Shown here one piece after another: positions 1 to 64,000 of a stretch of DNA of 64,000 nt. Location: the NCBI RefSeq assembly GCF_000744815.1, contig NZ_JQMQ01000005.1, forward strand, positions 3,170,055 to 3,234,054, in the 5' to 3' direction. Position numbers and translations under genes: made by a program. This stretch comes from Phaeacidiphilus oryzae TH49 (GTDB taxonomy: Bacteria; Actinomycetota; Actinomycetes; Streptomycetales; Streptomycetaceae). The notes beneath the pieces are model-generated. The model was not told the DNA's origin. It saw only the letters and a list, made by a program, of their open reading frames with translations, and searched no databases. Every line of letters begins with the position of its first letter. Within the stretch, counting starts at the first letter, position 1.

Positions 1-400
1 TCATCCCGGCGAGCCCCATCCGGCGGCCGACCCGCTCGACCTCGGCCAGCAGCTGGAGGCCGTAGCCGCGGCCCTGGAAGTCCGGGTGCACCATCAGCCG
101 CTTGAGCAGCCGCCAGTGCGACATCAGCTCGAAGCGCAGATCGGTGACGAAGACCACCGCGGCCAGCCGGCCGGTGCCCGGCTCGCGGCCGATCAGCAGC
201 CGGTCCGGGCCCTCGCCGGCCGCACCGAGCCCGGCGAACTGCCACTCGGCGGTGGGCCGCACCTCCTCCGCCGTGACGGGGGGCACGAAGCCGACCGCCC
301 CGCCCGCGTTGGTCACGTCCGCCCAGAGGGCGGTGACCTCCGCGCGCAGGGCGGGGGTGAGCTCGGGGTCGAGGGTGAAGTCCAGGGGCTGCTGCGACAT
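1..400 (-). CDS. GNAT-family N-acetyltransferase (3' end cut by the window edge)
   Basis: The reading frame starts at ATG 400-398 and runs off the left edge, so 133 codons are visible and the C-terminus is missing. The acetyl-CoA pyrophosphate-binding loop (motif A) is clear: QGRGYG at residues 109-114, preceded by a strand ending MVHP, the classic GNAT layout. The substrate is not predictable. It is transcribed leftwards like mqnE, with about 117 bp between them holding short tandem repeats. The family is sure; the function is not. Confidence 0.85.
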   Translation of the reverse strand, partial: MSQQPLDFTLDPELTPALRAEVTALWADVTNAGGAVGFVPPVTAEEVRPTAEWQFAGLGAAGEGPDRLLIGREPGTGRLAAVVFVTDLRFELMSHWRLLKRLMVHPDFQGRGYGLQLLAEVERVGRRMGLAGM

Positions 401-454
401 GCTGCGAGCCTAACCGCCGGCACCCGCGGGCCCTCCGGGACCTCGGTCCCCGAT

Positions 455-532
455 CGATCGGCCCCGCAGCGGTCGGCTCCGCAACGGTCAGACCGGCATC
501 GGTCAGACCGGCAGCGGTCAGACCCGCATCGG
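455..532. repeat. 15-bp tandem repeats at the 3' end of mqnE
   Basis: Units at 470-484, 485-499, 500-514 and 515-529 follow the pattern CGGTCAGACCGGCAT with a few changes; a degenerate partial unit lies just before. The mqnE stop codon (518-520) is inside the last unit, so the array overlaps the gene's end and fills the gap to the acetyltransferase gene. It looks like a minisatellite; no function is visible. Confidence 0.75.
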
Positions 533-1681
533 CTGCGGGGACTCCCGGCGCGCCGGGTCCGGGCCCTCGTACTCGTTGAGGATCTCGTAGCGGGTGTTGC
601 GCTCCACCGGGCGGAAGCCGGCGTCCCGGATGAGGTCGAGGAGGTCCTCGCGGGACATCTTGTTGGGCGTGCCGAAGCCGTCCGCGTCGTGGGTGATCTT
701 GTACTCGACGACCGAGCCGTCCATGTCGTCCGCGCCGTGGTTGAGCATCACCTGCGCGCCGGCCAGGCCGTGCATCACCCAGAAGACCTTGACGTGCCGG
801 ATGTTGTCGAAGAGCAGCCGGGAGACCGCGAAGGTGCGGATCATCTCGGCCCCGGAGGCCATCGTGGTCCGCGCCTGCAGCTGGTTGCGGATCTTGCCGT
901 CCTTGGAGTCCACGAAGTCGTGCTGGTAGCGCAGCGGGATGAAGACCTGGAAGCCGCCGGTCTCGTCCTGCAGCTCGCGCAGCCGCAGCACGTGGTCCAC
1001 CCGGTGCCGGCGCTCCTCGATGTGGCCGTAGAGCATGGTGGCCGGGGTCTTGAGCCCCTTCTCGTGCGCCAGGCGGTGGATCCGCGACCAGTCCTCCCAG
1101 TGGGTGTCGTGGTCGACGATGTGCTGCCGGACCTCCCAGTCGAAGATCTCCGCCCCGCCGCCGGTCAGCGACTCCAGGCCGGCGTCGATCAGCTCGTCCA
1201 GGATCTCGCTCGCGCCCAGTCCGGAGATCTTCTCGAAGTGGTGGATCTCGGTGGCGGTGAAGGCCTTCAGGGCGACGCCGGGCAGCGCCTCCTTCAGCGC
1301 CCGCAGCGAGCGCGGGTAGTACCGCCAGGGCAGCGTCGGGTGGAGGCCGTTGACGATGTGGAGCTCGGTGAGCCGGTCGTTCTCCATCGCCTTGGCCAGC
1401 CGCACGGCCTCCTCGATGCGCATGGTGTACGCGTCCTTCTCGCCCGGCTTCCGCTGGAACGAGCAGTACGCGCACGAGGCCGTGCACACGTTGGTCATGT
1501 TGAGGTGCCGGTTGACGTTGAAGAAGACGGCGTCGCCGTTCTTCTCGGTCCGCACATGGTGGGCGAGTTCGCCCAGCCAGGCGAGGTCGTCGGTCTCGTA
1601 GAGGGCGATGCCGTCCTCGCGGGTCAGCCGCTCACCGGCGCGGACCTTCTCCTCCAGCTCCCTCTTGAGTCCCGCGTCCAT
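518..1681 (-). CDS. mqnE: Aminodeoxyfutalosine synthase (MqnE), radical SAM enzyme
   Basis: MqnE joins the radical of 3-[(1-carboxyvinyl)oxy]benzoate to the adenosyl group of SAM, giving 6-amino-6-deoxyfutalosine in the futalosine route to menaquinone. The protein is 387 residues. The 4Fe-4S cluster cysteines are C66, C70 and C73 (VCTASCAYC, the CX3CX2C radical-SAM motif), followed by SFQRKPGEKDAYTM, typical of MqnE and the related MqnC. I placed the start at ATG 1681; an in-frame start 14 codons upstream gives a Cys-rich extension unlike the family. UbiX lies 1.6 kb away on the same strand, which is consistent because menaquinone genes and ubiX/ubiD cluster in streptomycetes. The other mqn genes are not in the window. 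Confidence 0.95.
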   Translation of the reverse strand: MDAGLKRELEEKVRAGERLTREDGIALYETDDLAWLGELAHHVRTEKNGDAVFFNVNRHLNMTNVCTASCAYCSFQRKPGEKDAYTMRIEEAVRLAKAMENDRLTELHIVNGLHPTLPWRYYPRSLRALKEALPGVALKAFTATEIHHFEKISGLGASEILDELIDAGLESLTGGGAEIFDWEVRQHIVDHDTHWEDWSRIHRLAHEKGLKTPATMLYGHIEERRHRVDHVLRLRELQDETGGFQVFIPLRYQHDFVDSKDGKIRNQLQARTTMASGAEMIRTFAVSRLLFDNIRHVKVFWVMHGLAGAQVMLNHGADDMDGSVVEYKITHDADGFGTPNKMSREDLLDLIRDAGFRPVERNTRYEILNEYEGPDPARRESPQPMRV

Positions 1682-1727
1682 ACGACCAGCGCCTCCGCAC
1701 GTCCGATTCATCAGATACCGCAAACCG

Positions 1728-2696
1728 CTACGAGGCTACAGCCACCAGCTCCGCCAGCAGCGCCGGGTCGATGTTGCCGCCGCTGACGACGGCCGCGAAG
1801 CGGGCGCCGGGCAGCTCGGCGGCGTGGTGGAGGTAGGCCGCGGTGGTGACCGCGCCGGAGGGCTCGGCGACCAGCCGGCCGCGCCGGGCCAGCACCCCGA
1901 CCGCGTTCCGGATCTCGTCCTCCGTGACGGTGACGAAGTCGTCCACGTACTCCTTGATGTGCGGCCAGTTGAGGAGGCCGACGGCGCTGGTGCGCAGGCC
2001 GTCCGCGATGGTCCTGCGGGTCCTGGCGAACTCCCAGACCGCCCGCTCCCCGGCGCGGAAGCCCTCGGTGGCGTCCGAGGCCAGCTCCGGTTCGACGCCG
2101 ATCACCCGGACCCCCGGCAGCAGCGCCTTCACCGCCGTCGCGACCCCGGAGATCAGGCCGCCGCCGCTCACCGGCACCAGCACCGCGTCCAGCTCCTTGC
2201 CACGGGCGTCCTCGGCGAGCTCGAGCCCGGCCGTGCCCTGCCCCGCGATGATGTACGGATCGTCGTACGGCGGGACCCAGACGTAGCCGTGACGCTCCAT
2301 CAGGTCGCGCGGGGTGGTGTCGCGCTCCTCCAGCGGCACCAGCACCACCTCGGCGCCGAAGGAGCGGGTGTTCTCCACCTTCACGGCGGGCGAGTCGTCC
2401 GGCATGACGATGACCGCCTTGATGCCGAGCTCGCGCGCCGCGTACGCGACCGCCTGGGCGTGGTTGCCGCTGGACTGCGCGACCACACCGCGGGCGCGCT
2501 CCTCCTCGGTGAGAGCGGAGAGCCGGTTGTACGCCCCCCGGATCTTGAACGCGCCGGTGGGCTGGAGGGTCTCCGGCTTGAGGAAGAGGCGGCGCTCGCC
2601 GTCGTCCGCCCACGGGCAGGTCATCAGCGGGGTGCGGACCGCCACCGGCGCGATCCGCTCGGCGGCGGCGCGCAGCTCGTCCAGGCCTATCAGCAC
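1728..2696 (-). CDS. Threonine/serine dehydratase (PLP-dependent, catabolic type)
   Basis: A 322-residue fold-type II PLP enzyme. The Schiff-base lysine is K51 in GAFKIRGAYN, the substrate loop is SSGNHAQ (75-81) and the phosphate loop is SGGGLISG (177-184). It lacks the C-terminal ACT regulatory domain of biosynthetic IlvA, so catabolic deamination of threonine or serine to the 2-oxo acid is likely; serine racemase or hydroxyaspartate dehydratase belong to the same family and cannot be excluded. It starts with GTG, 6 bp after the stop of the Lrp-type gene, so the two form an operon, with the regulator probably sensing an amino acid that the enzyme degrades. Confidence 0.85.
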   Translation of the reverse strand: MLIGLDELRAAAERIAPVAVRTPLMTCPWADDGERRLFLKPETLQPTGAFKIRGAYNRLSALTEEERARGVVAQSSGNHAQAVAYAARELGIKAVIVMPDDSPAVKVENTRSFGAEVVLVPLEERDTTPRDLMERHGYVWVPPYDDPYIIAGQGTAGLELAEDARGKELDAVLVPVSGGGLISGVATAVKALLPGVRVIGVEPELASDATEGFRAGERAVWEFARTRRTIADGLRTSAVGLLNWPHIKEYVDDFVTVTEDEIRNAVGVLARRGRLVAEPSGAVTTAAYLHHAAELPGARFAAVVSGGNIDPALLAELVAVAS

Positions 2697-2702
2697 GGGC
2701 GG

Positions 2703-3158
2703 TCAGTCCTCCTCGGGAAGTTCGTTGACGCGGTTCTCCCACTTGGTGGAGAGCACCACGGTGGTCCTGGTCCGGGAGACGCCCTTGGTCAGCGACAGGC
2801 TCCGCACCACCGCTTCCAGCCCGTCCACGTCGGCCACCCGGGCCTTGAGCATGTACGAGTCCTCGCCGGCGATGAACCAGCAGTCCTCGATCTCGCGGAG
2901 ATCGCTCAGCCGGACCGCGACCTCCTCGTGGTCGGCGGCGTCCGAGAGCTGCAGTCCGATCAGCGCGGTGACGCCGAAGCCGAGCGAGGCCGGGTCGACC
3001 TCGGCCCGGTAGCCGGTGATCACCCCGGCCTGCTCCAGGCGGTTGATCCGATCGGTGACGCTCGGCCCGGACAGCCCGACCAGCCGGCCCAGCTCCGCGT
3101 AGGAGGCCCGGCCGTTCTCCCGGAGAGCCTGGATGAGCTGCCTGTCCACCGCGTCCAT
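2703..3158 (-). CDS. Lrp/AsnC-family transcriptional regulator
   Basis: A 151-residue protein with an N-terminal winged HTH (MDAVDRQLIQAL, then SYAELGRLVGLSGPSVTDRI) and a C-terminal RAM (Lrp_AsnC) ligand domain, the normal feast/famine regulator size. I chose ATG 3158 because family members begin with the DxxDRQLI helix; a start ten codons upstream is possible. It is co-transcribed with the downstream dehydratase, and the 97-bp gap to ubiX should hold the promoter. Likely role: amino-acid-responsive control of the dehydratase and of itself. Confidence 0.9.
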   Translation of the reverse strand: MDAVDRQLIQALRENGRASYAELGRLVGLSGPSVTDRINRLEQAGVITGYRAEVDPASLGFGVTALIGLQLSDAADHEEVAVRLSDLREIEDCWFIAGEDSYMLKARVADVDGLEAVVRSLSLTKGVSRTRTTVVLSTKWENRVNELPEED

Positions 3159-3285
3159 GTACCTGTGCGCCTTCCGATCGTCGGGCAATCCGGCCGAAGA
3201 TATCCGGAATCGAAGACTCCCAGCAGAAACGTGCCCTGGTATCGAGGAAAGATACCGCGAGCGGCGGCCCCACGAGTGACCGGGG

Positions 3286-3939
3286 TCACTCCGCCCGGGC
3301 TACCCGGGCCTCGCCGAGCTCCCCGCTCCAGCGCCGGTAGAGGCCGTGCGGGACGCCGGCCGCGTCCAGCACCCGGCCGGCCACGAAGTCCACCAGCTCC
3401 TGTGCGGTCGAGCCGCCGGCGTAGAAGCCGGGCGAGGCGGGCAGCACGACGGCGCCCTCGTCGTGGAGCGCGACGAGCTGCCGCAGGGTCACCCCGCTGA
3501 GCGGGGTCTCGCGGAGGCAGACCACCAGGCGGCGGCGCTCCTTGAGGGTGACGCTGGCCGCGCGCTGGAGCAGGTCCTTCGACAGGCCGAGGGCGATGCC
3601 GGCGACGGCGGCGGTGCTGGCCGGGACCACGATCATGCCCTTGGCCGGGTACGAGCCGGAGGACGGGCCGGCGGCGAGGTCGCCCGCCGGGTGGTAGCGG
3701 ACGGCGTCGTCCAGCGCGTCCTCCTTCCGGCCCAGCCAGGCGGCGAGGTCCTCGCGCCAGTGGGCGTCGCGGAAGGGGCGTCCCGTCTCGTCGATGAGGG
3801 TGAGCCGGGCGGCGCGGCTGACGACGAGGTCGACGCTCTCGCCGGCGTCCAGCAGCCCGTTGATCGTCGCCGCGGCGTAGGGCGTCCCGGACGCGCCGGA
3901 CACCCCGACGACCCAGGGTTCTCGCTGCTCTTCTCCCAC
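3286..3939 (-). CDS. ubiX: UbiX-family flavin prenyltransferase
   Basis: The 217-residue protein makes prenylated FMN, the cofactor of UbiD-type decarboxylases. The N-terminal GVSGASGTPYA (phosphate loop) and the block VVPASTAAVAGIALGLSKDLLQRAASV with KERRRLVVCLRETPLSGV match the FMN- and prenyl-phosphate-binding parts of UbiX/Pad1; length is usual. In streptomycetes this gene sits among menaquinone genes, where the partner decarboxylase acts late in the futalosine route; mqnE lies 1.6 kb downstream. The UbiD partner is not in the window. The N-terminal GEEQREP before the Rossmann strand is ordinary. Confidence 0.93.
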   Translation of the reverse strand: MGEEQREPWVVGVSGASGTPYAAATINGLLDAGESVDLVVSRAARLTLIDETGRPFRDAHWREDLAAWLGRKEDALDDAVRYHPAGDLAAGPSSGSYPAKGMIVVPASTAAVAGIALGLSKDLLQRAASVTLKERRRLVVCLRETPLSGVTLRQLVALHDEGAVVLPASPGFYAGGSTAQELVDFVAGRVLDAAGVPHGLYRRWSGELGEARVARAE

Positions 3940-4005
3940 CCACCCACCCTATGCGCTCCCACGCGGGGGGCTACCGCCCCGGCCCCGGCGCCGCAGGCGC
4001 AGCTA

Positions 4006-4133
4006 GGGGCGCGGGGAACTGCGCGGCCGACCCGCAACGGCCCCGCACCCGGCAGCGGAGTCCGGGCTGCAACCCGGTAGCCGCTCCCGGCTGCAGCGCC
4101 GTAGACGCCCGGGCGCGCAGTTCCCCGCGCCCC
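4006..4133. repeat. Inverted pair of the streptomycete GGGGCGCGGGGAACTGCGCG repeat
   Basis: GGGGCGCGGGGAACTGCGCG stands at 4006-4025 and its exact reverse complement at 4114-4133, 88 bp apart. Transcribed either way, it can form a 20-bp stem. The same core occurs in three direct copies at 28.3-28.55 kb. This family is common between genes in Streptomyces genomes; its role is unknown, though its place between the 3' end of groEL and the 5' end of ubiX suggests transcript-end or mRNA-stability effects. Confidence 0.85.
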
Positions 4134-4177
4134 CGACGCGGCCCTTCGGGCCTACTGCCGAGGCGGCCCGGGAAAGG

Positions 4178-4214
4178 CCGAAGGCGGCCCCCCGCCCAGG
4201 GGGACCGCCTTCGG
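4178..4214 (-). terminator. Hairpin downstream of groEL
   Basis: CCGAAGGCGG (4178-4187) pairs with CCGCCTTCGG (4205-4214), and the C-run and G-run inside extend the stem. It lies 39 bp past the groEL stop in the direction of groEL transcription. There is no clear T-run, as is usual for high-GC actinobacterial terminators. Confidence 0.6.
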
Positions 4215-4252
4215 ACTGGTGGAACCGTCCGGTCCTTCGCGGAAGCGAGGGA

Positions 4253-5980
<1,728 letters not shown>

Positions 5981-5996
5981 TCACCTTCCCGGCCCT

Positions 5997-6023
5997 TTGT
6001 CACTCTCACTGCGTGAGTGCTAA
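5997..6023 (-). promoter_or_regulatory. CIRCE operator 1 (HrcA site) of groEL
   Basis: TTGTCACTC-N9-GAGTGCTAA, a one-base variant of the canonical TTAGCACTC-N9-GAGTGCTAA; the spacer is exactly 9 bp. It lies 122 bp upstream of the groEL start codon. HrcA binding here is established for this element in other bacteria. Confidence 0.93.
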
Positions 6024-6032
6024 CGCCAATGA

Positions 6033-6059
6033 TTAGCACTCGCCCCCACTGAGTGCAAG
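6033..6059 (-). promoter_or_regulatory. CIRCE operator 2 (HrcA site) of groEL
   Basis: TTAGCACTC-N9-GAGTGCAAG: perfect left arm, right arm two bases off. It begins exactly 9 bp after CIRCE 1, so the four half-sites are spaced evenly at 18 bp, and the inner two also make an inverted pair (GAGTGCTAA-N9-TTAGCACTC). Confidence 0.88.
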
Positions 6060-6187
6060 CGTCTACGAAGAAGTTGAGCCCCGGGGGCTCAGGGCACCCC
6101 GTCGGCGACCCCCCCCCCGGCCGAGCGCCGGTCCACCCCGGCCGAGCGCCGCCCGAGCGCCGGACGACCGCGCGCCCCCGAGCATGT

Positions 6188-6228
6188 CCGAGGCCCGCCG
6201 CCTCCGGGTGGGAGACGGCGGGCCTCGG
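6188..6228 (-). terminator. Terminator hairpin after the cold-shock gene
   Basis: CCGAGGCCCGCCG (6188-6200) and CGGCGGGCCTCGG (6216-6228) form a perfect 13-bp stem with a 15-nt loop, about 120 bp past the csp stop codon in its transcription direction. Confidence 0.75.
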
Positions 6229-6345
6229 AAAGACCACATAGAGCTGCACCAGGCCCCGCGACGCGGGGATCGGCTGAGCAGCGGGTCCTGCTAATCAGCG
6301 TTCGCCGACTGAAGAGGTGATTTCGGCCGACTTACGAACCGAACC

Positions 6346-6549
6346 TCAGGCGAGCACGCGGACCATGTCCGCCTGCGGCCCCTTCTGACCCTGCGAGATC
6401 TCGAACTCGACCCGCTGGCCCTCGTCGAGCGAACGGTAGCCGTCCATCTGGATCGCGCTGTAGTGGACGAACACGTCCGCCCCACCGTCGACCGCGATGA
6501 AGCCGTACCCCTTCTCCGCGTTGAACCACTTGACGGTGCCCTGAGCCAT
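6346..6549 (-). CDS. Cold-shock protein (CspA family)
   Basis: A 67-residue single cold-shock domain protein that binds single-stranded RNA/DNA as a chaperone. RNP1 is KGYGFI (13-18) and RNP2 is VFVHY (26-30). The start is ATG 6549: [14 protein letters not shown] is the usual N-terminus, and an AGGGGAG ribosome-binding site sits just upstream; an in-frame start 15 codons earlier adds residues foreign to the family. It is monocistronic between groEL and the thrC transcript. About 500 bp of AT-richer DNA upstream is long enough for the extended leader usual in cold-shock genes. Confidence 0.96.
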
Positions 6550-7017
6550 TCCGAACTCCCCTAGTGCTGGCCCTTTCACGGATCCGCACTGCACGGACCC
6601 GGGCTGGCTCGCCGATCAACCGGCTCGTCCGGAAGGGCTCCGAACTACGCACGGTTCCCGCGATGCACCGCGCGAACCGGGCCGCCGCAGCGGAGACCGG
6701 AGTGCGCCGAGCGCGCCAACCGCCGCCGAATGTATCCGCATCGATGCCCTGTGCAACAGGCCATAACGGCGAGAAATTATGAGAGCGCAAAAAGGGTCAG
6801 CCGACAGCAGAAGACGACAAACCGCCACATATCAGGCCGGGCAAAAGGGATCAGCGGGGCGATTTTGAGCTCGCCTCGCGACGAAATCTGTCGGGGTTCC
6901 GTCAGCAGCACCCGCGGGCGCCGGGGAAGGGACTCTCACCGGTCTCAGCTCGTGGGATCCGTGGGGCTGAAACGCATTCCGGTGACTTCCGGCGACCTCG
7001 TTGACTCTACAACGAAA
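6550..7017 (-). other. Upstream region of the cold-shock gene (no gene)
   Basis: I see no credible coding frame. The part 6730-6890 is much more AT-rich than its surroundings, as expected for a promoter and structured leader; a CATAAT hexamer on the minus strand (6779-6784) is a possible -10 without a good -35. The right end abuts the terminator of the thrC operon. Confidence 0.5.
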
Positions 7018-7041
7018 GACCCGGCCCACTCGGACCGGGTC
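7018..7041 (-). terminator. Rho-independent terminator of the thrC operon
   Basis: On the minus strand GACCCGG (complement of 7035-7041) and CCGGGTC (complement of 7018-7024) form a 7-bp stem with a 10-nt loop, followed by TTTCGTTG, a short T-rich tail. It is 21 bp past the stop of the sulfur-carrier gene. Confidence 0.75.
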
Positions 7042-7062
7042 CTTCGCTGGGAAAAGCCGTAA

Positions 7063-7341
7063 TCAGCAGCCGCCGGCGACCGCGGGGATGATCGAGACGT
7101 TGCCGCCGTCGGCGACCGCGGTGTCCAGCCCCTCCGCGAAGCGCACGTCGTCGTCGTTGACGTAGACGTTCACGAAGCGGCGCAGCTTGCCCTGGTCGTC
7201 CAGGATCCGGGCGCGGATGCCGGTGTGGTCGGCCTCCAGCGCGTCGAGGACCTCGGCGAGGGTCTTGCCCTCGGCGGCCACCTCGGCCGCGCCCCCGGTG
7301 TAGGTGCGCAGGATGGTCGGGATGCGGACGGTGACGCTCAT
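7063..7341 (-). CDS. MoaD/ThiS-family sulfur carrier protein (CysO-like) with a C-terminal Gly-Gly-Cys
   Basis: A 92-residue ubiquitin-like protein. The closest family is the CysO carrier of actinobacteria, whose C-terminal glycine thiocarboxylate gives sulfur to O-phosphoserine in CysM-dependent cysteine synthesis. The body (VRIPTILRTYTGG..., VNVYVNDDDVRF) and the end SIIPAVAGG fit. The odd point is one extra codon: the protein ends GGC, not GG, so it needs C-terminal trimming by a Mec-type JAMM protease before thiocarboxylation. Its ATG overlaps the thrC stop (ATGA), so the two are translationally coupled. cysM and mec are not in the window. Confidence 0.85.
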   Translation of the reverse strand: MSVTVRIPTILRTYTGGAAEVAAEGKTLAEVLDALEADHTGIRARILDDQGKLRRFVNVYVNDDDVRFAEGLDTAVADGGNVSIIPAVAGGC

Positions 7342-8627
7342 GCGAGGCCTGCCTCTCGGAACGAGTCAAGGGTGGGGCGGATGATCGCGGTCGGACGGGC
7401 CTTGTCCGCGACCGCGTCGAGGGTCTTGAGGCCGTCGCCGGTGTTGAGCACCACGGTCTCGGCGGCGGGGTCCAGCTGACCGCTCTTCAGCAGCTTGCGC
7501 AGGACGCCGACGGTGACGCCACCGGCGGTCTCGGCGAAGATGCCCTCGGTGCGGGCCAGCAGCCGGATGGCGTCCACCACCTCGTCGTCGTTCACGTCCT
7601 CCACCGCGCCGCCGGTGCGGCGGGCGATGTCCAGGACGTACGGGCCGTCGGCCGGGTTGCCGATGGCCAGCGACTTGGCGATGGTGTCCGGCTTCTGCGG
7701 GCGGACCACGTCGTGGCCCGCCTTGAAGGCGACCGAGACCGGGGAGCAGCCGGTGGCCTGGGCGCCGAAGATCTTGTACGGCTTGTCCTCCACCAGGCCG
7801 ACCTCGATGAGCTCCTTGAGCCCCTTGTCGATCTTGGTGAGCTGGGAGCCGGAGGCGATCGGGATGACGATCTGGTCCGGCAGCCGCCAGCCGAGCTGCT
7901 CGCAGATCTCGTAGGCCAGGGTCTTGGAGCCCTCGCCGTAGTAAGGGCGGAGGTTGACGTTGACGAAGCCCCAGCCCTCGCCGGCCGGGTCGCCGATCAG
8001 CTCCGAGCAGAAGCGGTTCACATCGTCGTAGTTGCCCTCGATGCCGACCAGCTCGCCGCCGTAGACCGCGGCCATCACGACCTTGCCGGCCTCCAGGTCG
8101 TGCGGGATGAAGACGCAGGAGCGCAGCCCGGTGCGGGCCGCGGCGGCGCCCACCGCGCCGGCCAGGTTGCCGGTGGAGGAGCAGGAGAGGGTGGTGAAGC
8201 CGAAGGTGCGGGCGGCCTGCACGGCGATCGCCACCACCCGGTCCTTGAAGGAGTGGGTGGGGTTCCCGGAGTCGTCCTTGACGTGCAGCCCGCCGGTGAT
8301 GCCCAGCTCGCGGGCCAGGTTGTCGGCCTTGACCAGCTTGGTCCAGCCGGGGTTGAGGCTGGGCTGCCCGGCGACGTCCGCCGGGACCGGCAGCAGCGGG
8401 GCGTACCGCCAGATGTTGGTGGGGCCGGCCTCGATCCGGGCGCGCAGCGCCTCGGGGTCGCCGGTCGGCAGCTCGTAGGCGATCTCCAGCGGGCCGAAGC
8501 ACTCCAGGCACGCGAAGGAGGGGCCGAGCGGGAAGCGGGCTCCGCACTCGCGACAGGAGAGCGCGACGGCGGGACCGAAGTCGGGGGTGTCGGTGGAAGT
8601 GTTGGCGTCAGCAGTCTGCGCAGCCAT
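7338..8627 (-). CDS. thrC: Threonine synthase
   Basis: The enzyme converts O-phosphohomoserine to threonine with PLP. The protein has 429 residues; the PLP lysine lies in THSFKDR, the substrate loop in SSTGNLAGA, and the phosphate-binding part in IASGSQLTK. An N-terminal zinc-ribbon-like CRECG...CLECFG pair (about residues 25-45) is typical of actinobacterial ThrC. A SAM-I riboswitch directly precedes it, tying expression to SAM level at the homoserine branch point between threonine and methionine. It overlaps the sulfur-carrier gene by 4 bp. Confidence 0.96.
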   Translation of the reverse strand: MAAQTADANTSTDTPDFGPAVALSCRECGARFPLGPSFACLECFGPLEIAYELPTGDPEALRARIEAGPTNIWRYAPLLPVPADVAGQPSLNPGWTKLVKADNLARELGITGGLHVKDDSGNPTHSFKDRVVAIAVQAARTFGFTTLSCSSTGNLAGAVGAAAARTGLRSCVFIPHDLEAGKVVMAAVYGGELVGIEGNYDDVNRFCSELIGDPAGEGWGFVNVNLRPYYGEGSKTLAYEICEQLGWRLPDQIVIPIASGSQLTKIDKGLKELIEVGLVEDKPYKIFGAQATGCSPVSVAFKAGHDVVRPQKPDTIAKSLAIGNPADGPYVLDIARRTGGAVEDVNDDEVVDAIRLLARTEGIFAETAGGVTVGVLRKLLKSGQLDPAAETVVLNTGDGLKTLDAVADKARPTAIIRPTLDSFREAGLA

Positions 8628-8647
8628 GAACGGCGAGGCCCTCTCTC

Positions 8648-8784
8648 CTCATCTTCCCTGCGACGGCTTTCGCCGCAGGACGGACTTGGCACCTTCCCCG
8701 CCGGGGGCCGCGCCGTGGCTGGGCGGACCGGCTGGAGGGTTGCCGGGGCTTCAACGGGCCGTTCCCTCTGCCCCTCTGGATGAG
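8648..8784 (-). promoter_or_regulatory. SAM-I (S-box) riboswitch upstream of thrC
   Basis: Read on the minus strand, the aptamer core is intact: P1 CUCAUC (8784-8779) pairs with GAUGAG (8653-8648); between them are the conserved CAGAGGGGCAGAGGGA, GGCCCGUUGAAGCCCC, GGCAACC and GGUGCCAAGUCC segments and a P4 hairpin CUGCGGCGAAAGCCGUCGCAG. The 3' strand of P1 runs into a GAGGAGAGAGG purine tract that ends about 12 nt before the thrC AUG, so ligand-stabilised P1 would cover the upstream part of the Shine-Dalgarno region. This points to translational OFF control by SAM. Confidence 0.94.
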
Positions 8785-8963
8785 CTCTATGGCGTTGAAT
8801 CTCCCCTGCCGCGGAAGTACCGCGGCGGGTCAACGCGTTTGTCACAGGAGGACCGTCCCGGTCACGGGCCGGATGCCTCCCTCGTCCATGACTGTAACGG
8901 ACGTCCCGCATCCTGTTCATAGACGTCCGGAACGCGAGATCGATCACACGCGGGAGTGGAGCA
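8785..8963. promoter_or_regulatory. Divergent promoter region thrC / gpgS
   Basis: Holds the thrC promoter on the left and the gpgS leader on the right. A minus-strand TTGACC (complement of 8827-8832) could be a -35. CGGACGT (8898-8904) and ACGTCCG (8923-8929) form an inverted repeat ahead of gpgS, a possible operator. No gene is visible. Confidence 0.45.
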
Positions 8964-9935
8964 GTGCTAATCGAGGTGACGGAGTGGCTACGCAAGCGGT
9001 CCTGGTCCGCAGCCGACCGGCCGCTGCACGAGCTGATCTCCGCCAAGCGCCGGGCCGGCTCGGCCGGCACGGTGAGCGTGGTGCTCCCCGCGCTGAACGA
9101 GGAGGCGACGGTCGGCCCGATCGTGGCCGCGATCCGGCGCGAGCTGATGGAGGCCGTGCCGCTGGTCGACGAGCTGGTGGTGGTCGACTCCGGATCGACC
9201 GACCGCACGGCGGCGGTCGCGGCGGCGGCCGGCGCCCGGGTGGTGCACCGGGACGCGATACTCCCCCGGATACCGGCCGCACCCGGCAAGGGCGAGGTGC
9301 TGTGGCGCTCGCTGCTGGTGACCTCGGGCGAGATCGTCTGCTTCGTCGACTCCGACCTGCGCGAGTTCGACTCCGCCTTCGTCTCCGGGATCGTCGGCCC
9401 GCTGCTCACCGAGCCCGGCGTGGACTTCGTCAAGGCGATGTACGACCGGCCGCTGGAGACCGCGGCGGGGGTGGTGCCGGGCGGCGGCGGGCGGGTCACC
9501 GAGCTGGTCGCCCGGCCGCTGCTGAACCTCCACTGGCCGCGCCTGGCCGGCTTCGTCCAGCCGCTCGGCGGGGAGTACGCGGCCCGCAGGTCGCTGCTGG
9601 AGCGGCTGCCCTTCCCGACCGGCTACGGGGTGGAGATCGGGCTGCTGGTGGACGCGCTGGAGTCGGCGGGCCTGGACGCGCTGGCCCAGGTGGACGTGGG
9701 CGTGCGGCACCACCGGCACCAGGACGGGGCGGCGCTCGGCCGGATGGCCGCGACGATCTACGCGACCGCGCTGAGCCGGCTGGGCGGCGGGGAGTTCGAC
9801 GCCCGGCCGCGGCTGACCCAGTTCCAGCGGGACGCCGAGGGCTTCGCCCCCTACACCACCGACGTGGCCGCGGAGGAACGCCCGCCGATGCGGGACGTCC
9901 CCGAGTACGCGGCGAGGTGGGCGCGCACCGCCTGA
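8964..9935 (+). CDS. gpgS: Glucosyl-3-phosphoglycerate synthase (GT81)
   Basis: The enzyme transfers glucose from an NDP-glucose to 3-phosphoglycerate, the first step to glucosylglycerate, a compatible solute. The 323-residue protein has the GT-A motifs PALNEE (42-47), VVDSGSTDRT (from 73) and the metal-binding DSD in FVDSDLREFDSAF (129-131), and the FVQPLGGEYAARRSLLERLPFPTGYGVEIGLLVD block typical of GpgS. GTG start with a GGAG site upstream. It is followed at 99 bp by otsA, so the gene group serves osmoprotectant and sugar-phosphate synthesis. The phosphatase partner (GpgP) is not here. Confidence 0.93.
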   Translation: MLIEVTEWLRKRSWSAADRPLHELISAKRRAGSAGTVSVVLPALNEEATVGPIVAAIRRELMEAVPLVDELVVVDSGSTDRTAAVAAAAGARVVHRDAILPRIPAAPGKGEVLWRSLLVTSGEIVCFVDSDLREFDSAFVSGIVGPLLTEPGVDFVKAMYDRPLETAAGVVPGGGGRVTELVARPLLNLHWPRLAGFVQPLGGEYAARRSLLERLPFPTGYGVEIGLLVDALESAGLDALAQVDVGVRHHRHQDGAALGRMAATIYATALSRLGGGEFDARPRLTQFQRDAEGFAPYTTDVAAEERPPMRDVPEYAARWARTA

Positions 9936-10034
9936 CCGGGCGGGCGGGCGCGGCCTGACCGGGGGCGGGCGCGGCGGGGACCCGCACAGACCAACGGACG
10001 TTTGACGCGCCCGGCTCGCGGCTAAGGGGGAACC

Positions 10035-11555
10035 ATGTCTGCACGTCGTGATCAGTCCGCGCCGTCCGAGCAGGAGCGGCCCCAGGCGACCGTACTCGTC
10101 GCGTCGAACCGCGGACCCGCCTCGTACTCGCTGTCGGACGACGGGTCGTTGTCGATCAAGCGCGGGGGCGGCGGCCTGGTCTCCGGGCTCTCGGCGATCG
10201 GCGGGGCGGACGGGACCGTCTGGGTCTGCGCCGCCCTCGGAGAGGGCGACCGGGAGGCCGCCCGGCGGGCCCCCGGGGGCAGGCTGGACCACCTCGCCGA
10301 GGAGTCCGCCCGGACCGACCAGCCGGTGCGGATGCTGGACATCGACGCCGGGACCTTCACCCGGGCGTACAACGGCATCGCCAACTCCACCCTCTGGTTC
10401 GTCCACCACCTCCTCTACGACACCCCGGTCAAGCCGGTCTTCGACGACCGCTTCCGCAAGGAGTGGGACTCCTACCAGGCGTACAACCGGGCCTTCGCCG
10501 AGGCGCTAGCCGCCGAGGCCGCGCCCGGGGCGACCGTGCTGATCCAGGACTACCACCTGACGCTGACCCCCCATCAACTGCGGGAACTGCGGCCGGATCT
10601 GAGGATCGGCCACTTCTCCCACACCCCCTGGGCGCCGCCGGACTACTACCGGCTGCTGCCGGACCGGGTCGCCGCGCAGGTGCTCGAGGGCGTGCTGGGC
10701 GCGGACCGGGCGGCCTTCCTCACCCGGCGCTGGGCGCGCACCTTCGCGGACTGCTGCGAGGCGGTGCTCGGCGCCGAGGTCGTCGACCCCGGCCCGGACG
10801 GCGGCGACCTGACGATCCGCCACCAGGGCCGCGAGGTGCGGATCGGGGTGCACGGGCTGGGCGCGGACGCCGAGTTCCTGCGCGACCGGGCCCACCAGCC
10901 CGACGTGGACTCCCGGCTGGCCGGGCTGCGCACCTCGGTCGGCACCGGGCCGGACGGCCGGCCGCGCCGGACGATCGTCCGGGTGGACCGGACCGAGCTG
11001 TCCAAGAACATCGTCCGCGGGCTGCTCGCCTACCGGCATCTGCTGCGTACCCGGGAGGAGTGGCGGGGGCGGGTGGTGCACATCGCCTTCGCCTACCCCT
11101 CGCGGCACGACCTGCCGGAGTACCGGGAGTACACGGCGGCCGTCCAGCGGCTGGCCGCCGAGATCAACGACGAGTTCGGGACGGCCGACTGGCAGCCGCT
11201 GCTGCTGCACGTCGACGACGACTTCCCGCGTTCGCTGGCCGCCTACCGGCTGGCCGACGTGGCGCTGGTGAACCCGATCCGGGACGGGATGAACCTGGTC
11301 GCCAAGGAGGTGCCGGTGGTCTCCGACGAGGGCTGCGCGCTGGTGCTCTCCCGGGAGGCCGGGGCGGCCGCCGAACTCGCCGAGGACTCGGTGATGGTCA
11401 ACCCGTACGACGTGATCGCCACCGCGGACGCGCTGGACGCGGCGCTGAACATGCCGGCCGGCGAGCGCGCGGAACGCTGCAAGCGGCTGGCCGCGGCGGC
11501 GACCGCGCTGCCCCCGCAGCGGTGGTTCCTGGACCAGCTGGAGGCGCTGCGTTGA
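10035..11555 (+). CDS. otsA: Trehalose-6-phosphate synthase (GT20)
   Basis: Joins an NDP-glucose to glucose-6-phosphate. The 506-residue protein shows the GT20 signatures ASNRGP (N-terminus), QDYHL, HTPW and the nucleotide-binding [13 protein letters not shown]. Its end overlaps the TTG start of the phosphatase by 3 bp (TTGA), so the two are translationally coupled. A streptomycete OtsA has been reported to prefer GDP-glucose to UDP-glucose (from memory), and a candidate pyrophosphorylase lies at 60.4 kb. An AAGGGGGAA ribosome-binding site precedes the ATG. Confidence 0.93.
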
Positions 11556-12406
11556 CCGCGGGGACAGGACAGGGCGCCGACGGGACCGCCTGCGCCGCCG
11601 GCGCGCTGACCGAGCTGCTCGGCACCCCCGGGCTGCGGGGACTGCTGGCCGAGCCCGAACGCGCCCTGGTGGCACTGGACTTCGACGGGACGCTCTCGCC
11701 GATCGTGGCCGATCCGGAGGCCGCCCGGGCACATCCGGCGGTGCTGCCGGCGCTGCGCCGGCTGGCGCCCCGGGTGGGCACGGTGGCGATCCTCACCGGG
11801 CGGCCGGCCGAGGTGGCGGTGCGCAACGGCGGCTTCGCCGGCGCGGAGGGCCTGGACGGGCTGATCGTCCTCGGCCACTACGGCGCCGAGCGCTGGGACG
11901 CGTCCACCGGCCGGGTGACCGCCGACCCGCCGCCGCCCGGGGTGGCGGCGGTCCGCGCCGAACTTCCGGGGCTGCTGAAGGACCTAGCGGCGCCGGAGGG
12001 GACCTGGATCGAGGACAAGGACCGCTCACTGGCCGTCCACACCCGCCGTGCGGCCGACCCGGACGGGGCGCTGGACCTCCTGCGGGCGCCGCTGGCGGCC
12101 CTCGCCGAGCGCACCGGGCTGCAGGTGGAGCCCGGCCACTACGTCCTGGAGCTGCGCCCGCCGGGTGTGGACAAGGGGGCCGCGCTGCGTGGGCTGGCCC
12201 GCGAGCGCAGAGCGCGCGGAGTGCTGTACGCCGGGGACGACCTGGGCGACCTGCCGGCCTTCCGGGCCGCCCGCGGGCTCGGCGGCTGCACGGTCGTGGT
12301 GGGCGATCCGCCCCGCCCCGAACTGGAGGCGCTGGCCGACACGGCGGTCCCGTCGCCCGCCGAACTGGCGCAGCTGCTGGGGGGCCTGGCGGCCGCCCTG
12401 GGATGA
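11552..12406 (+). CDS. otsB: Trehalose-6-phosphate phosphatase (HAD family)
   Basis: Dephosphorylates trehalose-6-phosphate to trehalose. The 284-residue protein has HAD motif 1 as [11 protein letters not shown] (nucleophile D43, acid D45), motif 2 ILTGRP, the cap-domain [13 protein letters not shown] and motif 4 [12 protein letters not shown]. The start is TTG 11552, which overlaps the otsA stop; no ATG or GTG lies before the catalytic strand that would keep it. With otsA it completes the OtsAB route. Confidence 0.93.
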
Positions 12407-12468
12407 GGCGGAGGGCCAGCGGCCCTCGGCGGCCCTCGGTGGCCCGAAGGGTCGGTGGTCGCGGGGTC

Positions 12469-12708
12469 TCAGCGGCCCGCGCGGCGGGTGTCCCGGAGCC
12501 TGCGCAGGCGGTTGACCAGGACCGGGGAGTGGGCGAGCGCCTCCTCGCGGTCCAGCAGGGCGTTCAGCAGCTGGTAGTAGCGGACGGGGGCGAGGCCGAG
12601 CCGCTCGCGGATGGCGGCCTCCTTGGCGCCCGGCGAGCGCCAGCTCCTCGCCTCCAGGGCGAGGATCGCGCGGTCCCGGTCGCTCAGTTCCCGCTCCACC
12701 CGCGCCAC
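12469..12708 (-). CDS. DUF3263 protein (small putative DNA-binding protein)
   Basis: A small protein of about 76-79 residues. The core LSDRDRAILALE...GAKEAAIRERLGLAPVRYYQLLNALLDREEAL...LVNRLRRLR is the actinobacterial DUF3263 signature and looks like a helix-turn-helix, so a DNA-binding role is possible but unproven. Start uncertain: GTG 12708 or GTG 12699; the second has a GGAGGG site at good distance. The frame opens as far as 12840, but that would overlap the divergent cupin gene. Confidence 0.8.
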   Translation of the reverse strand: MARVERELSDRDRAILALEARSWRSPGAKEAAIRERLGLAPVRYYQLLNALLDREEALAHSPVLVNRLRRLRDTRRAGR

Positions 12709-12829
12709 CCCCTCCGGGTCTTCGTGGCCGCCTTCCCCGGTCCGACCATACGACCTGTCATTCTGCCCCGTCGGATCCAGCCAGTGTGCGACTGTCCGGC
12801 CCGCTGCCCGGGCGGCTAGCGTCCCGCCC

Positions 12830-13255
12830 ATGGACGCCACCGACGCCCCCAGCTCCCCGACCGCCCCGGCGGGACCGAGCGGCCCGAGCGGACCGACCGG
12901 CCCCAGCTTCGCCCTCCACGTCGCCGACGTGGAGTTGACGGAGGATCAGCTGGATCCGGAGCAGATCGTCTCCGGCCGTCCGGTGGTCTCCTCCGCGGTC
13001 CTGTGGACCTCCGCGGACGGCTCGCAGGAGCGCGGTGTGTGGCAGATCACCCCGGGGGTGGTCACCGACACCGAGGCGGACGAGCTCTTCGTGGTCCTCT
13101 CCGGCCGGGCGACCGTCGAGGTGGAGGGCGGCCCGGTGCTGACGGTCGGCCCCGGCGACGCAGCGGTGCTGCGTGCCGGGGACCGTACCCGCTGGACCGT
13201 CCACGAGACCCTGCGCAAGGTCTACTCGATCACCGGGCCGGCCGCCGCCGGCTGA
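12830..13255 (+). CDS. Cupin-domain protein
   Basis: A 141-residue single-cupin protein. The barrel runs from about residue 55: SSAVLWTSADGSQERGVWQITPG, then TEADELFVVLSGRATVEVEGG, then GPGDAAVLRAGDRTRWTVHETLRKVYSI. This resembles the ureidoglycine-aminohydrolase-like cupins (Cupin_3). The metal-binding histidines are sparse, so catalytic activity is unclear. The N-terminus has a short collagen-like GPSGPSGPTGPS run. Its last 34 bp overlap the 3' end of the convergent MFS gene. Confidence 0.75.
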   Translation: MDATDAPSSPTAPAGPSGPSGPTGPSFALHVADVELTEDQLDPEQIVSGRPVVSSAVLWTSADGSQERGVWQITPGVVTDTEADELFVVLSGRATVEVEGGPVLTVGPGDAAVLRAGDRTRWTVHETLRKVYSITGPAAAG

Positions 13256-14685
13256 CGGCGGCCGGTGCGGCGGGCGCGCAGGCCGAGCAGCACCAGCAGC
13301 CCGCCGACCAGCACCACCCCGGCGTCCAGCAGCAGCGCGGTGTGGACGCCCGCCAGCACCGAGCCGGTGGCGGCGGTCCTGGCCGCGGCCACCGCGGAGA
13401 GCACCGGGATGCCGAGGGTGGTGCCCACCTGCTGGGTCATCGAGGCCAGTCCGGTGGCCAGGCCCTGCTCGCCGGCCGGCAGCCCGGAGGTCGCGGTCAC
13501 CAGGTAGCCGACGATCGCCGAGACATGGCCGAGGGCGCCGGCCGAGGTGAGGGCCACCAGCAGGGTGACCGCGGCGGCGTCGCCGTGGCCGCCGAGGAGG
13601 AAGAGCAGCCCGGTGGCCGCCGCCTGCACCAGCAGGCCGCCGCCGAGCACCGCCCGGTTGCCGAACCGGCCGATCAGCCGGGGCGCGATCAGGCCGCCGG
13701 TGAACGCCGTCCCGCCGAGGCCGCAGAAGGCCAGCCCGGTGGCCATCGGGCCGAACCCGCCGACCTTCTGCAGGTAGAGGGTGAGGAGGAAGACGACCGA
13801 GCTCTCCATCGCGAAGGTGACCAGACCGCCGAGGTTGCCCCACTTCACGCTGGGCCGGCGGAGCACCTGGACCGGGGCGAGCGGCGCGGCGGCCCGGGAC
13901 TCGATCCGCCAGAAGGCGGCCAGCAGCACCACCGCGGCACCGAGCGCGCCCAGCGCGGCGGGACTGCCCCAGCCCTGCTGCCCGGCCAGCGTCACCCCGA
14001 AGACCAGGGCGAGCAGCCCGGCGGTGACGGCGGACGCGCCGGGGACGTCCAGCGCGGTACGGCGGCCCCGGCTCTCCGGGACGATCCGCGGGGCGAGGAG
14101 CAGGATCGCGGCCGCGACCGGGACGTTCACCAGGAAGGCCCACCGCCAGCTGAGCGTCGAGGTGAGGACGCCGCCGAAGACCGCGCCGACGGTGAAGCCG
14201 GCCGAGAGGAGGGTGCCGTTCAGGCCCAGCGCGCGGTCCCGCAGGGGCCCTTCGGGCAGCGCGGAGGTGAGGAGGGAGAGCGCCGCCGGGGTGGCCATCG
14301 CGGCGGCGAGGCCCTGCAGCACCCGGGCCGCCAGCAGTACGGCAGGGCTGCCGGCCAGCCCGCCGATCAGCGAGCCGGCGGCCAGCAGGGCCATCCCGGC
14401 CAGCAGCATCCGGCGCCGCCCGGCGAGGTCGGCCAGCCGCCCGAAGAGGAGGGTGAGCCCGGCCGAGGGCAGCATCATCGCGGTCGAGATCCACTGCAGG
14501 TTCCCCAGCGAGAAGCCGAGGCCGCGGCCGATCTCGGGCAGCGCGATGTTCAGGATCGAGAAGTCGATCGCCAGCATGAACTGCGAGCCGAGCAGCAGCA
14601 CCAGCAGCATCCGCTGACGCGGGGTCATCCGGTCCGCGGTGGGGGTGCGTTCGGAAATTGGCATGTCTATGACAGGCGTGCTCAT
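13222..14685 (-). CDS. MFS drug exporter, DHA2 (14-TMS, EmrB/QacA) family
   Basis: A 487-residue membrane protein. It begins QRMLLVLLLGSQFMLAIDFSILNIALPEIGRGL, the usual DHA2 first helix with motif D1-like sequence, and has motif A LFGRLADLAGRRRM in the loop between TM2 and TM3 and motif C-like GLNGTLLSAGFTVGAVFGGVLT in TM5. Such proton-driven exporters remove drugs or secondary metabolites. It lies between the cupin gene (overlapping 3' ends) and the tautomerase gene on the same strand; a LysR gene follows farther upstream and may control the group. Confidence 0.9.
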   Translation of the reverse strand: MSTPVIDMPISERTPTADRMTPRQRMLLVLLLGSQFMLAIDFSILNIALPEIGRGLGFSLGNLQWISTAMMLPSAGLTLLFGRLADLAGRRRMLLAGMALLAAGSLIGGLAGSPAVLLAARVLQGLAAAMATPAALSLLTSALPEGPLRDRALGLNGTLLSAGFTVGAVFGGVLTSTLSWRWAFLVNVPVAAAILLLAPRIVPESRGRRTALDVPGASAVTAGLLALVFGVTLAGQQGWGSPAALGALGAAVVLLAAFWRIESRAAAPLAPVQVLRRPSVKWGNLGGLVTFAMESSVVFLLTLYLQKVGGFGPMATGLAFCGLGGTAFTGGLIAPRLIGRFGNRAVLGGGLLVQAAATGLLFLLGGHGDAAAVTLLVALTSAGALGHVSAIVGYLVTATSGLPAGEQGLATGLASMTQQVGTTLGIPVLSAVAAARTAATGSVLAGVHTALLLDAGVVLVGGLLVLLGLRARRTGRRQPAAAGPVIE

Positions 14686-14739
14686 ATGCGTATCCGTTCC
14701 TGATCGCCGAGAGGGGCTGGGGGAGGAAGGCGCCGGGGG

Positions 14740-14922
14740 CTACTTGTCGGCGGTGAGGCGGCCGCCGATCGCCCAGCTCTCGGCGGGGGTCTCCTGGATC
14801 CAGACCTGGACGCTGTCGGCCGGGATCTTGTAGGTGTCCACGAAGGCGTCGGTGATCCGCTCGACCAGCTCGCGCTTCAGCTCGACGGTGCGCGGGCCCT
14901 GCTGCACGGTGACGATCGGCAT
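14740..14922 (-). CDS. 4-oxalocrotonate tautomerase-family enzyme
   Basis: A 60-residue protein starting MPIVTVQQGPRT, with the catalytic Pro2 free after Met removal, and ending TWxxP-like WIQETPAESWAIGG, as in 4-OT/DmpI enzymes. The start is ATG 14922 behind a GGGAG site; the longer in-frame ORF would hide Pro2. The physiological substrate is unknown. The LysR gene 107 bp upstream on the same strand is a likely regulator. Confidence 0.9.
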   Translation of the reverse strand: MPIVTVQQGPRTVELKRELVERITDAFVDTYKIPADSVQVWIQETPAESWAIGGRLTADK

Positions 14923-15029
14923 GGTGGTCGACTCCCTTGTTCCGGCGGGTACTTCGGCTTCCCCGCTGACAAGGACAAGTTCACTCCGGTCGGCCGCCCG
15001 GAACCAGAAGCAGGCCGCGCACCCACCGA

Positions 15030-15947
15030 TCACGAATCGAGATCGCGCCGCTGGGCCGCCACCACCCGCCGGCAGGCGTCCAGCAGCGCCCGGACCGGCC
15101 GGGCCGGCCGCCCCTGCCGCACCGCCAGCGCGGCCGGCAGCGCCAGCCCCTCTCCCCGCACCGGCAGGAAGGCCACCCGCCCGGAGTGCGCCAGCTGCTC
15201 GGCGTGCGAGGCGTAGACCACGGTCCAGCCGGGCAGCCCGGCGCCCAGCGCGGCCAGGGTGTTCTGCAGCGAGCTGCTCGCCGGGCCCGGCACCGGCTCG
15301 AACCCGGCGTCCCGGCAGGCCGACACCACCAGGTCCACCAGCGGCGGATTGCTCCGCCGCCCGGTGAGGTAGAGCGGCATGGCGGCCACCGCGCGCAGAT
15401 CGACGTCCACGGCGTCCCGCGCGGCCTCGGACCGCGCCGGCAGGGCGACCAGCAGCGGATCACGCCAGACCGGGACCAGCCGCACGCCCTCCGGAGCCTC
15501 CTCGATCCCGCGGACGAAGGCGGCGTCCAACTCCCCTGCCGCCACCAGTTCGAGGCGCTCCCGGGTGGGCGCGGTGGACAGCTCGACGGCGATCCCGGGC
15601 TCGGCCGCGGCCAGGGCTTCCAGCACCCGCTCCAGATGGACGCCCAGCCCCGTGCTGGTGCCGAGACGCAGCCGGGACGAGCGGTCGGCGGCGTACTCCC
15701 GGACCGCGGCCAGCGCCTGCGCCTCCGCGTCCAGCACCCCGCGGGCGCGCGGCAGGAACGCCGTACCGGCCTCGGTGAGCCGGACCGTACGGCCGGAGCG
15801 GTCGAAGAGCTCCACGCCCAGCTCCCGCTCCAGCCGCCGTACCTGCTGGCTCACCGCGGACTGGACGATGACCAGCCGCTCGGCCGCCCGGCCGAAGTGC
15901 AGCTCCTCGGCGACCGCCACGAAGTACCTGAGTTGACGAAGCTCCAC
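15030..15947 (-). CDS. LysR-family transcriptional regulator
   Basis: A 305-residue regulator with an N-terminal winged HTH (MELRQLRYFVAVAEELHFGRAAERLVIVQSAVSQQVRRLERELG) and a C-terminal periplasmic-binding-like effector domain. It starts with GTG 15947. It lies upstream of the tautomerase and MFS genes in the same direction; LysR proteins usually control a divergent gene, but here both neighbours point left, so the target is not clear. The ABC permease gene to its right ends 29 bp away. Confidence 0.92.
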   Translation of the reverse strand: MELRQLRYFVAVAEELHFGRAAERLVIVQSAVSQQVRRLERELGVELFDRSGRTVRLTEAGTAFLPRARGVLDAEAQALAAVREYAADRSSRLRLGTSTGLGVHLERVLEALAAAEPGIAVELSTAPTRERLELVAAGELDAAFVRGIEEAPEGVRLVPVWRDPLLVALPARSEAARDAVDVDLRAVAAMPLYLTGRRSNPPLVDLVVSACRDAGFEPVPGPASSSLQNTLAALGAGLPGWTVVYASHAEQLAHSGRVAFLPVRGEGLALPAALAVRQGRPARPVRALLDACRRVVAAQRRDLDS

Positions 15948-15976
15948 GGCGAGAGCCAACCACAGCCGGCCGGGGG

Positions 15977-16894
15977 CTACTTCACCGAGCCCGCGGTGAG
16001 GCCGGAGACCACCCGGCGCTCGATGAAGGCGAAGAGGATGATCACCGGGATGATCGCGATCACCGATCCGGCGAACATCTGGTTCCAGGCCACCCCGTAG
16101 GCGCCGATGAAGCTGTCGATGCCGACGGTCAGCGGCTGGTGGGAGGGGGTGGTGGTGAGGGTCAGCCCCATGATGAACTCGTTCCAGGCCGAGATGAAAG
16201 TGAAGATCATCGCGGTCACCACGCCGGGCATGGCCAGCGGCAGGGTCACCCGGAACATCGCGCCCAGCCGGCCGGTGCCGTCGATCATCGCCGCCTCCTC
16301 CAGCTCCGCCGGGATGGAGCCGATGTAGGCGGTGAGGATCCAGATCGCGAAGGCCAGGTTGAAGGCGGCGTTGACCAGGATCAGCACCCAGATCGTGTCC
16401 AGCAGGTTGAACTGGCTGAACTCCCGGTACAGGCCGACCACCAGGGAGGCCGGCTGGAACATCTGGGTGACCAGCACCAGCAGCAGGAAGAGCCGCCGGC
16501 CGCGGTACCGGTTCCGGGCGGTGTAGTACGCCGCCGGCAGCGAGACGAGCAGCACAAGCACCGTCGCGCAGGCCGCCACGATCAGCGTCACCCGCAGGTT
16601 GTCGCCGAGCGGCACCTGCTGGTTCTTCCAGACGTCGACGAAGGTGCTCCACTGGAAGTGGTGCGGCAGGAAGGTGTTGTCGCGCAGCTCGTTGGAGGGC
16701 CGCAGCGAGGTGATCACCATGTCCAGGTACGGGAAGATGAAGATCACCGCGAGCACCCAGGCCACCACGGTGACGACCAGCGTGCGGAAGCGGAACGGCG
16801 GGCGGACCGGAGCCTTCCGGCCGGTGCCGCCCGTGGCGGCGGCGGGGCCCCCCTCGGGGCCGTGAGCCTTGGCGGCGGCGGTGGTTGAGGCCAC
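15977..16894 (-). CDS. Sugar ABC transporter permease, MalG type
   Basis: A 305-residue inner-membrane permease with six predicted helices starting at FRTLVVTVVAWVLAVIFIFPYLDMV. The EAA loop that contacts the ATPase is EEAAMIDGTGRLGAMFRVTLPLAMPG. It starts 1 bp after the stop of the MalF-type gene, so both are in the operon SBP, MalF-type, MalG-type. No ATPase gene is present, as for streptomycete importers that share MsiK, encoded at 58.5 kb. Confidence 0.93.
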   Translation of the reverse strand: MASTTAAAKAHGPEGGPAAATGGTGRKAPVRPPFRFRTLVVTVVAWVLAVIFIFPYLDMVITSLRPSNELRDNTFLPHHFQWSTFVDVWKNQQVPLGDNLRVTLIVAACATVLVLLVSLPAAYYTARNRYRGRRLFLLLVLVTQMFQPASLVVGLYREFSQFNLLDTIWVLILVNAAFNLAFAIWILTAYIGSIPAELEEAAMIDGTGRLGAMFRVTLPLAMPGVVTAMIFTFISAWNEFIMGLTLTTTPSHQPLTVGIDSFIGAYGVAWNQMFAGSVIAIIPVIILFAFIERRVVSGLTAGSVK

Positions 16895-16895
16895 G

Positions 16896-17834
16896 TCAGC
16901 TCTCCTCGTTCCAGCGGCTGACCTTCAGGAAGACCAGCACCATCAGCAGCACGAGCACGAAGTTGACCACCGACATGGCGGCCGACTCGCCGATGCTCTG
17001 CGACTTCAGTCCGTACATGAAGACCGTGGTGGTCGCGTTGGCGTAGTTGACCCCGCCCTCGTTCATCCCCCAGATCACCGGGAACGAGTTGAAGACGTTG
17101 ATCAGGTTGATCACCAGGCCGACCAGGAAGGCCGGGCGGAGCAACGGCAGGGTGATCCGCAGATACGACTGCCGGCCGGAGGCGCCGTCGATCCGCGCCG
17201 CCTCGTAGACCTCGTCCGGGATCGTCTGCAGCCCTGCGAGCAGGGTGTAGGTGGTGAACGGCAGCGAGACGAAGACCGCCACGAAGATCAGCCACGGCCA
17301 GGCGGTGGCGGGGTCGCCCAGCCAGTCCTTGGGCGAGTGGATCAGCCCCAGGTCGACCATCCAGCCGTTGAGGACGCCGGAGGTCCGGTCGAGCATCCAG
17401 CGGAAGCCGATCGAGGTCATCAGCACCGAGGCCGCCCAGGGCGCGATCAGCGCCCAGCGGGTGACCGTGCGGCCGGGGAAGCGCTGGTTGAAGAGGGCGG
17501 CCAGGCCGAGCGAGATCAGCATGGTCAGGCCGACCACGCTGACCGTCCAGATCACCGTCCACAGCATGACGTGGCCGAAGACCGTCTCACCGAAGAGGCG
17601 GGTGAAGTTCTTCCAGCCGGCGCTGCCGCGGACGAAGCCGTCCAGGCCGAGGCGCTCGCGCGAGGTGATCACCATCGTGACCACCGGCCAGATGACGACC
17701 ACCGCGATCAGCGCGATGGCGGGGAGGATCCAGGGCAGGGGGCCGACGGTGAATCTCCGCCGGGTCCTCGGCGACGGAGCCGGCGGGACGGTCGGGGAGG
17801 CGGCGCCCGGGGGCGCGGCGGCGGTGTCGGACAC
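16896..17834 (-). CDS. Sugar ABC transporter permease, MalF type
   Basis: A 312-residue permease; the EAA motif is YEAARIDGASGRQSYLRITLPLLRP. The cytoplasmic N-terminus is Pro/Ala-rich, then the first helix (LPWILPAIALIAVVVIWPVVTMV). It is followed at 1 bp by the MalG-type permease and preceded, after 159 bp, by the binding-protein gene. Together they form a CUT1-type importer for an oligosaccharide or amino sugar. Confidence 0.93.
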   Translation of the reverse strand: MSDTAAAPPGAASPTVPPAPSPRTRRRFTVGPLPWILPAIALIAVVVIWPVVTMVITSRERLGLDGFVRGSAGWKNFTRLFGETVFGHVMLWTVIWTVSVVGLTMLISLGLAALFNQRFPGRTVTRWALIAPWAASVLMTSIGFRWMLDRTSGVLNGWMVDLGLIHSPKDWLGDPATAWPWLIFVAVFVSLPFTTYTLLAGLQTIPDEVYEAARIDGASGRQSYLRITLPLLRPAFLVGLVINLINVFNSFPVIWGMNEGGVNYANATTTVFMYGLKSQSIGESAAMSVVNFVLVLLMVLVFLKVSRWNEES

Positions 17835-17993
17835 GATCGAGAACCCCCTGTTTCGGGACTCGGGGCGATGGTTCAGGTGGTTCGGAGGGGCTCGCTCCGG
17901 GGAGCGCGGCGGGCAACGCGCCCGAACCGCCCCGGGCGGGGCGGAGTCCCGCCCGCCCGCAGGCGGTTGTGTCGCAGCGTCGGGGAGCCGGCG

Positions 17994-19277
17994 TCAGCCG
18001 GTGACGTTCTGCTCGTCGGTCTGCGCCTTCTTCTGCAGGTCACCCAGCACCTGCGCCGGGTTGCCCGTGGCCGCCTGGCCGATCTCGGTCTTGATCTGCG
18101 CGGAGACGGTGTCCCAGGCCTGGTTGCTCAGCGGGTAGAACTTCGCGCTCGGCAGCTGGGCGATCCACGGCTTGAGGTCGGCGTACTTGGCGTCGGTGGA
18201 CATCGTCTTGTAGTCGGTCTGGGTGACCGGCATCAGGTTGTACTCGTCGAGGAACTTCATGGTGTTCGCGTCCGAGTACAGGAAGTCGATCCACTTCTTG
18301 ATCTGGTCCGCGTGGCCGTTGTTCTTGAAGCCCATCATCCAGTCGGCGACGCCCAGCGTGCCGGTCAGCGGGCCGGTCTTGCCGGGGATCGGGGTGACCG
18401 CGAACGGCACCTTGGCCGCCTTGAGCTGGGTGACCAGCGTCGGGTGGGCGTTGACCATCGCGGCCTTGCCGGCCTGGAAGTCGGCCCAGGCGCCGGCCGT
18501 GCGGTCCACGGTGCCGGGGTTGGGGTAGGTCAGGCCCTTGTCCACCAGGTTGGACTTGATCCACTGGAAGGTCTGCACGTTGGCGGCGCTGTTCAGGGCG
18601 AACTTGCCGCTGGTGTCCACCGGCCCGCCGCCGTTGCCCAGCTCCCAGAGGTAGCTCTCGGCCTGCGCCTCCTCCTTGCCCAGGGGGAGCGCGTACGGGG
18701 TGGAGGCGAGGCCCTTGGACTTGATGATCTGGGCGTCCTTGGCGATGTCGTCCCAGGTCTTGGGGGCGCTGGTGATCCCGGCCTTCTTGAAGATGTCCGT
18801 GTTGTAGACCATCATCCGGGTGCTGGAGTCGAACGGGATGCCGTACTGGGTCCCGCCGACCTTCCCGTTGTTCAGGAACGACGGGATGAAGTTGTCCAGC
18901 GTCGACTGGGAGGCGATCTGGTCCGCCTTGTAGAGCAGGCCGTCCGGGACGAAGTTGGCGTAGCCACCGGTCTGCAGCACGTCCGGGTAGTCGTGGTTCT
19001 GGATCATCGTCTGGACTTTGGAGTCGATGTCGTTCCAGTTGATGATCGTGGCCTGGATCTTGATCTTCGGGTTCTGCTTCTCGAAGGCCGCGGCCACCTG
19101 GTCCCAGTACTGCTGGGAGCTGTTGCCCTTGGTCGGGTCGCCGTAGTCGGCGGCGATGAACTTCAGGGTGACAGTGCCGTCGGCAGAGCTGCCGCTGCCG
19201 CCGCCGCTGCTGCACGCCGACAGGGCGAAGACGCCGACGACGCCGATGGCCGAGAGACTGAGCAAACGCCGATTCAC
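17994..19277 (-). CDS. Sugar-binding lipoprotein of an ABC importer
   Basis: A 427-residue extracellular solute-binding protein (family 1). Signal peptide with lipobox LSAC, lipidated Cys22, followed by an SSGGGSGSS linker. The body (FKFIAADYGDP... , FDSSTRMMVYNTDIFKKAGI, ATPYALPLGKEEAQ-like region) is a typical type-1 sugar-binding fold. It heads the transporter operon, and a DasR-like box lies 96 bp upstream of the start. The ligand cannot be read directly; the neighbouring amino-sugar genes favour an N-acetylated amino sugar or its oligomer. Confidence 0.92.
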   Translation of the reverse strand: MNRRLLSLSAIGVVGVFALSACSSGGGSGSSADGTVTLKFIAADYGDPTKGNSSQQYWDQVAAAFEKQNPKIKIQATIINWNDIDSKVQTMIQNHDYPDVLQTGGYANFVPDGLLYKADQIASQSTLDNFIPSFLNNGKVGGTQYGIPFDSSTRMMVYNTDIFKKAGITSAPKTWDDIAKDAQIIKSKGLASTPYALPLGKEEAQAESYLWELGNGGGPVDTSGKFALNSAANVQTFQWIKSNLVDKGLTYPNPGTVDRTAGAWADFQAGKAAMVNAHPTLVTQLKAAKVPFAVTPIPGKTGPLTGTLGVADWMMGFKNNGHADQIKKWIDFLYSDANTMKFLDEYNLMPVTQTDYKTMSTDAKYADLKPWIAQLPSAKFYPLSNQAWDTVSAQIKTEIGQAATGNPAQVLGDLQKKAQTDEQNVTG

Positions 19278-19372
19278 CGGTTACCGCCTTTTCACCTGGG
19301 GGACCTGAAGGATCGATAGGGCTCCGCCGACGACCCGCTGCTGCGCCGGTCAGTCTTCAACGAGGGGCGGCA

Positions 19373-19388
19373 AGAGGTCTACACCATT
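19373..19388. promoter_or_regulatory. Candidate DasR-responsive element (dre) upstream of the sugar-binding gene
   Basis: AGAGGTCTACACCATT matches the dre consensus ACTGGTCTAGACCACT at 12 of 16 positions and keeps the GGTCTA-n-ACC core. It lies 96 bp upstream of the lipoprotein start. DasR is a GntR repressor released by amino-sugar phosphates. Inference only. Confidence 0.55.
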
Positions 19389-19408
19389 TACCGAATCGCT
19401 CGAATTCA

Positions 19409-19423
19409 TTGCAAGGAGTGCAA
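19409..19423. promoter_or_regulatory. Inverted repeat TTGCA-N5-TGCAA in the transporter promoter region
   Basis: TTGCA at 19409-19413 and TGCAA at 19419-19423 form a palindrome between the transporter operon and the DeoR gene. It may be an operator for the adjacent DeoR-family regulator or for another sugar regulator. Confidence 0.45.
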
Positions 19424-19493
19424 CGGCCAATCGGACATTCACTGCTGATACGCCGTCAAACACCTCAGCCGGCCACGTATGGACGCAGGCGGG

Positions 19494-20255
19494 TCATACC
19501 GTCATCACGCGCACCCCGGCCTCGGTGATCCGCTCCGCCGCCGCGGGCTCCAGTCCCTCGTCCGTGACCAGCACGTCCACCGCGTCCAGCGAGCAGATCC
19601 GGGCGAACGCCACGCTGCCCACCTTGGACGAGTCGGCGGCCACCACCACCCGGCGGGCCCGCTCGGCCAGTGCGCGGTTGATCGAGGCCTCGCCCTCGTG
19701 GTGGGCCGTGAGCCCGCCCTCCACGTCCACCCCGTTCACCCCGAGGACCGCGACGTCCAGCGCGACCTCGTTGAGGACGCCCATGGCGAGCGGGCCGATC
19801 AGCTCGAAGGACTGCGGGCGGGCGACCCCGCCGGTGAGGACGATCTTCACCTGCGGCCGTACGGCCAGCTCGTTGGCGATGTTGAGGGCGTTGGTGACCA
19901 CCGTGAACGGCTCGTCCCGCAGGGCCAGCGCGCGGGCGGTCTCGGTGGTGGTGGTGCCGCCGGTGAAGCCCACCACCTCGCCGGGGGCGAGGAGTTCGGC
20001 CACCGCTTTGGCGATCCGCTGTTTCTCCGGCGCGCGCCGGGCAGTCTTGTACCGGAGCGGGAGCTCGTACGAGACGCCGTGCGCGACCGCGCCACCACGG
20101 GTGCGCAGCAGCAGCTGCCGGCCGGCCAGCTGGTCGAGGTCCCGGCGGATGGTGGCGGCGGAGACGTCCAGCGCCTCGGCGGCCTCCTCGACCTCCAGCC
20201 GCCCGTCCCTGGCCAGCAGTTCCAGCAGTGCGTTCCAACGATCGTGCCTGGTCAC
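19494..20255 (-). CDS. DeoR/GlpR-family (AgaR-like) transcriptional regulator
   Basis: A 253-residue repressor: N-terminal HTH (RHDRWNALLELLARDGRLEVEEAAEALDVSAATIRRDLDQLAGRQLLLRTRGGAV) and C-terminal DeoRC sugar-phosphate sensor domain with VGFTGGTTTTETARAL and VTNALNIANEL. GTG start at 20255. It is divergent from the SIS-isomerase gene with a 102-bp shared promoter region holding a palindrome. AgaR-type DeoR proteins sense amino-sugar or tagatose phosphates, in line with the neighbours. Confidence 0.92.
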   Translation of the reverse strand: MTRHDRWNALLELLARDGRLEVEEAAEALDVSAATIRRDLDQLAGRQLLLRTRGGAVAHGVSYELPLRYKTARRAPEKQRIAKAVAELLAPGEVVGFTGGTTTTETARALALRDEPFTVVTNALNIANELAVRPQVKIVLTGGVARPQSFELIGPLAMGVLNEVALDVAVLGVNGVDVEGGLTAHHEGEASINRALAERARRVVVAADSSKVGSVAFARICSLDAVDVLVTDEGLEPAAAERITEAGVRVMTV

Positions 20256-20296
20256 GGAGTTGACCTTCCTCGATGCGCGATGCCTAGTCACTATTG

Positions 20297-20310
20297 CACG
20301 CAGATGCGTG
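20297..20310. promoter_or_regulatory. Palindrome between the DeoR and SIS genes
   Basis: CACGCAGATGCGTG: perfect 6-bp arms with a 2-bp centre, in the middle of the 102-bp divergent promoter region. It is the best operator candidate for the DeoR-family protein. Confidence 0.5.
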
Positions 20311-20357
20311 AAACTGCTATCCATCAAACAGAATCGCTCAGACCGAGGAGTCGCCGG

Positions 20358-21281
20358 ATGGCTGCCACCCGCACCGAGACCGAGATCGCCTCCCAGCCGG
20401 AGTGCTGGCGCCAAGCAGTCGAGACGGGCGGCGGCCCGGACGCGGCCGCCGCACTGCCGCGGAAGGGTGAGCGGGTGGCCGTGGCCGGCTGCGGCACCTC
20501 GTGGTTCGTCGCGCAGTCCTACGCCGCCCTGCGGGAGGCCGCCGGGCACGGCGAGACGGACGCCTTCGCGGCCTCCGAGTTCCCGCGCGGCCGGGCCTCC
20601 GGCTACGACCGGATCATCGCGCTGAGCCGCTCGGGGACCACGTCCGAGGTGCTCGCCCTCCTCTCCGAGCTGCGCGAACTCCCCGCCGGGACGGTGGAGC
20701 TGTCCGCGATCACGGCCGATCCCCGGACGCCGGTGATGGAGCTCGCGGACCACGGCGGCCGGGTGCTGGTGCTGGACTTCGCCGACGAGGAGTCGGTGGT
20801 GCAGACCCGGTTCGCGACCAGCGCGCTGGCGCTGCTGCGGGCCTCCGTGGAGGGCGCCGAGCCGGTGCTGGCGGCCGCCGCGCAGGCCGAGCGGGCGATC
20901 GCCGAGGAGCTGCCGGCCGGGACGGTGGACGCCGAGCAGTGGACCTTCCTCGGCGCGGGCTGGTCCTGCGGTCTCGCGCAGGAGGCCGCGCTGAAGATGC
21001 GCGAGGCGTCCGGCGCGTGGACCGAGGCGTACCCGGCGATGGAGTACCGGCACGGGCCGATCAGCGTCACCGCGCCGGGGCGGGTGGCCTGGATGCTGGG
21101 CTCGCTGCCGGCGGGGCTGTCCGAGCAGATCGCGGCGACCGGCGGGCTGGCGGTCGACGACGCCCTGGACCCGATGGCGGACCTGGTCCGCGTCCAGCGC
21201 CTGGCCGTCGCGGTGGCGGAGCGGCGGGGCCTCGACCCCGACCACCCGCGAGCGCTGACCCGCTCGGTGATCCTGCCGTAG
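20358..21281 (+). CDS. SIS-domain amino-sugar-phosphate isomerase/deaminase (AgaS-like)
   Basis: A 307-residue protein with two SIS domains. Sugar-phosphate motifs are GCGTSWFVAQSYAAL, ALSRSGTTSEVL and, in the second half, GAGWSCGLAQEAALKMREASGAW with AYPAMEYRHGP, the AgaS/GlmS-isomerase signature. It lacks the glutaminase domain of GlmS, so it should act catabolically, deaminating or isomerising galactosamine-6-P or glucosamine-6-P. ATG 20358 follows a GAGGAG site. It leads the rightward kinase, deacetylase and aldolase genes, which argues for a full amino-sugar pathway. Confidence 0.85.
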   Translation: MAATRTETEIASQPECWRQAVETGGGPDAAAALPRKGERVAVAGCGTSWFVAQSYAALREAAGHGETDAFAASEFPRGRASGYDRIIALSRSGTTSEVLALLSELRELPAGTVELSAITADPRTPVMELADHGGRVLVLDFADEESVVQTRFATSALALLRASVEGAEPVLAAAAQAERAIAEELPAGTVDAEQWTFLGAGWSCGLAQEAALKMREASGAWTEAYPAMEYRHGPISVTAPGRVAWMLGSLPAGLSEQIAATGGLAVDDALDPMADLVRVQRLAVAVAERRGLDPDHPRALTRSVILP

Positions 21282-21393
21282 CTCGCGCCACGGGCGGTGA
21301 CTGACGGTCCGTCGGCGACCGCGGGCGGGTGGGTGGTGCCATGCGACCACGTACCCGCCCGCGGCCGCCCGGCGATCGGAAAACCAGCCCTCG

Positions 21394-21409
21394 AATGGAC
21401 TAGACCTCT
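21394..21409. promoter_or_regulatory. Candidate DasR-responsive element (dre) upstream of the ROK kinase
   Basis: AATGGACTAGACCTCT matches ACTGGTCTAGACCACT at 13 of 16 positions, 28 bp before the GTG start of the kinase. The kinase/nagA operon (nagKA) is a known DasR target in S. coelicolor (from memory), which supports the call. Confidence 0.72.
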
Positions 21410-21437
21410 TGGCCCCCGGCAAGGGAGACTGCTGCGC

Positions 21438-22391
21438 GTGAAGCACGTGATCGCACTGGACGTGGGCGGCACCGTGATGAAAGCCGCGCTGCTCGCCCCC
21501 GACGGCGAGGCGCTCCACCAGGAGCGCCGGGCCACCGTCCGGCCGGACGGCGACGGCTCCGACGCCGTCGTCGAGGGGATACTCGGCTTCGCCGAGCACC
21601 TCCGCGACGAGGGGCTCCGCCGGTTCGGCGAGGCACCCCTCGCCGCCGGGGTGACCGTCCCGGGCACCATCGACGAGCAGCGCGGGGTGGCGCTCTTCTC
21701 GGCCAATCTCGGCTGGCGGGACGTCCCCATGCGGCGCCTCCTCAGCGAGCGGCTGGCCCTGGCCGGCGGCGACGCCGTCGCCCTGGGACACGACGTCCGC
21801 GCCGGCGCCCTCGCCGAGGGCCGGCTCGGGGCCGGGCAGGGCGTGGACCGCTTCCTCTTCGTCGCCCTCGGCACCGGCATCGCCGGCGGCTACGGGATCG
21901 ACGGGCGGATCGAGTCCGGCGCGCACGGCCAGTCCGGGGAGATCGGCCACGTCGTGGTCCGCCCCGGCGGCCCCCGCTGCGGATGCGGGCAACGCGGCTG
22001 CCTGGAGACGCTGGCCTCGGCCGGCGCCGTCGGCCGCGCCTGGGCGGAGGCCTCCGGACGGCCCGGTGACGCCGCCGCGGACGCCGCGGACTGCGCCCGT
22101 GCGGTCGAGGCGGGCGACCCGCGCGCCCTCGCCGTCTGGCAGGAGGCGGTCGACGCCCTCGCCGACGGCATCGTGATGGCGCACACCCTCCTCGATCCGG
22201 CGACCGTGATCCTCGGCGGCGGGCTCGCCGAGGCCGGCGACACGCTCTTCACTCCCCTGCGCGCCGCGGTGCTTGAACGGCTGACGTTCCAGGTGCCGCC
22301 CGCGCTCGTACCGGCGATGCTCAAAGACACCGCCGGCTGCCTGGGCGCGGGGCTGCTCGCTTGGGACCTGCTGGAGTCGCGAGCCGAATGA
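21438..22391 (+). CDS. ROK-family amino-sugar kinase (NagK/AgaK-like)
   Basis: A 317-residue ROK kinase. The ATP loop is ALDVGGTVMKAAL (7-19), the second glycine loop is FVALGTGIAGGYG, and the zinc-binding CGCGQRGCLE motif, diagnostic of ROK proteins, is present with its H in GEIGHVVV. It has no N-terminal HTH, so it is an enzyme, not a repressor. It starts at GTG 21438 and its stop overlaps the ATG-rich start region of the deacetylase gene. Likely reaction: phosphorylation of GlcNAc or GalNAc at C6 after import by the ABC system. Confidence 0.88.
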   Translation: MKHVIALDVGGTVMKAALLAPDGEALHQERRATVRPDGDGSDAVVEGILGFAEHLRDEGLRRFGEAPLAAGVTVPGTIDEQRGVALFSANLGWRDVPMRRLLSERLALAGGDAVALGHDVRAGALAEGRLGAGQGVDRFLFVALGTGIAGGYGIDGRIESGAHGQSGEIGHVVVRPGGPRCGCGQRGCLETLASAGAVGRAWAEASGRPGDAAADAADCARAVEAGDPRALAVWQEAVDALADGIVMAHTLLDPATVILGGGLAEAGDTLFTPLRAAVLERLTFQVPPALVPAMLKDTAGCLGAGLLAWDLLESRAE

Positions 22392-22405
22392 GGAGAACAC
22401 CGGGA

Positions 22406-23620
22406 ATGCCGGGAATGCTGACAACCGCGGAGCGCACCGTCCTGACCGGGGCCGCTCTCGTCCTGCCCGAGTCGACGCTGGCCGGCGGCCGGCTGGCCGT
22501 CGACGGCCGGGGCCGGATCGAGGAGATCGGCCAGGCCCCCGGCCCGGACTCGGCCGACGCCGGCGCCGAGGCCGGCGCCACCGTCCTCGACCTCACCGGG
22601 TACACCGTCGTCCCGGGCTTCGTGGACATCCATGTCCACGGCGGCGGCGGCGCCTCGTACGCCTCCGGGGACCCGGAGGAGGCCCTGACCGCCGCCCGCA
22701 CCCACCGGGAGCACGGCACCACCACCACCGTCGCCTCCACCGTCACCGGGCAGATCGACGAGGTCTGCCGGCAGGCCGCCGTCCTCAGCGAACTGGTCGA
22801 GCAGGGCGAGCTCGCCGGGGTGCACTTCGAGGGCCCGTTCATCAGCCGGCACCGCTGCGGCGCCCACGACCCGGACCTCCTCCGCGACCCCGACCCGGCC
22901 CTGGTCCGCAAGCTGGTGGACGCGGCCCGCGGCACCGCGCGGATGGTCACCCTCGCGCCCGAGCTGGACGGCGGCCTGGAGTCGGTGCGGATGCTCGCCG
23001 ACCTCGGGGTGATCGCCGCCGTCGGGCACACCGACTCGGACTACGACCGGACCCTGGCCGCGGTCGACGCCGGCGCCACCGTCGCCACCCACCTGTTCAA
23101 CGCCATGCCCGGCGTCAACCACCGCGCCCCCGGCCCGGTGGTGGCCCTGCTGGAGGACGAGCGGGTGACCGTCGAGCTGGTCGGCGACGGGGTGCACCTC
23201 CACCCCTCGGTGGTCGACCTGGCGCTGCGGGCGGCCGGCCCGGAGCGGGTGGCGCTGATCACCGACGCGATGGGCGCGGCTGGGATGGGCGACGGCCTCT
23301 ACCCGCTCGGCCCGCTCCAGGTGCGGGTCGAGGACGGGGTGGCCCGGCTGGTCCAGGGCGGCTCGATCGCGGGCTCCACCCTCACCCTGGACGTGGCCTA
23401 CCGGCGGGCGGTGACCCTCAACGGGCTGGCCCCGCACACGGCCTCCCGGATGATCTCGCTCAACCCCGCCCGGCTGCTGGGCCTCGGCGACCGGGTCGGC
23501 TCCCTGGAGCCCGGCAAGGACGCCGACCTGGTGGTGCTGGACGCCGACTGGAACGTGTCCGCCGTGATGCGGAAGGGCGCCTGGGTCACCGGTCGGGACC
23601 GGCTCCCCGTCGCGAAGTAG
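22406..23620 (+). CDS. nagA: N-acetylglucosamine-6-phosphate deacetylase
   Basis: A 404-residue amidohydrolase that removes acetate from GlcNAc-6-P (or GalNAc-6-P). Metal and substrate motifs: VDIHVHGGGG, HFEGPFIS, AVGHTDSDY, THLFNAMPGVNHR, VGDGVHLHP and ALITDAMGAAGMGDG (catalytic Asp). I chose ATG 22406 because the AGGAG site at 22391-22395 is at the right distance; an ATG at 22388 overlaps the kinase stop and is possible too. It is co-transcribed with the kinase and followed at 38 bp by the aldolase. Confidence 0.93.
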   Translation: MPGMLTTAERTVLTGAALVLPESTLAGGRLAVDGRGRIEEIGQAPGPDSADAGAEAGATVLDLTGYTVVPGFVDIHVHGGGGASYASGDPEEALTAARTHREHGTTTTVASTVTGQIDEVCRQAAVLSELVEQGELAGVHFEGPFISRHRCGAHDPDLLRDPDPALVRKLVDAARGTARMVTLAPELDGGLESVRMLADLGVIAAVGHTDSDYDRTLAAVDAGATVATHLFNAMPGVNHRAPGPVVALLEDERVTVELVGDGVHLHPSVVDLALRAAGPERVALITDAMGAAGMGDGLYPLGPLQVRVEDGVARLVQGGSIAGSTLTLDVAYRRAVTLNGLAPHTASRMISLNPARLLGLGDRVGSLEPGKDADLVVLDADWNVSAVMRKGAWVTGRDRLPVAK

Positions 23621-23658
23621 AACCGACTGCTCGTCACGACCCTTGGGGGGAACGACAG

Positions 23659-24525
23659 ATGACGCTGGCCACCACCGGGGAGCTGGTCGCGGCGGCACGT
23701 GCGGACGGGCGCGGGCTGCCCGCGTTCAACGTGATCACCCTGGAGCACGCGGAGGCGATCGCCGCCGGCGCCGAGGCGGCCGGCTCTCCGGCGGTCCTGC
23801 AGATCAGCCAGAACGCGGTCCGCTTCCACGGCGACCGGCTGCTGCCGCTGGCCCGTGCGGCGGCAGCGGTCGCCGAGTCGGCGGAGGTGCCGCTGGCGCT
23901 CCATCTGGACCATGTCGAGGACGCCGGGCTGCTGCGGTCCTCCGCGGAGGCCGGCTTCTCCTCGGCGATGTTCGACGCCTCGGCGCTGCTGTACGACGGG
24001 AACGTCGCCGCCACCCGGGAGGCGGCGGACTGGGCGCACCGTCAGGGACTGTGGCTGGAGGCCGAGTTGGGCCGGGTCGGCGGCAAGCCCGGGGACGCCC
24101 ACACCCCCGGCGTGCGGACCGATCCGGCCGAGGCCGCCGCGTATGTCGCGGCCACCGGGGTGGACGCGCTGGCGGTGGCGGTGGGCAGCTCGCACGCGAT
24201 GACCGAGCGGACCGCCGTGCTGGACCGCGAGCTGATCGGCCGGCTGCGCGCGGCCGTCCCGGTCCCGCTGGTGCTCCACGGCTCCTCGGGCGTCCCGGAC
24301 GAGGAGCTGACCGGGGCGGTGGCCGCCGGGATGACGAAGATCAACATCGGCACGGCGCTGAACACGGCCTTCAGCGCCGAGGTCCGCGCCTACCTGGCCG
24401 AGCATCCCTCGGTGGTGGACCCGCGGCGGTACCTCGCGCCCGGGCGGGACGCGATGGCGGACACCGTCCGCCGGCTCAGCTCCGTGGTGGCCTCGGTGCC
24501 GTCCCCGCGGGAGCCGGCCGACTGA
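23659..24525 (+). CDS. Class II ketose-bisphosphate aldolase (KbaY/AgaY/GatY-like)
   Basis: A 288-residue zinc aldolase, the length of tagatose-1,6-bisphosphate aldolases (about 285) rather than long FbaA (about 345-360). Metal and substrate motifs: HLDHVED, GSSHAMT, VLHGSSGVPDEEL and KINIGTALNTAF. Next to NagA, an AgaS-like protein and an AgaR-like regulator this favours a galactosamine route through tagatose phosphates, although the tagatose-6-P kinase is missing. A strong GGGGGGAACG site precedes the ATG. Its stop abuts the stop of the next gene, which runs the other way. Confidence 0.88.
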   Translation: MTLATTGELVAAARADGRGLPAFNVITLEHAEAIAAGAEAAGSPAVLQISQNAVRFHGDRLLPLARAAAAVAESAEVPLALHLDHVEDAGLLRSSAEAGFSSAMFDASALLYDGNVAATREAADWAHRQGLWLEAELGRVGGKPGDAHTPGVRTDPAEAAAYVAATGVDALAVAVGSSHAMTERTAVLDRELIGRLRAAVPVPLVLHGSSGVPDEELTGAVAAGMTKINIGTALNTAFSAEVRAYLAEHPSVVDPRRYLAPGRDAMADTVRRLSSVVASVPSPREPAD

Positions 24526-25506
24526 TCACCAGCCCCAGCCGCCGTCCGGGGAGCCGCTGGTGTTCAGCGCGAACTGGTCCAGGTTGACGTTGCCCTGGCC
24601 GGCGCCGGAGGAGAGGACGATGGTGTTCTGGCCGCTGTTCAGCTGGACCCCGGCCCAGGAGCGGTACCAGGCCTGCGCCCAGTCGCTGGAGTGGGACCAG
24701 TTGCTGAGGTCGATCGGCTTGGAGTTGGCCTTGCCGTTCACCGTCACCGTCAGCCCGCTGTCCTTGCCGGCGTTCGCGTAGCGCACCCACAGGTGGTAGA
24801 AGCCGGCCTTGGGGACGTTGACCTGCCAGCTCACCGAGGAGCCCGCGGGCATGGTCTCGACGAACTTGCCGTCCTTGGACTTGGCTCCGGCGTGATCGTT
24901 GTTGGTGGTCAGCCCAGGGCTGAGGACCAGGGTGTCGGCGTCCACCACGCCCGGCAGCGGGGCGTTGGCCGGGGCGCTCGGCGAGGCGGTGTCGTTGGAC
25001 TGCCCCGTGGTCGCGCTGCTGCTGGAACCCGCGCCGGCGTTGCCGTGGGAGTCGCCGTTGTTGTTGAAGACCGCGATACCGATGCCGATCACGATCGCGG
25101 CGACCACCGCGGCCGCGCCGATCATCACCCCGCGCCCGCCGCCCGGCCCGCGCCGCCCGCTGCCGCGCCCGGCCGAGCGGCCGTGGCCGCCGCCGGGCGG
25201 CTGCTGCGCCTGCTGCTGCGGGACCTGGCCGCCGTACGGGCCGGCCGGAGGCTGCTGCTGGTACCCGGGGGCCTGCTGCTGATAGCCGGGGGCCTGCTGC
25301 TGGTAAGGAGCGGCCCCGTACGGCGCCGAGGCTCCGTAGGTGGTGCGTCCGACCTGCGCCGTGCCCGCGAAGGAACGCCTCGGGACGCCCTGCTGGCGGG
25401 TGGGCGCCTCGGAGCCGTCGCCCGAGGCACCGGATTCGCCGTCCGGACGGTAGAGGTAGCCGAACGGGTCGTCATCCTCGGGCAGACCGTTGTGATCGGC
25501 TGTCAT
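24526..25506 (-). CDS. Single-pass membrane protein with an extracytoplasmic CBM35-like domain
   Basis: A 326-residue protein (ATG 25506). Cytoplasmic part with DDDPFGYLYRP and a Gln/Pro-rich tract including repeats of GYQQQAP; one membrane helix GVMIGAAAVVAAIVIGIGIAVF near the middle; a Ser/Thr linker; then a C-terminal beta-rich domain (SVSWQVNVPKAGFYHLWVRYANAGKDSGLTV..., SGQNTIVLSSGAGQGNVNLDQFAL) typical of CBM35-like galactose-binding modules. It may hold wall or exogenous polysaccharide at the cell surface. It runs convergent to the amino-sugar operon with no gap. Confidence 0.8.
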   Translation of the reverse strand: MTADHNGLPEDDDPFGYLYRPDGESGASGDGSEAPTRQQGVPRRSFAGTAQVGRTTYGASAPYGAAPYQQQAPGYQQQAPGYQQQPPAGPYGGQVPQQQAQQPPGGGHGRSAGRGSGRRGPGGGRGVMIGAAAVVAAIVIGIGIAVFNNNGDSHGNAGAGSSSSATTGQSNDTASPSAPANAPLPGVVDADTLVLSPGLTTNNDHAGAKSKDGKFVETMPAGSSVSWQVNVPKAGFYHLWVRYANAGKDSGLTVTVNGKANSKPIDLSNWSHSSDWAQAWYRSWAGVQLNSGQNTIVLSSGAGQGNVNLDQFALNTSGSPDGGWGW

Positions 25507-25596
25507 CGAGATGTCACTCCCCAAATCTGGCACGGGTACCCCGCGTACCCTACCTCCTACGGGTGAGCGCTCAGGCGCGCCCAGCGCGAGGGCACC

Positions 25597-27387
25597 CTAT
25601 CCCGCGCGCCGGTGGGAGCGGCCGCCCGAACGCGAGCGCTTCTCGACGTACATGAGTTCGTCGGCGGTGTGCAGCACCTCGTCGATGCTCATTCCGCAGC
25701 CCGCCCAGCCGATGCCCATCGACACCCCGACCCGGACCGTGCGGCCCTCGATCCGGATCGGCGGCACCACGGCGGTGCGCAGCCGGCCCGCGAGGTCCTT
25801 GGCCTGCTCCTGGTCCAGGCCGTCCGCGAGGACCACGAACTCGTCGCCGCCCAGCCGGGCGACCGTGTCGTGCTCGCGCACCGCGTGCTGGAGCCGGCGG
25901 GCCACCTCGATCAGCACGATGTCGCCGGCGTTGTGGCCGAAGCGGTCGTTGATCGACTTGAAGCCGTCCAGATCGCAGAAGAGGACGGCGAGGCCGCGGC
26001 CCCGGCCGCCGGGGTTCCGCGGGTCCTGCTGGTTCGGCGGGACGGCGTGGACGTGGTCGTAGCCGACGCTGGAGTCGAAGTCGAAGGCGTTGAGGTCGTA
26101 GCCGTGGCCGCGGGGCGGGGTGTCGCCGGCGATCCAGGCCTCCAGCCCCTCGTGGCGGGCGCTGGAGGAGGCGCCGGCGATGCCCGGCGTCCCGCCGAGT
26201 CCGGGGCCGCCGGCCGCGAAGTCGCGCATGGCCGGGCCGGTCGGGGCGTCCGGGCGGGCGCACAGCCGCAGGCTGAGCCGGTTGCGCAGCTCGGCGCCGT
26301 TCGGCAGCCCGGTGAGCGCGTCATGGCTGGCCCGGTGGGCGAGCTGGAGCTCGTGGCGCTTGCGCTCCTCGATGTCCTCGACGTGGGTGAGCAGGAAGCG
26401 CGGGCCCTCGGAGGCGTCCGCGACGACCGAGTTGCGCAAAGAGACCCAGAGGTAGGCGCCGTCCCGGCGGGCCAGCCGGAGCTCGGCCCGGCCGCCCTCG
26501 GCGGAGGTGCGCTCCAGCAGGGCGCGGTCCTCCGGGTGCACCAGGTCGGCGAAGGACTGCCGGCGGAGGGAGGAGCGGGAGCGGCCCAGCAGCCGGCACA
26601 GGGCGTCGTTGACGCGGGTCAGCATGGACCGCTGGTCGCCGTGGAGCTCGGTGATCGCCATCCCGCTGGGCGCGTACTCGAAGGCCTGGCGGAAGCTTTC
26701 CTCACTGGCCCGGAGCGCCTGCTGCTCCTGCTCCAGGCGGGCCAGGGCGCGCTGCATCTCGGCGCGCAGGCGGGCGTTGTTGATGGCTATCGACGCCTGG
26801 AGGGAGAACATCTCCAGCGCCTCGCGCACCCAGGTGCCGGGGCGCCTGCCGTTGCGCGGGCGGTCCACGGAGAGGACGCCGAGGAGCTCCCGGCCGGGGC
26901 TGAACATCGGGGCGAAGAGGCTGTCCTCGGGATGCCAGGCGTGCTCGTCGCCGCTCCAGGACTGGCCGCCGACCACCTTGGGGATGTCGGGCTCCCAGGC
27001 CCAGGACCGCTCGTGCGGGACGAAGATCAGGTCGCCCCACTGCTCGCCGATGCTCAGCAGCCGCTCCCAGGAGGCGCGGGTGCCGGTCTGGCCGAGGATC
27101 GAGCCGATGCCGATCGACGAGTCGGCGGGGACCGAGGAGGATCCGGAGGCGTCGCCGTAGTCGGCGAGCGGCCCGCTGGTCCGCTCGAAGACGGCGGAGA
27201 CCACCAGATCGCCGTCCGGCCGCACCAGATTGACCGCGGCGGCGTCGAAACCCAGCCCGTTCACCGCCCCCTCGACCACCGCCTGCAGCGTGTCGGCCAG
27301 GCTGCGGGCCGCGTTCAGTTCGGCGATGATCCGGTGAAGGGTGCGCAGGGTGGCGAGGCGGACGTACGGCTCCGACTCCGTCTCCAT
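25597..27387 (-). CDS. cdgB: GAF-PAS-GGDEF diguanylate cyclase (CdgB type)
   Basis: A 596-residue cytosolic cyclase that makes c-di-GMP, the signal that holds streptomycetes in vegetative growth through BldD. Order: GAF (about 15-210), coiled linker EMQRALARLEQEQQALRASEE, PAS-PAC (about 230-355), a variable Gly-rich insert, then GGDEF with active site RLGGDEF and the product-inhibition site RxxD (REHD) five residues before it, so feedback control is likely. The insert with TPPRGHGYDLNAFDFDSSVGYDHV splits the N-part of the GGDEF domain and is not usual for the fold. No EAL domain. ATG 27387 follows GGGAG. The gene lies where S. coelicolor has cdgB (from memory). Confidence 0.9.
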   Translation of the reverse strand: METESEPYVRLATLRTLHRIIAELNAARSLADTLQAVVEGAVNGLGFDAAAVNLVRPDGDLVVSAVFERTSGPLADYGDASGSSSVPADSSIGIGSILGQTGTRASWERLLSIGEQWGDLIFVPHERSWAWEPDIPKVVGGQSWSGDEHAWHPEDSLFAPMFSPGRELLGVLSVDRPRNGRRPGTWVREALEMFSLQASIAINNARLRAEMQRALARLEQEQQALRASEESFRQAFEYAPSGMAITELHGDQRSMLTRVNDALCRLLGRSRSSLRRQSFADLVHPEDRALLERTSAEGGRAELRLARRDGAYLWVSLRNSVVADASEGPRFLLTHVEDIEERKRHELQLAHRASHDALTGLPNGAELRNRLSLRLCARPDAPTGPAMRDFAAGGPGLGGTPGIAGASSSARHEGLEAWIAGDTPPRGHGYDLNAFDFDSSVGYDHVHAVPPNQQDPRNPGGRGRGLAVLFCDLDGFKSINDRFGHNAGDIVLIEVARRLQHAVREHDTVARLGGDEFVVLADGLDQEQAKDLAGRLRTAVVPPIRIEGRTVRVGVSMGIGWAGCGMSIDEVLHTADELMYVEKRSRSGGRSHRRAG

Positions 27388-27719
27388 GTACGCACTCCCC
27401 TCCCTGCCCGGGCGGCGGAACCACCGCGGCCGGTTGTTGAATGCTCGCCTAAAAATGCTCCCCCCGCTGGCACAACCCACTGAATCACAGCGAGCACATC
27501 GCCCGGCACGCTGGGTCAGCAGAAGTTGTACCCTTGTGAGTCAAATCACACCACCGGCAACACGGGACGACCCGAGCATCTCCTCGATTCCCGGACAGAG
27601 TACGGCATATGACGCCAACTCAGGTCCTGTTCCGGGCGTTACACGGGACCGTGGTCCCGGTCGGAGATCGGTCCGAGGGCCGATGCGCGCTCCGCGGTGG
27701 CGAAGATACGGTTCATCAC
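27388..27719. other. Divergent promoter region cdgB / flavin reductase
   Basis: A 330-bp stretch without a convincing gene. It holds a perfect CRP-type palindrome (27535-27550) and a second near-palindrome CGGGACC-GT-GGTCCCG (27644-27659). An in-frame ATG at 27609 could extend the flavin-reductase gene by 37 codons, but that extension has no family similarity. Confidence 0.55.
27535..27550. promoter_or_regulatory. CRP-type site TGTGA-N6-TCACA upstream of cdgB
   Basis: TGTGAGTCAAATCACA is a perfect 5-6-5 palindrome identical to the classical CRP consensus. Streptomyces encodes a Crp homologue that recognises this pattern (established knowledge). It is 148 bp upstream of the cdgB start and 170 bp upstream of the flavin-reductase start. 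Function inferred. Confidence 0.65.
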
Positions 27720-28286
27720 GTGTACGACGCCGCGCAGACCCAGCCCCAGACCCAGCCCCGGACCGAGAGCGAGCCGGAAGCCGAAGTCTCCCCCGAGGAC
27801 TTCCGGGCCGCTCTCGGACGGCTCGCCTCGGGAGTGGTGCTGGTCACCGCCCACGACGAGGAGGACGGGCCGCGCGGCGAGGACATCGGGATGACCGCGA
27901 CCGCGTTCATGTCGGTCTCCCTGGAGCCCCCGCTGGTGCTGATCTCGCTGCGGCAGGACTCCCGGATGGACGAGGCGCTCAGCCGGATCGACCACTGGGC
28001 GGTCTCCATCCTCTCCGAGAGCCAGCGCCATATCGCCGGGCGCTTCGCCATGAAGGGGCGGGTCAGCGACCGCCTCCTCTTCGAGGACATCCCGTACCGC
28101 CGGGGCGAGGCGAGCGGCGCGCCGCTGGTGGGCGGTGCCCTGGCCACCATCGAATGCCGCACCCACGAGCGGATGCCGGCAGGCGACCACAACCTCCTGG
28201 TAGGCCGCGTCCTCCACGCCACCATCCCCAGCCCCGAGGGCACCCCCCTCCTCCACTTCCGCTCCCGCTACCGCGGCCTCGGCTGA
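27720..28286 (+). CDS. Flavin reductase-like FMN-binding protein
   Basis: About 188 residues from GTG 27720. The flavin-reductase domain (FRAALGRLASGVVLVTAHDEE..., MTATAFMSVSLEPPLVLISLRQDSRM, HWAVSILSESQRHIAGRFA, ATIECRTHERMPAGDHNLLVGRVLH) is that of short-chain FMN reductases that supply FMNH2 to two-component monooxygenases. The N-terminal Gln/Pro stretch (QTQPQTQPRTESEPEAE) is unusual. The start is uncertain because no clear ribosome-binding site precedes it. No partner oxygenase is adjacent. Confidence 0.8.
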   Translation: MYDAAQTQPQTQPRTESEPEAEVSPEDFRAALGRLASGVVLVTAHDEEDGPRGEDIGMTATAFMSVSLEPPLVLISLRQDSRMDEALSRIDHWAVSILSESQRHIAGRFAMKGRVSDRLLFEDIPYRRGEASGAPLVGGALATIECRTHERMPAGDHNLLVGRVLHATIPSPEGTPLLHFRSRYRGLG

Positions 28287-28287
28287 A

Positions 28288-28546
28288 CAGCGCCGAAGGC
28301 GCAAAAAGGGGGCCTGGGGAACTGCGCGGCCCGCCGACCGCCCAGCACAGCGCCGAAGGCGCAAAAAAGGGGCGCGGGGAACTGCGCGGCCCGCCCACCA
28401 CAGCGCCGCACACGGCAACGGCCACCCAGCTGCAACCCAGACGCCGCAGCGCCGAAGGCGCAAAAAGGGGGCGCGGGGAACTGCGCGGCCCGCCCGCCGC
28501 AGCGCCGCACACGGCAACGGCCACCCAGCTGCAACCCAGACCCCGA
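28288..28546. repeat. Three direct copies of the GCGCGGGGAACTGCGCGG repeat family
   Basis: Copies begin at 28288 (about 60 bp), 28348 (99 bp) and 28447 (about 99 bp). Each has a GCGCC-GAA-GGCGC hairpin, an A5-6 run, then GGGGGCGCGGGGAACTGCGCGG; copies two and three also share CAGCGCCGCACACGGCAACGG and CACCCAGCTGCAACCCAGAC. The core equals the inverted pair at 4006-4133. The array starts 1 bp after the flavin-reductase stop and fills the gap to the ArfB-type gene. Confidence 0.9.
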
Positions 28547-28573
28547 ATCGGCGCGCCCGCCGACACCGCGGGC

Positions 28574-29011
28574 TCAGTCCGGATAGCGGCCGGACCGGGA
28601 GCGCTTCACGTCGCTGCGGTGCCGCTTCGCGGCCAAGCGGCGCTCCTTCGCCCCGCGGGACGGCCGCGTCGCGCGCCGCGCGCGCGGCGGCGGGGCCACC
28701 GCCTCCGTCAGCAGCGCGCCCAGCCGCACCGCCGCGGCCTCCCGGTTCCGCCACTGCGACCGATGCTCGGAGGCCCGGACCGCGACCACGCCCCCGTCGA
28801 TCAGCCGATCGGCCAGCCGCTCCAGCGCCCGCTCCCGCCACACCGGCGGCAGCGCCGCCGACGCCGCCAGGTCGTACCGCAGCTCCACCGCCGAGTCGGA
28901 GGTGTTGACATGCTGCCCGCCCGGCCCCGACGCGCGCGAGAACCGCCAGGCCAGCTCGGCCTCGGGGATGACGACGGTGCCGCGTACGCGCACGGCCATG
29001 GGATCGGGCAT
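28574..29011 (-). CDS. arfB: ArfB/YaeJ-type peptidyl-tRNA hydrolase (ribosome rescue)
   Basis: A 145-residue release-factor-like protein. The catalytic GGQ lies in FSRASGPGGQHVNTSDSAVEL (about 30-45), and the C-terminus is a Lys/Arg-rich tail (RRATRPSRGAKERRLAAKRHRSDVKRSRSG-like) that reads the empty mRNA channel of stalled ribosomes. It lacks the codon-recognition domains of RF1/RF2. ATG 29011 is chosen; MAVRVRG four codons on is another option. Monocistronic. Confidence 0.9.
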   Translation of the reverse strand: MPDPMAVRVRGTVVIPEAELAWRFSRASGPGGQHVNTSDSAVELRYDLAASAALPPVWRERALERLADRLIDGGVVAVRASEHRSQWRNREAAAVRLGALLTEAVAPPPRARRATRPSRGAKERRLAAKRHRSDVKRSRSGRYPD

Positions 29012-29089
29012 ACCCCCAATGATCCCCGTACGGCCCGGCGAAATCCACGGCGTTTCCGGGGGCCGATCCGCGGCTGGTCTAATGATCGG

Positions 29090-29578
29090 GTGCTGGAAAT
29101 CGGCTACTCGCTCTCGCTCCGCTTCCCGGATCCTCCGCAGACGGACTACCGCTCGGCGGACGTCCGCTCGCTGCGGCACGACCTCTTCTCCGGGGACGTC
29201 TACCTCGCCGTGGACGAGGACGAGCTCGCCACCTCCTGGCGCTGGGTCCCGGTGCTGGACTTCGCCTGGGCGCTCTGCGACACCGTCGAACTGCTGGACC
29301 GCGACCCCGCCGGCGCCCGCGCCGCCCGCGAGCAGTACGCCGAGATCGACTTCACCGAGTCCGCCGACCGGCTGCGCTTCTCCCGCCGGTTCGGCCACGT
29401 CGAGATCTCCGCGGACTGGCTTCCGGACGCCCGCCCCCTCGTCGTCCGGCACGCCGAACTCCGGCGCGAGGCCCGGGACTTCCTCCACGACCTGATCGCC
29501 GACCTGGTCGACCTCCACGAGGACCTCGCGGACAACCCGGCGATCTGGACCCTCCGCTCCCGCTTCCCCCGGAGCTGA
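29090..29578 (+). CDS. Conserved hypothetical protein
   Basis: A 162-residue soluble acidic protein that I cannot assign. Visible blocks: GYSLSLRFPDPPQTDYRSADVRSLRHDLFSGDVYLAVDEDEL, WVPVLDFAWALCDTVELL, and a helical C-terminal RREARDFLHDLIADLVDLHEDLADNPAIWTLRSRFP. The D/E-rich C-terminal helix and lack of signal or membrane segments suggest a cytosolic protein. GTG 29090 is the likely start. A perfect terminator hairpin follows 4 bp after the stop, so it is a separate unit. Confidence 0.7.
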   Translation: MLEIGYSLSLRFPDPPQTDYRSADVRSLRHDLFSGDVYLAVDEDELATSWRWVPVLDFAWALCDTVELLDRDPAGARAAREQYAEIDFTESADRLRFSRRFGHVEISADWLPDARPLVVRHAELRREARDFLHDLIADLVDLHEDLADNPAIWTLRSRFPRS

Positions 29579-29582
29579 ACCG

Positions 29583-29603
29583 ATCCGGCCCCCCGGGCCG
29601 GAT
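29583..29603 (+). terminator. Hairpin terminator
   Basis: ATCCGGCCC-CCC-GGGCCGGAT, a perfect 9-bp stem with a 3-nt loop, directly after the gene ending at 29578. No T-run. Confidence 0.7.
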
Positions 29604-29653
29604 GTGACCCCCGGCACACGCCACCCTCGTTCGACCCCGTACAGAATGTCCGC

Positions 29654-30682
29654 ATGATGAGGACGTCTGCCCCGGGAAGGTCCGCCGGTATCGCGGTGGC
29701 GCTGGTGTCGGCGGTGGCCTTCGGCGGCTCGGGGGTCGCCGCGAAGCCGCTGCTGGACGCCGGAGTCCCGCCGTTCGACATGGTGTGGCTGCGGGTGGCG
29801 GGGGCGGCCCTGGTGCTGCTGCCGGTGGCGGCCCGGCACGCCTGGGTGGTGCGGCGGCGCCCCAGGGTGCTGGTCGGCTTCGGACTGCTGGGCATCGCCG
29901 GCGTCCAGACCTGCTACTTCTCGGCCATCTCGGACATCCCGGTGGGGGTGGCCCTGCTGCTGGAGTACCTGGCGCCGCCGCTGATCCTCGGCTGGGTGCG
30001 GTTCGTCCAGCGCAAGCCGGTGACCCGGGCGGCGGCCCTGGGCGCGGTGGTCGCGGTGGCCGGGCTGGCCTGCGTGGTGGAGGTCTGGGCGGGGCTGGGC
30101 GGGCTGCGGCCGGTCGGGGTGCTGCTCGGCCTCGGCGCGGCCTGCTGCCAGGTCGGGTACTTCCTCTTCTCCGAGGCGGCCTCGGACCCCGGGGCGGACG
30201 GCCGGACGGTGCCGCCGCTGGCGCTGACCGCGTGGGGGATGATTTTCGGTGCCGTGGTGATGACCGCGCTGGCCAGGCCGTGGGGGTTGCACTGGGCGGT
30301 GCTCGGCCGGACGGTGCCGATGGGCGGGCTGCACGCGCCCGCGTGGCTGCTGCTGGCCTGGGTGGTGCTGATCGCCACCGTGCTGGCGTACCTGACCGGG
30401 ATCGCCGCGATCGGGATGCTCTCCCCCGCCGTGGCCGGGGTGGTGGCCTGCCTGGAGGCGGTGGTGGCCGCGGTCGGCTCGTGGATCATGCTGGACCAGC
30501 GGCTGGCCCTGCCGCAGGTGGTCGGCGGGCTGCTGGTGCTCACCGGCGCGCTGATCGCCCAGAGCGGCCCCAACTCCGGTACGCGTCAAGGGGATTGGGC
30601 GAACGCCGAGGCGGTGGACCGATTCGGAAGCGGAATACCCGATTCGATTGACAGCGCCCCCGCTCCTCGTCACCATCGTTAG
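29654..30682 (+). CDS. EamA/DMT-family transporter
   Basis: A 342-residue membrane protein with ten predicted helices in two EamA repeats (GIAVALVSAVAFGGSGVAAKPLLDAGVPPFDMVWLRV ... and VGVLLGLGAACCQVGYFLFSEAAS ... LAYLTGIAAIGMLSPAVAGVVACLEAVVAAVGSWIML). Such drug/metabolite transporters usually export amino acids or metabolites; the substrate is not predictable. A hydrophilic tail of about 40 residues follows the last helix. Confidence 0.9.
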   Translation: MMRTSAPGRSAGIAVALVSAVAFGGSGVAAKPLLDAGVPPFDMVWLRVAGAALVLLPVAARHAWVVRRRPRVLVGFGLLGIAGVQTCYFSAISDIPVGVALLLEYLAPPLILGWVRFVQRKPVTRAAALGAVVAVAGLACVVEVWAGLGGLRPVGVLLGLGAACCQVGYFLFSEAASDPGADGRTVPPLALTAWGMIFGAVVMTALARPWGLHWAVLGRTVPMGGLHAPAWLLLAWVVLIATVLAYLTGIAAIGMLSPAVAGVVACLEAVVAAVGSWIMLDQRLALPQVVGGLLVLTGALIAQSGPNSGTRQGDWANAEAVDRFGSGIPDSIDSAPAPRHHR

Positions 30683-30722
30683 CCGCCGAGGCCAGTCGGC
30701 GCGCCTCCGGGAGAGCAGGGAC

Positions 30723-31283
30723 ATGACGACCGATCACCTCACCGCCGCCCAGCCCGCCGGGCACGAGTCCCGGCTGCGGCTCTACGGCGTGGGTGACGGG
30801 CGTACCGAACTCGTCGTACTGGAAGGCGAGTTGGACATGGGCTCGACCGAGGCGGCGGACCGCGCGGTGGATGCCGCGCTGAGCCGGCGGCCCGAGGCGC
30901 TGGTGCTCGACCTCCAGCTCCTCGAGTTCTGCGACTGCTCGGGGCTGAGGTCGCTGCTGCGGGCCGAGGAGCTGGCCCGGGAGGCGGGCGTCCGGCTGCG
31001 GCTGCTGACGCCGACGGTCCAGGTCGCGCGGCTCTTACGGCTGGCCGACTGCGGGGAGCTGCTCGCCTCCTTCGACGCGCCTGCCGACGAGCCCCTCGAA
31101 GGGCCTCCCGGGGAGCCCCCCGGCGCCCCGCTCGAACGGCCTCCCGGGGAACTCCCCGACAGCCCGCTCGAAGGGCCTCCCGGGGAGCCCCCCGGCGCCT
31201 CGCCCCAAGCGCCTCCCGAGGAGCCCCCCGGCGGGCCTCCGACTCCGGGGACGGCGCGGGAGGAGCGCCCCCCGCGCCGCTGA
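30723..31283 (+). CDS. STAS-domain protein (anti-sigma-factor antagonist type) with a Pro-rich repeat tail
   Basis: A 186-residue protein. Residues 1-115 form a STAS domain of the SpoIIAA/RsbV type, with LVLDLQLLEFCDCSGLRSLLRAEELAREAG; the Ser in DCSG is where SpoIIAA-type proteins are phosphorylated by their kinase. Residues 122-169 are four 12-residue repeats of PLEGPPGEPPGA, then a basic tail, absent from normal STAS proteins. No anti-sigma kinase gene is adjacent. The tail could be a disordered tether or repeat-driven extension. ATG 30723 is used. Confidence 0.85.
   Translation: MTTDHLTAAQPAGHESRLRLYGVGDGRTELVVLEGELDMGSTEAADRAVDAALSRRPEALVLDLQLLEFCDCSGLRSLLRAEELAREAGVRLRLLTPTVQVARLLRLADCGELLASFDAPADEPLEGPPGEPPGAPLERPPGELPDSPLEGPPGEPPGASPQAPPEEPPGGPPTPGTAREERPPRR
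31085..31228 (+). repeat. 36-bp coding tandem repeats in the STAS gene
   Basis: Four 36-bp units encode PLEGPPGEPPGA, PLERPPGELPDS, PLEGPPGEPPGA and SPQAPPEEPPGG. Units one and three are nearly identical in DNA, so copy-number change is possible. Confidence 0.85.
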
Positions 31284-31395
31284 GCGCCCCTGCGCCGCCG
31301 AGCCGGGCTCCCGCGCACCGCTGCGCTGAGCGCCCCCGCGCCGCCGAGCCGGGCTCCCCCGCGCCGCTGGGCCGAGCGCCCCGCGCCGCCGAGCC
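31282..31395. repeat. 46-bp tandem repeats between the STAS and methyltransferase genes
   Basis: Units at 31282-31327 and 31328-31373 plus a 22-bp part-unit at 31374-31395. Each starts GAGCGCCCC and contains GCGCCGCCGAGCCGGGCTCC. The array fills the convergent gap between the two stop codons. Confidence 0.85.
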
Positions 31396-31402
31396 GAGCG
31401 CC

Positions 31403-32254
31403 TCAGTCGCCGGCCACCCGGGCGGCAACCGCCGCCGCCGTGTACCCCAGGGTGAAGGAGCCGCCCATCGCGTCGACCGCCTCGCCCACGGCCGCCAGCA
31501 GCGCGTCCAGCTGCTCGGGCGGGAAGCGGTTGAAGCCGCCGAAGGTCGGCACCTGGTCCAGCCACTCGTCGCGGGTGTACTCCCGCTCCCAGTCGTGCCG
31601 CCACTCCTGCGGCTCCTCGAAGGCACCGGACTCGCGGATGCCGTTCGCCGCGATGTCCACCATCCGCTGGTAGACGTCGGCGCCGGGCAGCGCCTGGAAC
31701 CCCTCGGGGAGCCCGGTCAGCGTCCGGCGGTAGGCCGCGGTGAAGGCCTGCTGCACCTCCTCCGAGGCCCGGAAGACGTTCCAGAACACCACCAGCCGGC
31801 CGGCCGGCCGCCGCAGCGCCTCCGCGGCGCGTGCCGCCCCGGCCACCGGGTCCACCCAGTGCCAGGCCTGTCCGGCGACCACCGCGTCGAACCGCCGGCC
31901 GGCCGGGTCCCACTCCTCGATGGTGGAGACCTCCACCTCGGTGCCCCGCGCCCGGGCGAACTCGGCCATCCGGGCGTCGGGTTCGACCCCGAGCACCCGG
32001 CAACCGGCGGACTGCAGCAGCCTTGAGGCGATCCCGGTCCCGCAGCCGACGTCGAGCACGGTGGGCCGCCCGCCGTCCGCGCTGGTGTCGGCCGCCGCGG
32101 TGATCCGGGCGATCAGCCGCTGCGGGTATCCGGGCCGGGTCCGGTCGTACCGGGCCGCGTTGGCCCCGAAGCCCTCGGCCGTCTCGCGGGCCTTGTGCGG
32201 CTCGGCCCCTGACGGATACTTGCCTGTCGAACCTTCCGAAGATGTAGTGGGCAT
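31403..32254 (-). CDS. Class I SAM-dependent methyltransferase
   Basis: A 283-residue methyltransferase of the Methyltransf_11 group. Motif I is VLDVGCGTGIASRLL (about 66-80), motif II-like GVEPDARMAEFAR, and FDAVVAGQAWHWVDP is the post-II signature of this subgroup. The substrate is unknown. It is divergent from a TetR gene with 41 bp between, so the TetR protein is its probable repressor. Confidence 0.9.
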   Translation of the reverse strand: MPTTSSEGSTGKYPSGAEPHKARETAEGFGANAARYDRTRPGYPQRLIARITAAADTSADGGRPTVLDVGCGTGIASRLLQSAGCRVLGVEPDARMAEFARARGTEVEVSTIEEWDPAGRRFDAVVAGQAWHWVDPVAGAARAAEALRRPAGRLVVFWNVFRASEEVQQAFTAAYRRTLTGLPEGFQALPGADVYQRMVDIAANGIRESGAFEEPQEWRHDWEREYTRDEWLDQVPTFGGFNRFPPEQLDALLAAVGEAVDAMGGSFTLGYTAAAVAARVAGD

Positions 32255-32295
32255 GCGCCCACTCTAGACCCCGACGCCCCCCAGGAGGTCGTGGA

Positions 32296-32901
32296 GTGCC
32301 CACCGGGACAGCCCTGCGGGACCCCCGCACGCAGCTCTTCGCCGCGGCCGAGCGGATCCTGCTCGACTCCGGACCCAACGCCCTGACCAGCCGTGCCGTC
32401 ACCACCGAGGCCGGCTGCGCCAAAGGCGTGCTGCACCGGCACTTCGCGGATTTCGACGACTTCCTCGCCGCCCTGGTCCGGGACCGGATCGGCTGGCTGG
32501 AGGCGCGGGGACGCACCCTGAGCGGGCGGATCGGCCTCGGCGGGATCGCGGAGAACCTCGCGGACACCCTCGACGAGGTCTTCACCCCGCTGGTGGCGGC
32601 CGAGGTCGGCCTGGTGATCGCTCGGGACGGCCTGCGCGCCCGGCTGCGCGAGCTAGTGCCGCGCGGGCTGCCGCTGCTCGCCGAGGCGACCCGGATCGTC
32701 CGGCACTACCTCGCGGCCGAGCAGGAGACCGGCCGGCTCGCCCCGGAGGCCGATCCGGCCGTGCTGGCCCCCACCCTGATCGGCGCCGCGCACCTCCTCT
32801 ACGCCGACCGCGAGTCGCCGCGGCCGGACGCGGCGGCCCTCCGCCGCACCGTGGACGCGGTGCTGGCGGGGGCCGGCGCCGCCGCTACACCCAGTTCCTG
32901 A
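32296..32901 (+). CDS. TetR-family transcriptional regulator
   Basis: A 201-residue regulator with an N-terminal TetR HTH (RTQLFAAAERILLDSGPNALTSRAVTTEAGCAKGVLHRHFADFDDFLAALV) and an all-helical ligand domain. GTG start at 32296. It is divergent from the methyltransferase across 41 bp, and its 3' end overlaps the LLM gene by 17 bp. The ligand is unknown. Confidence 0.92.
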   Translation: MPTGTALRDPRTQLFAAAERILLDSGPNALTSRAVTTEAGCAKGVLHRHFADFDDFLAALVRDRIGWLEARGRTLSGRIGLGGIAENLADTLDEVFTPLVAAEVGLVIARDGLRARLRELVPRGLPLLAEATRIVRHYLAAEQETGRLAPEADPAVLAPTLIGAAHLLYADRESPRPDAAALRRTVDAVLAGAGAAATPSS

Positions 32902-33928
32902 CCTGCTCGACGACCTTCGCCGGCTCCGGGCCGACCGGGTTGATGTTCAGCGTGGTCACCCCGGCCGCGCGGTAGGCCTCGATCCGGTCGCGGACGTAGC
33001 CGGCCGGGCCGACCATCGTCATCTGCTCCACGAACTCGGCCGGGACCGCCGCCTCGGCCTCCTTCTTCCGGCCGGAGAGGTAGAGGTCCTGGATCAGCGC
33101 GGCCTCCTTCTCGTAGCCGTAGGCCCGGGCGATGTTGTTGTAGAAGTTCTTGCCGCGGGCGCCCATCCCGCCCACGTACAGGGCGATCTGAGGCCGCGCC
33201 AGGTCACGGGTGCGGCGGATCTCGTCCTCGTCCTCGAGGACCGCGACCAGTCCGCCCGCGGTGATCCGCAGCGGTCCGAGCTCGGCGGGGCGCTTGGCCC
33301 TCCCCTCGGCGAGCGCCTCGCCCCAGACCCGGTCCGCCTTCTCCGGCAGGAAGAGGGTGGGGATCCAGCCGTCCGCGATCTCCGCGGTCATCCGGACGTT
33401 CGCCGGGCCGAGGGCGGCGATCCAGATCGGCACCGCGTCCCGGACCGGATGAGTGAGGATCTTCAGCGGCTTGCCGAGGCTGCCGCCCTTCTCGGGCGGC
33501 AGCGGCATGTCGTAGAGGCCGTGGTGCTCGATGACCTCGCGCCGGAGTATCCGCCGGACCAGGTCCACCACCTCGCGGGTCCGCCCCAGCGGCCGGTCGT
33601 ACGGGAGGCCGTGCCAGCCCTCGATGACCTGCGGCCCCGAGGTGCCGAGGCCGAGGATGAAGCGGCCGCCGGAGATCGCGTCCAGGCCGGCTGCGGTCTG
33701 CCCGAGCAGCGCGGGGGTGCGGGAGTAGATGTTGACGATCGCCGAGCCGAGCTTGACCCGGGAGGTGCGGGCGGCCAGGTAGCCGAGGACGCTGACCGCG
33801 TCGAAGCCGTAGGCCTCGGCGACCCAGATGGTGTCCAGACCGGCCTTCTCCAGGTCGGCCGCCTGGTCCGCGGCGGTCCTGGCGTCGGCTGCGTACGGCA
33901 GGTTCGCGGCGAGTTCGAGGGCGGCCAT
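32885..33928 (-). CDS. LLM-class F420-dependent oxidoreductase
   Basis: A 347-residue TIM-barrel luciferase-like enzyme. It opens MAALELAANLPYAADARTAADQAADLEKAGLDTIWVAEAYGFDAVSVLGYLA, and the AGLDAISGGRFILGLGTSGPQVIEGWHG block is typical of the F420-dependent Mer/glucose-6-P-dehydrogenase-like clade. Its ATG overlaps the TGA of the CaiB gene (TGATG), so they are coupled. Such genes often serve fatty-acid or sterol side-chain breakdown; the substrate is unknown. Confidence 0.9.
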   Translation of the reverse strand: MAALELAANLPYAADARTAADQAADLEKAGLDTIWVAEAYGFDAVSVLGYLAARTSRVKLGSAIVNIYSRTPALLGQTAAGLDAISGGRFILGLGTSGPQVIEGWHGLPYDRPLGRTREVVDLVRRILRREVIEHHGLYDMPLPPEKGGSLGKPLKILTHPVRDAVPIWIAALGPANVRMTAEIADGWIPTLFLPEKADRVWGEALAEGRAKRPAELGPLRITAGGLVAVLEDEDEIRRTRDLARPQIALYVGGMGARGKNFYNNIARAYGYEKEAALIQDLYLSGRKKEAEAAVPAEFVEQMTMVGPAGYVRDRIEAYRAAGVTTLNINPVGPEPAKVVEQVRNWV

Positions 33929-35166
33929 CAGGCGTCCTTCCCGGAGTCGGTGGAGTCGGTGGATGCGGCGGAGCCGGCGGAGTCGGTTGATGCGGCGGCC
34001 CCGGCGGTCCCGCCGGATGCGGCGGAGCCGGAGGAGCCGGCGGTGAGGCCCGGCACGCCCCAGTCCCGGGCGACCTCCGCGCCGTGCTCGCCGGGGGCGG
34101 CGGGCGGCAGCCGGAGGGCGCCGGGGGTCTCGGAGAAGCGGGGGGCGGGCGCCGGCTGGAGGACGCCGTCCTCGGGGGTGAGATAGGTGCCCCGGGCGGC
34201 CATATGCGGATGCCCGGCGGCCTGACGGAGTCTCAGCACCGGTGCGACGCAGGCGTCCGTCCCCTCGAAGACGGCGGACCACTCCTCACGGGTACGGGTG
34301 CCGAAGCGGGCGGCGATCCGCTCGCGCAGCTCGGGCCAGCGGGAGTGGTCGTGCTGCCCGGGGGCGTCCGGGCCGAGGCCGAGCAGCTCGGCGAACTCGG
34401 CGTAGAACTGCGGCTCCAGGGCGCCGACCGCCATGTACTCGCCGTCCGCGGTGCGGTAGACGCCGTAGTAGGGGGCGCCTCCGTCCAGGAGGTTGACGCC
34501 GCGCCGGTCCTGCCAGGCGCCGGAGCCCAGGAGGCCCATCAGCATCGAGGTGAGGTGGACCGAGCCGTCCACGATGGCCGCGTCGACGACCTGGCCCCGC
34601 CCGGTGGAGCGGGCGTGCACCAGCCCGGCCAGCAGGCCGACCACCAGGTAGAGCGAACCGCCCGCGTAGTCGCCGAGGAGGTTGGCGGGGATCGCGGGCG
34701 GACCGTCCTCCTGGCCGATCATGCCGAGGACGCCGGCGGTGGCGAGGTAGCCGATGTCGTGCCCGGCGCGGTCGGCGAGCGGGCCCTCCTGGCCCCAGCC
34801 GGTCATCCGGCCGTAGACCAGGGCGGGGTTGCGGGCCAGGCAGTCGGCCGGGCCGACGCCGAGCCGCTCGGTCACCCCGGGGCGGTAGCCCTCGATCAGC
34901 AGGTCCGCGCGCTCGACCAGGTCGAGGACGAGACCGGGGCCCTCGGGGGACTTGAGGTCGATCACCACCGAGCGCTTGTTCCGGTTGCTGACGTCGGCCC
35001 CCGGCTTCGCCGTGCCGACCGGCGAGGGTCTCGGCCGGTCGACCCGGACCACGTCGGCGCCGAGGTCGCCGAGCAGCATGGCGGCGAACGGGCCGGGCCC
35101 GATGCCGGCGAGCTCCACGACCCGCACGCCGGAGAGTGGGCCCTGCTGTGCCGAGGACGGTGTCAC
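33928..35166 (-). CDS. CaiB/BaiF CoA-transferase family, alpha-methylacyl-CoA racemase-like
   Basis: A 412-residue protein. LSGVRVVELAGIGPGPFAAMLLGDLGADVVRVDRP is the family's opening; AGHDIGYLATAG (His), NLLGDYAGGS (Asp) and GALEPQFYAEF (Glu) are at the places of the catalytic residues of alpha-methylacyl-CoA racemase, so racemisation of 2-methyl-branched acyl-CoAs is the best guess. The last ~35 residues are a low-complexity Ser/Ala/Thr/Asp tail (STDSAGSAASTDSTDS). GTG 35166; coupled to the LLM gene. Confidence 0.9.
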   Translation of the reverse strand: MTPSSAQQGPLSGVRVVELAGIGPGPFAAMLLGDLGADVVRVDRPRPSPVGTAKPGADVSNRNKRSVVIDLKSPEGPGLVLDLVERADLLIEGYRPGVTERLGVGPADCLARNPALVYGRMTGWGQEGPLADRAGHDIGYLATAGVLGMIGQEDGPPAIPANLLGDYAGGSLYLVVGLLAGLVHARSTGRGQVVDAAIVDGSVHLTSMLMGLLGSGAWQDRRGVNLLDGGAPYYGVYRTADGEYMAVGALEPQFYAEFAELLGLGPDAPGQHDHSRWPELRERIAARFGTRTREEWSAVFEGTDACVAPVLRLRQAAGHPHMAARGTYLTPEDGVLQPAPAPRFSETPGALRLPPAAPGEHGAEVARDWGVPGLTAGSSGSAASGGTAGAAASTDSAGSAASTDSTDSGKDA

Positions 35167-35286
35167 ATCTGCCTCCCGCGCTGCACGCTGCGTCGGCTCG
35201 GACGCTAGCTGAACGAACGTCCGATCGACAAGAGCCACCCGGCCGGCGCGCCCTCATCGACAAGAGCGAACCGGCCCGCGCGCCCC

Positions 35287-36237
35287 TCAGCCGCCGTCCC
35301 GCCCGGCGGGCCGGTACCGCTCCGGAACGTAGTGGGTCGGCTCGCCCCGGCGCGCCCGCGGCGGCAGGTACTTCTCCGGCGTCTCCGGGGGCGGCACCGC
35401 CTCCCCCCGCGCCCGCGCCCAACCGGCCCGCGCCCGCGGGTGGTAGCGCAGCCGGAACGGCACCAGCCGCCACACCCCCGCGACCACCCGCCCCAGCAGC
35501 CACAGCAGCACCGCGTCCCGCCGCGTCCACCGGTACCCGAGCCGCTGCCGCACCGGCTCCGGCCACAGCCCCACCGCGAGCCAGGCCATCGGCGCCGTCG
35601 CCGGCCGCCGCAGCACCGCCCACACCGCGTCCGGCAGCCGGCGGAGCGACGGCGGCGGGCCGAGCCGGCTGACGTCCAGGACCGCCCGGGTCGCCCGGTT
35701 GTCCTCCAGCACCTCCCGGCACATCCGGTCGAAGTACTCCTCGAACCCGGCCCAGGTCCGCGGCGCCGCCCGGTCGCTGACGCCGTACAGCCGGTACCAG
35801 CGCAGCGCCTCCTGGTAGTAGGCCTCCTTCTGCTCCGGCGTCAGCGGCCGGTCGAAGTGGTCGGTGATCAGCACCGGCAGCATCACGAAGGTGGCGTGCG
35901 CCCAGAACCAGGTCTCCGGCTCCAGCGCGCTGTAGCGGCGGCCCTCGGCGTCGACGCCCTTCACCGTCCGGTGGTAGTCCCGCACCTGATGCGCCGTCCG
36001 CCGGGCGCCTGGCCCGTCGTACACCACGCCGCCGATCGGGTACAGCGAGCGGAACAGCCGCTCCCAGCGCTCCTCGAAGAACCGCGAGTGCTGCTCGACC
36101 CCGGCGCCGAGACCGGGGTGCATGTTCTGCATCGAGCCGGCCCACAGCGCCAGCGGCAGCGACCTCCAGTCCCCGAAGTACCGCCAGGTGATGGTCTCCG
36201 GGCCGAGCGGCTCGGGTCCGCGCTCCTCCGACGGCAC
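35287..36237 (-). CDS. DUF2236 (MpaB-like) oxygenase-family protein
   Basis: A 316-residue protein. The DUF2236 features are the N-terminal WRYFGDWRSLPLALWAGSMQNMHPGLGAGVEQHSRFFE, the HQVRDYHRTVKG stretch with conserved His, and WFWAHATFVMLPV. Members bind haem b through conserved histidines and include the latex-clearing/MpaB oxygenases; activity here is unknown. The start is GTG 36237 because GGAGG sits 5 bp upstream. It is divergent from mgtC. Confidence 0.85.
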   Translation of the reverse strand: MPSEERGPEPLGPETITWRYFGDWRSLPLALWAGSMQNMHPGLGAGVEQHSRFFEERWERLFRSLYPIGGVVYDGPGARRTAHQVRDYHRTVKGVDAEGRRYSALEPETWFWAHATFVMLPVLITDHFDRPLTPEQKEAYYQEALRWYRLYGVSDRAAPRTWAGFEEYFDRMCREVLEDNRATRAVLDVSRLGPPPSLRRLPDAVWAVLRRPATAPMAWLAVGLWPEPVRQRLGYRWTRRDAVLLWLLGRVVAGVWRLVPFRLRYHPRARAGWARARGEAVPPPETPEKYLPPRARRGEPTHYVPERYRPAGRDGG

Positions 36238-36264
36238 AACGGCCTCCCTGGATGGGCATACTGT

Positions 36265-36285
36265 TACAGAAAGTGTTCTTCTGTA
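36265..36285. promoter_or_regulatory. Palindrome in the divergent DUF2236/mgtC promoter
   Basis: TACAGAA (36265-36271) and TTCTGTA (36279-36285) flank a 7-bp spacer. It is a perfect 7-bp inverted repeat in an AT-rich patch, 28 bp upstream of the DUF2236 start codon and 63 bp from the mgtC start. Good operator candidate; binder unknown. Confidence 0.5.
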
Positions 36286-36347
36286 TCGCGGCCGAGTCAA
36301 CAGCGCATCACTCGCCGAGTACCGGGTCCGTGGTGGATCATTGGCGG

Positions 36348-37157
36348 ATGTTGTCGCAAGCCGGCTCGGTGAGCGAGCCCTTCGGTCAGGGATGGTCGCA
36401 GGTAGCGGAGTTCGCGATCGCCTTCGTCCTCTCCTCGGCGATCGGCCTGGAGAGGGAGATCCGGCAGAAGGCCGCCGGCCTGCGCACCTACACCGTCGTC
36501 GGGATCGGCTCCGCGCTCTTCACCCTGATCAGCAAGTACGGCTGGACCGACGTCCTCCACGAGGGGATGATCGTCGCCGACCCCTCCCGGATGGCCGCGC
36601 AGATCGTCTCCGGGCTGGGCTTCATCGGCGGCGGCGTGATCTTCGTCCAGCGCGGCTCGGTACGCGGGATCACCACCGCGGCCGCCATCTGGCTCACCGC
36701 GGCCGTCGGCTCCGCGGCCGCCGCCGGCCTGCCCCTCCTCGCGCTGACCGCCACCCTCGCCTACTTCGCCCTCGGCTACGTGATCCGGCCGCTGGCCGGC
36801 CGCCTCCCGGCGCTGCGCAACCGCGGGATCGGCCTCCGCATCACCTATATCCAGGGGCAGGGCCTGATGCGCGAACTGGTCAACCAGTGCGTGCAGTTCG
36901 GCTTCGCCCTCACCGAGCTGTCCACCGTGTCGGAGCGCACCGACAGGTCGTCCCGGCGCCGCATCACCCACCGCAGCCAGGACGGCGAGAACGGGGAGGA
37001 GCGCCGCGACGAGGACGAGGACGACGGCGTCGAGGAGCGCACCATCGAGGTGGAGATGACCGTGCAGGGCCGCGGCGACGTGGACGGCCTGGTCGCCCGG
37101 CTGGCCGAGATCTCCGGCGTCCTCGCCTGCAACCGCACCGACCTCGGCGACGAGTAA
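36348..37157 (+). CDS. MgtC/SapB-family membrane protein
   Basis: A 269-residue protein. The membrane domain (FAIAFVLSSAIGLEREIRQKAAGLRTYTVVGIGSALFTLIS ... GLGFIGGGVIFVQRGSVRGITTAAAIWLTAAVG) is the MgtC signature; a soluble C-terminal ACT-like domain follows, broken by an acidic Arg/Glu/Asp-rich insert (about 195-235). MgtC proteins affect magnesium starvation growth and acid resistance through the F-ATPase or P-type pumps. The start is weakly supported (no good ribosome-binding site before ATG 36348). Confidence 0.88.
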   Translation: MLSQAGSVSEPFGQGWSQVAEFAIAFVLSSAIGLEREIRQKAAGLRTYTVVGIGSALFTLISKYGWTDVLHEGMIVADPSRMAAQIVSGLGFIGGGVIFVQRGSVRGITTAAAIWLTAAVGSAAAAGLPLLALTATLAYFALGYVIRPLAGRLPALRNRGIGLRITYIQGQGLMRELVNQCVQFGFALTELSTVSERTDRSSRRRITHRSQDGENGEERRDEDEDDGVEERTIEVEMTVQGRGDVDGLVARLAEISGVLACNRTDLGDE

Positions 37158-37246
37158 TCCACCGTTCGCCGCACCGCACCGCCCCGGCATCCCCCGCCCC
37201 GCGTGGAAGGATCTACCCGAACCCGTACCGGGTGGAGGGAGCAGCG

Positions 37247-38686
37247 ATGCGTTCGTCCGTCGATCAGGTACGCCGCCTCGTGGCGACTCCGTTGCCCGGC
37301 CCGCCCGGCAAGGAACTGGGCGAACTCCGCCTGCCGCTGCCCTCGGCGCTGTCCCGGCTCGACTGGTGCCCGGCCGCCCAGCAGCCCCCCTGGCCGGACC
37401 CCGAGGCCCTGCATGAGGTGCGGAGCGAACTCGCCGGACTTCCCCCGCTGGTCTTCGCCGGCGAATGCGACCAGCTGCGGGAACGCCTCGCCGCGGTCTC
37501 CCGGGGACAGGCCTTCCTGCTGATGGGCGGGGACTGCGCGGAGGCCTTCGACGCCGTCACCGCGGACCGGGTCCAGGCCAAGCTGAAGACACTGCTGCAG
37601 ATGGCCGCGGTCCTCACCTACGCGGCCAAGATGCCGGTGGTGAAGGTCGGCAGGATCGCCGGCCAGTACGCCAAGCCGCGCTCCCGGCCCACCGAGACCA
37701 GGAACGGCACCACCCTCCCCGCCTACCGCGGGGACGCGGTCAACGGCCCGGCCTTCACGGCGGCCGACCGCACCCCCGACCCGCGCCGGCTGCTGCGGGC
37801 GTACCAGTCCTCCGCCGCCACCCTGAACCTGATCCGCGCCTACACCGAGGGCGGCTACACCGACCTCCGCCGGCTCGACGCCTGGAACCGGGACTTCGTC
37901 CGCGACTCGCCGGCCGGCCGGCGCTACCGGCGGCTCGCCCGGGAGATCACCGCCGCCCTGGACTTCGTCCAGGCCTGCGGCGCCGACCCCCGCGAGTTCC
38001 GCACCGCCGAGTTCTACTCCTCCCACGAGGCCCTGCTGCTGGACTACGAGTCGGCGCTGACCCGCACCGACTCCCGTACCGGCGAGCTCTACGACGTCTC
38101 CGCCCATCTGCTCTGGATCGGCGAGCGCACCCGCCAACTCGACCACGCCCACGTCGAGTTCGCGTCCAGGATCGGCAACCCGGTCGGCGTGAAGCTGGGG
38201 CCCTCGACGACCCCGGAGGAGGCCCTCGCCCTGATCGCCCGGCTCGATCCGGAGCACGAGCCGGGCCGGCTGGTGCTGATCACCCGGATGGGCGCGGCCC
38301 GGATCCGCGAGGTGCTGCCGCCGCTGGTGGAACGGGTGGCGGCGACGGGCTCGCCCGCGGTGTGGATCTGCGACCCGATGCACGGCAACACCTTCACCGC
38401 CGAGAGCGGCCACAAGACCCGCCGCTTCGACGACGTGCTGGCCGAGGTGGCCGGCTTCTTCGAGGTCCACCGGATGCTCGGCACCCATCCCGGCGGCATC
38501 CACGTCGAGCTGACCGGGGACGACGTCACCGAATGCGTGGGCGGCGGCCGGGAGGTCGCCCTCGGCGACCTCTCCCGGCGCTACGAGACCCTCTGCGACC
38601 CCCGCCTCAACCGCAGCCAGTCCCTCGACCTGGCCTTCCGGCTGGCCGAGCTCCTCGACTCCCCGCCGCCCGCACCCCGGCGGTAG
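37247..38686 (+). CDS. Class II 3-deoxy-D-arabino-heptulosonate-7-phosphate (DAHP) synthase
   Basis: Condenses phosphoenolpyruvate and erythrose-4-phosphate, the first shikimate step. The 479-residue protein has MGGDCAEAF (metal-binding Cys), KVGRIAGQYAKPRS, FYSSHEALLLDYE, GVKLGPSTTPEEAL, ITRMGAARIREVLPPL, CDPMHGNTF and HPGGIHVELTGDDVTEC, all diagnostic of the plant/actinobacterial class II enzyme. A GGAGGGAG site precedes the ATG. It faces the EPSP-synthase/ligase fusion with 26 bp between stop codons. It may be the housekeeping enzyme or a second copy feeding a shikimate-derived product; the window cannot tell. Confidence 0.95.
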   Translation: MRSSVDQVRRLVATPLPGPPGKELGELRLPLPSALSRLDWCPAAQQPPWPDPEALHEVRSELAGLPPLVFAGECDQLRERLAAVSRGQAFLLMGGDCAEAFDAVTADRVQAKLKTLLQMAAVLTYAAKMPVVKVGRIAGQYAKPRSRPTETRNGTTLPAYRGDAVNGPAFTAADRTPDPRRLLRAYQSSAATLNLIRAYTEGGYTDLRRLDAWNRDFVRDSPAGRRYRRLAREITAALDFVQACGADPREFRTAEFYSSHEALLLDYESALTRTDSRTGELYDVSAHLLWIGERTRQLDHAHVEFASRIGNPVGVKLGPSTTPEEALALIARLDPEHEPGRLVLITRMGAARIREVLPPLVERVAATGSPAVWICDPMHGNTFTAESGHKTRRFDDVLAEVAGFFEVHRMLGTHPGGIHVELTGDDVTECVGGGREVALGDLSRRYETLCDPRLNRSQSLDLAFRLAELLDSPPPAPRR

Positions 38687-38712
38687 CGCGGACGGCACCG
38701 CCGAGCGGCCGA

Positions 38713-41700
38713 CTACCCCGCCGGCTCCGCCGCGAGCTCGCGGAGGGCGTACTTCTGGACCTTGCCGGCCGCGTTGCGCGGCAGCCGGTCGAGCGTCTCC
38801 AGCCGTTCCGGCCAGTACTGCTTGGCCATCCGCCGGCCGTCCAGGAAGGTGCGGAGCTGATCCAGCGTCAGCGTCCCCGCGCCCGGCCGCAGGGCGACGA
38901 ACGCGCAGGCCCGCTCGCCCAGCCGGGGATCCGGCATGGCGACCACCGCCGCCTCCGCCACCGAGGGGTGCTCGTGGAGCAGCTGCTCGATCTCCGCGAC
39001 CGGGAGCTTCTCCCCGCCCCGGTTGATGACGTCCTTGACCCGTCCGGTGATCCGCAGGAAGCCGCTCTCGTCGACGGCCGCCAGATCCCCGGTGCGGTAC
39101 CAACCGTCCTTGGTGAAGGCCTCCGCGGTGAGGTCCGGCCGCTCCAGGTAGCCCTGGAAGACCGTCGGCCCGCGGAGCTCGAAGTTGCCCTCCTGGCCGG
39201 CCGGCAGCTCCCGCCCCTCGTCGTCGGTGATCCGCAGCCGTACGCCGTCCAGCGCCCTGCCGTCCGTGCCCCAGCGCAGCGCCGGGTCGTCGGCGGGCGA
39301 GGCCAGCGCGCCGAGGCAGGTCTCGGTGGTGCCGAAGGCCCCGCAGACCGCGGCGCCGAGCACCCGGGTGGCGCGCTCGGCGAGCCCGCGCGGGACGGCG
39401 GCCCCGGTGGCCACGAAGATCCGCAGCGAGCGCACCGACTCCGGCCCGTCCGGCTGCTCCTCCACGGCCCGCACCAGATCGGCCAGGAACGGCGTGGCCG
39501 CCTGGACGAAGCTCACCCGGTGCTCGCGGACCGCCCGCAGCCCGGCCGCCGGATCCCACTCCGGCTGCACCACCATCGGGACGCCCAACTCCAGCGCCAG
39601 CCACATCCCGTAGAGGAAACCGGTCTGGTGGGCCAGCGGGGAGGGCACCCAGACCACGTCCGAGCGGTCCAGGCCGAGGTGCCGGATCTCCATCGCGGCC
39701 GCCCGGCTGAGGGTGCCGGCGGTGTGCAGCACGCCCTTGGGCCGGCCCGAGGTGCCGGAGGTGAAGAGCAGCTGGGCGGGCGCGTCCGGCGCCGGCCGCA
39801 GCGCGTCCAGTTCCTCGCGGGTCCGCTGATCGACCGTCACCTCGGCCAGCGCCTCGTCCCAGTGCCGCCAGATCAGGCCGCCGCCGGAGGGCAGCGCGCC
39901 CGGCCGGCCGCCGGGTCCCGACGGCAGCACCAGTACCTGCTCAAGGCCGGCCAGTTCGTCCGCCGGCAGCCCGGCGACCTCCTCGGCCGGCCGCCGGCCC
40001 CGGTACCCGTCGGCCACCACCAGCACCCGCGCCTGCGAGCGCCGTAGGATGTCCCCGACCTCCCGCTCCCGGAAGATCGGCATGATCGGGCAGCAGACCG
40101 CCCCGATCCGCAGCACGGCCAGCGACAGCACGGCGAACTCCAGCCGGTTCGGCAGCTGGTACGCCACCCGCTCCCCCGGCCGCACCCCGAGCCGGCGCAG
40201 CAGCTCGGCCGCCCGGTCGCTGCGCTCGGCCAGCTCCCGCCAGGTCAGCCGACCCTCCTCGGCGCCCGCCAGGTCCGCGCGGTCCGCCCGGTCCGCGCGG
40301 TCGGCGTGGTCGACGCGGTCGACGCGGTCGGCGCGGACCTCCACCACCGCGGTCTCGTCCGGGCGCGAGCGGGCACGCCGGGCCACCCACTCCGGCAGCC
40401 CGATCCCGGCGGCCCTGCCTGGACGCAGCAGCTCCGGCTCCAGTCCGCCGCCGGCGCCGGACGGCCGCTTCCCGGACTCCACCGACATCGGCAGCCCGAG
40501 GGCGTTCATCGCCTCCAGGAACCGCGGGTACGAGATCCGGTAGGCGTTGGGGTAGGTCAGGGTGGACGGCCCCTCGGCCCGGGACGCGGCCACCGCGAGG
40601 GACATCAGCACCCGGTGGTCGTTGAAGGAGGAGAGCGGCGCCCCCCGCAGCCGGCGCCTCCGCCCGACCCCGGCCACCCGCAGCGCGTCCCCGTCCAGGC
40701 GGAGCTCCCCGCCCATGGCGTTCAGCTGGAGCATCGCGGCGGCCCGGTCGGACTCCTTGAGGCGGGTGTGGGCGACATGCCGGAAGACGGTCTCGCCCTC
40801 GGCGAAGCAGGCCATCGCGGAGAGCACCGGCAGCATGTCCGGGACGTCCCGGCAGTCCACGTCGGTGCCCTTGAGCGGCGTCCCGTCGTGCCGGATCCGG
40901 ACCGCCCGCTCCCCCGCCCGGCCCTGGCCGGCGGGCAGGTCGACCAGCTCCATCGGGACGCCCATCCCGGCGGCGAGCTCCAGGAAGTGCACCTCGGGGT
41001 GGTCGGCGGGCCCGCCGGTCAGCCGGTCCAGGCCGCGCAGCAGCACGTCCGCCGGGTGGACGGCGGCGGCGGCGATGCCGAAGGCGGCCGAGCCGATGTC
41101 CGGCGGCAGGGTCAGCTCGGTGGGCCGGGCGCGCTGGTCCGGCTCGATCTCGAACCGCCGCCAGTCCGCGGACACCCCGACCTCCAGGCCGAACCGGCGC
41201 ATCATGGCGACCGTCAGCTCCAGGTAGGTCCGCTCGTTGAGCACCCCCTCCACCTCGACCACGGTCGGCCCGGTGGCGAAGGGCGCCAGCAGGATCAGCC
41301 CGGAGATCCACTGCGAGAGGGTCCCGGCGATCCGCACCCGGCCGCCCTTCGGCCGCCCGGCCGACACCAGCACCGGCGGGCAGTCGTCCGGCGACTCGAC
41401 GCCGACGCCCATCTGCCGCAGCCCGGCCAGCAGCGGCCCCACCGGCCGGCGGCGGAAGTACTTCTGCCCGGTGACCGAGACCGGCCGATCGGAGAGCGCG
41501 GCCAGGCCCAGCATGAAGTACAGCGTGGTGCCGGAACTGCCGGCCGAGACCTCGGACCTGCGGGGGTGGTAGGTGCCGCCCAGCCCCTCCACCACGAAGG
41601 TGTCGCCCTCCACCCGGACCCCCACCCCGAGCCCGCGCAGCAGCCTCACGGTGTACTGCACATGGCGGGCGTCGGAGAGCCCGCGGATCCGGCTGGTGCC

Positions 41701-41811
41701 GTCGGCGAGCGAGGCCAGGATCAGTGCCCGGTGGGCGTGGTACTTGGAGTTGGGGACCAGGACCTCTCCGGTGACGCGGCGCTCACTGCCGCCGTTGACC
41801 AGCAGGTGCAT
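38713..41811 (-). CDS. Fusion: EPSP-synthase-like domain + acyl-CoA ligase (candidate cyclic-carboxyl-CoA biosynthesis enzyme)
   Basis: A 1032-residue protein. Residues 1-445 have the EPSP-synthase fold. Kept relative to E. coli AroA: K23, R28, R122, S166, Q167, D325, K352, R356, R400. Changed: Ser23 is Y24, Asn94 is S92, Arg100 is Y98, Ser169 is L165, Asn336 is H348, and the Lys411 position is replaced. Residues 463-1032 are an ANL-type ligase with TSGTSGRPKG (684-693), FGTTETC, YRTGDLA, GRVKDVINRGGEK and the C-terminal AAGKVQK lysine, close to cyclohexanecarboxylate-CoA ligases. A related EPSP-synthase homologue works in cyclohexanecarboxyl-CoA pathways of ansatrienin/phoslactomycin producers (established, from memory). 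No ChcA-type reductase is nearby. ATG 41811 follows AAGGGAG. Confidence 0.85.
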   Translation of the reverse strand: MHLLVNGGSERRVTGEVLVPNSKYHAHRALILASLADGTSRIRGLSDARHVQYTVRLLRGLGVGVRVEGDTFVVEGLGGTYHPRRSEVSAGSSGTTLYFMLGLAALSDRPVSVTGQKYFRRRPVGPLLAGLRQMGVGVESPDDCPPVLVSAGRPKGGRVRIAGTLSQWISGLILLAPFATGPTVVEVEGVLNERTYLELTVAMMRRFGLEVGVSADWRRFEIEPDQRARPTELTLPPDIGSAAFGIAAAAVHPADVLLRGLDRLTGGPADHPEVHFLELAAGMGVPMELVDLPAGQGRAGERAVRIRHDGTPLKGTDVDCRDVPDMLPVLSAMACFAEGETVFRHVAHTRLKESDRAAAMLQLNAMGGELRLDGDALRVAGVGRRRRLRGAPLSSFNDHRVLMSLAVAASRAEGPSTLTYPNAYRISYPRFLEAMNALGLPMSVESGKRPSGAGGGLEPELLRPGRAAGIGLPEWVARRARSRPDETAVVEVRADRVDRVDHADRADRADRADLAGAEEGRLTWRELAERSDRAAELLRRLGVRPGERVAYQLPNRLEFAVLSLAVLRIGAVCCPIMPIFREREVGDILRRSQARVLVVADGYRGRRPAEEVAGLPADELAGLEQVLVLPSGPGGRPGALPSGGGLIWRHWDEALAEVTVDQRTREELDALRPAPDAPAQLLFTSGTSGRPKGVLHTAGTLSRAAAMEIRHLGLDRSDVVWVPSPLAHQTGFLYGMWLALELGVPMVVQPEWDPAAGLRAVREHRVSFVQAATPFLADLVRAVEEQPDGPESVRSLRIFVATGAAVPRGLAERATRVLGAAVCGAFGTTETCLGALASPADDPALRWGTDGRALDGVRLRITDDEGRELPAGQEGNFELRGPTVFQGYLERPDLTAEAFTKDGWYRTGDLAAVDESGFLRITGRVKDVINRGGEKLPVAEIEQLLHEHPSVAEAAVVAMPDPRLGERACAFVALRPGAGTLTLDQLRTFLDGRRMAKQYWPERLETLDRLPRNAAGKVQKYALRELAAEPAG
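40270..40332 (-). repeat. 9-bp coding repeats (Ala-Asp-Arg) inside the ligase domain
   Basis: About seven 9-bp units code for ADR/VDR/VDH triplets at residues 494-514 of the fusion protein. They lengthen a surface loop early in the ligase domain, between ETAVVEV and RLTWRELAER, where relatives have only a few residues. Confidence 0.75.
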
Positions 41812-41850
41812 AGACGCTGATGCTCCCTTCACTGATGACTCGGGTACCGG

Positions 41851-42225
41851 TCAGTTGCCGCCCAGCCGGCTGCTCGCCACTGCCGCGCAGAGCATCAGCG
41901 TCCCGCTCGCCAGAGTGGCGGCGAGGCACCGCGCCCGCAGCTGCCGGTAGCGGTCGCCGTACTCCTGGCGCAGTTCCTCGGCCCGGCGCAGCACACCGGA
42001 GTTGGCGTCCCGGTAGACCTCGATCCGGTCTCGGACGTAGACCCGCTGCACGTCCTCCCGCTGGCCGGTGGTCAGCCAGGGCAGCTGGGCGGTGAACCGG
42101 TCGGCGCCCCGCTTGGCCTCCTCATGGTGGGCGGCGAAGAGGAGATAGCCCTCCAGCTCGACCATCCCCCGCTCGGTGAGGCCCTCGGCGGGCGCCGGCC
42201 GCCGGCGCTCCGGTTCGGCCGCCAC
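41851..42225 (-). CDS. Small membrane-anchored protein in the ctaD operon
   Basis: A 124-residue protein with no family that I recognise. The soluble part is helical and charged (GYLLFAAHHEEAKRGADRFTAQLPWLTTGQREDVQRVYVRDRIEVYRDANSGVLRRAEELRQEYGDRYRQLRARC), then one C-terminal helix CLAATLASGTLMLCAAVA, so it is likely tail-anchored. GTG start 3 bp after the ctaD stop, so it is co-translated with cytochrome oxidase subunit I and may help assemble or regulate it. Confidence 0.75.
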   Translation of the reverse strand: MAAEPERRRPAPAEGLTERGMVELEGYLLFAAHHEEAKRGADRFTAQLPWLTTGQREDVQRVYVRDRIEVYRDANSGVLRRAEELRQEYGDRYRQLRARCLAATLASGTLMLCAAVASSRLGGN

Positions 42226-42228
42226 GGC

Positions 42229-44139
42229 TCAGGCCTTCGGGCTCTCGCCAGGGCCGCCGGGCCGCTCCGGGCCGCCGTGCGGACCGCCCTCAGGATCGGT
42301 GGCTCCGCCGCGAGTGGTGCCGCGGGGAGCGGTGCCGCCGGGAGTGGTGCCACGGGCAGTGGTGCCGCGGGGGCCGGGAGTGGCCTCGCCGGCCGACGCC
42401 CCGGCACCCGTGCCCATGCTCGCGCCCGCCCCCGCGTTCGCGCCCGACAGCGCCGGCTCGCCGAGCCCGCGCTCCAGCATGGCGATCTCCGGGTGGTGGA
42501 GGTCGAAGGCCGGGGATTCGGAGCGGATCCGGGGCAGCGAGGTGAAGTTGTGCCGCGGCGGCGGGCAGGAGGTCGCCCACTCCAGCGAGCGGCCGAACCC
42601 CCAGGGGTCGTCCTCGGTGACCCGCTTGCCGTACTTGGCGGTCTTCCAGACGTTGTAGAGGAACGGCAGCATCGAGATGCCGAGGAGGAAGGACCCGAGG
42701 GTGGAGACGGTGTTCAGGGTGGTGAAGCCGTCCGCCGCGAGGTAGTCCGCGTACCGCCGGGGCATGCCGACCACGCCGAGCCAGTGCTGCACCAGGAAGG
42801 TGGTGTGGAAGCCGATGAAGAGGGTCCAGAAGGTGATCTTGCCGAGCCGCTCGTCCAGCATCTTCCCGGTCATCTTCGGCCACCAGAAGTGGAAGCCGGC
42901 GAACATCGCGAAGACCACGGTGCCGAAGACCACGTAGTGGAAGTGCGCCACCACGAAGTAGGAGTCCGAGACGTGGAAGTCCAGCGGCGGGCAGGCCAGC
43001 AGAACGCCCGTCAGACCGCCGAAGAGGAAGGTCATCAGGAAGCCCCAGGTCCACAGCATCGGTGTCTCGAAACTGAGTGACCCCTTCCACATCGTGCCGA
43101 CCCAGTTGAAGAACTTCACCCCGGTGGGCACCGCGATCAGGAAGGTCATGAAGGAGAAGAACGGCAGCAGCACCGCGCCCGTGACGTACATGTGGTGCGC
43201 CCACACCGTCACCGACAGCCCGGCGATGGCGATCGTCGCGGCCACCAGCCCCGAGTAGCCGAAGATCGGCTTGCGGGCGAAGACCGGGATCACCTCGGTG
43301 ACGATGCCGAAGAACGGCAGGGCGATGATGTAGACCTCGGGATGGCCGAAGAACCAGAAGAGGTGCTGCCAGAGGATCGGGCCGCCGTTGGCCGGATCGA
43401 AGACGTGCGCCCCGAACTTCCGGTCCGCCTCCAGCGCCAGCAGGATCCCGGCCAGCGGCGGGAAGGCGAAGAGCACCAGGATCGACGTGATGAAGACGTT
43501 CCAGCTGAAGATCGGCATCCGGAACATCGTCATCCCGGGGGCGCGCATGCAGATGACGGTCGTGATGAAGTTGACCGCGCCCATGATGGTGCCGAAGCCG
43601 GACATCCCGAGGCCCAGGATCCACATGTCCGGTCCGACCCCGGTCGAGTGCTGGGCGTCGGAGAGCGGGGAGTAGGCGAACCAGCCGAAGTCGGCCGCGC
43701 CCTGCGGGGTGAGGAAGCCCCCGACGGCGATCAGCGAGCCGAACAGGTACAGCCAGTAGGCCAGCATGTTCAACCGCGGGAAGGCCACGTCCGGAGCGCC
43801 GATCTGCAGCGGCATGATCCAGTTCGTGAACCCGGAGAAGAGCGGGGTGGCGAACATCAGCAGCATGATCGTGCCATGCATGGTGAAGGCCTGGTTGAAC
43901 TGCTCGTCCGTGAGGAACTGCAGCCCCGGACGGGCCAGTTCGGCCCGCATCAGCAGCGCGAGCACACCGCCGACGAGGAAGAAGCCGAAGGAGGTGATGA
44001 GATAGAGCGAGCCGATGGTCTTGTGGTCGGTGGTGGTCAGCCACTTCACCAGGACCGTTCCCAGCTTGTCCCGGGCCGGCGGATGGCCGCCGCCGTCCCC
44101 GGCCGGGGCGCGGACAGTCTGATCAAAGGTTGTCATCAA
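42229..44139 (-). CDS. ctaD: Cytochrome c oxidase subunit I (aa3 type), stand-alone copy with an extended C-terminus
   Basis: A 636-residue, 12-helix haem-copper oxidase subunit. Present: MHGTIM haem-a histidine, [10 protein letters not shown]-channel motif, GHPEVY with the cross-linked His-Tyr, WAHHMYVTG CuB ligands and [10 protein letters not shown] haem ligands. After about residue 565 it has a low-complexity tail (repeats like [15 protein letters not shown]) not found in typical CtaD. The neighbours lack ctaC, ctaE and ctaF, so this seems to be a second copy outside the main operon, co-transcribed with a small membrane protein. The promoter should be in 44140-44349. Confidence 0.95.
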
Positions 44140-44349
44140 TCTCTCCCACCGACACCGACACCGCCGCGCCGGTCCTCAAGTCGCCGACGGCCCTCCGTTG
44201 GCCGTCCGTTCCCGGCCGCTTTCGCATCTCGGTGCCACCATCACGTTTCCGACCCGTCCGGCGCACTCCGGCACGGCGTCCCACCCCCCTTGCGGTGGTA
44301 CGTGTTCACCCGCTCGGCCCTGACCCCGGCGTGCCGTGCTGACAGGCCA
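44140..44349. other. Intergenic region between ctaD and the CDF transporter gene
   Basis: 210 bp upstream of ctaD and downstream of the CDF gene. I see no gene, repeat or clear promoter. Confidence 0.5.
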
Positions 44350-45312
44350 TCAGCCTTCCGCTGACGCGCCGCCAGTTTCGTTGCCTGACACGTTCGAACG
44401 ACCCGGTGTCGGATCCAGGAACACCCGGGCGATGGACGGGTGGCGCTCGCGCAGCATCCGCTCCGCCTCGTCGCACAGCCGCTCGATCTCGGCGGCCGTC
44501 TCCGCGTCCCGGAAGTCCACCTTGGCCGCGACCAGCACCTCGTGCCGCCCCTGCACCGCCGTGACCAGCTCCAGGACCTCCTCCACCCCCGGGAGGGCCG
44601 CCAACTCCCCGGCGAGCGCCCGCTCCATCCGGTCCGGGAGGGCGCGCCCGATCAGCATGGACGCGTTGCTGCGGCCCAGTTCGACGGCGACCGCGGTGAG
44701 GAGGACGCCGATGCAGATCGAGGCCACCCCGTCCCAGACCCCCGAGCCGGTCAGCTGACCGGCCAGCAGGCCCCCCGCCGCCAGCACCAGCCCGATCAGA
44801 GCGGCCGTGTCCTCCAGCACCACCGCCTTCACCGTGGTGTCGGGGGTACGGCGCAGATGGCGGAGGGCGGGCACGTCGAGGCCGGCGGCCTCGCCGCGCA
44901 CCTGGCGCACCCCGCGCAGCAGCGAGGTCCCCTCCAGCACGAAGGAGACGGCGAGGACGATGTACGAGACCAGCGGCGAGCCCAGTTCCTCGCCCTGGAC
45001 CAGGGTGTGGATCCCGTCGTAGAAGGAGAAGACGGCGCCGCCGACGAAGGTGGCGACGGAGGCCAGCATCGCCCAGACGTAGAGCGCCTGCCCGTAGCCC
45101 AGCGGATGGGCGTCGTCGGGCGGGCGCTCGCTGGTCTTCAGCGCGGTGAAGAGGAGCACCTCGGTCACCGTGTCGGCGACCGAGTGCGCCGCCTCGGAGA
45201 GCATCGCGCTCGATCCGCTGACGATCCCCCCGATCGCCTTCGCGACGGCGATCCCCAGATTCATCGTCCCGGCGAGCAGGACGGTCCCCACACTCTCGGT
45301 CTCTTCGGCCAC
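44350..45312 (-). CDS. Cation diffusion facilitator (CDF) metal exporter
   Basis: A 320-residue inner-membrane exporter for divalent metals in exchange for protons. Six helices; the TM2 metal motif is SEAAHSVADTVTE, the TM5 motif VVLEDTAALIG, and a cytoplasmic C-terminal domain of the ZT_dimer type (LPGVEEVLELVTAVQGRHEVLVAAKVDF) follows. The metal (Zn, Fe, Co or Mn) is not predictable. The start is GTG 45312; upstream in-frame codons are the repeat array and not protein. Confidence 0.9.
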   Translation of the reverse strand: MAEETESVGTVLLAGTMNLGIAVAKAIGGIVSGSSAMLSEAAHSVADTVTEVLLFTALKTSERPPDDAHPLGYGQALYVWAMLASVATFVGGAVFSFYDGIHTLVQGEELGSPLVSYIVLAVSFVLEGTSLLRGVRQVRGEAAGLDVPALRHLRRTPDTTVKAVVLEDTAALIGLVLAAGGLLAGQLTGSGVWDGVASICIGVLLTAVAVELGRSNASMLIGRALPDRMERALAGELAALPGVEEVLELVTAVQGRHEVLVAAKVDFRDAETAAEIERLCDEAERMLRERHPSIARVFLDPTPGRSNVSGNETGGASAEG

Positions 45313-45373
45313 TCCCGCAGTATCCCCGCGCCGGGCGGTTCCCGCCGAGTGGGCCGCGCCCGGAAGCCGGGCC

Positions 45374-45470
45374 GGGAACCGGACTTGGGGCCGGAACCGG
45401 GCTTGGGCCTGGGCCCGGAACCGGGCTTGGGCCCGGAACCGGGCTTGGGCCCGGAACCGCAACCGGCCCG
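45374..45470. repeat. 18-bp tandem repeats upstream of the CDF gene
   Basis: About five copies of CCGGAACCGGGCTTGGGC in the 184-bp gap between the CDF gene and hmp, one with a 6-bp insertion (GGCCTG). It overlaps the region where the CDF promoter should be, so copy number could alter expression. Confidence 0.85.
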
Positions 45471-45496
45471 GGCCCTGCGTTCACCGGCCGTACGGC

Positions 45497-46702
45497 TCAC
45501 GCCGCCCCGAGGGCCTCCGCGTCCGGCCCGAAGACCTCGTAGTGGATGTCCGCCGGCGAGACCCCCGCCTCCAGCAGCTGCCCGCGCACGGCCCGCATGA
45601 ACGGCACCGGCCCGCACAGGTACACCACACTGTCCGACGGCACCGCCACCTGGGAGAGGTCCACAAAGCCGGACCGGGCCCCCACTCCCTCGGCGCCGGC
45701 CCGGTACCAGACCTCAAGACGGCCGTCCGCCAGCTTCTCGACCAGCCGCGCGACCTCCTCGCGGAAGGCGTGGCTCTCCGGGTCCTCGTCACCGTGGACG
45801 ACCAGCACCGGACGCCGGGTGCCGGTACCGGCGAGCTGCTCCAGCATCCCCACCATCGGGGTGCACCCGATGCCCGCAGAGGCCAGCACCACCGGCCGCC
45901 CCACAGCCCCGGCGGCATCCGCGCCACCGGTCCCGTTCTCGTCCAGCACGATGTCGCCGAACGGGGCACTCAGCTCGATCTCCTGACCGGCCGTCAGCCG
46001 GTCCTGCAGCCAGGCGGAGACCTCGCCGTCCCGCTTCACCGTGAACTGCAGCCCGCCCTCGGGCCACCCCGAGAGGCTGTACTGCCGGATCTGCCGCGCC
46101 CCGTCCTCCAGCGGCACCCGCACCGAGACGTACTGCCCGGCCCGGGCCGCCGGCACCGGCCCGCCGTCCGCCGGACGCACCACGAAGGTCGTCACGGACG
46201 GCGTCTCCGACTGCCGCGCGGCCACCCGCCAGCGCCGCCACACCTCGCCGTCGGCGACCCCGGCCTGCCGGTAGAGCCCCTGCTCGATGGCGATCAGCGC
46301 GTTGGCCATCAGCCAGTACACCTCGTCCCAGGCCGCGGCGACCTCCGGGGTGACGGCGTCGCCGAGCACCTCGACTATCGCGGCGAAGAGGTGCTCGTGG
46401 ACGATCGGGTACTGGTCGGCGGTGATGCCGAGCGAGGCGTGCTTGTGGGCGATCCGCGCCAGCATGGTGTCCGGCCGCCGCTCGGGGTCGGCCACCAGCG
46501 CGCTCGCGAACGCCGCGATCGAGGCGGCGAGCGCCTGCCGCTGGCTGCCGTTGGCCTGGTTGCCGCGGTTGAAGAGGTCGCGCAGCAGCTCCGGGTGGGC
46601 GGCGAAGAGCCGTCCGTAGAACCGCCCGGTGATCTCCTCGATGGCACCGCCCACCACCGGCAGGGTGGCACGTACGACCTCGGTCGACTTCTCCGACAGC
46701 AT
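45497..46702 (-). CDS. hmp: Flavohaemoglobin (nitric oxide dioxygenase)
   Basis: Converts NO and O2 to nitrate using NADPH. The 401-residue protein has a globin domain (1-140; proximal-side HKHASLGITADQYPIVHEHLF), a ferredoxin-reductase-like FAD domain (RQYSLSGWPEGGLQFTVKR) and an NAD(P)-binding domain (LASAGIGCTPMVGML ... YLCGPVPFM). ATG 46702 follows GGAGGAA; the seven-codon upstream extension lies in the operator. An NsrR-type palindrome covers -12 to -36 from the start codon, and nsrR is the next gene upstream on the same strand. Confidence 0.95.
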   Translation of the reverse strand: MLSEKSTEVVRATLPVVGGAIEEITGRFYGRLFAAHPELLRDLFNRGNQANGSQRQALAASIAAFASALVADPERRPDTMLARIAHKHASLGITADQYPIVHEHLFAAIVEVLGDAVTPEVAAAWDEVYWLMANALIAIEQGLYRQAGVADGEVWRRWRVAARQSETPSVTTFVVRPADGGPVPAARAGQYVSVRVPLEDGARQIRQYSLSGWPEGGLQFTVKRDGEVSAWLQDRLTAGQEIELSAPFGDIVLDENGTGGADAAGAVGRPVVLASAGIGCTPMVGMLEQLAGTGTRRPVLVVHGDEDPESHAFREEVARLVEKLADGRLEVWYRAGAEGVGARSGFVDLSQVAVPSDSVVYLCGPVPFMRAVRGQLLEAGVSPADIHYEVFGPDAEALGAA

Positions 46703-46713
46703 CCTGTTCCTCC

Positions 46714-46738
46714 AAATTGTCATTTCAGATGCCGATTT
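46714..46738. promoter_or_regulatory. NsrR-type operator of hmp
   Basis: An imperfect palindrome centred at 46726: AAATTGTCATTT - C - AGATGCCGATTT, 16 of 24 arm positions symmetric, the 11-bp-arms/1-bp-centre form known for S. coelicolor NsrR. A nearly identical copy stands before nsrR. Confidence 0.8.
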
Positions 46739-46801
46739 TCCGGCGTTCCGGGCTCCCCCAGAAGGGCCGGCCGGCCCCGCGGGCCCCGCCCGACCGGGCC
46801 C

Positions 46802-47248
46802 TCAGACGCGCACCGGCAGCCCCAGCAGCACGGGGCCGGCCGGCCCCTCCACCAGGTCCGCCAGCGTCACCGCGTCCAGCGAGGCGTAGAAGGCCTCCTG
46901 CGCCTTGCGGAGCTCGGCTCTCAGCCGGCAGGCGGCGCGAAGCGGGCACGGGTCCTCGCCCTCGCAGCCGACCACGTCCCCCTCCCCCTCCAACTCCCTC
47001 ACCAGCGAGCCGATCGCGACGGTCCGCCCGGCCCTGGTGAGGACGAGGCCCCCGCCGCGCCCGCGCGTCGCCTCGACCACGCCGAGCCGCCGCAGTCGCG
47101 CGACCACCTTCGCCGCATGCGAGTACGGCACTCCGACCGCCTCGGCCACCTGCTCGGTGGTGACGGTCTCCGGCGCGTCGAGCACCGCCAGGCGCATGGC
47201 GATGCGCAGGGCGATGTCGGTTCCCTTCGTCAACCTCACACAGAACAT
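46802..47248 (-). CDS. nsrR: NsrR, Rrf2-family nitric-oxide-sensing repressor
   Basis: A 148-residue Rrf2 protein: winged HTH at the N-terminus (RLTKGTDIALRIAMRLAVLDAPETVTTEQVAEAVGVPYSHAAKVVARLRRLGVVEATRG) and three cluster cysteines with the NsrR spacing C-x5-C-x5-C (GCEGEDPCPLRAAC), which bind a 4Fe-4S cluster that reacts with NO. The start may be ATG 47248 or the GTG three codons on. It has its own NsrR box and lies 99 bp upstream of hmp: a self-regulated NO response. Confidence 0.94.
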   Translation of the reverse strand: MFCVRLTKGTDIALRIAMRLAVLDAPETVTTEQVAEAVGVPYSHAAKVVARLRRLGVVEATRGRGGGLVLTRAGRTVAIGSLVRELEGEGDVVGCEGEDPCPLRAACRLRAELRKAQEAFYASLDAVTLADLVEGPAGPVLLGLPVRV

Positions 47249-47254
47249 CCTAGA

Positions 47255-47279
47255 TATTCGTCATTTCAGACTCCGATTT
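47255..47279. promoter_or_regulatory. NsrR-type operator of nsrR
   Basis: Shares GTCATTTCAGA and CCGATTT with the hmp operator in the same spacing, directly upstream of the nsrR start codon, so autoregulation is likely. Confidence 0.72.
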
Positions 47280-47327
47280 GCCCCCCTCGTCCACCCAACC
47301 TTCGTAACAGAAGTCCGCCCTATGTCC

Positions 47328-47341
47328 GTAACCGCTGTTAC
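47328..47341. promoter_or_regulatory. Palindrome GTAAC-CGCT-GTTAC upstream of the ChrB-like gene
   Basis: Perfect 5-bp arms with a 4-bp spacer, ending 9 bp before the GTG start; a further GTAAC lies at 47304-47308. It could bind the ChrB-like protein or an unrelated repressor. Confidence 0.5.
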
Positions 47342-47350
47342 ACTCCCCAC

Positions 47351-47932
47351 GTGAACGCTCATTCCACCGACCCGACCCAGTGGAAGCTGCTCATCCTGCG
47401 GCTCCCCGCCCAGCCGTCCCGCCACCGCGTCGCGGTCTGGCGCGAGCTGCGCCGGGTCGGCGCCCTCTCGCTCGGCCAGGGCGTCTGGGCGGTGCCCGAG
47501 GTGCCGGTCTTCGAGGCGGGCGTCCACCGGGCGCTCGCCCTCGCCGCGCAGGCCCCGGACGGGGAGGCGCTGACCCTCCGCGCCACCGGCGGCTCCGCGC
47601 GGGACGGCGCCCGCCTCGCCGAGCTGTTCTCGGCAGCCCGCGAGGAGGAATGGGCCGAGTTCCTCGCCGACTGCGGCAAGTACCAGGAGGAGCTGGAGAA
47701 GGAGATCCGCACCCGGAAGTTCACCCTCGCCGAGCTCGAGGAGGAGGAGCAGAGCCTGGAGCGGCTGCGCCGCTGGCACCGCGACATCCGCTCCCGAGAC
47801 GTCTTCGGTGCCCCCTCCGCGGAGGTGGCGACCAGCAGGCTCGACCACTGCGCGGACTCCCTCCAGGAGTACAGCGAGCTCGTCCTGGCCCACCTCCACG
47901 CCTTCGACCACCCCGCGGACGGACCGTCATGA
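47351..47932 (+). CDS. ChrB-like protein (N-terminal ChrB domain)
   Basis: A 193-residue protein. WKLLILRLPAQPSRHRVAVWRELRRVGALSLGQGVWAVPEVP is the ChrB N-terminal signature, followed by a long charged coiled-coil-like part (ADCGKYQEELEKEIRTRKFTLAELEEEEQSLERLRRWHRDIRSRDVFG). It lacks the C-terminal ChrB domain of chromate regulators. In chromate operons ChrB senses chromate and controls an exporter; here an MFS exporter overlaps it (ATGA), so a regulator/transporter pair is likely, with the substrate unproven. Confidence 0.82.
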   Translation: MNAHSTDPTQWKLLILRLPAQPSRHRVAVWRELRRVGALSLGQGVWAVPEVPVFEAGVHRALALAAQAPDGEALTLRATGGSARDGARLAELFSAAREEEWAEFLADCGKYQEELEKEIRTRKFTLAELEEEEQSLERLRRWHRDIRSRDVFGAPSAEVATSRLDHCADSLQEYSELVLAHLHAFDHPADGPS

Positions 47933-49113
47933 GCCGCCCCGCGCAGGAGTCCTCCGTCCAGGAGAGGCCGGCCGAGGCGAGGCCGGCCAGGCGGATGTGG
48001 CCGCTCTACGCGGCCGGCTTCACCACCGCCTTCGGGGCCCACTCCGTCGCGGCCAACCTCGCCCAGGGCGGCGAGGGGCTGGCCCGGTCCGTCCTCTACC
48101 TGGGCGTGCTGCTCGCCCTCTACGACGGCGCCGAGATCGTCCTCAAGCCGGTCTTCGGCACGCTGGCCGACCGGGTCGGCGCCCGGCCCGTGCTCCTCGG
48201 CGGACTGCTGGCGTTCGCCGCCGCCTCCGGCCTCTTCCTCGCGGTGCGCGACCCGCAGTGGCTGTGGGCGGCCCGGCTCGGCCAGGGCGCGGCGGCCTCC
48301 GCGTTCTCCCCGGCCGCGTCCGCGCTGGTCGCCCGGCTCAACCCGGCGGCCAGGCACGGGCGGGCCTTCGGCTCGTACGGCTTCTGGAAATCCCTCGGCT
48401 ACGCGGGCGGCCCGCTGCTGGGCAGCGCGCTGGTGTGGGCGGGCGGTCTGCCGCTGCTCTTCGCCGTGCTGACCGCGCTGCCGCTGGCGGTGGCCGGGTG
48501 GGTGGCGGCGGCGGTGCCGTCCCTTCCGCCGCTGCCCCGTACCCGTCAGACCCTGCTCGACCTGGCCCACCGGCTCGGCGACGGCGCCTTCCTGCGGCAG
48601 GTCGCCGCGCTGGCCGCGTCGACCGCGGCGCTCTCGGTCGGGGTCGGCTTCCTGCCGGCGACCGGCCGCGCGGACGGGCTTCCACCGCTCGCCACCGGCG
48701 CGGCGGTCTCCGTGCTCGCGCTGTGCGCGGCGCTGGTGCAGCCGCGGGTGGGGCGGGCGCACGACTCCGGCCGCCTCTCGGCCCGGCAGGGTCTGCTGGG
48801 CGGCCTCCTGGCCACCGCGGCCGGACTCGCCGTCGCGGCGGCCGTGCCGGGAGTCGCCGGCCTCTTGTCGGCCGCCGTCCTCACCGGCGCGGGCACCGGC
48901 GCCCTCACCCCCATCGGCTTCGCCCGTCTCGCCGCGACCTCCCCGCCGGAGCGACTGGGCCAGACCATGGGCGCCGCCGAGCTCGGCCGCGAGGCCGGCG
49001 ACGCCGCCGGGCCCCTTCTGGTGGGCGCGGTCGCCTCCACCGCCGGCCTCCCCTGGGGCTACGCCGCCCTGGCGGCAGCGACAGCCCTGTTGATCCCGGT
49101 CCTCCGCCGCTGA
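47929..49113 (+). CDS. MFS transporter paired with the ChrB-like gene
   Basis: A 394-residue, 12-helix MFS protein. Motif A-like FGTLADRVGARPVLL occurs after TM2; helices include GFTTAFGAHSVAANLA and PLLFAVLTALPLAVAGWVAAAVPSL. ATG overlaps the upstream stop by 4 bp, so the proteins are made together. Chromate or another oxyanion/drug is a possible substrate by context. Confidence 0.88.
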   Translation: MSRPAQESSVQERPAEARPARRMWPLYAAGFTTAFGAHSVAANLAQGGEGLARSVLYLGVLLALYDGAEIVLKPVFGTLADRVGARPVLLGGLLAFAAASGLFLAVRDPQWLWAARLGQGAAASAFSPAASALVARLNPAARHGRAFGSYGFWKSLGYAGGPLLGSALVWAGGLPLLFAVLTALPLAVAGWVAAAVPSLPPLPRTRQTLLDLAHRLGDGAFLRQVAALAASTAALSVGVGFLPATGRADGLPPLATGAAVSVLALCAALVQPRVGRAHDSGRLSARQGLLGGLLATAAGLAVAAAVPGVAGLLSAAVLTGAGTGALTPIGFARLAATSPPERLGQTMGAAELGREAGDAAGPLLVGAVASTAGLPWGYAALAAATALLIPVLRR

Positions 49114-49173
49114 CCCCGGTCCTCCGCCGCCGACCCCGCCGGCGGCGAGCGCCCCGAGCGCGGCGGCGCCCCC

Positions 49174-50037
49174 TCAGCCCACCGCCGACGCCGTCATCGC
49201 CAGCGTCACCGCCACCAGCAACCCGAGATACGTCCACGCGTACACCCGGTCCGGAATCTCCGGCGGCCGCCGCCGCAGGGCGACGATCACCGGCAGCGCC
49301 CCCACCAGCAACGCCGCCCCCGCCCCCACGTCCACGGCCCCCAGCAGCAGTACTCCCCCGGCCCCCGCGGCGGCCCCGCCGCCACCCCCGCCCACCAGGA
49401 ACACCGCCAACGCCGGTGCGCTGATCGCCAGCGTCAGCGGATTCGCCAGCGACGTGGCCGTCCGCATCGCCAACCCCGACCGCCGCAGCATCGGCACGGT
49501 CAGCACGCTCCCGCCCAGCCCGAGAAACGAGGCCACCGCCCCGATCGGCACCCCGAACCCGCCGGCGATCCGCCCGCTCCCCCGGCCGGCCGGCACGCCG
49601 CCCTCCGCAGCGGGCGCGTCCCGCCCCTCGCGCCAGCGCCCGCGCCCGCTCCCTCGCCCCGCGAAGAACCCCGGTCGCAGCAGCAGATCCACGATCGTCC
49701 CCACCAGGTACGCCACGAACCCCCACTGGGTCACCGCCCCCGGCGCCCACCGCGCCGCCACCGCGCCCAGCACTCCCCCGAGGCCCAGCAGCACCAGCAG
49801 CGCACGGCTCCGCCGCAGCTCTCCCAGCACGCCACGATCGGTCGCCGCCGTCGCCACCGCCGCGTTCACCACCATCACCACCGAGGAGGTGGCCACCGCC
49901 GTATGCGCGGCCTCCGCCCCCAGCCCGGCGTCCATCCACACGATCACCGGCACCGCGACGAAGCCCCCGCCGAACCCGAACAACACCGTGGTCAGCCCGG
50001 TGACCACACCGATCGCGACCAGCAACAGAACACTCAC
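49174..50037 (-). CDS. TauE/SafE (TSUP) family permease
   Basis: A 287-residue membrane protein with the two TSUP repeats: GLTTVLFGFGGGFVAVPVIV at the start and AVASFLGLGGSVLTVPML in the second half; a hydrophilic Arg/Gly loop (RGSGRGRWREGRDAPAAEGG) lies between. The family exports sulfite, sulfoacetate or related anions. It is divergent from an AraC gene (184 bp shared upstream region), the probable regulator. Confidence 0.88.
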   Translation of the reverse strand: MSVLLLVAIGVVTGLTTVLFGFGGGFVAVPVIVWMDAGLGAEAAHTAVATSSVVMVVNAAVATAATDRGVLGELRRSRALLVLLGLGGVLGAVAARWAPGAVTQWGFVAYLVGTIVDLLLRPGFFAGRGSGRGRWREGRDAPAAEGGVPAGRGSGRIAGGFGVPIGAVASFLGLGGSVLTVPMLRRSGLAMRTATSLANPLTLAISAPALAVFLVGGGGGGAAAGAGGVLLLGAVDVGAGAALLVGALPVIVALRRRPPEIPDRVYAWTYLGLLVAVTLAMTASAVG

Positions 50038-50221
50038 TCAGCAGAGTCCAGCAGCCGCCCCGCCCGGCGGGCAATCGATGCACGGCCCGCTACCTTCGAT
50101 TCTCGGCCATCCCCCAGCCCGGCCGCCCGCCACGGCCGCTCCGCCGCCGCCCCGCCACTCGCCACCACTGCCTCACGCTCCCACCACGCCCCCGACCACC
50201 CGCGGCACTAGCCTCAGCCCC

Positions 50222-51001
50222 GTGCGCAACGTCTCCCTCGACGACTACGACCGGATCGCCCGCCCGGTCCTCGCCATCGGCACCGACTACACCCCCGGCC
50301 ACGTCCTCGACTGGCACCGCCACCGCCGGGCGCAGCTCCTCTACGGCGCCACCGGGGTGATGATCGTCGAGACCGTGGACGGCGCCTGGACCGTCCCCAC
50401 CGACCGCGCCATCCTCATCCCGCCGGCCACCCGCCACCGGGTCACCATGCTCGGCGTCAGCACCCGCAGCCTCTATCTCGAACCCTCGGCGGTCGCACCC
50501 TGGTGGCCGGCCTCCTGCCGGATCGCCGACGTCCCCCCGCTGGTACGCGAACTCCTGCTGGCCGCAGTGGAGTTGGACCCCGCCTACGACGAGGGCGGAC
50601 GGGACGGCGCACTCGCCGCCCTGCTGCTCCACGAACTCGCGGCCCTCTCCACCCGCCCCTCCCTGCCGCTCCACATCGACCTGCCGGCCTCCCCCGAACT
50701 GGCCGCCCTCTGCCGCGGCTATCTGACCGCCCCCGACGTCCGGCTCCGCAACGAGGACTGGGCCCGCCGCCTGGCCACCAGCGAGCGGGCCTTCACCCGC
50801 CGCTTCCGGCGCGAGCTCGGCACAAGCCCGGCGGCCTGGCGGGCCCGCGCCCGCCTGGTCGCCGCCGTCCCCCTGCTCCGCGAGCACAGCGTCACCGGTA
50901 CGGCGGCCCGCCTCGGCTACTCCTCGCCCGCCGCCTTCACCGCGGCCTTCAGCCGCGCCTTCGGCCTGCCGCCCTCGGTCTTCAACCGACCGGCCCCGTA
51001 A
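50222..51001 (+). CDS. AraC-family regulator with N-terminal cupin
   Basis: A 259-residue regulator: cupin sensor (PGHVLDWHRHRRAQLLYGATGVMIVETVDGAWTVPTDRAILIPPATRHRV) and C-terminal double HTH (LRNEDWARRLATSERAFTRRFRRELGTSPAAWRARARL ... VTGTAARLGYSSPAAFTAAFSRAFGLPPS). Starts at GTG 50222. It is the likely controller of the divergent TSUP permease. Confidence 0.92.
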   Translation: MRNVSLDDYDRIARPVLAIGTDYTPGHVLDWHRHRRAQLLYGATGVMIVETVDGAWTVPTDRAILIPPATRHRVTMLGVSTRSLYLEPSAVAPWWPASCRIADVPPLVRELLLAAVELDPAYDEGGRDGALAALLLHELAALSTRPSLPLHIDLPASPELAALCRGYLTAPDVRLRNEDWARRLATSERAFTRRFRRELGTSPAAWRARARLVAAVPLLREHSVTGTAARLGYSSPAAFTAAFSRAFGLPPSVFNRPAP

Positions 51002-60350: not shown

Positions 60351-61100
60351 ATGACCACCGCTGACCTCCAGTCGCAGCCGCCTGTGACCCAGGCCGTCAT
60401 CCTGGCCGGCGGCCAGGGCTCCCGGCTCCGGCCCTACACCGACACCATGCCGAAGCCGATGATCGAGGTCCCCGGCACCGGGGTGCCCATCATCGGCCAC
60501 CAGCTGGAGTGGCTGGCCGAGGAGGGCGTCACCGATGTCGTGATCTCCTGCGGCCACCTCGCCGAGGTGCTCCAGGACTGGCTGGACCAGACCGACCTGC
60601 CGCTCAAGGTGGTCACGGTCGTGGAGAAGGAGCCGCTCGGCCGCGGTGGCGGCCTGCGCTACGCCGCGGCCTCGCTGCCCCGCGCCGACGAGCCCTGGTA
60701 CGCGACCAACGGGGACATCTGGACCCGCTTCCAGCTGCGCGACATGGCCGCCTTCCACCTGGCCAGGGACGCCCACGCCACCCTGGCGCTGGCCCGCCCC
60801 CGCCTGCCCTGGGGCACGGTCGAGACCGACCGCTTCGGCAACGTCCTGGACTTCATCGAGGCCCCGCCCTCCCCGTACCTGATCAACGCGGGGGTGTATG
60901 TGTTCTCCGCCGAGTTCACCGGGATGCTGCCGGCCCTCGGCGACCACGAGCGCACCACCTTCCCGCGCCTCGCCCGCGAACGCCGGCTCTCCGGCTACGA
61001 GCTGCCGCAGGGCGTCTACTGGCGGGCCATCGACACCGCCAAGGACCTCTCCGAGGCCGCCAAGGAACTCGCCGAACTCCGCTCCCGCGCAGGCAGCTGA
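60351..61100 (+). CDS. NDP-sugar pyrophosphorylase (candidate GDP-glucose pyrophosphorylase)
   Basis: A 249-residue nucleotidyltransferase that joins an NTP and a sugar-1-phosphate. The signature is VILAGGQGSRLRPYTDTMPKPMIEVPG (residues 16-42), then ATNGDIWTRF (metal-binding Asp), VETDRFGNVLDFIEAP and INAGVYVFS. It is shorter than RmlA or GalU and lacks their C-terminal allosteric part. A streptomycete enzyme of this type, reported to make GDP-glucose for OtsA, is my lead (from memory); GTP versus UTP use cannot be read from sequence. A strong bidirectional terminator follows. Confidence 0.85.
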   Translation: MTTADLQSQPPVTQAVILAGGQGSRLRPYTDTMPKPMIEVPGTGVPIIGHQLEWLAEEGVTDVVISCGHLAEVLQDWLDQTDLPLKVVTVVEKEPLGRGGGLRYAAASLPRADEPWYATNGDIWTRFQLRDMAAFHLARDAHATLALARPRLPWGTVETDRFGNVLDFIEAPPSPYLINAGVYVFSAEFTGMLPALGDHERTTFPRLARERRLSGYELPQGVYWRAIDTAKDLSEAAKELAELRSRAGS

Positions 61101-61184
61101 CCCCCGACGCCCCCGCAGCCCGCGACCCCCGGCCTCCGGCGGACGGCCCGCGACGGACGGAACATCTCCCCTCGCGAGAACGAG

Positions 61185-61222
61185 ACGGGCCCTCCCGCCG
61201 ATCGCTCGGCGGGAGGGCCCGT
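61185..61222. terminator. Bidirectional terminator
   Basis: ACGGGCCCTCCCGCCGA (61185-61201) and TCGGCGGGAGGGCCCGT (61206-61222) form a perfect 17-bp stem with a 4-nt loop between the convergent nucleotidyltransferase and DoxX-like genes. Confidence 0.88.
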
Positions 61223-61304
61223 TGACGTCCGTACGGCAGGCGGTCAGGCCGTAGCCCGGTCCGGCGGGGCGGGCCGGTCAGGCGGCCGGTCAGGCGGCCC
61301 GCCG

Positions 61305-62972
61305 CTAGCCCAGCAGCCCGCCCAGGGCGCCCCCGGAGGGCGGCGCCGAGCCGCCACCGCCGCCGCCCCCGCCGGACTGCGTGGGCGCCCCCGAGGAGCG
61401 GGCCGTCCCGCTGTGGTGGTGGGTGGGCGAGGAGGTGCCGGTCGCCCCGGCGCCCGAACTCGCGGTCCCGGTACCGCTGCCGGAGCCGGTCACCGTCCCG
61501 GAGGGCGAGGCGTGCCGGCCGGCGGTCGCGGCCGCCGAGGTCGGCGCACCGGCGCTGGGCCGCGCCGAGGGCCGGTGGACGATCCCGTGCTTCCCGGCCC
61601 CCGGCGAGGGCAGCGCGCTCGGCCACACCGGGCTCGGGTACTGCGTCGGCACCGAAGGCTGCTGCGGGTCGACCGAGTTCCGCACCTGGGTGCTGCGCAC
61701 GGCGGCGCCGAACAGCGCCCCCGCCACCAGCGTGGCGCCGATGACCAGGCTGGAGAGGACGGCCCCGCGACGCAGCACCCGCCGCCGCTGCACGCTCACC
61801 GGAGCCGAATTGCCGTACCGCCGCCAGGCGTTCAGCGCCAGCCGGCCGTCCAGGGAGAAGAACGGCGCCCCGGCGATCAGCAGCGGGCTCCACGCGGCCA
61901 GGTAGATGATCTGCGGCGCGTCGTACACCGGCACCGAGCGCCAGCTGACCGTCAGCAGCAGCGCGAGGGCCAGCAGCATCGCCACCGCGGAGGCGATCCG
62001 GGTCCACAGCCCCAGCATCGCCAGCACGCCGACCACGACCTGGGTGAAGGCCACCCCGAGCCCGGCCCCGACCGGATGGCTCTCGGCCCAGGTGACCAGC
62101 GGCTGGGCGAACTCCCAGGGATGCAGCGACTGCAGCCAGTGCATCATCGAGCCGCGCACCCCGCCGTCGAAGTAGACGGGGTCGCAGAGCTTGCTGAACC
62201 CGGCGTAGATCGAGATCCCGCCGAGGAAGACCCGCAGCGGCAGCAGCACCAGCCCGAGGTCCACCCGGCGCCCGGGGTACCAGGCGTGCCGCTGCTCGCC
62301 TGAGGCCGCGTCCCGGCCGTGGGTGCGGGCGTACTCGGCGTACTCCTCGGCCCCCTCCGGGACGAAGGCCCGCAGCCGGACCGTGTCCAGGTCGGTCTCG
62401 GTCGTCTCGTCCCCGCTGCGCGCCCCGGCGCCGGAGCCGTACCAGCCGCGGTCCGGGCCGGGCTGGTGGGTGAGTCCCGCGATCCGGGCCATCGCCCGGG
62501 TGTCGTCGTCCGCGCCGACGGGCGCCGCGCCCTGCCCCGGCACTCCCCCGCGCACCGCGTCGACGAGCCCGGAGTCCGGGCTGCCGGTCCAGGTGATCGG
62601 GGAGACCCGGCCGGGCCGCCGCGGCGCCTCCGTCTCGACCGGGCCGGCCGCCGCCGCGCCCACCAGCGCCTCGCCCCGGGAGGTCCTGATCATGGTCGGC
62701 AGCAGCGTCGGCTGCGCGTCGACCACCAGACGCCGCCCCGTGCGGCCGCCGGTCACCACCGGTCCGACCTGCCAGGGCCGCGCTCCCGCGGCGGCCCCGG
62801 CGGCCGCCCCGGCGAAGAGCTCGGGCGGCACCGAGATCCGCGGCTGCACCGGATCGGCCAACCGCAGGCGGAAGCTGGCCGTGGTCGTGTTCAGCCGCGC
62901 GGGATCCGACGGCACCTTGACCCGGGCGAGCTCCGGCTCCTCCGTACCCTGCGCGCGCGTTCTGGTGTCCAC
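61305..62972 (-). CDS. DoxX-family membrane protein with long cytoplasmic N-terminus
   Basis: A 555-residue protein (GTG 62972). The first ~235 residues are hydrophilic and low-complexity; four helices of a DoxX-like domain follow (LGLVLLPLRVFLGGISIYAGFSKL, GLGVAFTQVVVGVLAMLGLW, IASAVAMLLALALLLTVSW, QIIYLAAWSPLLIAGAPFFSLDGRLALNAWRRYG), then one more helix (LSSLVIGATLVAGALFGAAV) and a Ser/Thr/Gly/Pro-rich exported tail ending in a glycine run. DoxX-type proteins take part in thiol/redox and thiosulfate chemistry in some bacteria; its role here is unknown. Confidence 0.8.
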   Translation of the reverse strand: MDTRTRAQGTEEPELARVKVPSDPARLNTTTASFRLRLADPVQPRISVPPELFAGAAAGAAAGARPWQVGPVVTGGRTGRRLVVDAQPTLLPTMIRTSRGEALVGAAAAGPVETEAPRRPGRVSPITWTGSPDSGLVDAVRGGVPGQGAAPVGADDDTRAMARIAGLTHQPGPDRGWYGSGAGARSGDETTETDLDTVRLRAFVPEGAEEYAEYARTHGRDAASGEQRHAWYPGRRVDLGLVLLPLRVFLGGISIYAGFSKLCDPVYFDGGVRGSMMHWLQSLHPWEFAQPLVTWAESHPVGAGLGVAFTQVVVGVLAMLGLWTRIASAVAMLLALALLLTVSWRSVPVYDAPQIIYLAAWSPLLIAGAPFFSLDGRLALNAWRRYGNSAPVSVQRRRVLRRGAVLSSLVIGATLVAGALFGAAVRSTQVRNSVDPQQPSVPTQYPSPVWPSALPSPGAGKHGIVHRPSARPSAGAPTSAAATAGRHASPSGTVTGSGSGTGTASSGAGATGTSSPTHHHSGTARSSGAPTQSGGGGGGGGSAPPSGGALGGLLG

Positions 62973-63058
62973 ATACCACTAACCGAGTGACCCGCCCGAA
63001 GGACACGGTCACCCGGGCCAGGGAGATCTTCCTTCCGGAAGGCCGGGCGGCCGCCGCG

Positions 63059-64000
63059 CTACCCGCGCTTGCCGGCCCGCCGGGACGCCGCCTCGTAGAG
63101 GACGATCCCCGCCGCGACCCCCGCGTTCAGCGACTCGGCCTGCCCCGGCATCGGGATCCGGACCGTCAGGTCGCAGGTCTCGGAGACCAGCCGGGAGAGC
63201 CCCTTGCCCTCCGACCCGGCCACCACGACCACCGGGCCGTCCAGCGCGTCCAGGTCCCGCAGTTCGGCCTCGCCGTCGGCGGCCAGACCCACCACGAAGC
63301 AGCCGGCCTTCTGGTACGCCTCCAGTGCCCGGGTCAGGTTGGTGGCCTTGGCCACCGGGATCCGGGCCGCCGCGCCGGCCGAGGTCTTCCAGGCGCCCGC
63401 GGTCATCCCGGCCGCCCTGCGCTCCGGCACCACGACCCCGTGGCCGCCGAAGGCCGCCGCCGAGCGCACCACGGCGCCCAGGTTGCGCGGGTCGGTGACC
63501 CCGTCCAGGGCCACGATCAGCGGGTCCTCGCCGGCGTCCGCCGCCAGCCCCAGCAGGTCCTCGGGGTGGGCGTACTCGTAGGGAGGCACCTGGAGCACCA
63601 GGCCCTGGTGGTTGAGCCCGTTGGTCATCTGCTCCAGCTGCGGGCGCGGGGCCTCCATCAGCGGCACCCCGCGCTCGTTGGCCTGCTGCAGCGCCTCGCG
63701 CACCCGCTCGTCGTTGTCGATGAACTGCTGGACGTACAGCGCCGTCGCCGGCACGCCCTCCCGCAGCGCCTCGACCACCGGGTTGCGCCCGACCACCAGC
63801 TCGGCCGTGCCCCGCCCGCCGCGGCCGCCCGGACGGCGGCTGCCGGCGCCGGAGCGCGCGGCCGCGCGCTTGGCGCGGGCCTCGGCGGCCCGCTTCTTGG
63901 GGTGCCCGGTACGGGCCTCGGCGGGCGGGGTCGGACCCTTGCCCTCCAGGCCCTTGCGGCGGTGGCCGCCGGTACCGACCTGCATCCCCTTCTTGGAACC
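63059..64000 (-). CDS. rlmB: 23S rRNA (guanosine-2'-O-)-methyltransferase RlmB, TrmH/SpoU family (5' end beyond the window)
   Basis: A SPOUT methyltransferase that modifies a guanosine in 23S rRNA. Knot motifs: [49 protein letters not shown] and [25 protein letters not shown]. An N-terminal substrate-binding domain ([23 protein letters not shown]...) and a Lys/Arg-rich leader ([34 protein letters not shown]) precede them. The frame stays open to the right edge with SKKG before the internal Met at 63985, as in relatives with a longer leader, so the true start lies outside. Confidence 0.92.

Follow-up and report, generated by a model that had tools for sequence, protein, structure and literature searches.

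The window, as the whole 64-kb stretch of DNA analysed is called here, has a G+C content of 73.5% and carries a fused EPSP-synthase-like/acyl-CoA ligase gene of the PlmJK type on its minus strand (38713 to 41811). The gene is one intact ORF of 1032 aa, which starts with an ATG at 41811 and whose stop codon ends at 38713; an in-frame GTG at 41832 is a less likely start, because the sequence AAGGGAG sits 11 bases before the ATG. Convergent with the fusion across a gap of 26 bases lies a second class II DAHP synthase gene (37247 to 38686, plus strand; 479 aa), which probably contributes to shikimate supply.

The protein comprises an EPSP-synthase-fold half (residues 1-441; 40489 to 41811, minus strand), recognized by Pfam, structure match and alignment to AroA, and an ANL acyl-CoA ligase half (residues 462-1029; 38725 to 40428, minus strand), in which the motifs TSGTSGRPKG, YRTGDL and GKVQK are intact. 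Pfam places EPSP_synthase at residues 11-435 (6e-79), AMP-binding at 506-889 (2e-73) and AMP-binding_C at 940-1017. The NCBIfam aroA equivalog TIGR01356 matches 40495 to 41769 (residues 15-439) with 297.6 bits against a cut-off of 287.25, and the top NCBIfam match of the ligase half is TIGR03208, at 451.1 bits and so far below its equivalog cut-off of 792.3. An AlphaFold2 model built from 35 aligned family members has a mean pLDDT of 87.9 and a pTM of 0.62, with pLDDT below 50 next to the active site (residues 349-351) and in the linkers 447-455 and 497-518. Modelled residues 1-441 match S3P-bound EPSP synthases (Z about 46, rmsd 2.2-2.3 Å) and have the EPSP synthase fold, while residues 462-1029 match ANL ligases, for example CahJ (Z 44.5, 2.7 Å). 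An earlier note on this DNA had described one 1032-residue protein that joins an AroA-like domain to an ANL ligase, and ORF, Pfam, NCBIfam and model all bear this out. The same note had considered that two genes might be joined by a sequencing error; this is ruled out by 71 full-length single-ORF fusions, namely 69 from the best 80 of 177 related loci, the window copy and its paralogue.

The Pfam scans took in 30 ORFs of the window, nearly all to the right of 19.4 kb, and the part to the left of 19.4 kb was examined by tblastn for partner genes of cyclohexanecarboxyl-CoA (CHC-CoA) formation. A minus-strand row at 42229 to 47248 encodes a COX1-type oxidase, a cation efflux protein, a flavohaemoglobin and an Rrf2-type regulator, a set that suggests a group for nitric-oxide or respiratory stress. 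Between the COX1-type oxidase and the fusion lies an ORF of 124 aa (41851 to 42225) with no Pfam match. The neighbouring COX1 gene is uninformative as the mark of an insertion site, as four COX1-type genes occur in the genome.

Active site and kinship of the EPSP-synthase-like half

Alignment to E. coli K-12 AroA supports the earlier assignment of K23, R28, R122, D325, K352, R356 and R400 as retained residues. The five losses named alongside them are all real changes (Ser23 to Y24, Asn94 to S92, Arg100 to Y98, Ser169 to L165 and Asn336 to H348), though they are not of equal weight. The position of Asn336 is His in 21 of 25 AroA rows from related genomes, so that H348 is weak evidence, neither distinctive nor the loss of a conserved residue, and the position of Asn94 is variable, with Asn in 15 of the 25. 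Two further changes, S197 to E193 and K411 to I426, had been missed. Ser23, Arg100, Ser169, Ser197 and Lys411 are constant in 25 of 25 AroA rows and are all changed in the window protein.

These changes are a family-wide trait and not peculiar to the window copy. S23Y, N94S, S169L, S197E and K411I occur in 71/71 full-length fusions and in 7/7 split forms, and R100Y in 67/71 and 7/7, respectively (from the best 80 of 177 loci); the window protein bears the family signature as Y24, S92, L165, E193 and I426 in its own numbering. Kept in all fusions and split forms are K22, R27, G96, R124, S170, Q171 and Y200, as well as D313, K340, E341, R344, D384, H385 and R386. What the family has in common with AroA is the fold and most of the catalytic residues, namely K22, R27, R124, D313, E341, R344, H385 and R386; it differs in the replacement of Ser23, Ser169, Ser197 and Lys411, in its separate branch of the tree and in the fused ligase. 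In EPSP synthase, we take S169 and S197 to contact the phosphate of S3P and K411 to contact PEP. Leu, Glu and Ile at these positions argue for an unphosphorylated shikimate and against enolpyruvyl transfer, and from the sequence we infer that the EPSP-synthase-like half of the window protein uses free shikimate. With a signature this constant, one can test how an EPSP synthase fold may have come to do so.

The fusion scores above the NCBIfam aroA cut-off, has an EPSP synthase fold in the model and adjoins a DAHP synthase of the shikimate pathway, all of which would suit a spare aroA whose product still functions as an EPSP synthase and carries an added ligase. Such a reading is nevertheless extremely improbable, given the five changes at positions constant in AroA and the kinship of the protein. 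Its EPSP-synthase-like half shares 27-33% identity with 26 AroA rows, compared with 46-77% for the other 70 fusions and 52-61% for the split forms. In the trees, all of them quick ones made without bootstrap, AroA rows and fused or split rows fall on opposite sides of one branch with a support of 100, and a tree that forces the window protein into one group with the 21 main AroA rows can be rejected (p-AU 4.3e-6). A looser constraint, which groups all 26 AroA rows with the window protein, is not rejected (p-AU 0.234), because it can be satisfied by shifting the point at which AroA attaches, asks only where that point lies and says little on kinship. Five of the 30 comparison rows (L110, L112, L113, L117 and L118) were left out of the AroA set; they are probably MurA, because they group with MurA and have Asn at position 23. 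Furthermore, the genome has four PF00275 matches, which are AroA, a weaker match read as MurA, the window fusion and a second fusion, and the separate housekeeping aroA (contig C5, 2717540), whose absence would have spoken against the reading of the earlier note, is among them. Residues, identity and tree rule out a housekeeping AroA identity, and the claim that the protein is not an EPSP synthase is supported. Since TIGR01356 scores the fusions above its cut-off, genes of this kind may easily receive the wrong name of EPSP synthase.

The fusion family and its gene neighbourhoods

A scan of species genomes gave 177 stretches encoding a relative, of which the best 80 (L008-L087) were analysed; with the window copy and the other copy of its genome they make a set of 82 sequences. 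Of these, 71 are full-length single-ORF fusions, seven consist of two adjacent ORFs (L076, L077, L081 and L083-L086) and four are cut or broken (L059, L060, L066 and L069). The single-chain fusion is the usual form of the family. Among the best 80 of 177, the relatives come from Streptomyces, Kitasatospora, Actinoplanes, Arthrobacter, Cellulomonas and other actinobacteria, and also from bins named Eremiobacterota, Bacillota, Chloroflexi and Gammaproteobacteria. The EPSP-synthase-like/ligase fusion emerges as a broad family whose active-site signature is fixed. The two-ORF loci lie in bins named Gammaproteobacteria, Rubrobacteraceae, Actinobacteria and Chloroflexi, and have the same active-site signature as the fusions. 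Within the bacterial family of the window's own genome, the fusion was found in three of 200 genomes searched (its own included), and a second search of relatives found it in one of 61, its own only; this rarity marks it as an accessory gene. Among plasmid records, 3494 matched the fusion, and none had one place that covered 80% of the query. Plasmid-borne AliA proteins reach 44% identity and match the ligase half only; the cyclohexanecarboxylate-CoA ligase AliA (TIGR03208) and the aryl-acid adenylating enzymes CahJ and FscC all have the ANL fold in common with that half.

Counting only loci with enough downstream DNA from the best 80 of 177, 69 of 71 have a PlmL-like acyl-CoA dehydrogenase gene downstream of the fusion, 52 of 70 an SDR gene and 50 of 67 an FMN oxidoreductase gene. 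All three partners are present in 38 of 67 loci; in 62 of 67, the dehydrogenase is accompanied by one or both of the others. Their order matches plmJK-plmL-chcA-plmM, the CHC-CoA genes of phoslactomycin-type clusters. For lactomycin, Table 2 of PMC5852498 gives the order lmP1/plmJK, lmP2/plmL, lmP3/ChcA and lmP4/plmM, and the text of that paper counts six genes for CHC-CoA. PlmJK, PnP1 and LmP1 of the phoslactomycin and lactomycin clusters are the first CHC-CoA gene, and downstream of the fusion the window family shows this same gene order. The likeness to PlmJK is one of gene name and gene order, as the table describes the product only as 'AMP-dependent synthetase and ligase' (PMC5852498). 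The earlier note had held the fused form to be special; as the usual form of its family, and with a name in the phoslactomycin cluster that suggests it was already known there, it is not.

We found no open paper on the enzymology of the EPSP-synthase-like/ligase fusion. The gene plmJK presumably unites AnsJ and AnsK, separate counterparts in ansatrienin, and the name JK agrees with this. The enzyme type is already known; the remaining interest of the window locus is a stand-alone duplicate beside a duplicate DAHP synthase.

A second fusion and the role of the window copy

Unlike PlmJK, the window copy lies outside a CHC-CoA operon and beside a DAHP synthase; no acyl-CoA dehydrogenase, ChcA-type SDR or FMN oxidoreductase gene was found in the 64-kb window by tblastn. 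The operon is found elsewhere in the genome. A second fusion at 6.81 Mb (C5, 6812312 to 6815650 as the longest ORF), 73% identical to the window copy, is followed on the same strand by genes for an acyl-CoA dehydrogenase, an SDR, an FMN oxidoreductase, a piece of a nucleotide-disulphide oxidoreductase, a ketosynthase and an acyl-CoA ligase. The earlier statement that the usual partner genes are lacking is thus right for the window and wrong for the genome. This region (L007, 987 to 11651; C5, about 6.805-6.816 Mb) looks like a stand-alone operon for a cyclohexyl-acyl chain. Its ketosynthase (L007, 2710 to 3963, minus strand) is 63-82% identical in 13 other loci, and no further copy in the genome exceeds 36% identity to its dehydrogenase or 38% to its SDR.

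The fusion and the class II DAHP synthase each occur twice in the genome, and the two DAHP synthases share 73-74% identity. A second DAHP synthase match was found in one of 16 relatives searched (47%). In eight of the best 80 of 177 loci, too, a class II DAHP synthase is encoded close to the fusion, which fits a role in shikimate supply; that these belong to another subgroup (41-43% identical) counts against the parallel with the window.

The window protein is probably a second copy of a PlmJK-type bifunctional enzyme on the route from shikimate to CHC-CoA, to judge from its sequence. Its EPSP-synthase-like half would bind free shikimate, not shikimate-3-phosphate, and expel water to give a cyclohexadiene carboxylic acid. 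The water loss would be a conjugate elimination. The ligase half, by its family and intact motifs, is then predicted to adenylate this acid and transfer it to CoA, the order of the two steps being presumed. The thioester would proceed to CHC-CoA through the acyl-CoA dehydrogenase, ChcA-type SDR and FMN oxidoreductase of the operon at 6.81 Mb, and the adjoining extra DAHP synthase may raise the shikimate supply to the window fusion. The role of the window copy is most likely that of extra first-step capacity, together with this DAHP synthase. The earlier proposal that one chain alters a shikimate-type acid and activates it with CoA fits, because the gene context of the family points to the shikimate-to-CHC-CoA route.

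Activated ring acids of this kind can start unusual fatty acids or antibiotics. As for the fate of CHC-CoA, the genome holds 14 ketosynthase matches, five clear ones and nine very short, weak pieces. The modular polyketide synthase with a matching CHC loading module that the earlier note had suggested seeking was not seen; the five clear matches fall within open frames no longer than 753 aa. In view of this, CHC-CoA most likely serves as the primer of a fatty-acid-like chain, which the operon ketosynthase would extend to an omega-cyclohexyl acyl product. A review passage on the asukamycin producer names CHC-CoA as a precursor of omega-cyclohexyl fatty acids (PMC4147253). For this genome, cyclohexyl-ended fatty acids or a related chain are predicted.

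It is unlikely that the solo window copy instead makes a different, less reduced ring-CoA for another product. This could be a dihydroxycyclohexadiene or hydroxycyclohexene thioester, and tailoring might then fall to the CoA-transferase, luciferase-like monooxygenase and MpaB-type genes nearby. The missing partner genes in the window would agree with such a product, as would the long branch of the window copy, 0.37 in the tree of 71 fusions compared with 0.15 for the operon copy. Its place in that tree speaks for the preferred reading: its sister group is a set of 19 rows with the operon copy of its own genome and many Streptomyces copies among them (support 97 for the 20 rows), so that it groups with fusions at the head of dehydrogenase, SDR and FMN oxidoreductase operons. 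The two copies are 78.8% identical in the EPSP-synthase-like half and 71.0% in the ligase half; the longer branch and the less similar ligase half make a changed substrate possible. Against this, of 286 columns with an invariance of 95% or more across the other 70 fusions, the window fusion keeps 285 and departs in one (A757G), and with the ligase motifs this argues for the same reaction as the rest of the family. The earlier suggestion of a different starter finds no support here. Nor is there support in the 80 fusion loci (best 80 of 177) for window genes at 27-38 kb as members of the system: the CoA-transferase and MpaB genes were not found there, the luciferase-like gene has weak matches in three and the flavin reductase is found in one.

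A related reading, likewise doubtful, regards the duplicated DAHP synthase and the fusion, as shikimate dehydratase/CoA ligase, as a two-gene module that diverts shikimate, either to a cyclic CoA ester other than CHC-CoA or with first steps controlled separately from the operon copy. A redundant copy in decay with no present role would agree with the longer branch, the partner genes elsewhere and the other complete copy, but is very unlikely given the intact frame of 1032 residues and the near-invariant columns kept.

Solo copies recur, which counts in favour of a different ring-CoA. Of 67 loci with at least 4 kb of downstream DNA among the best 80 of 177, only L021 and L064, from two other Streptomyces, lack every one of the three partners. 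On the other side, the genome of each solo copy also holds an operon-borne copy (L016 and L074 for L021 and L064, L007 for the window). L021 and L064 pair together in the tree and not with the window copy, which suggests more than one origin of solo copies, and, with genes of other biosynthetic clusters around both of them, a solo copy may work towards a different product.

At these two loci (L021, 7193 to 19483; L064, 13135 to 22623), the fusion lies beside a LuxR-type regulator and an alcohol-dehydrogenase-family gene, which we take from its N-terminus to be Ccr. Thioesterase, MFS and P450 genes occur at one or other of them, and both copies possibly lie in a polyketide cluster. The Eremiobacterota bins L024, L025, L026, L030, L031, L048, L053 and L079 have a ketosynthase directly upstream of the fusion, about 38% identical to the L007 ketosynthase, which suggests cyclohexyl fatty acid synthesis in these uncultured Eremiobacterota.
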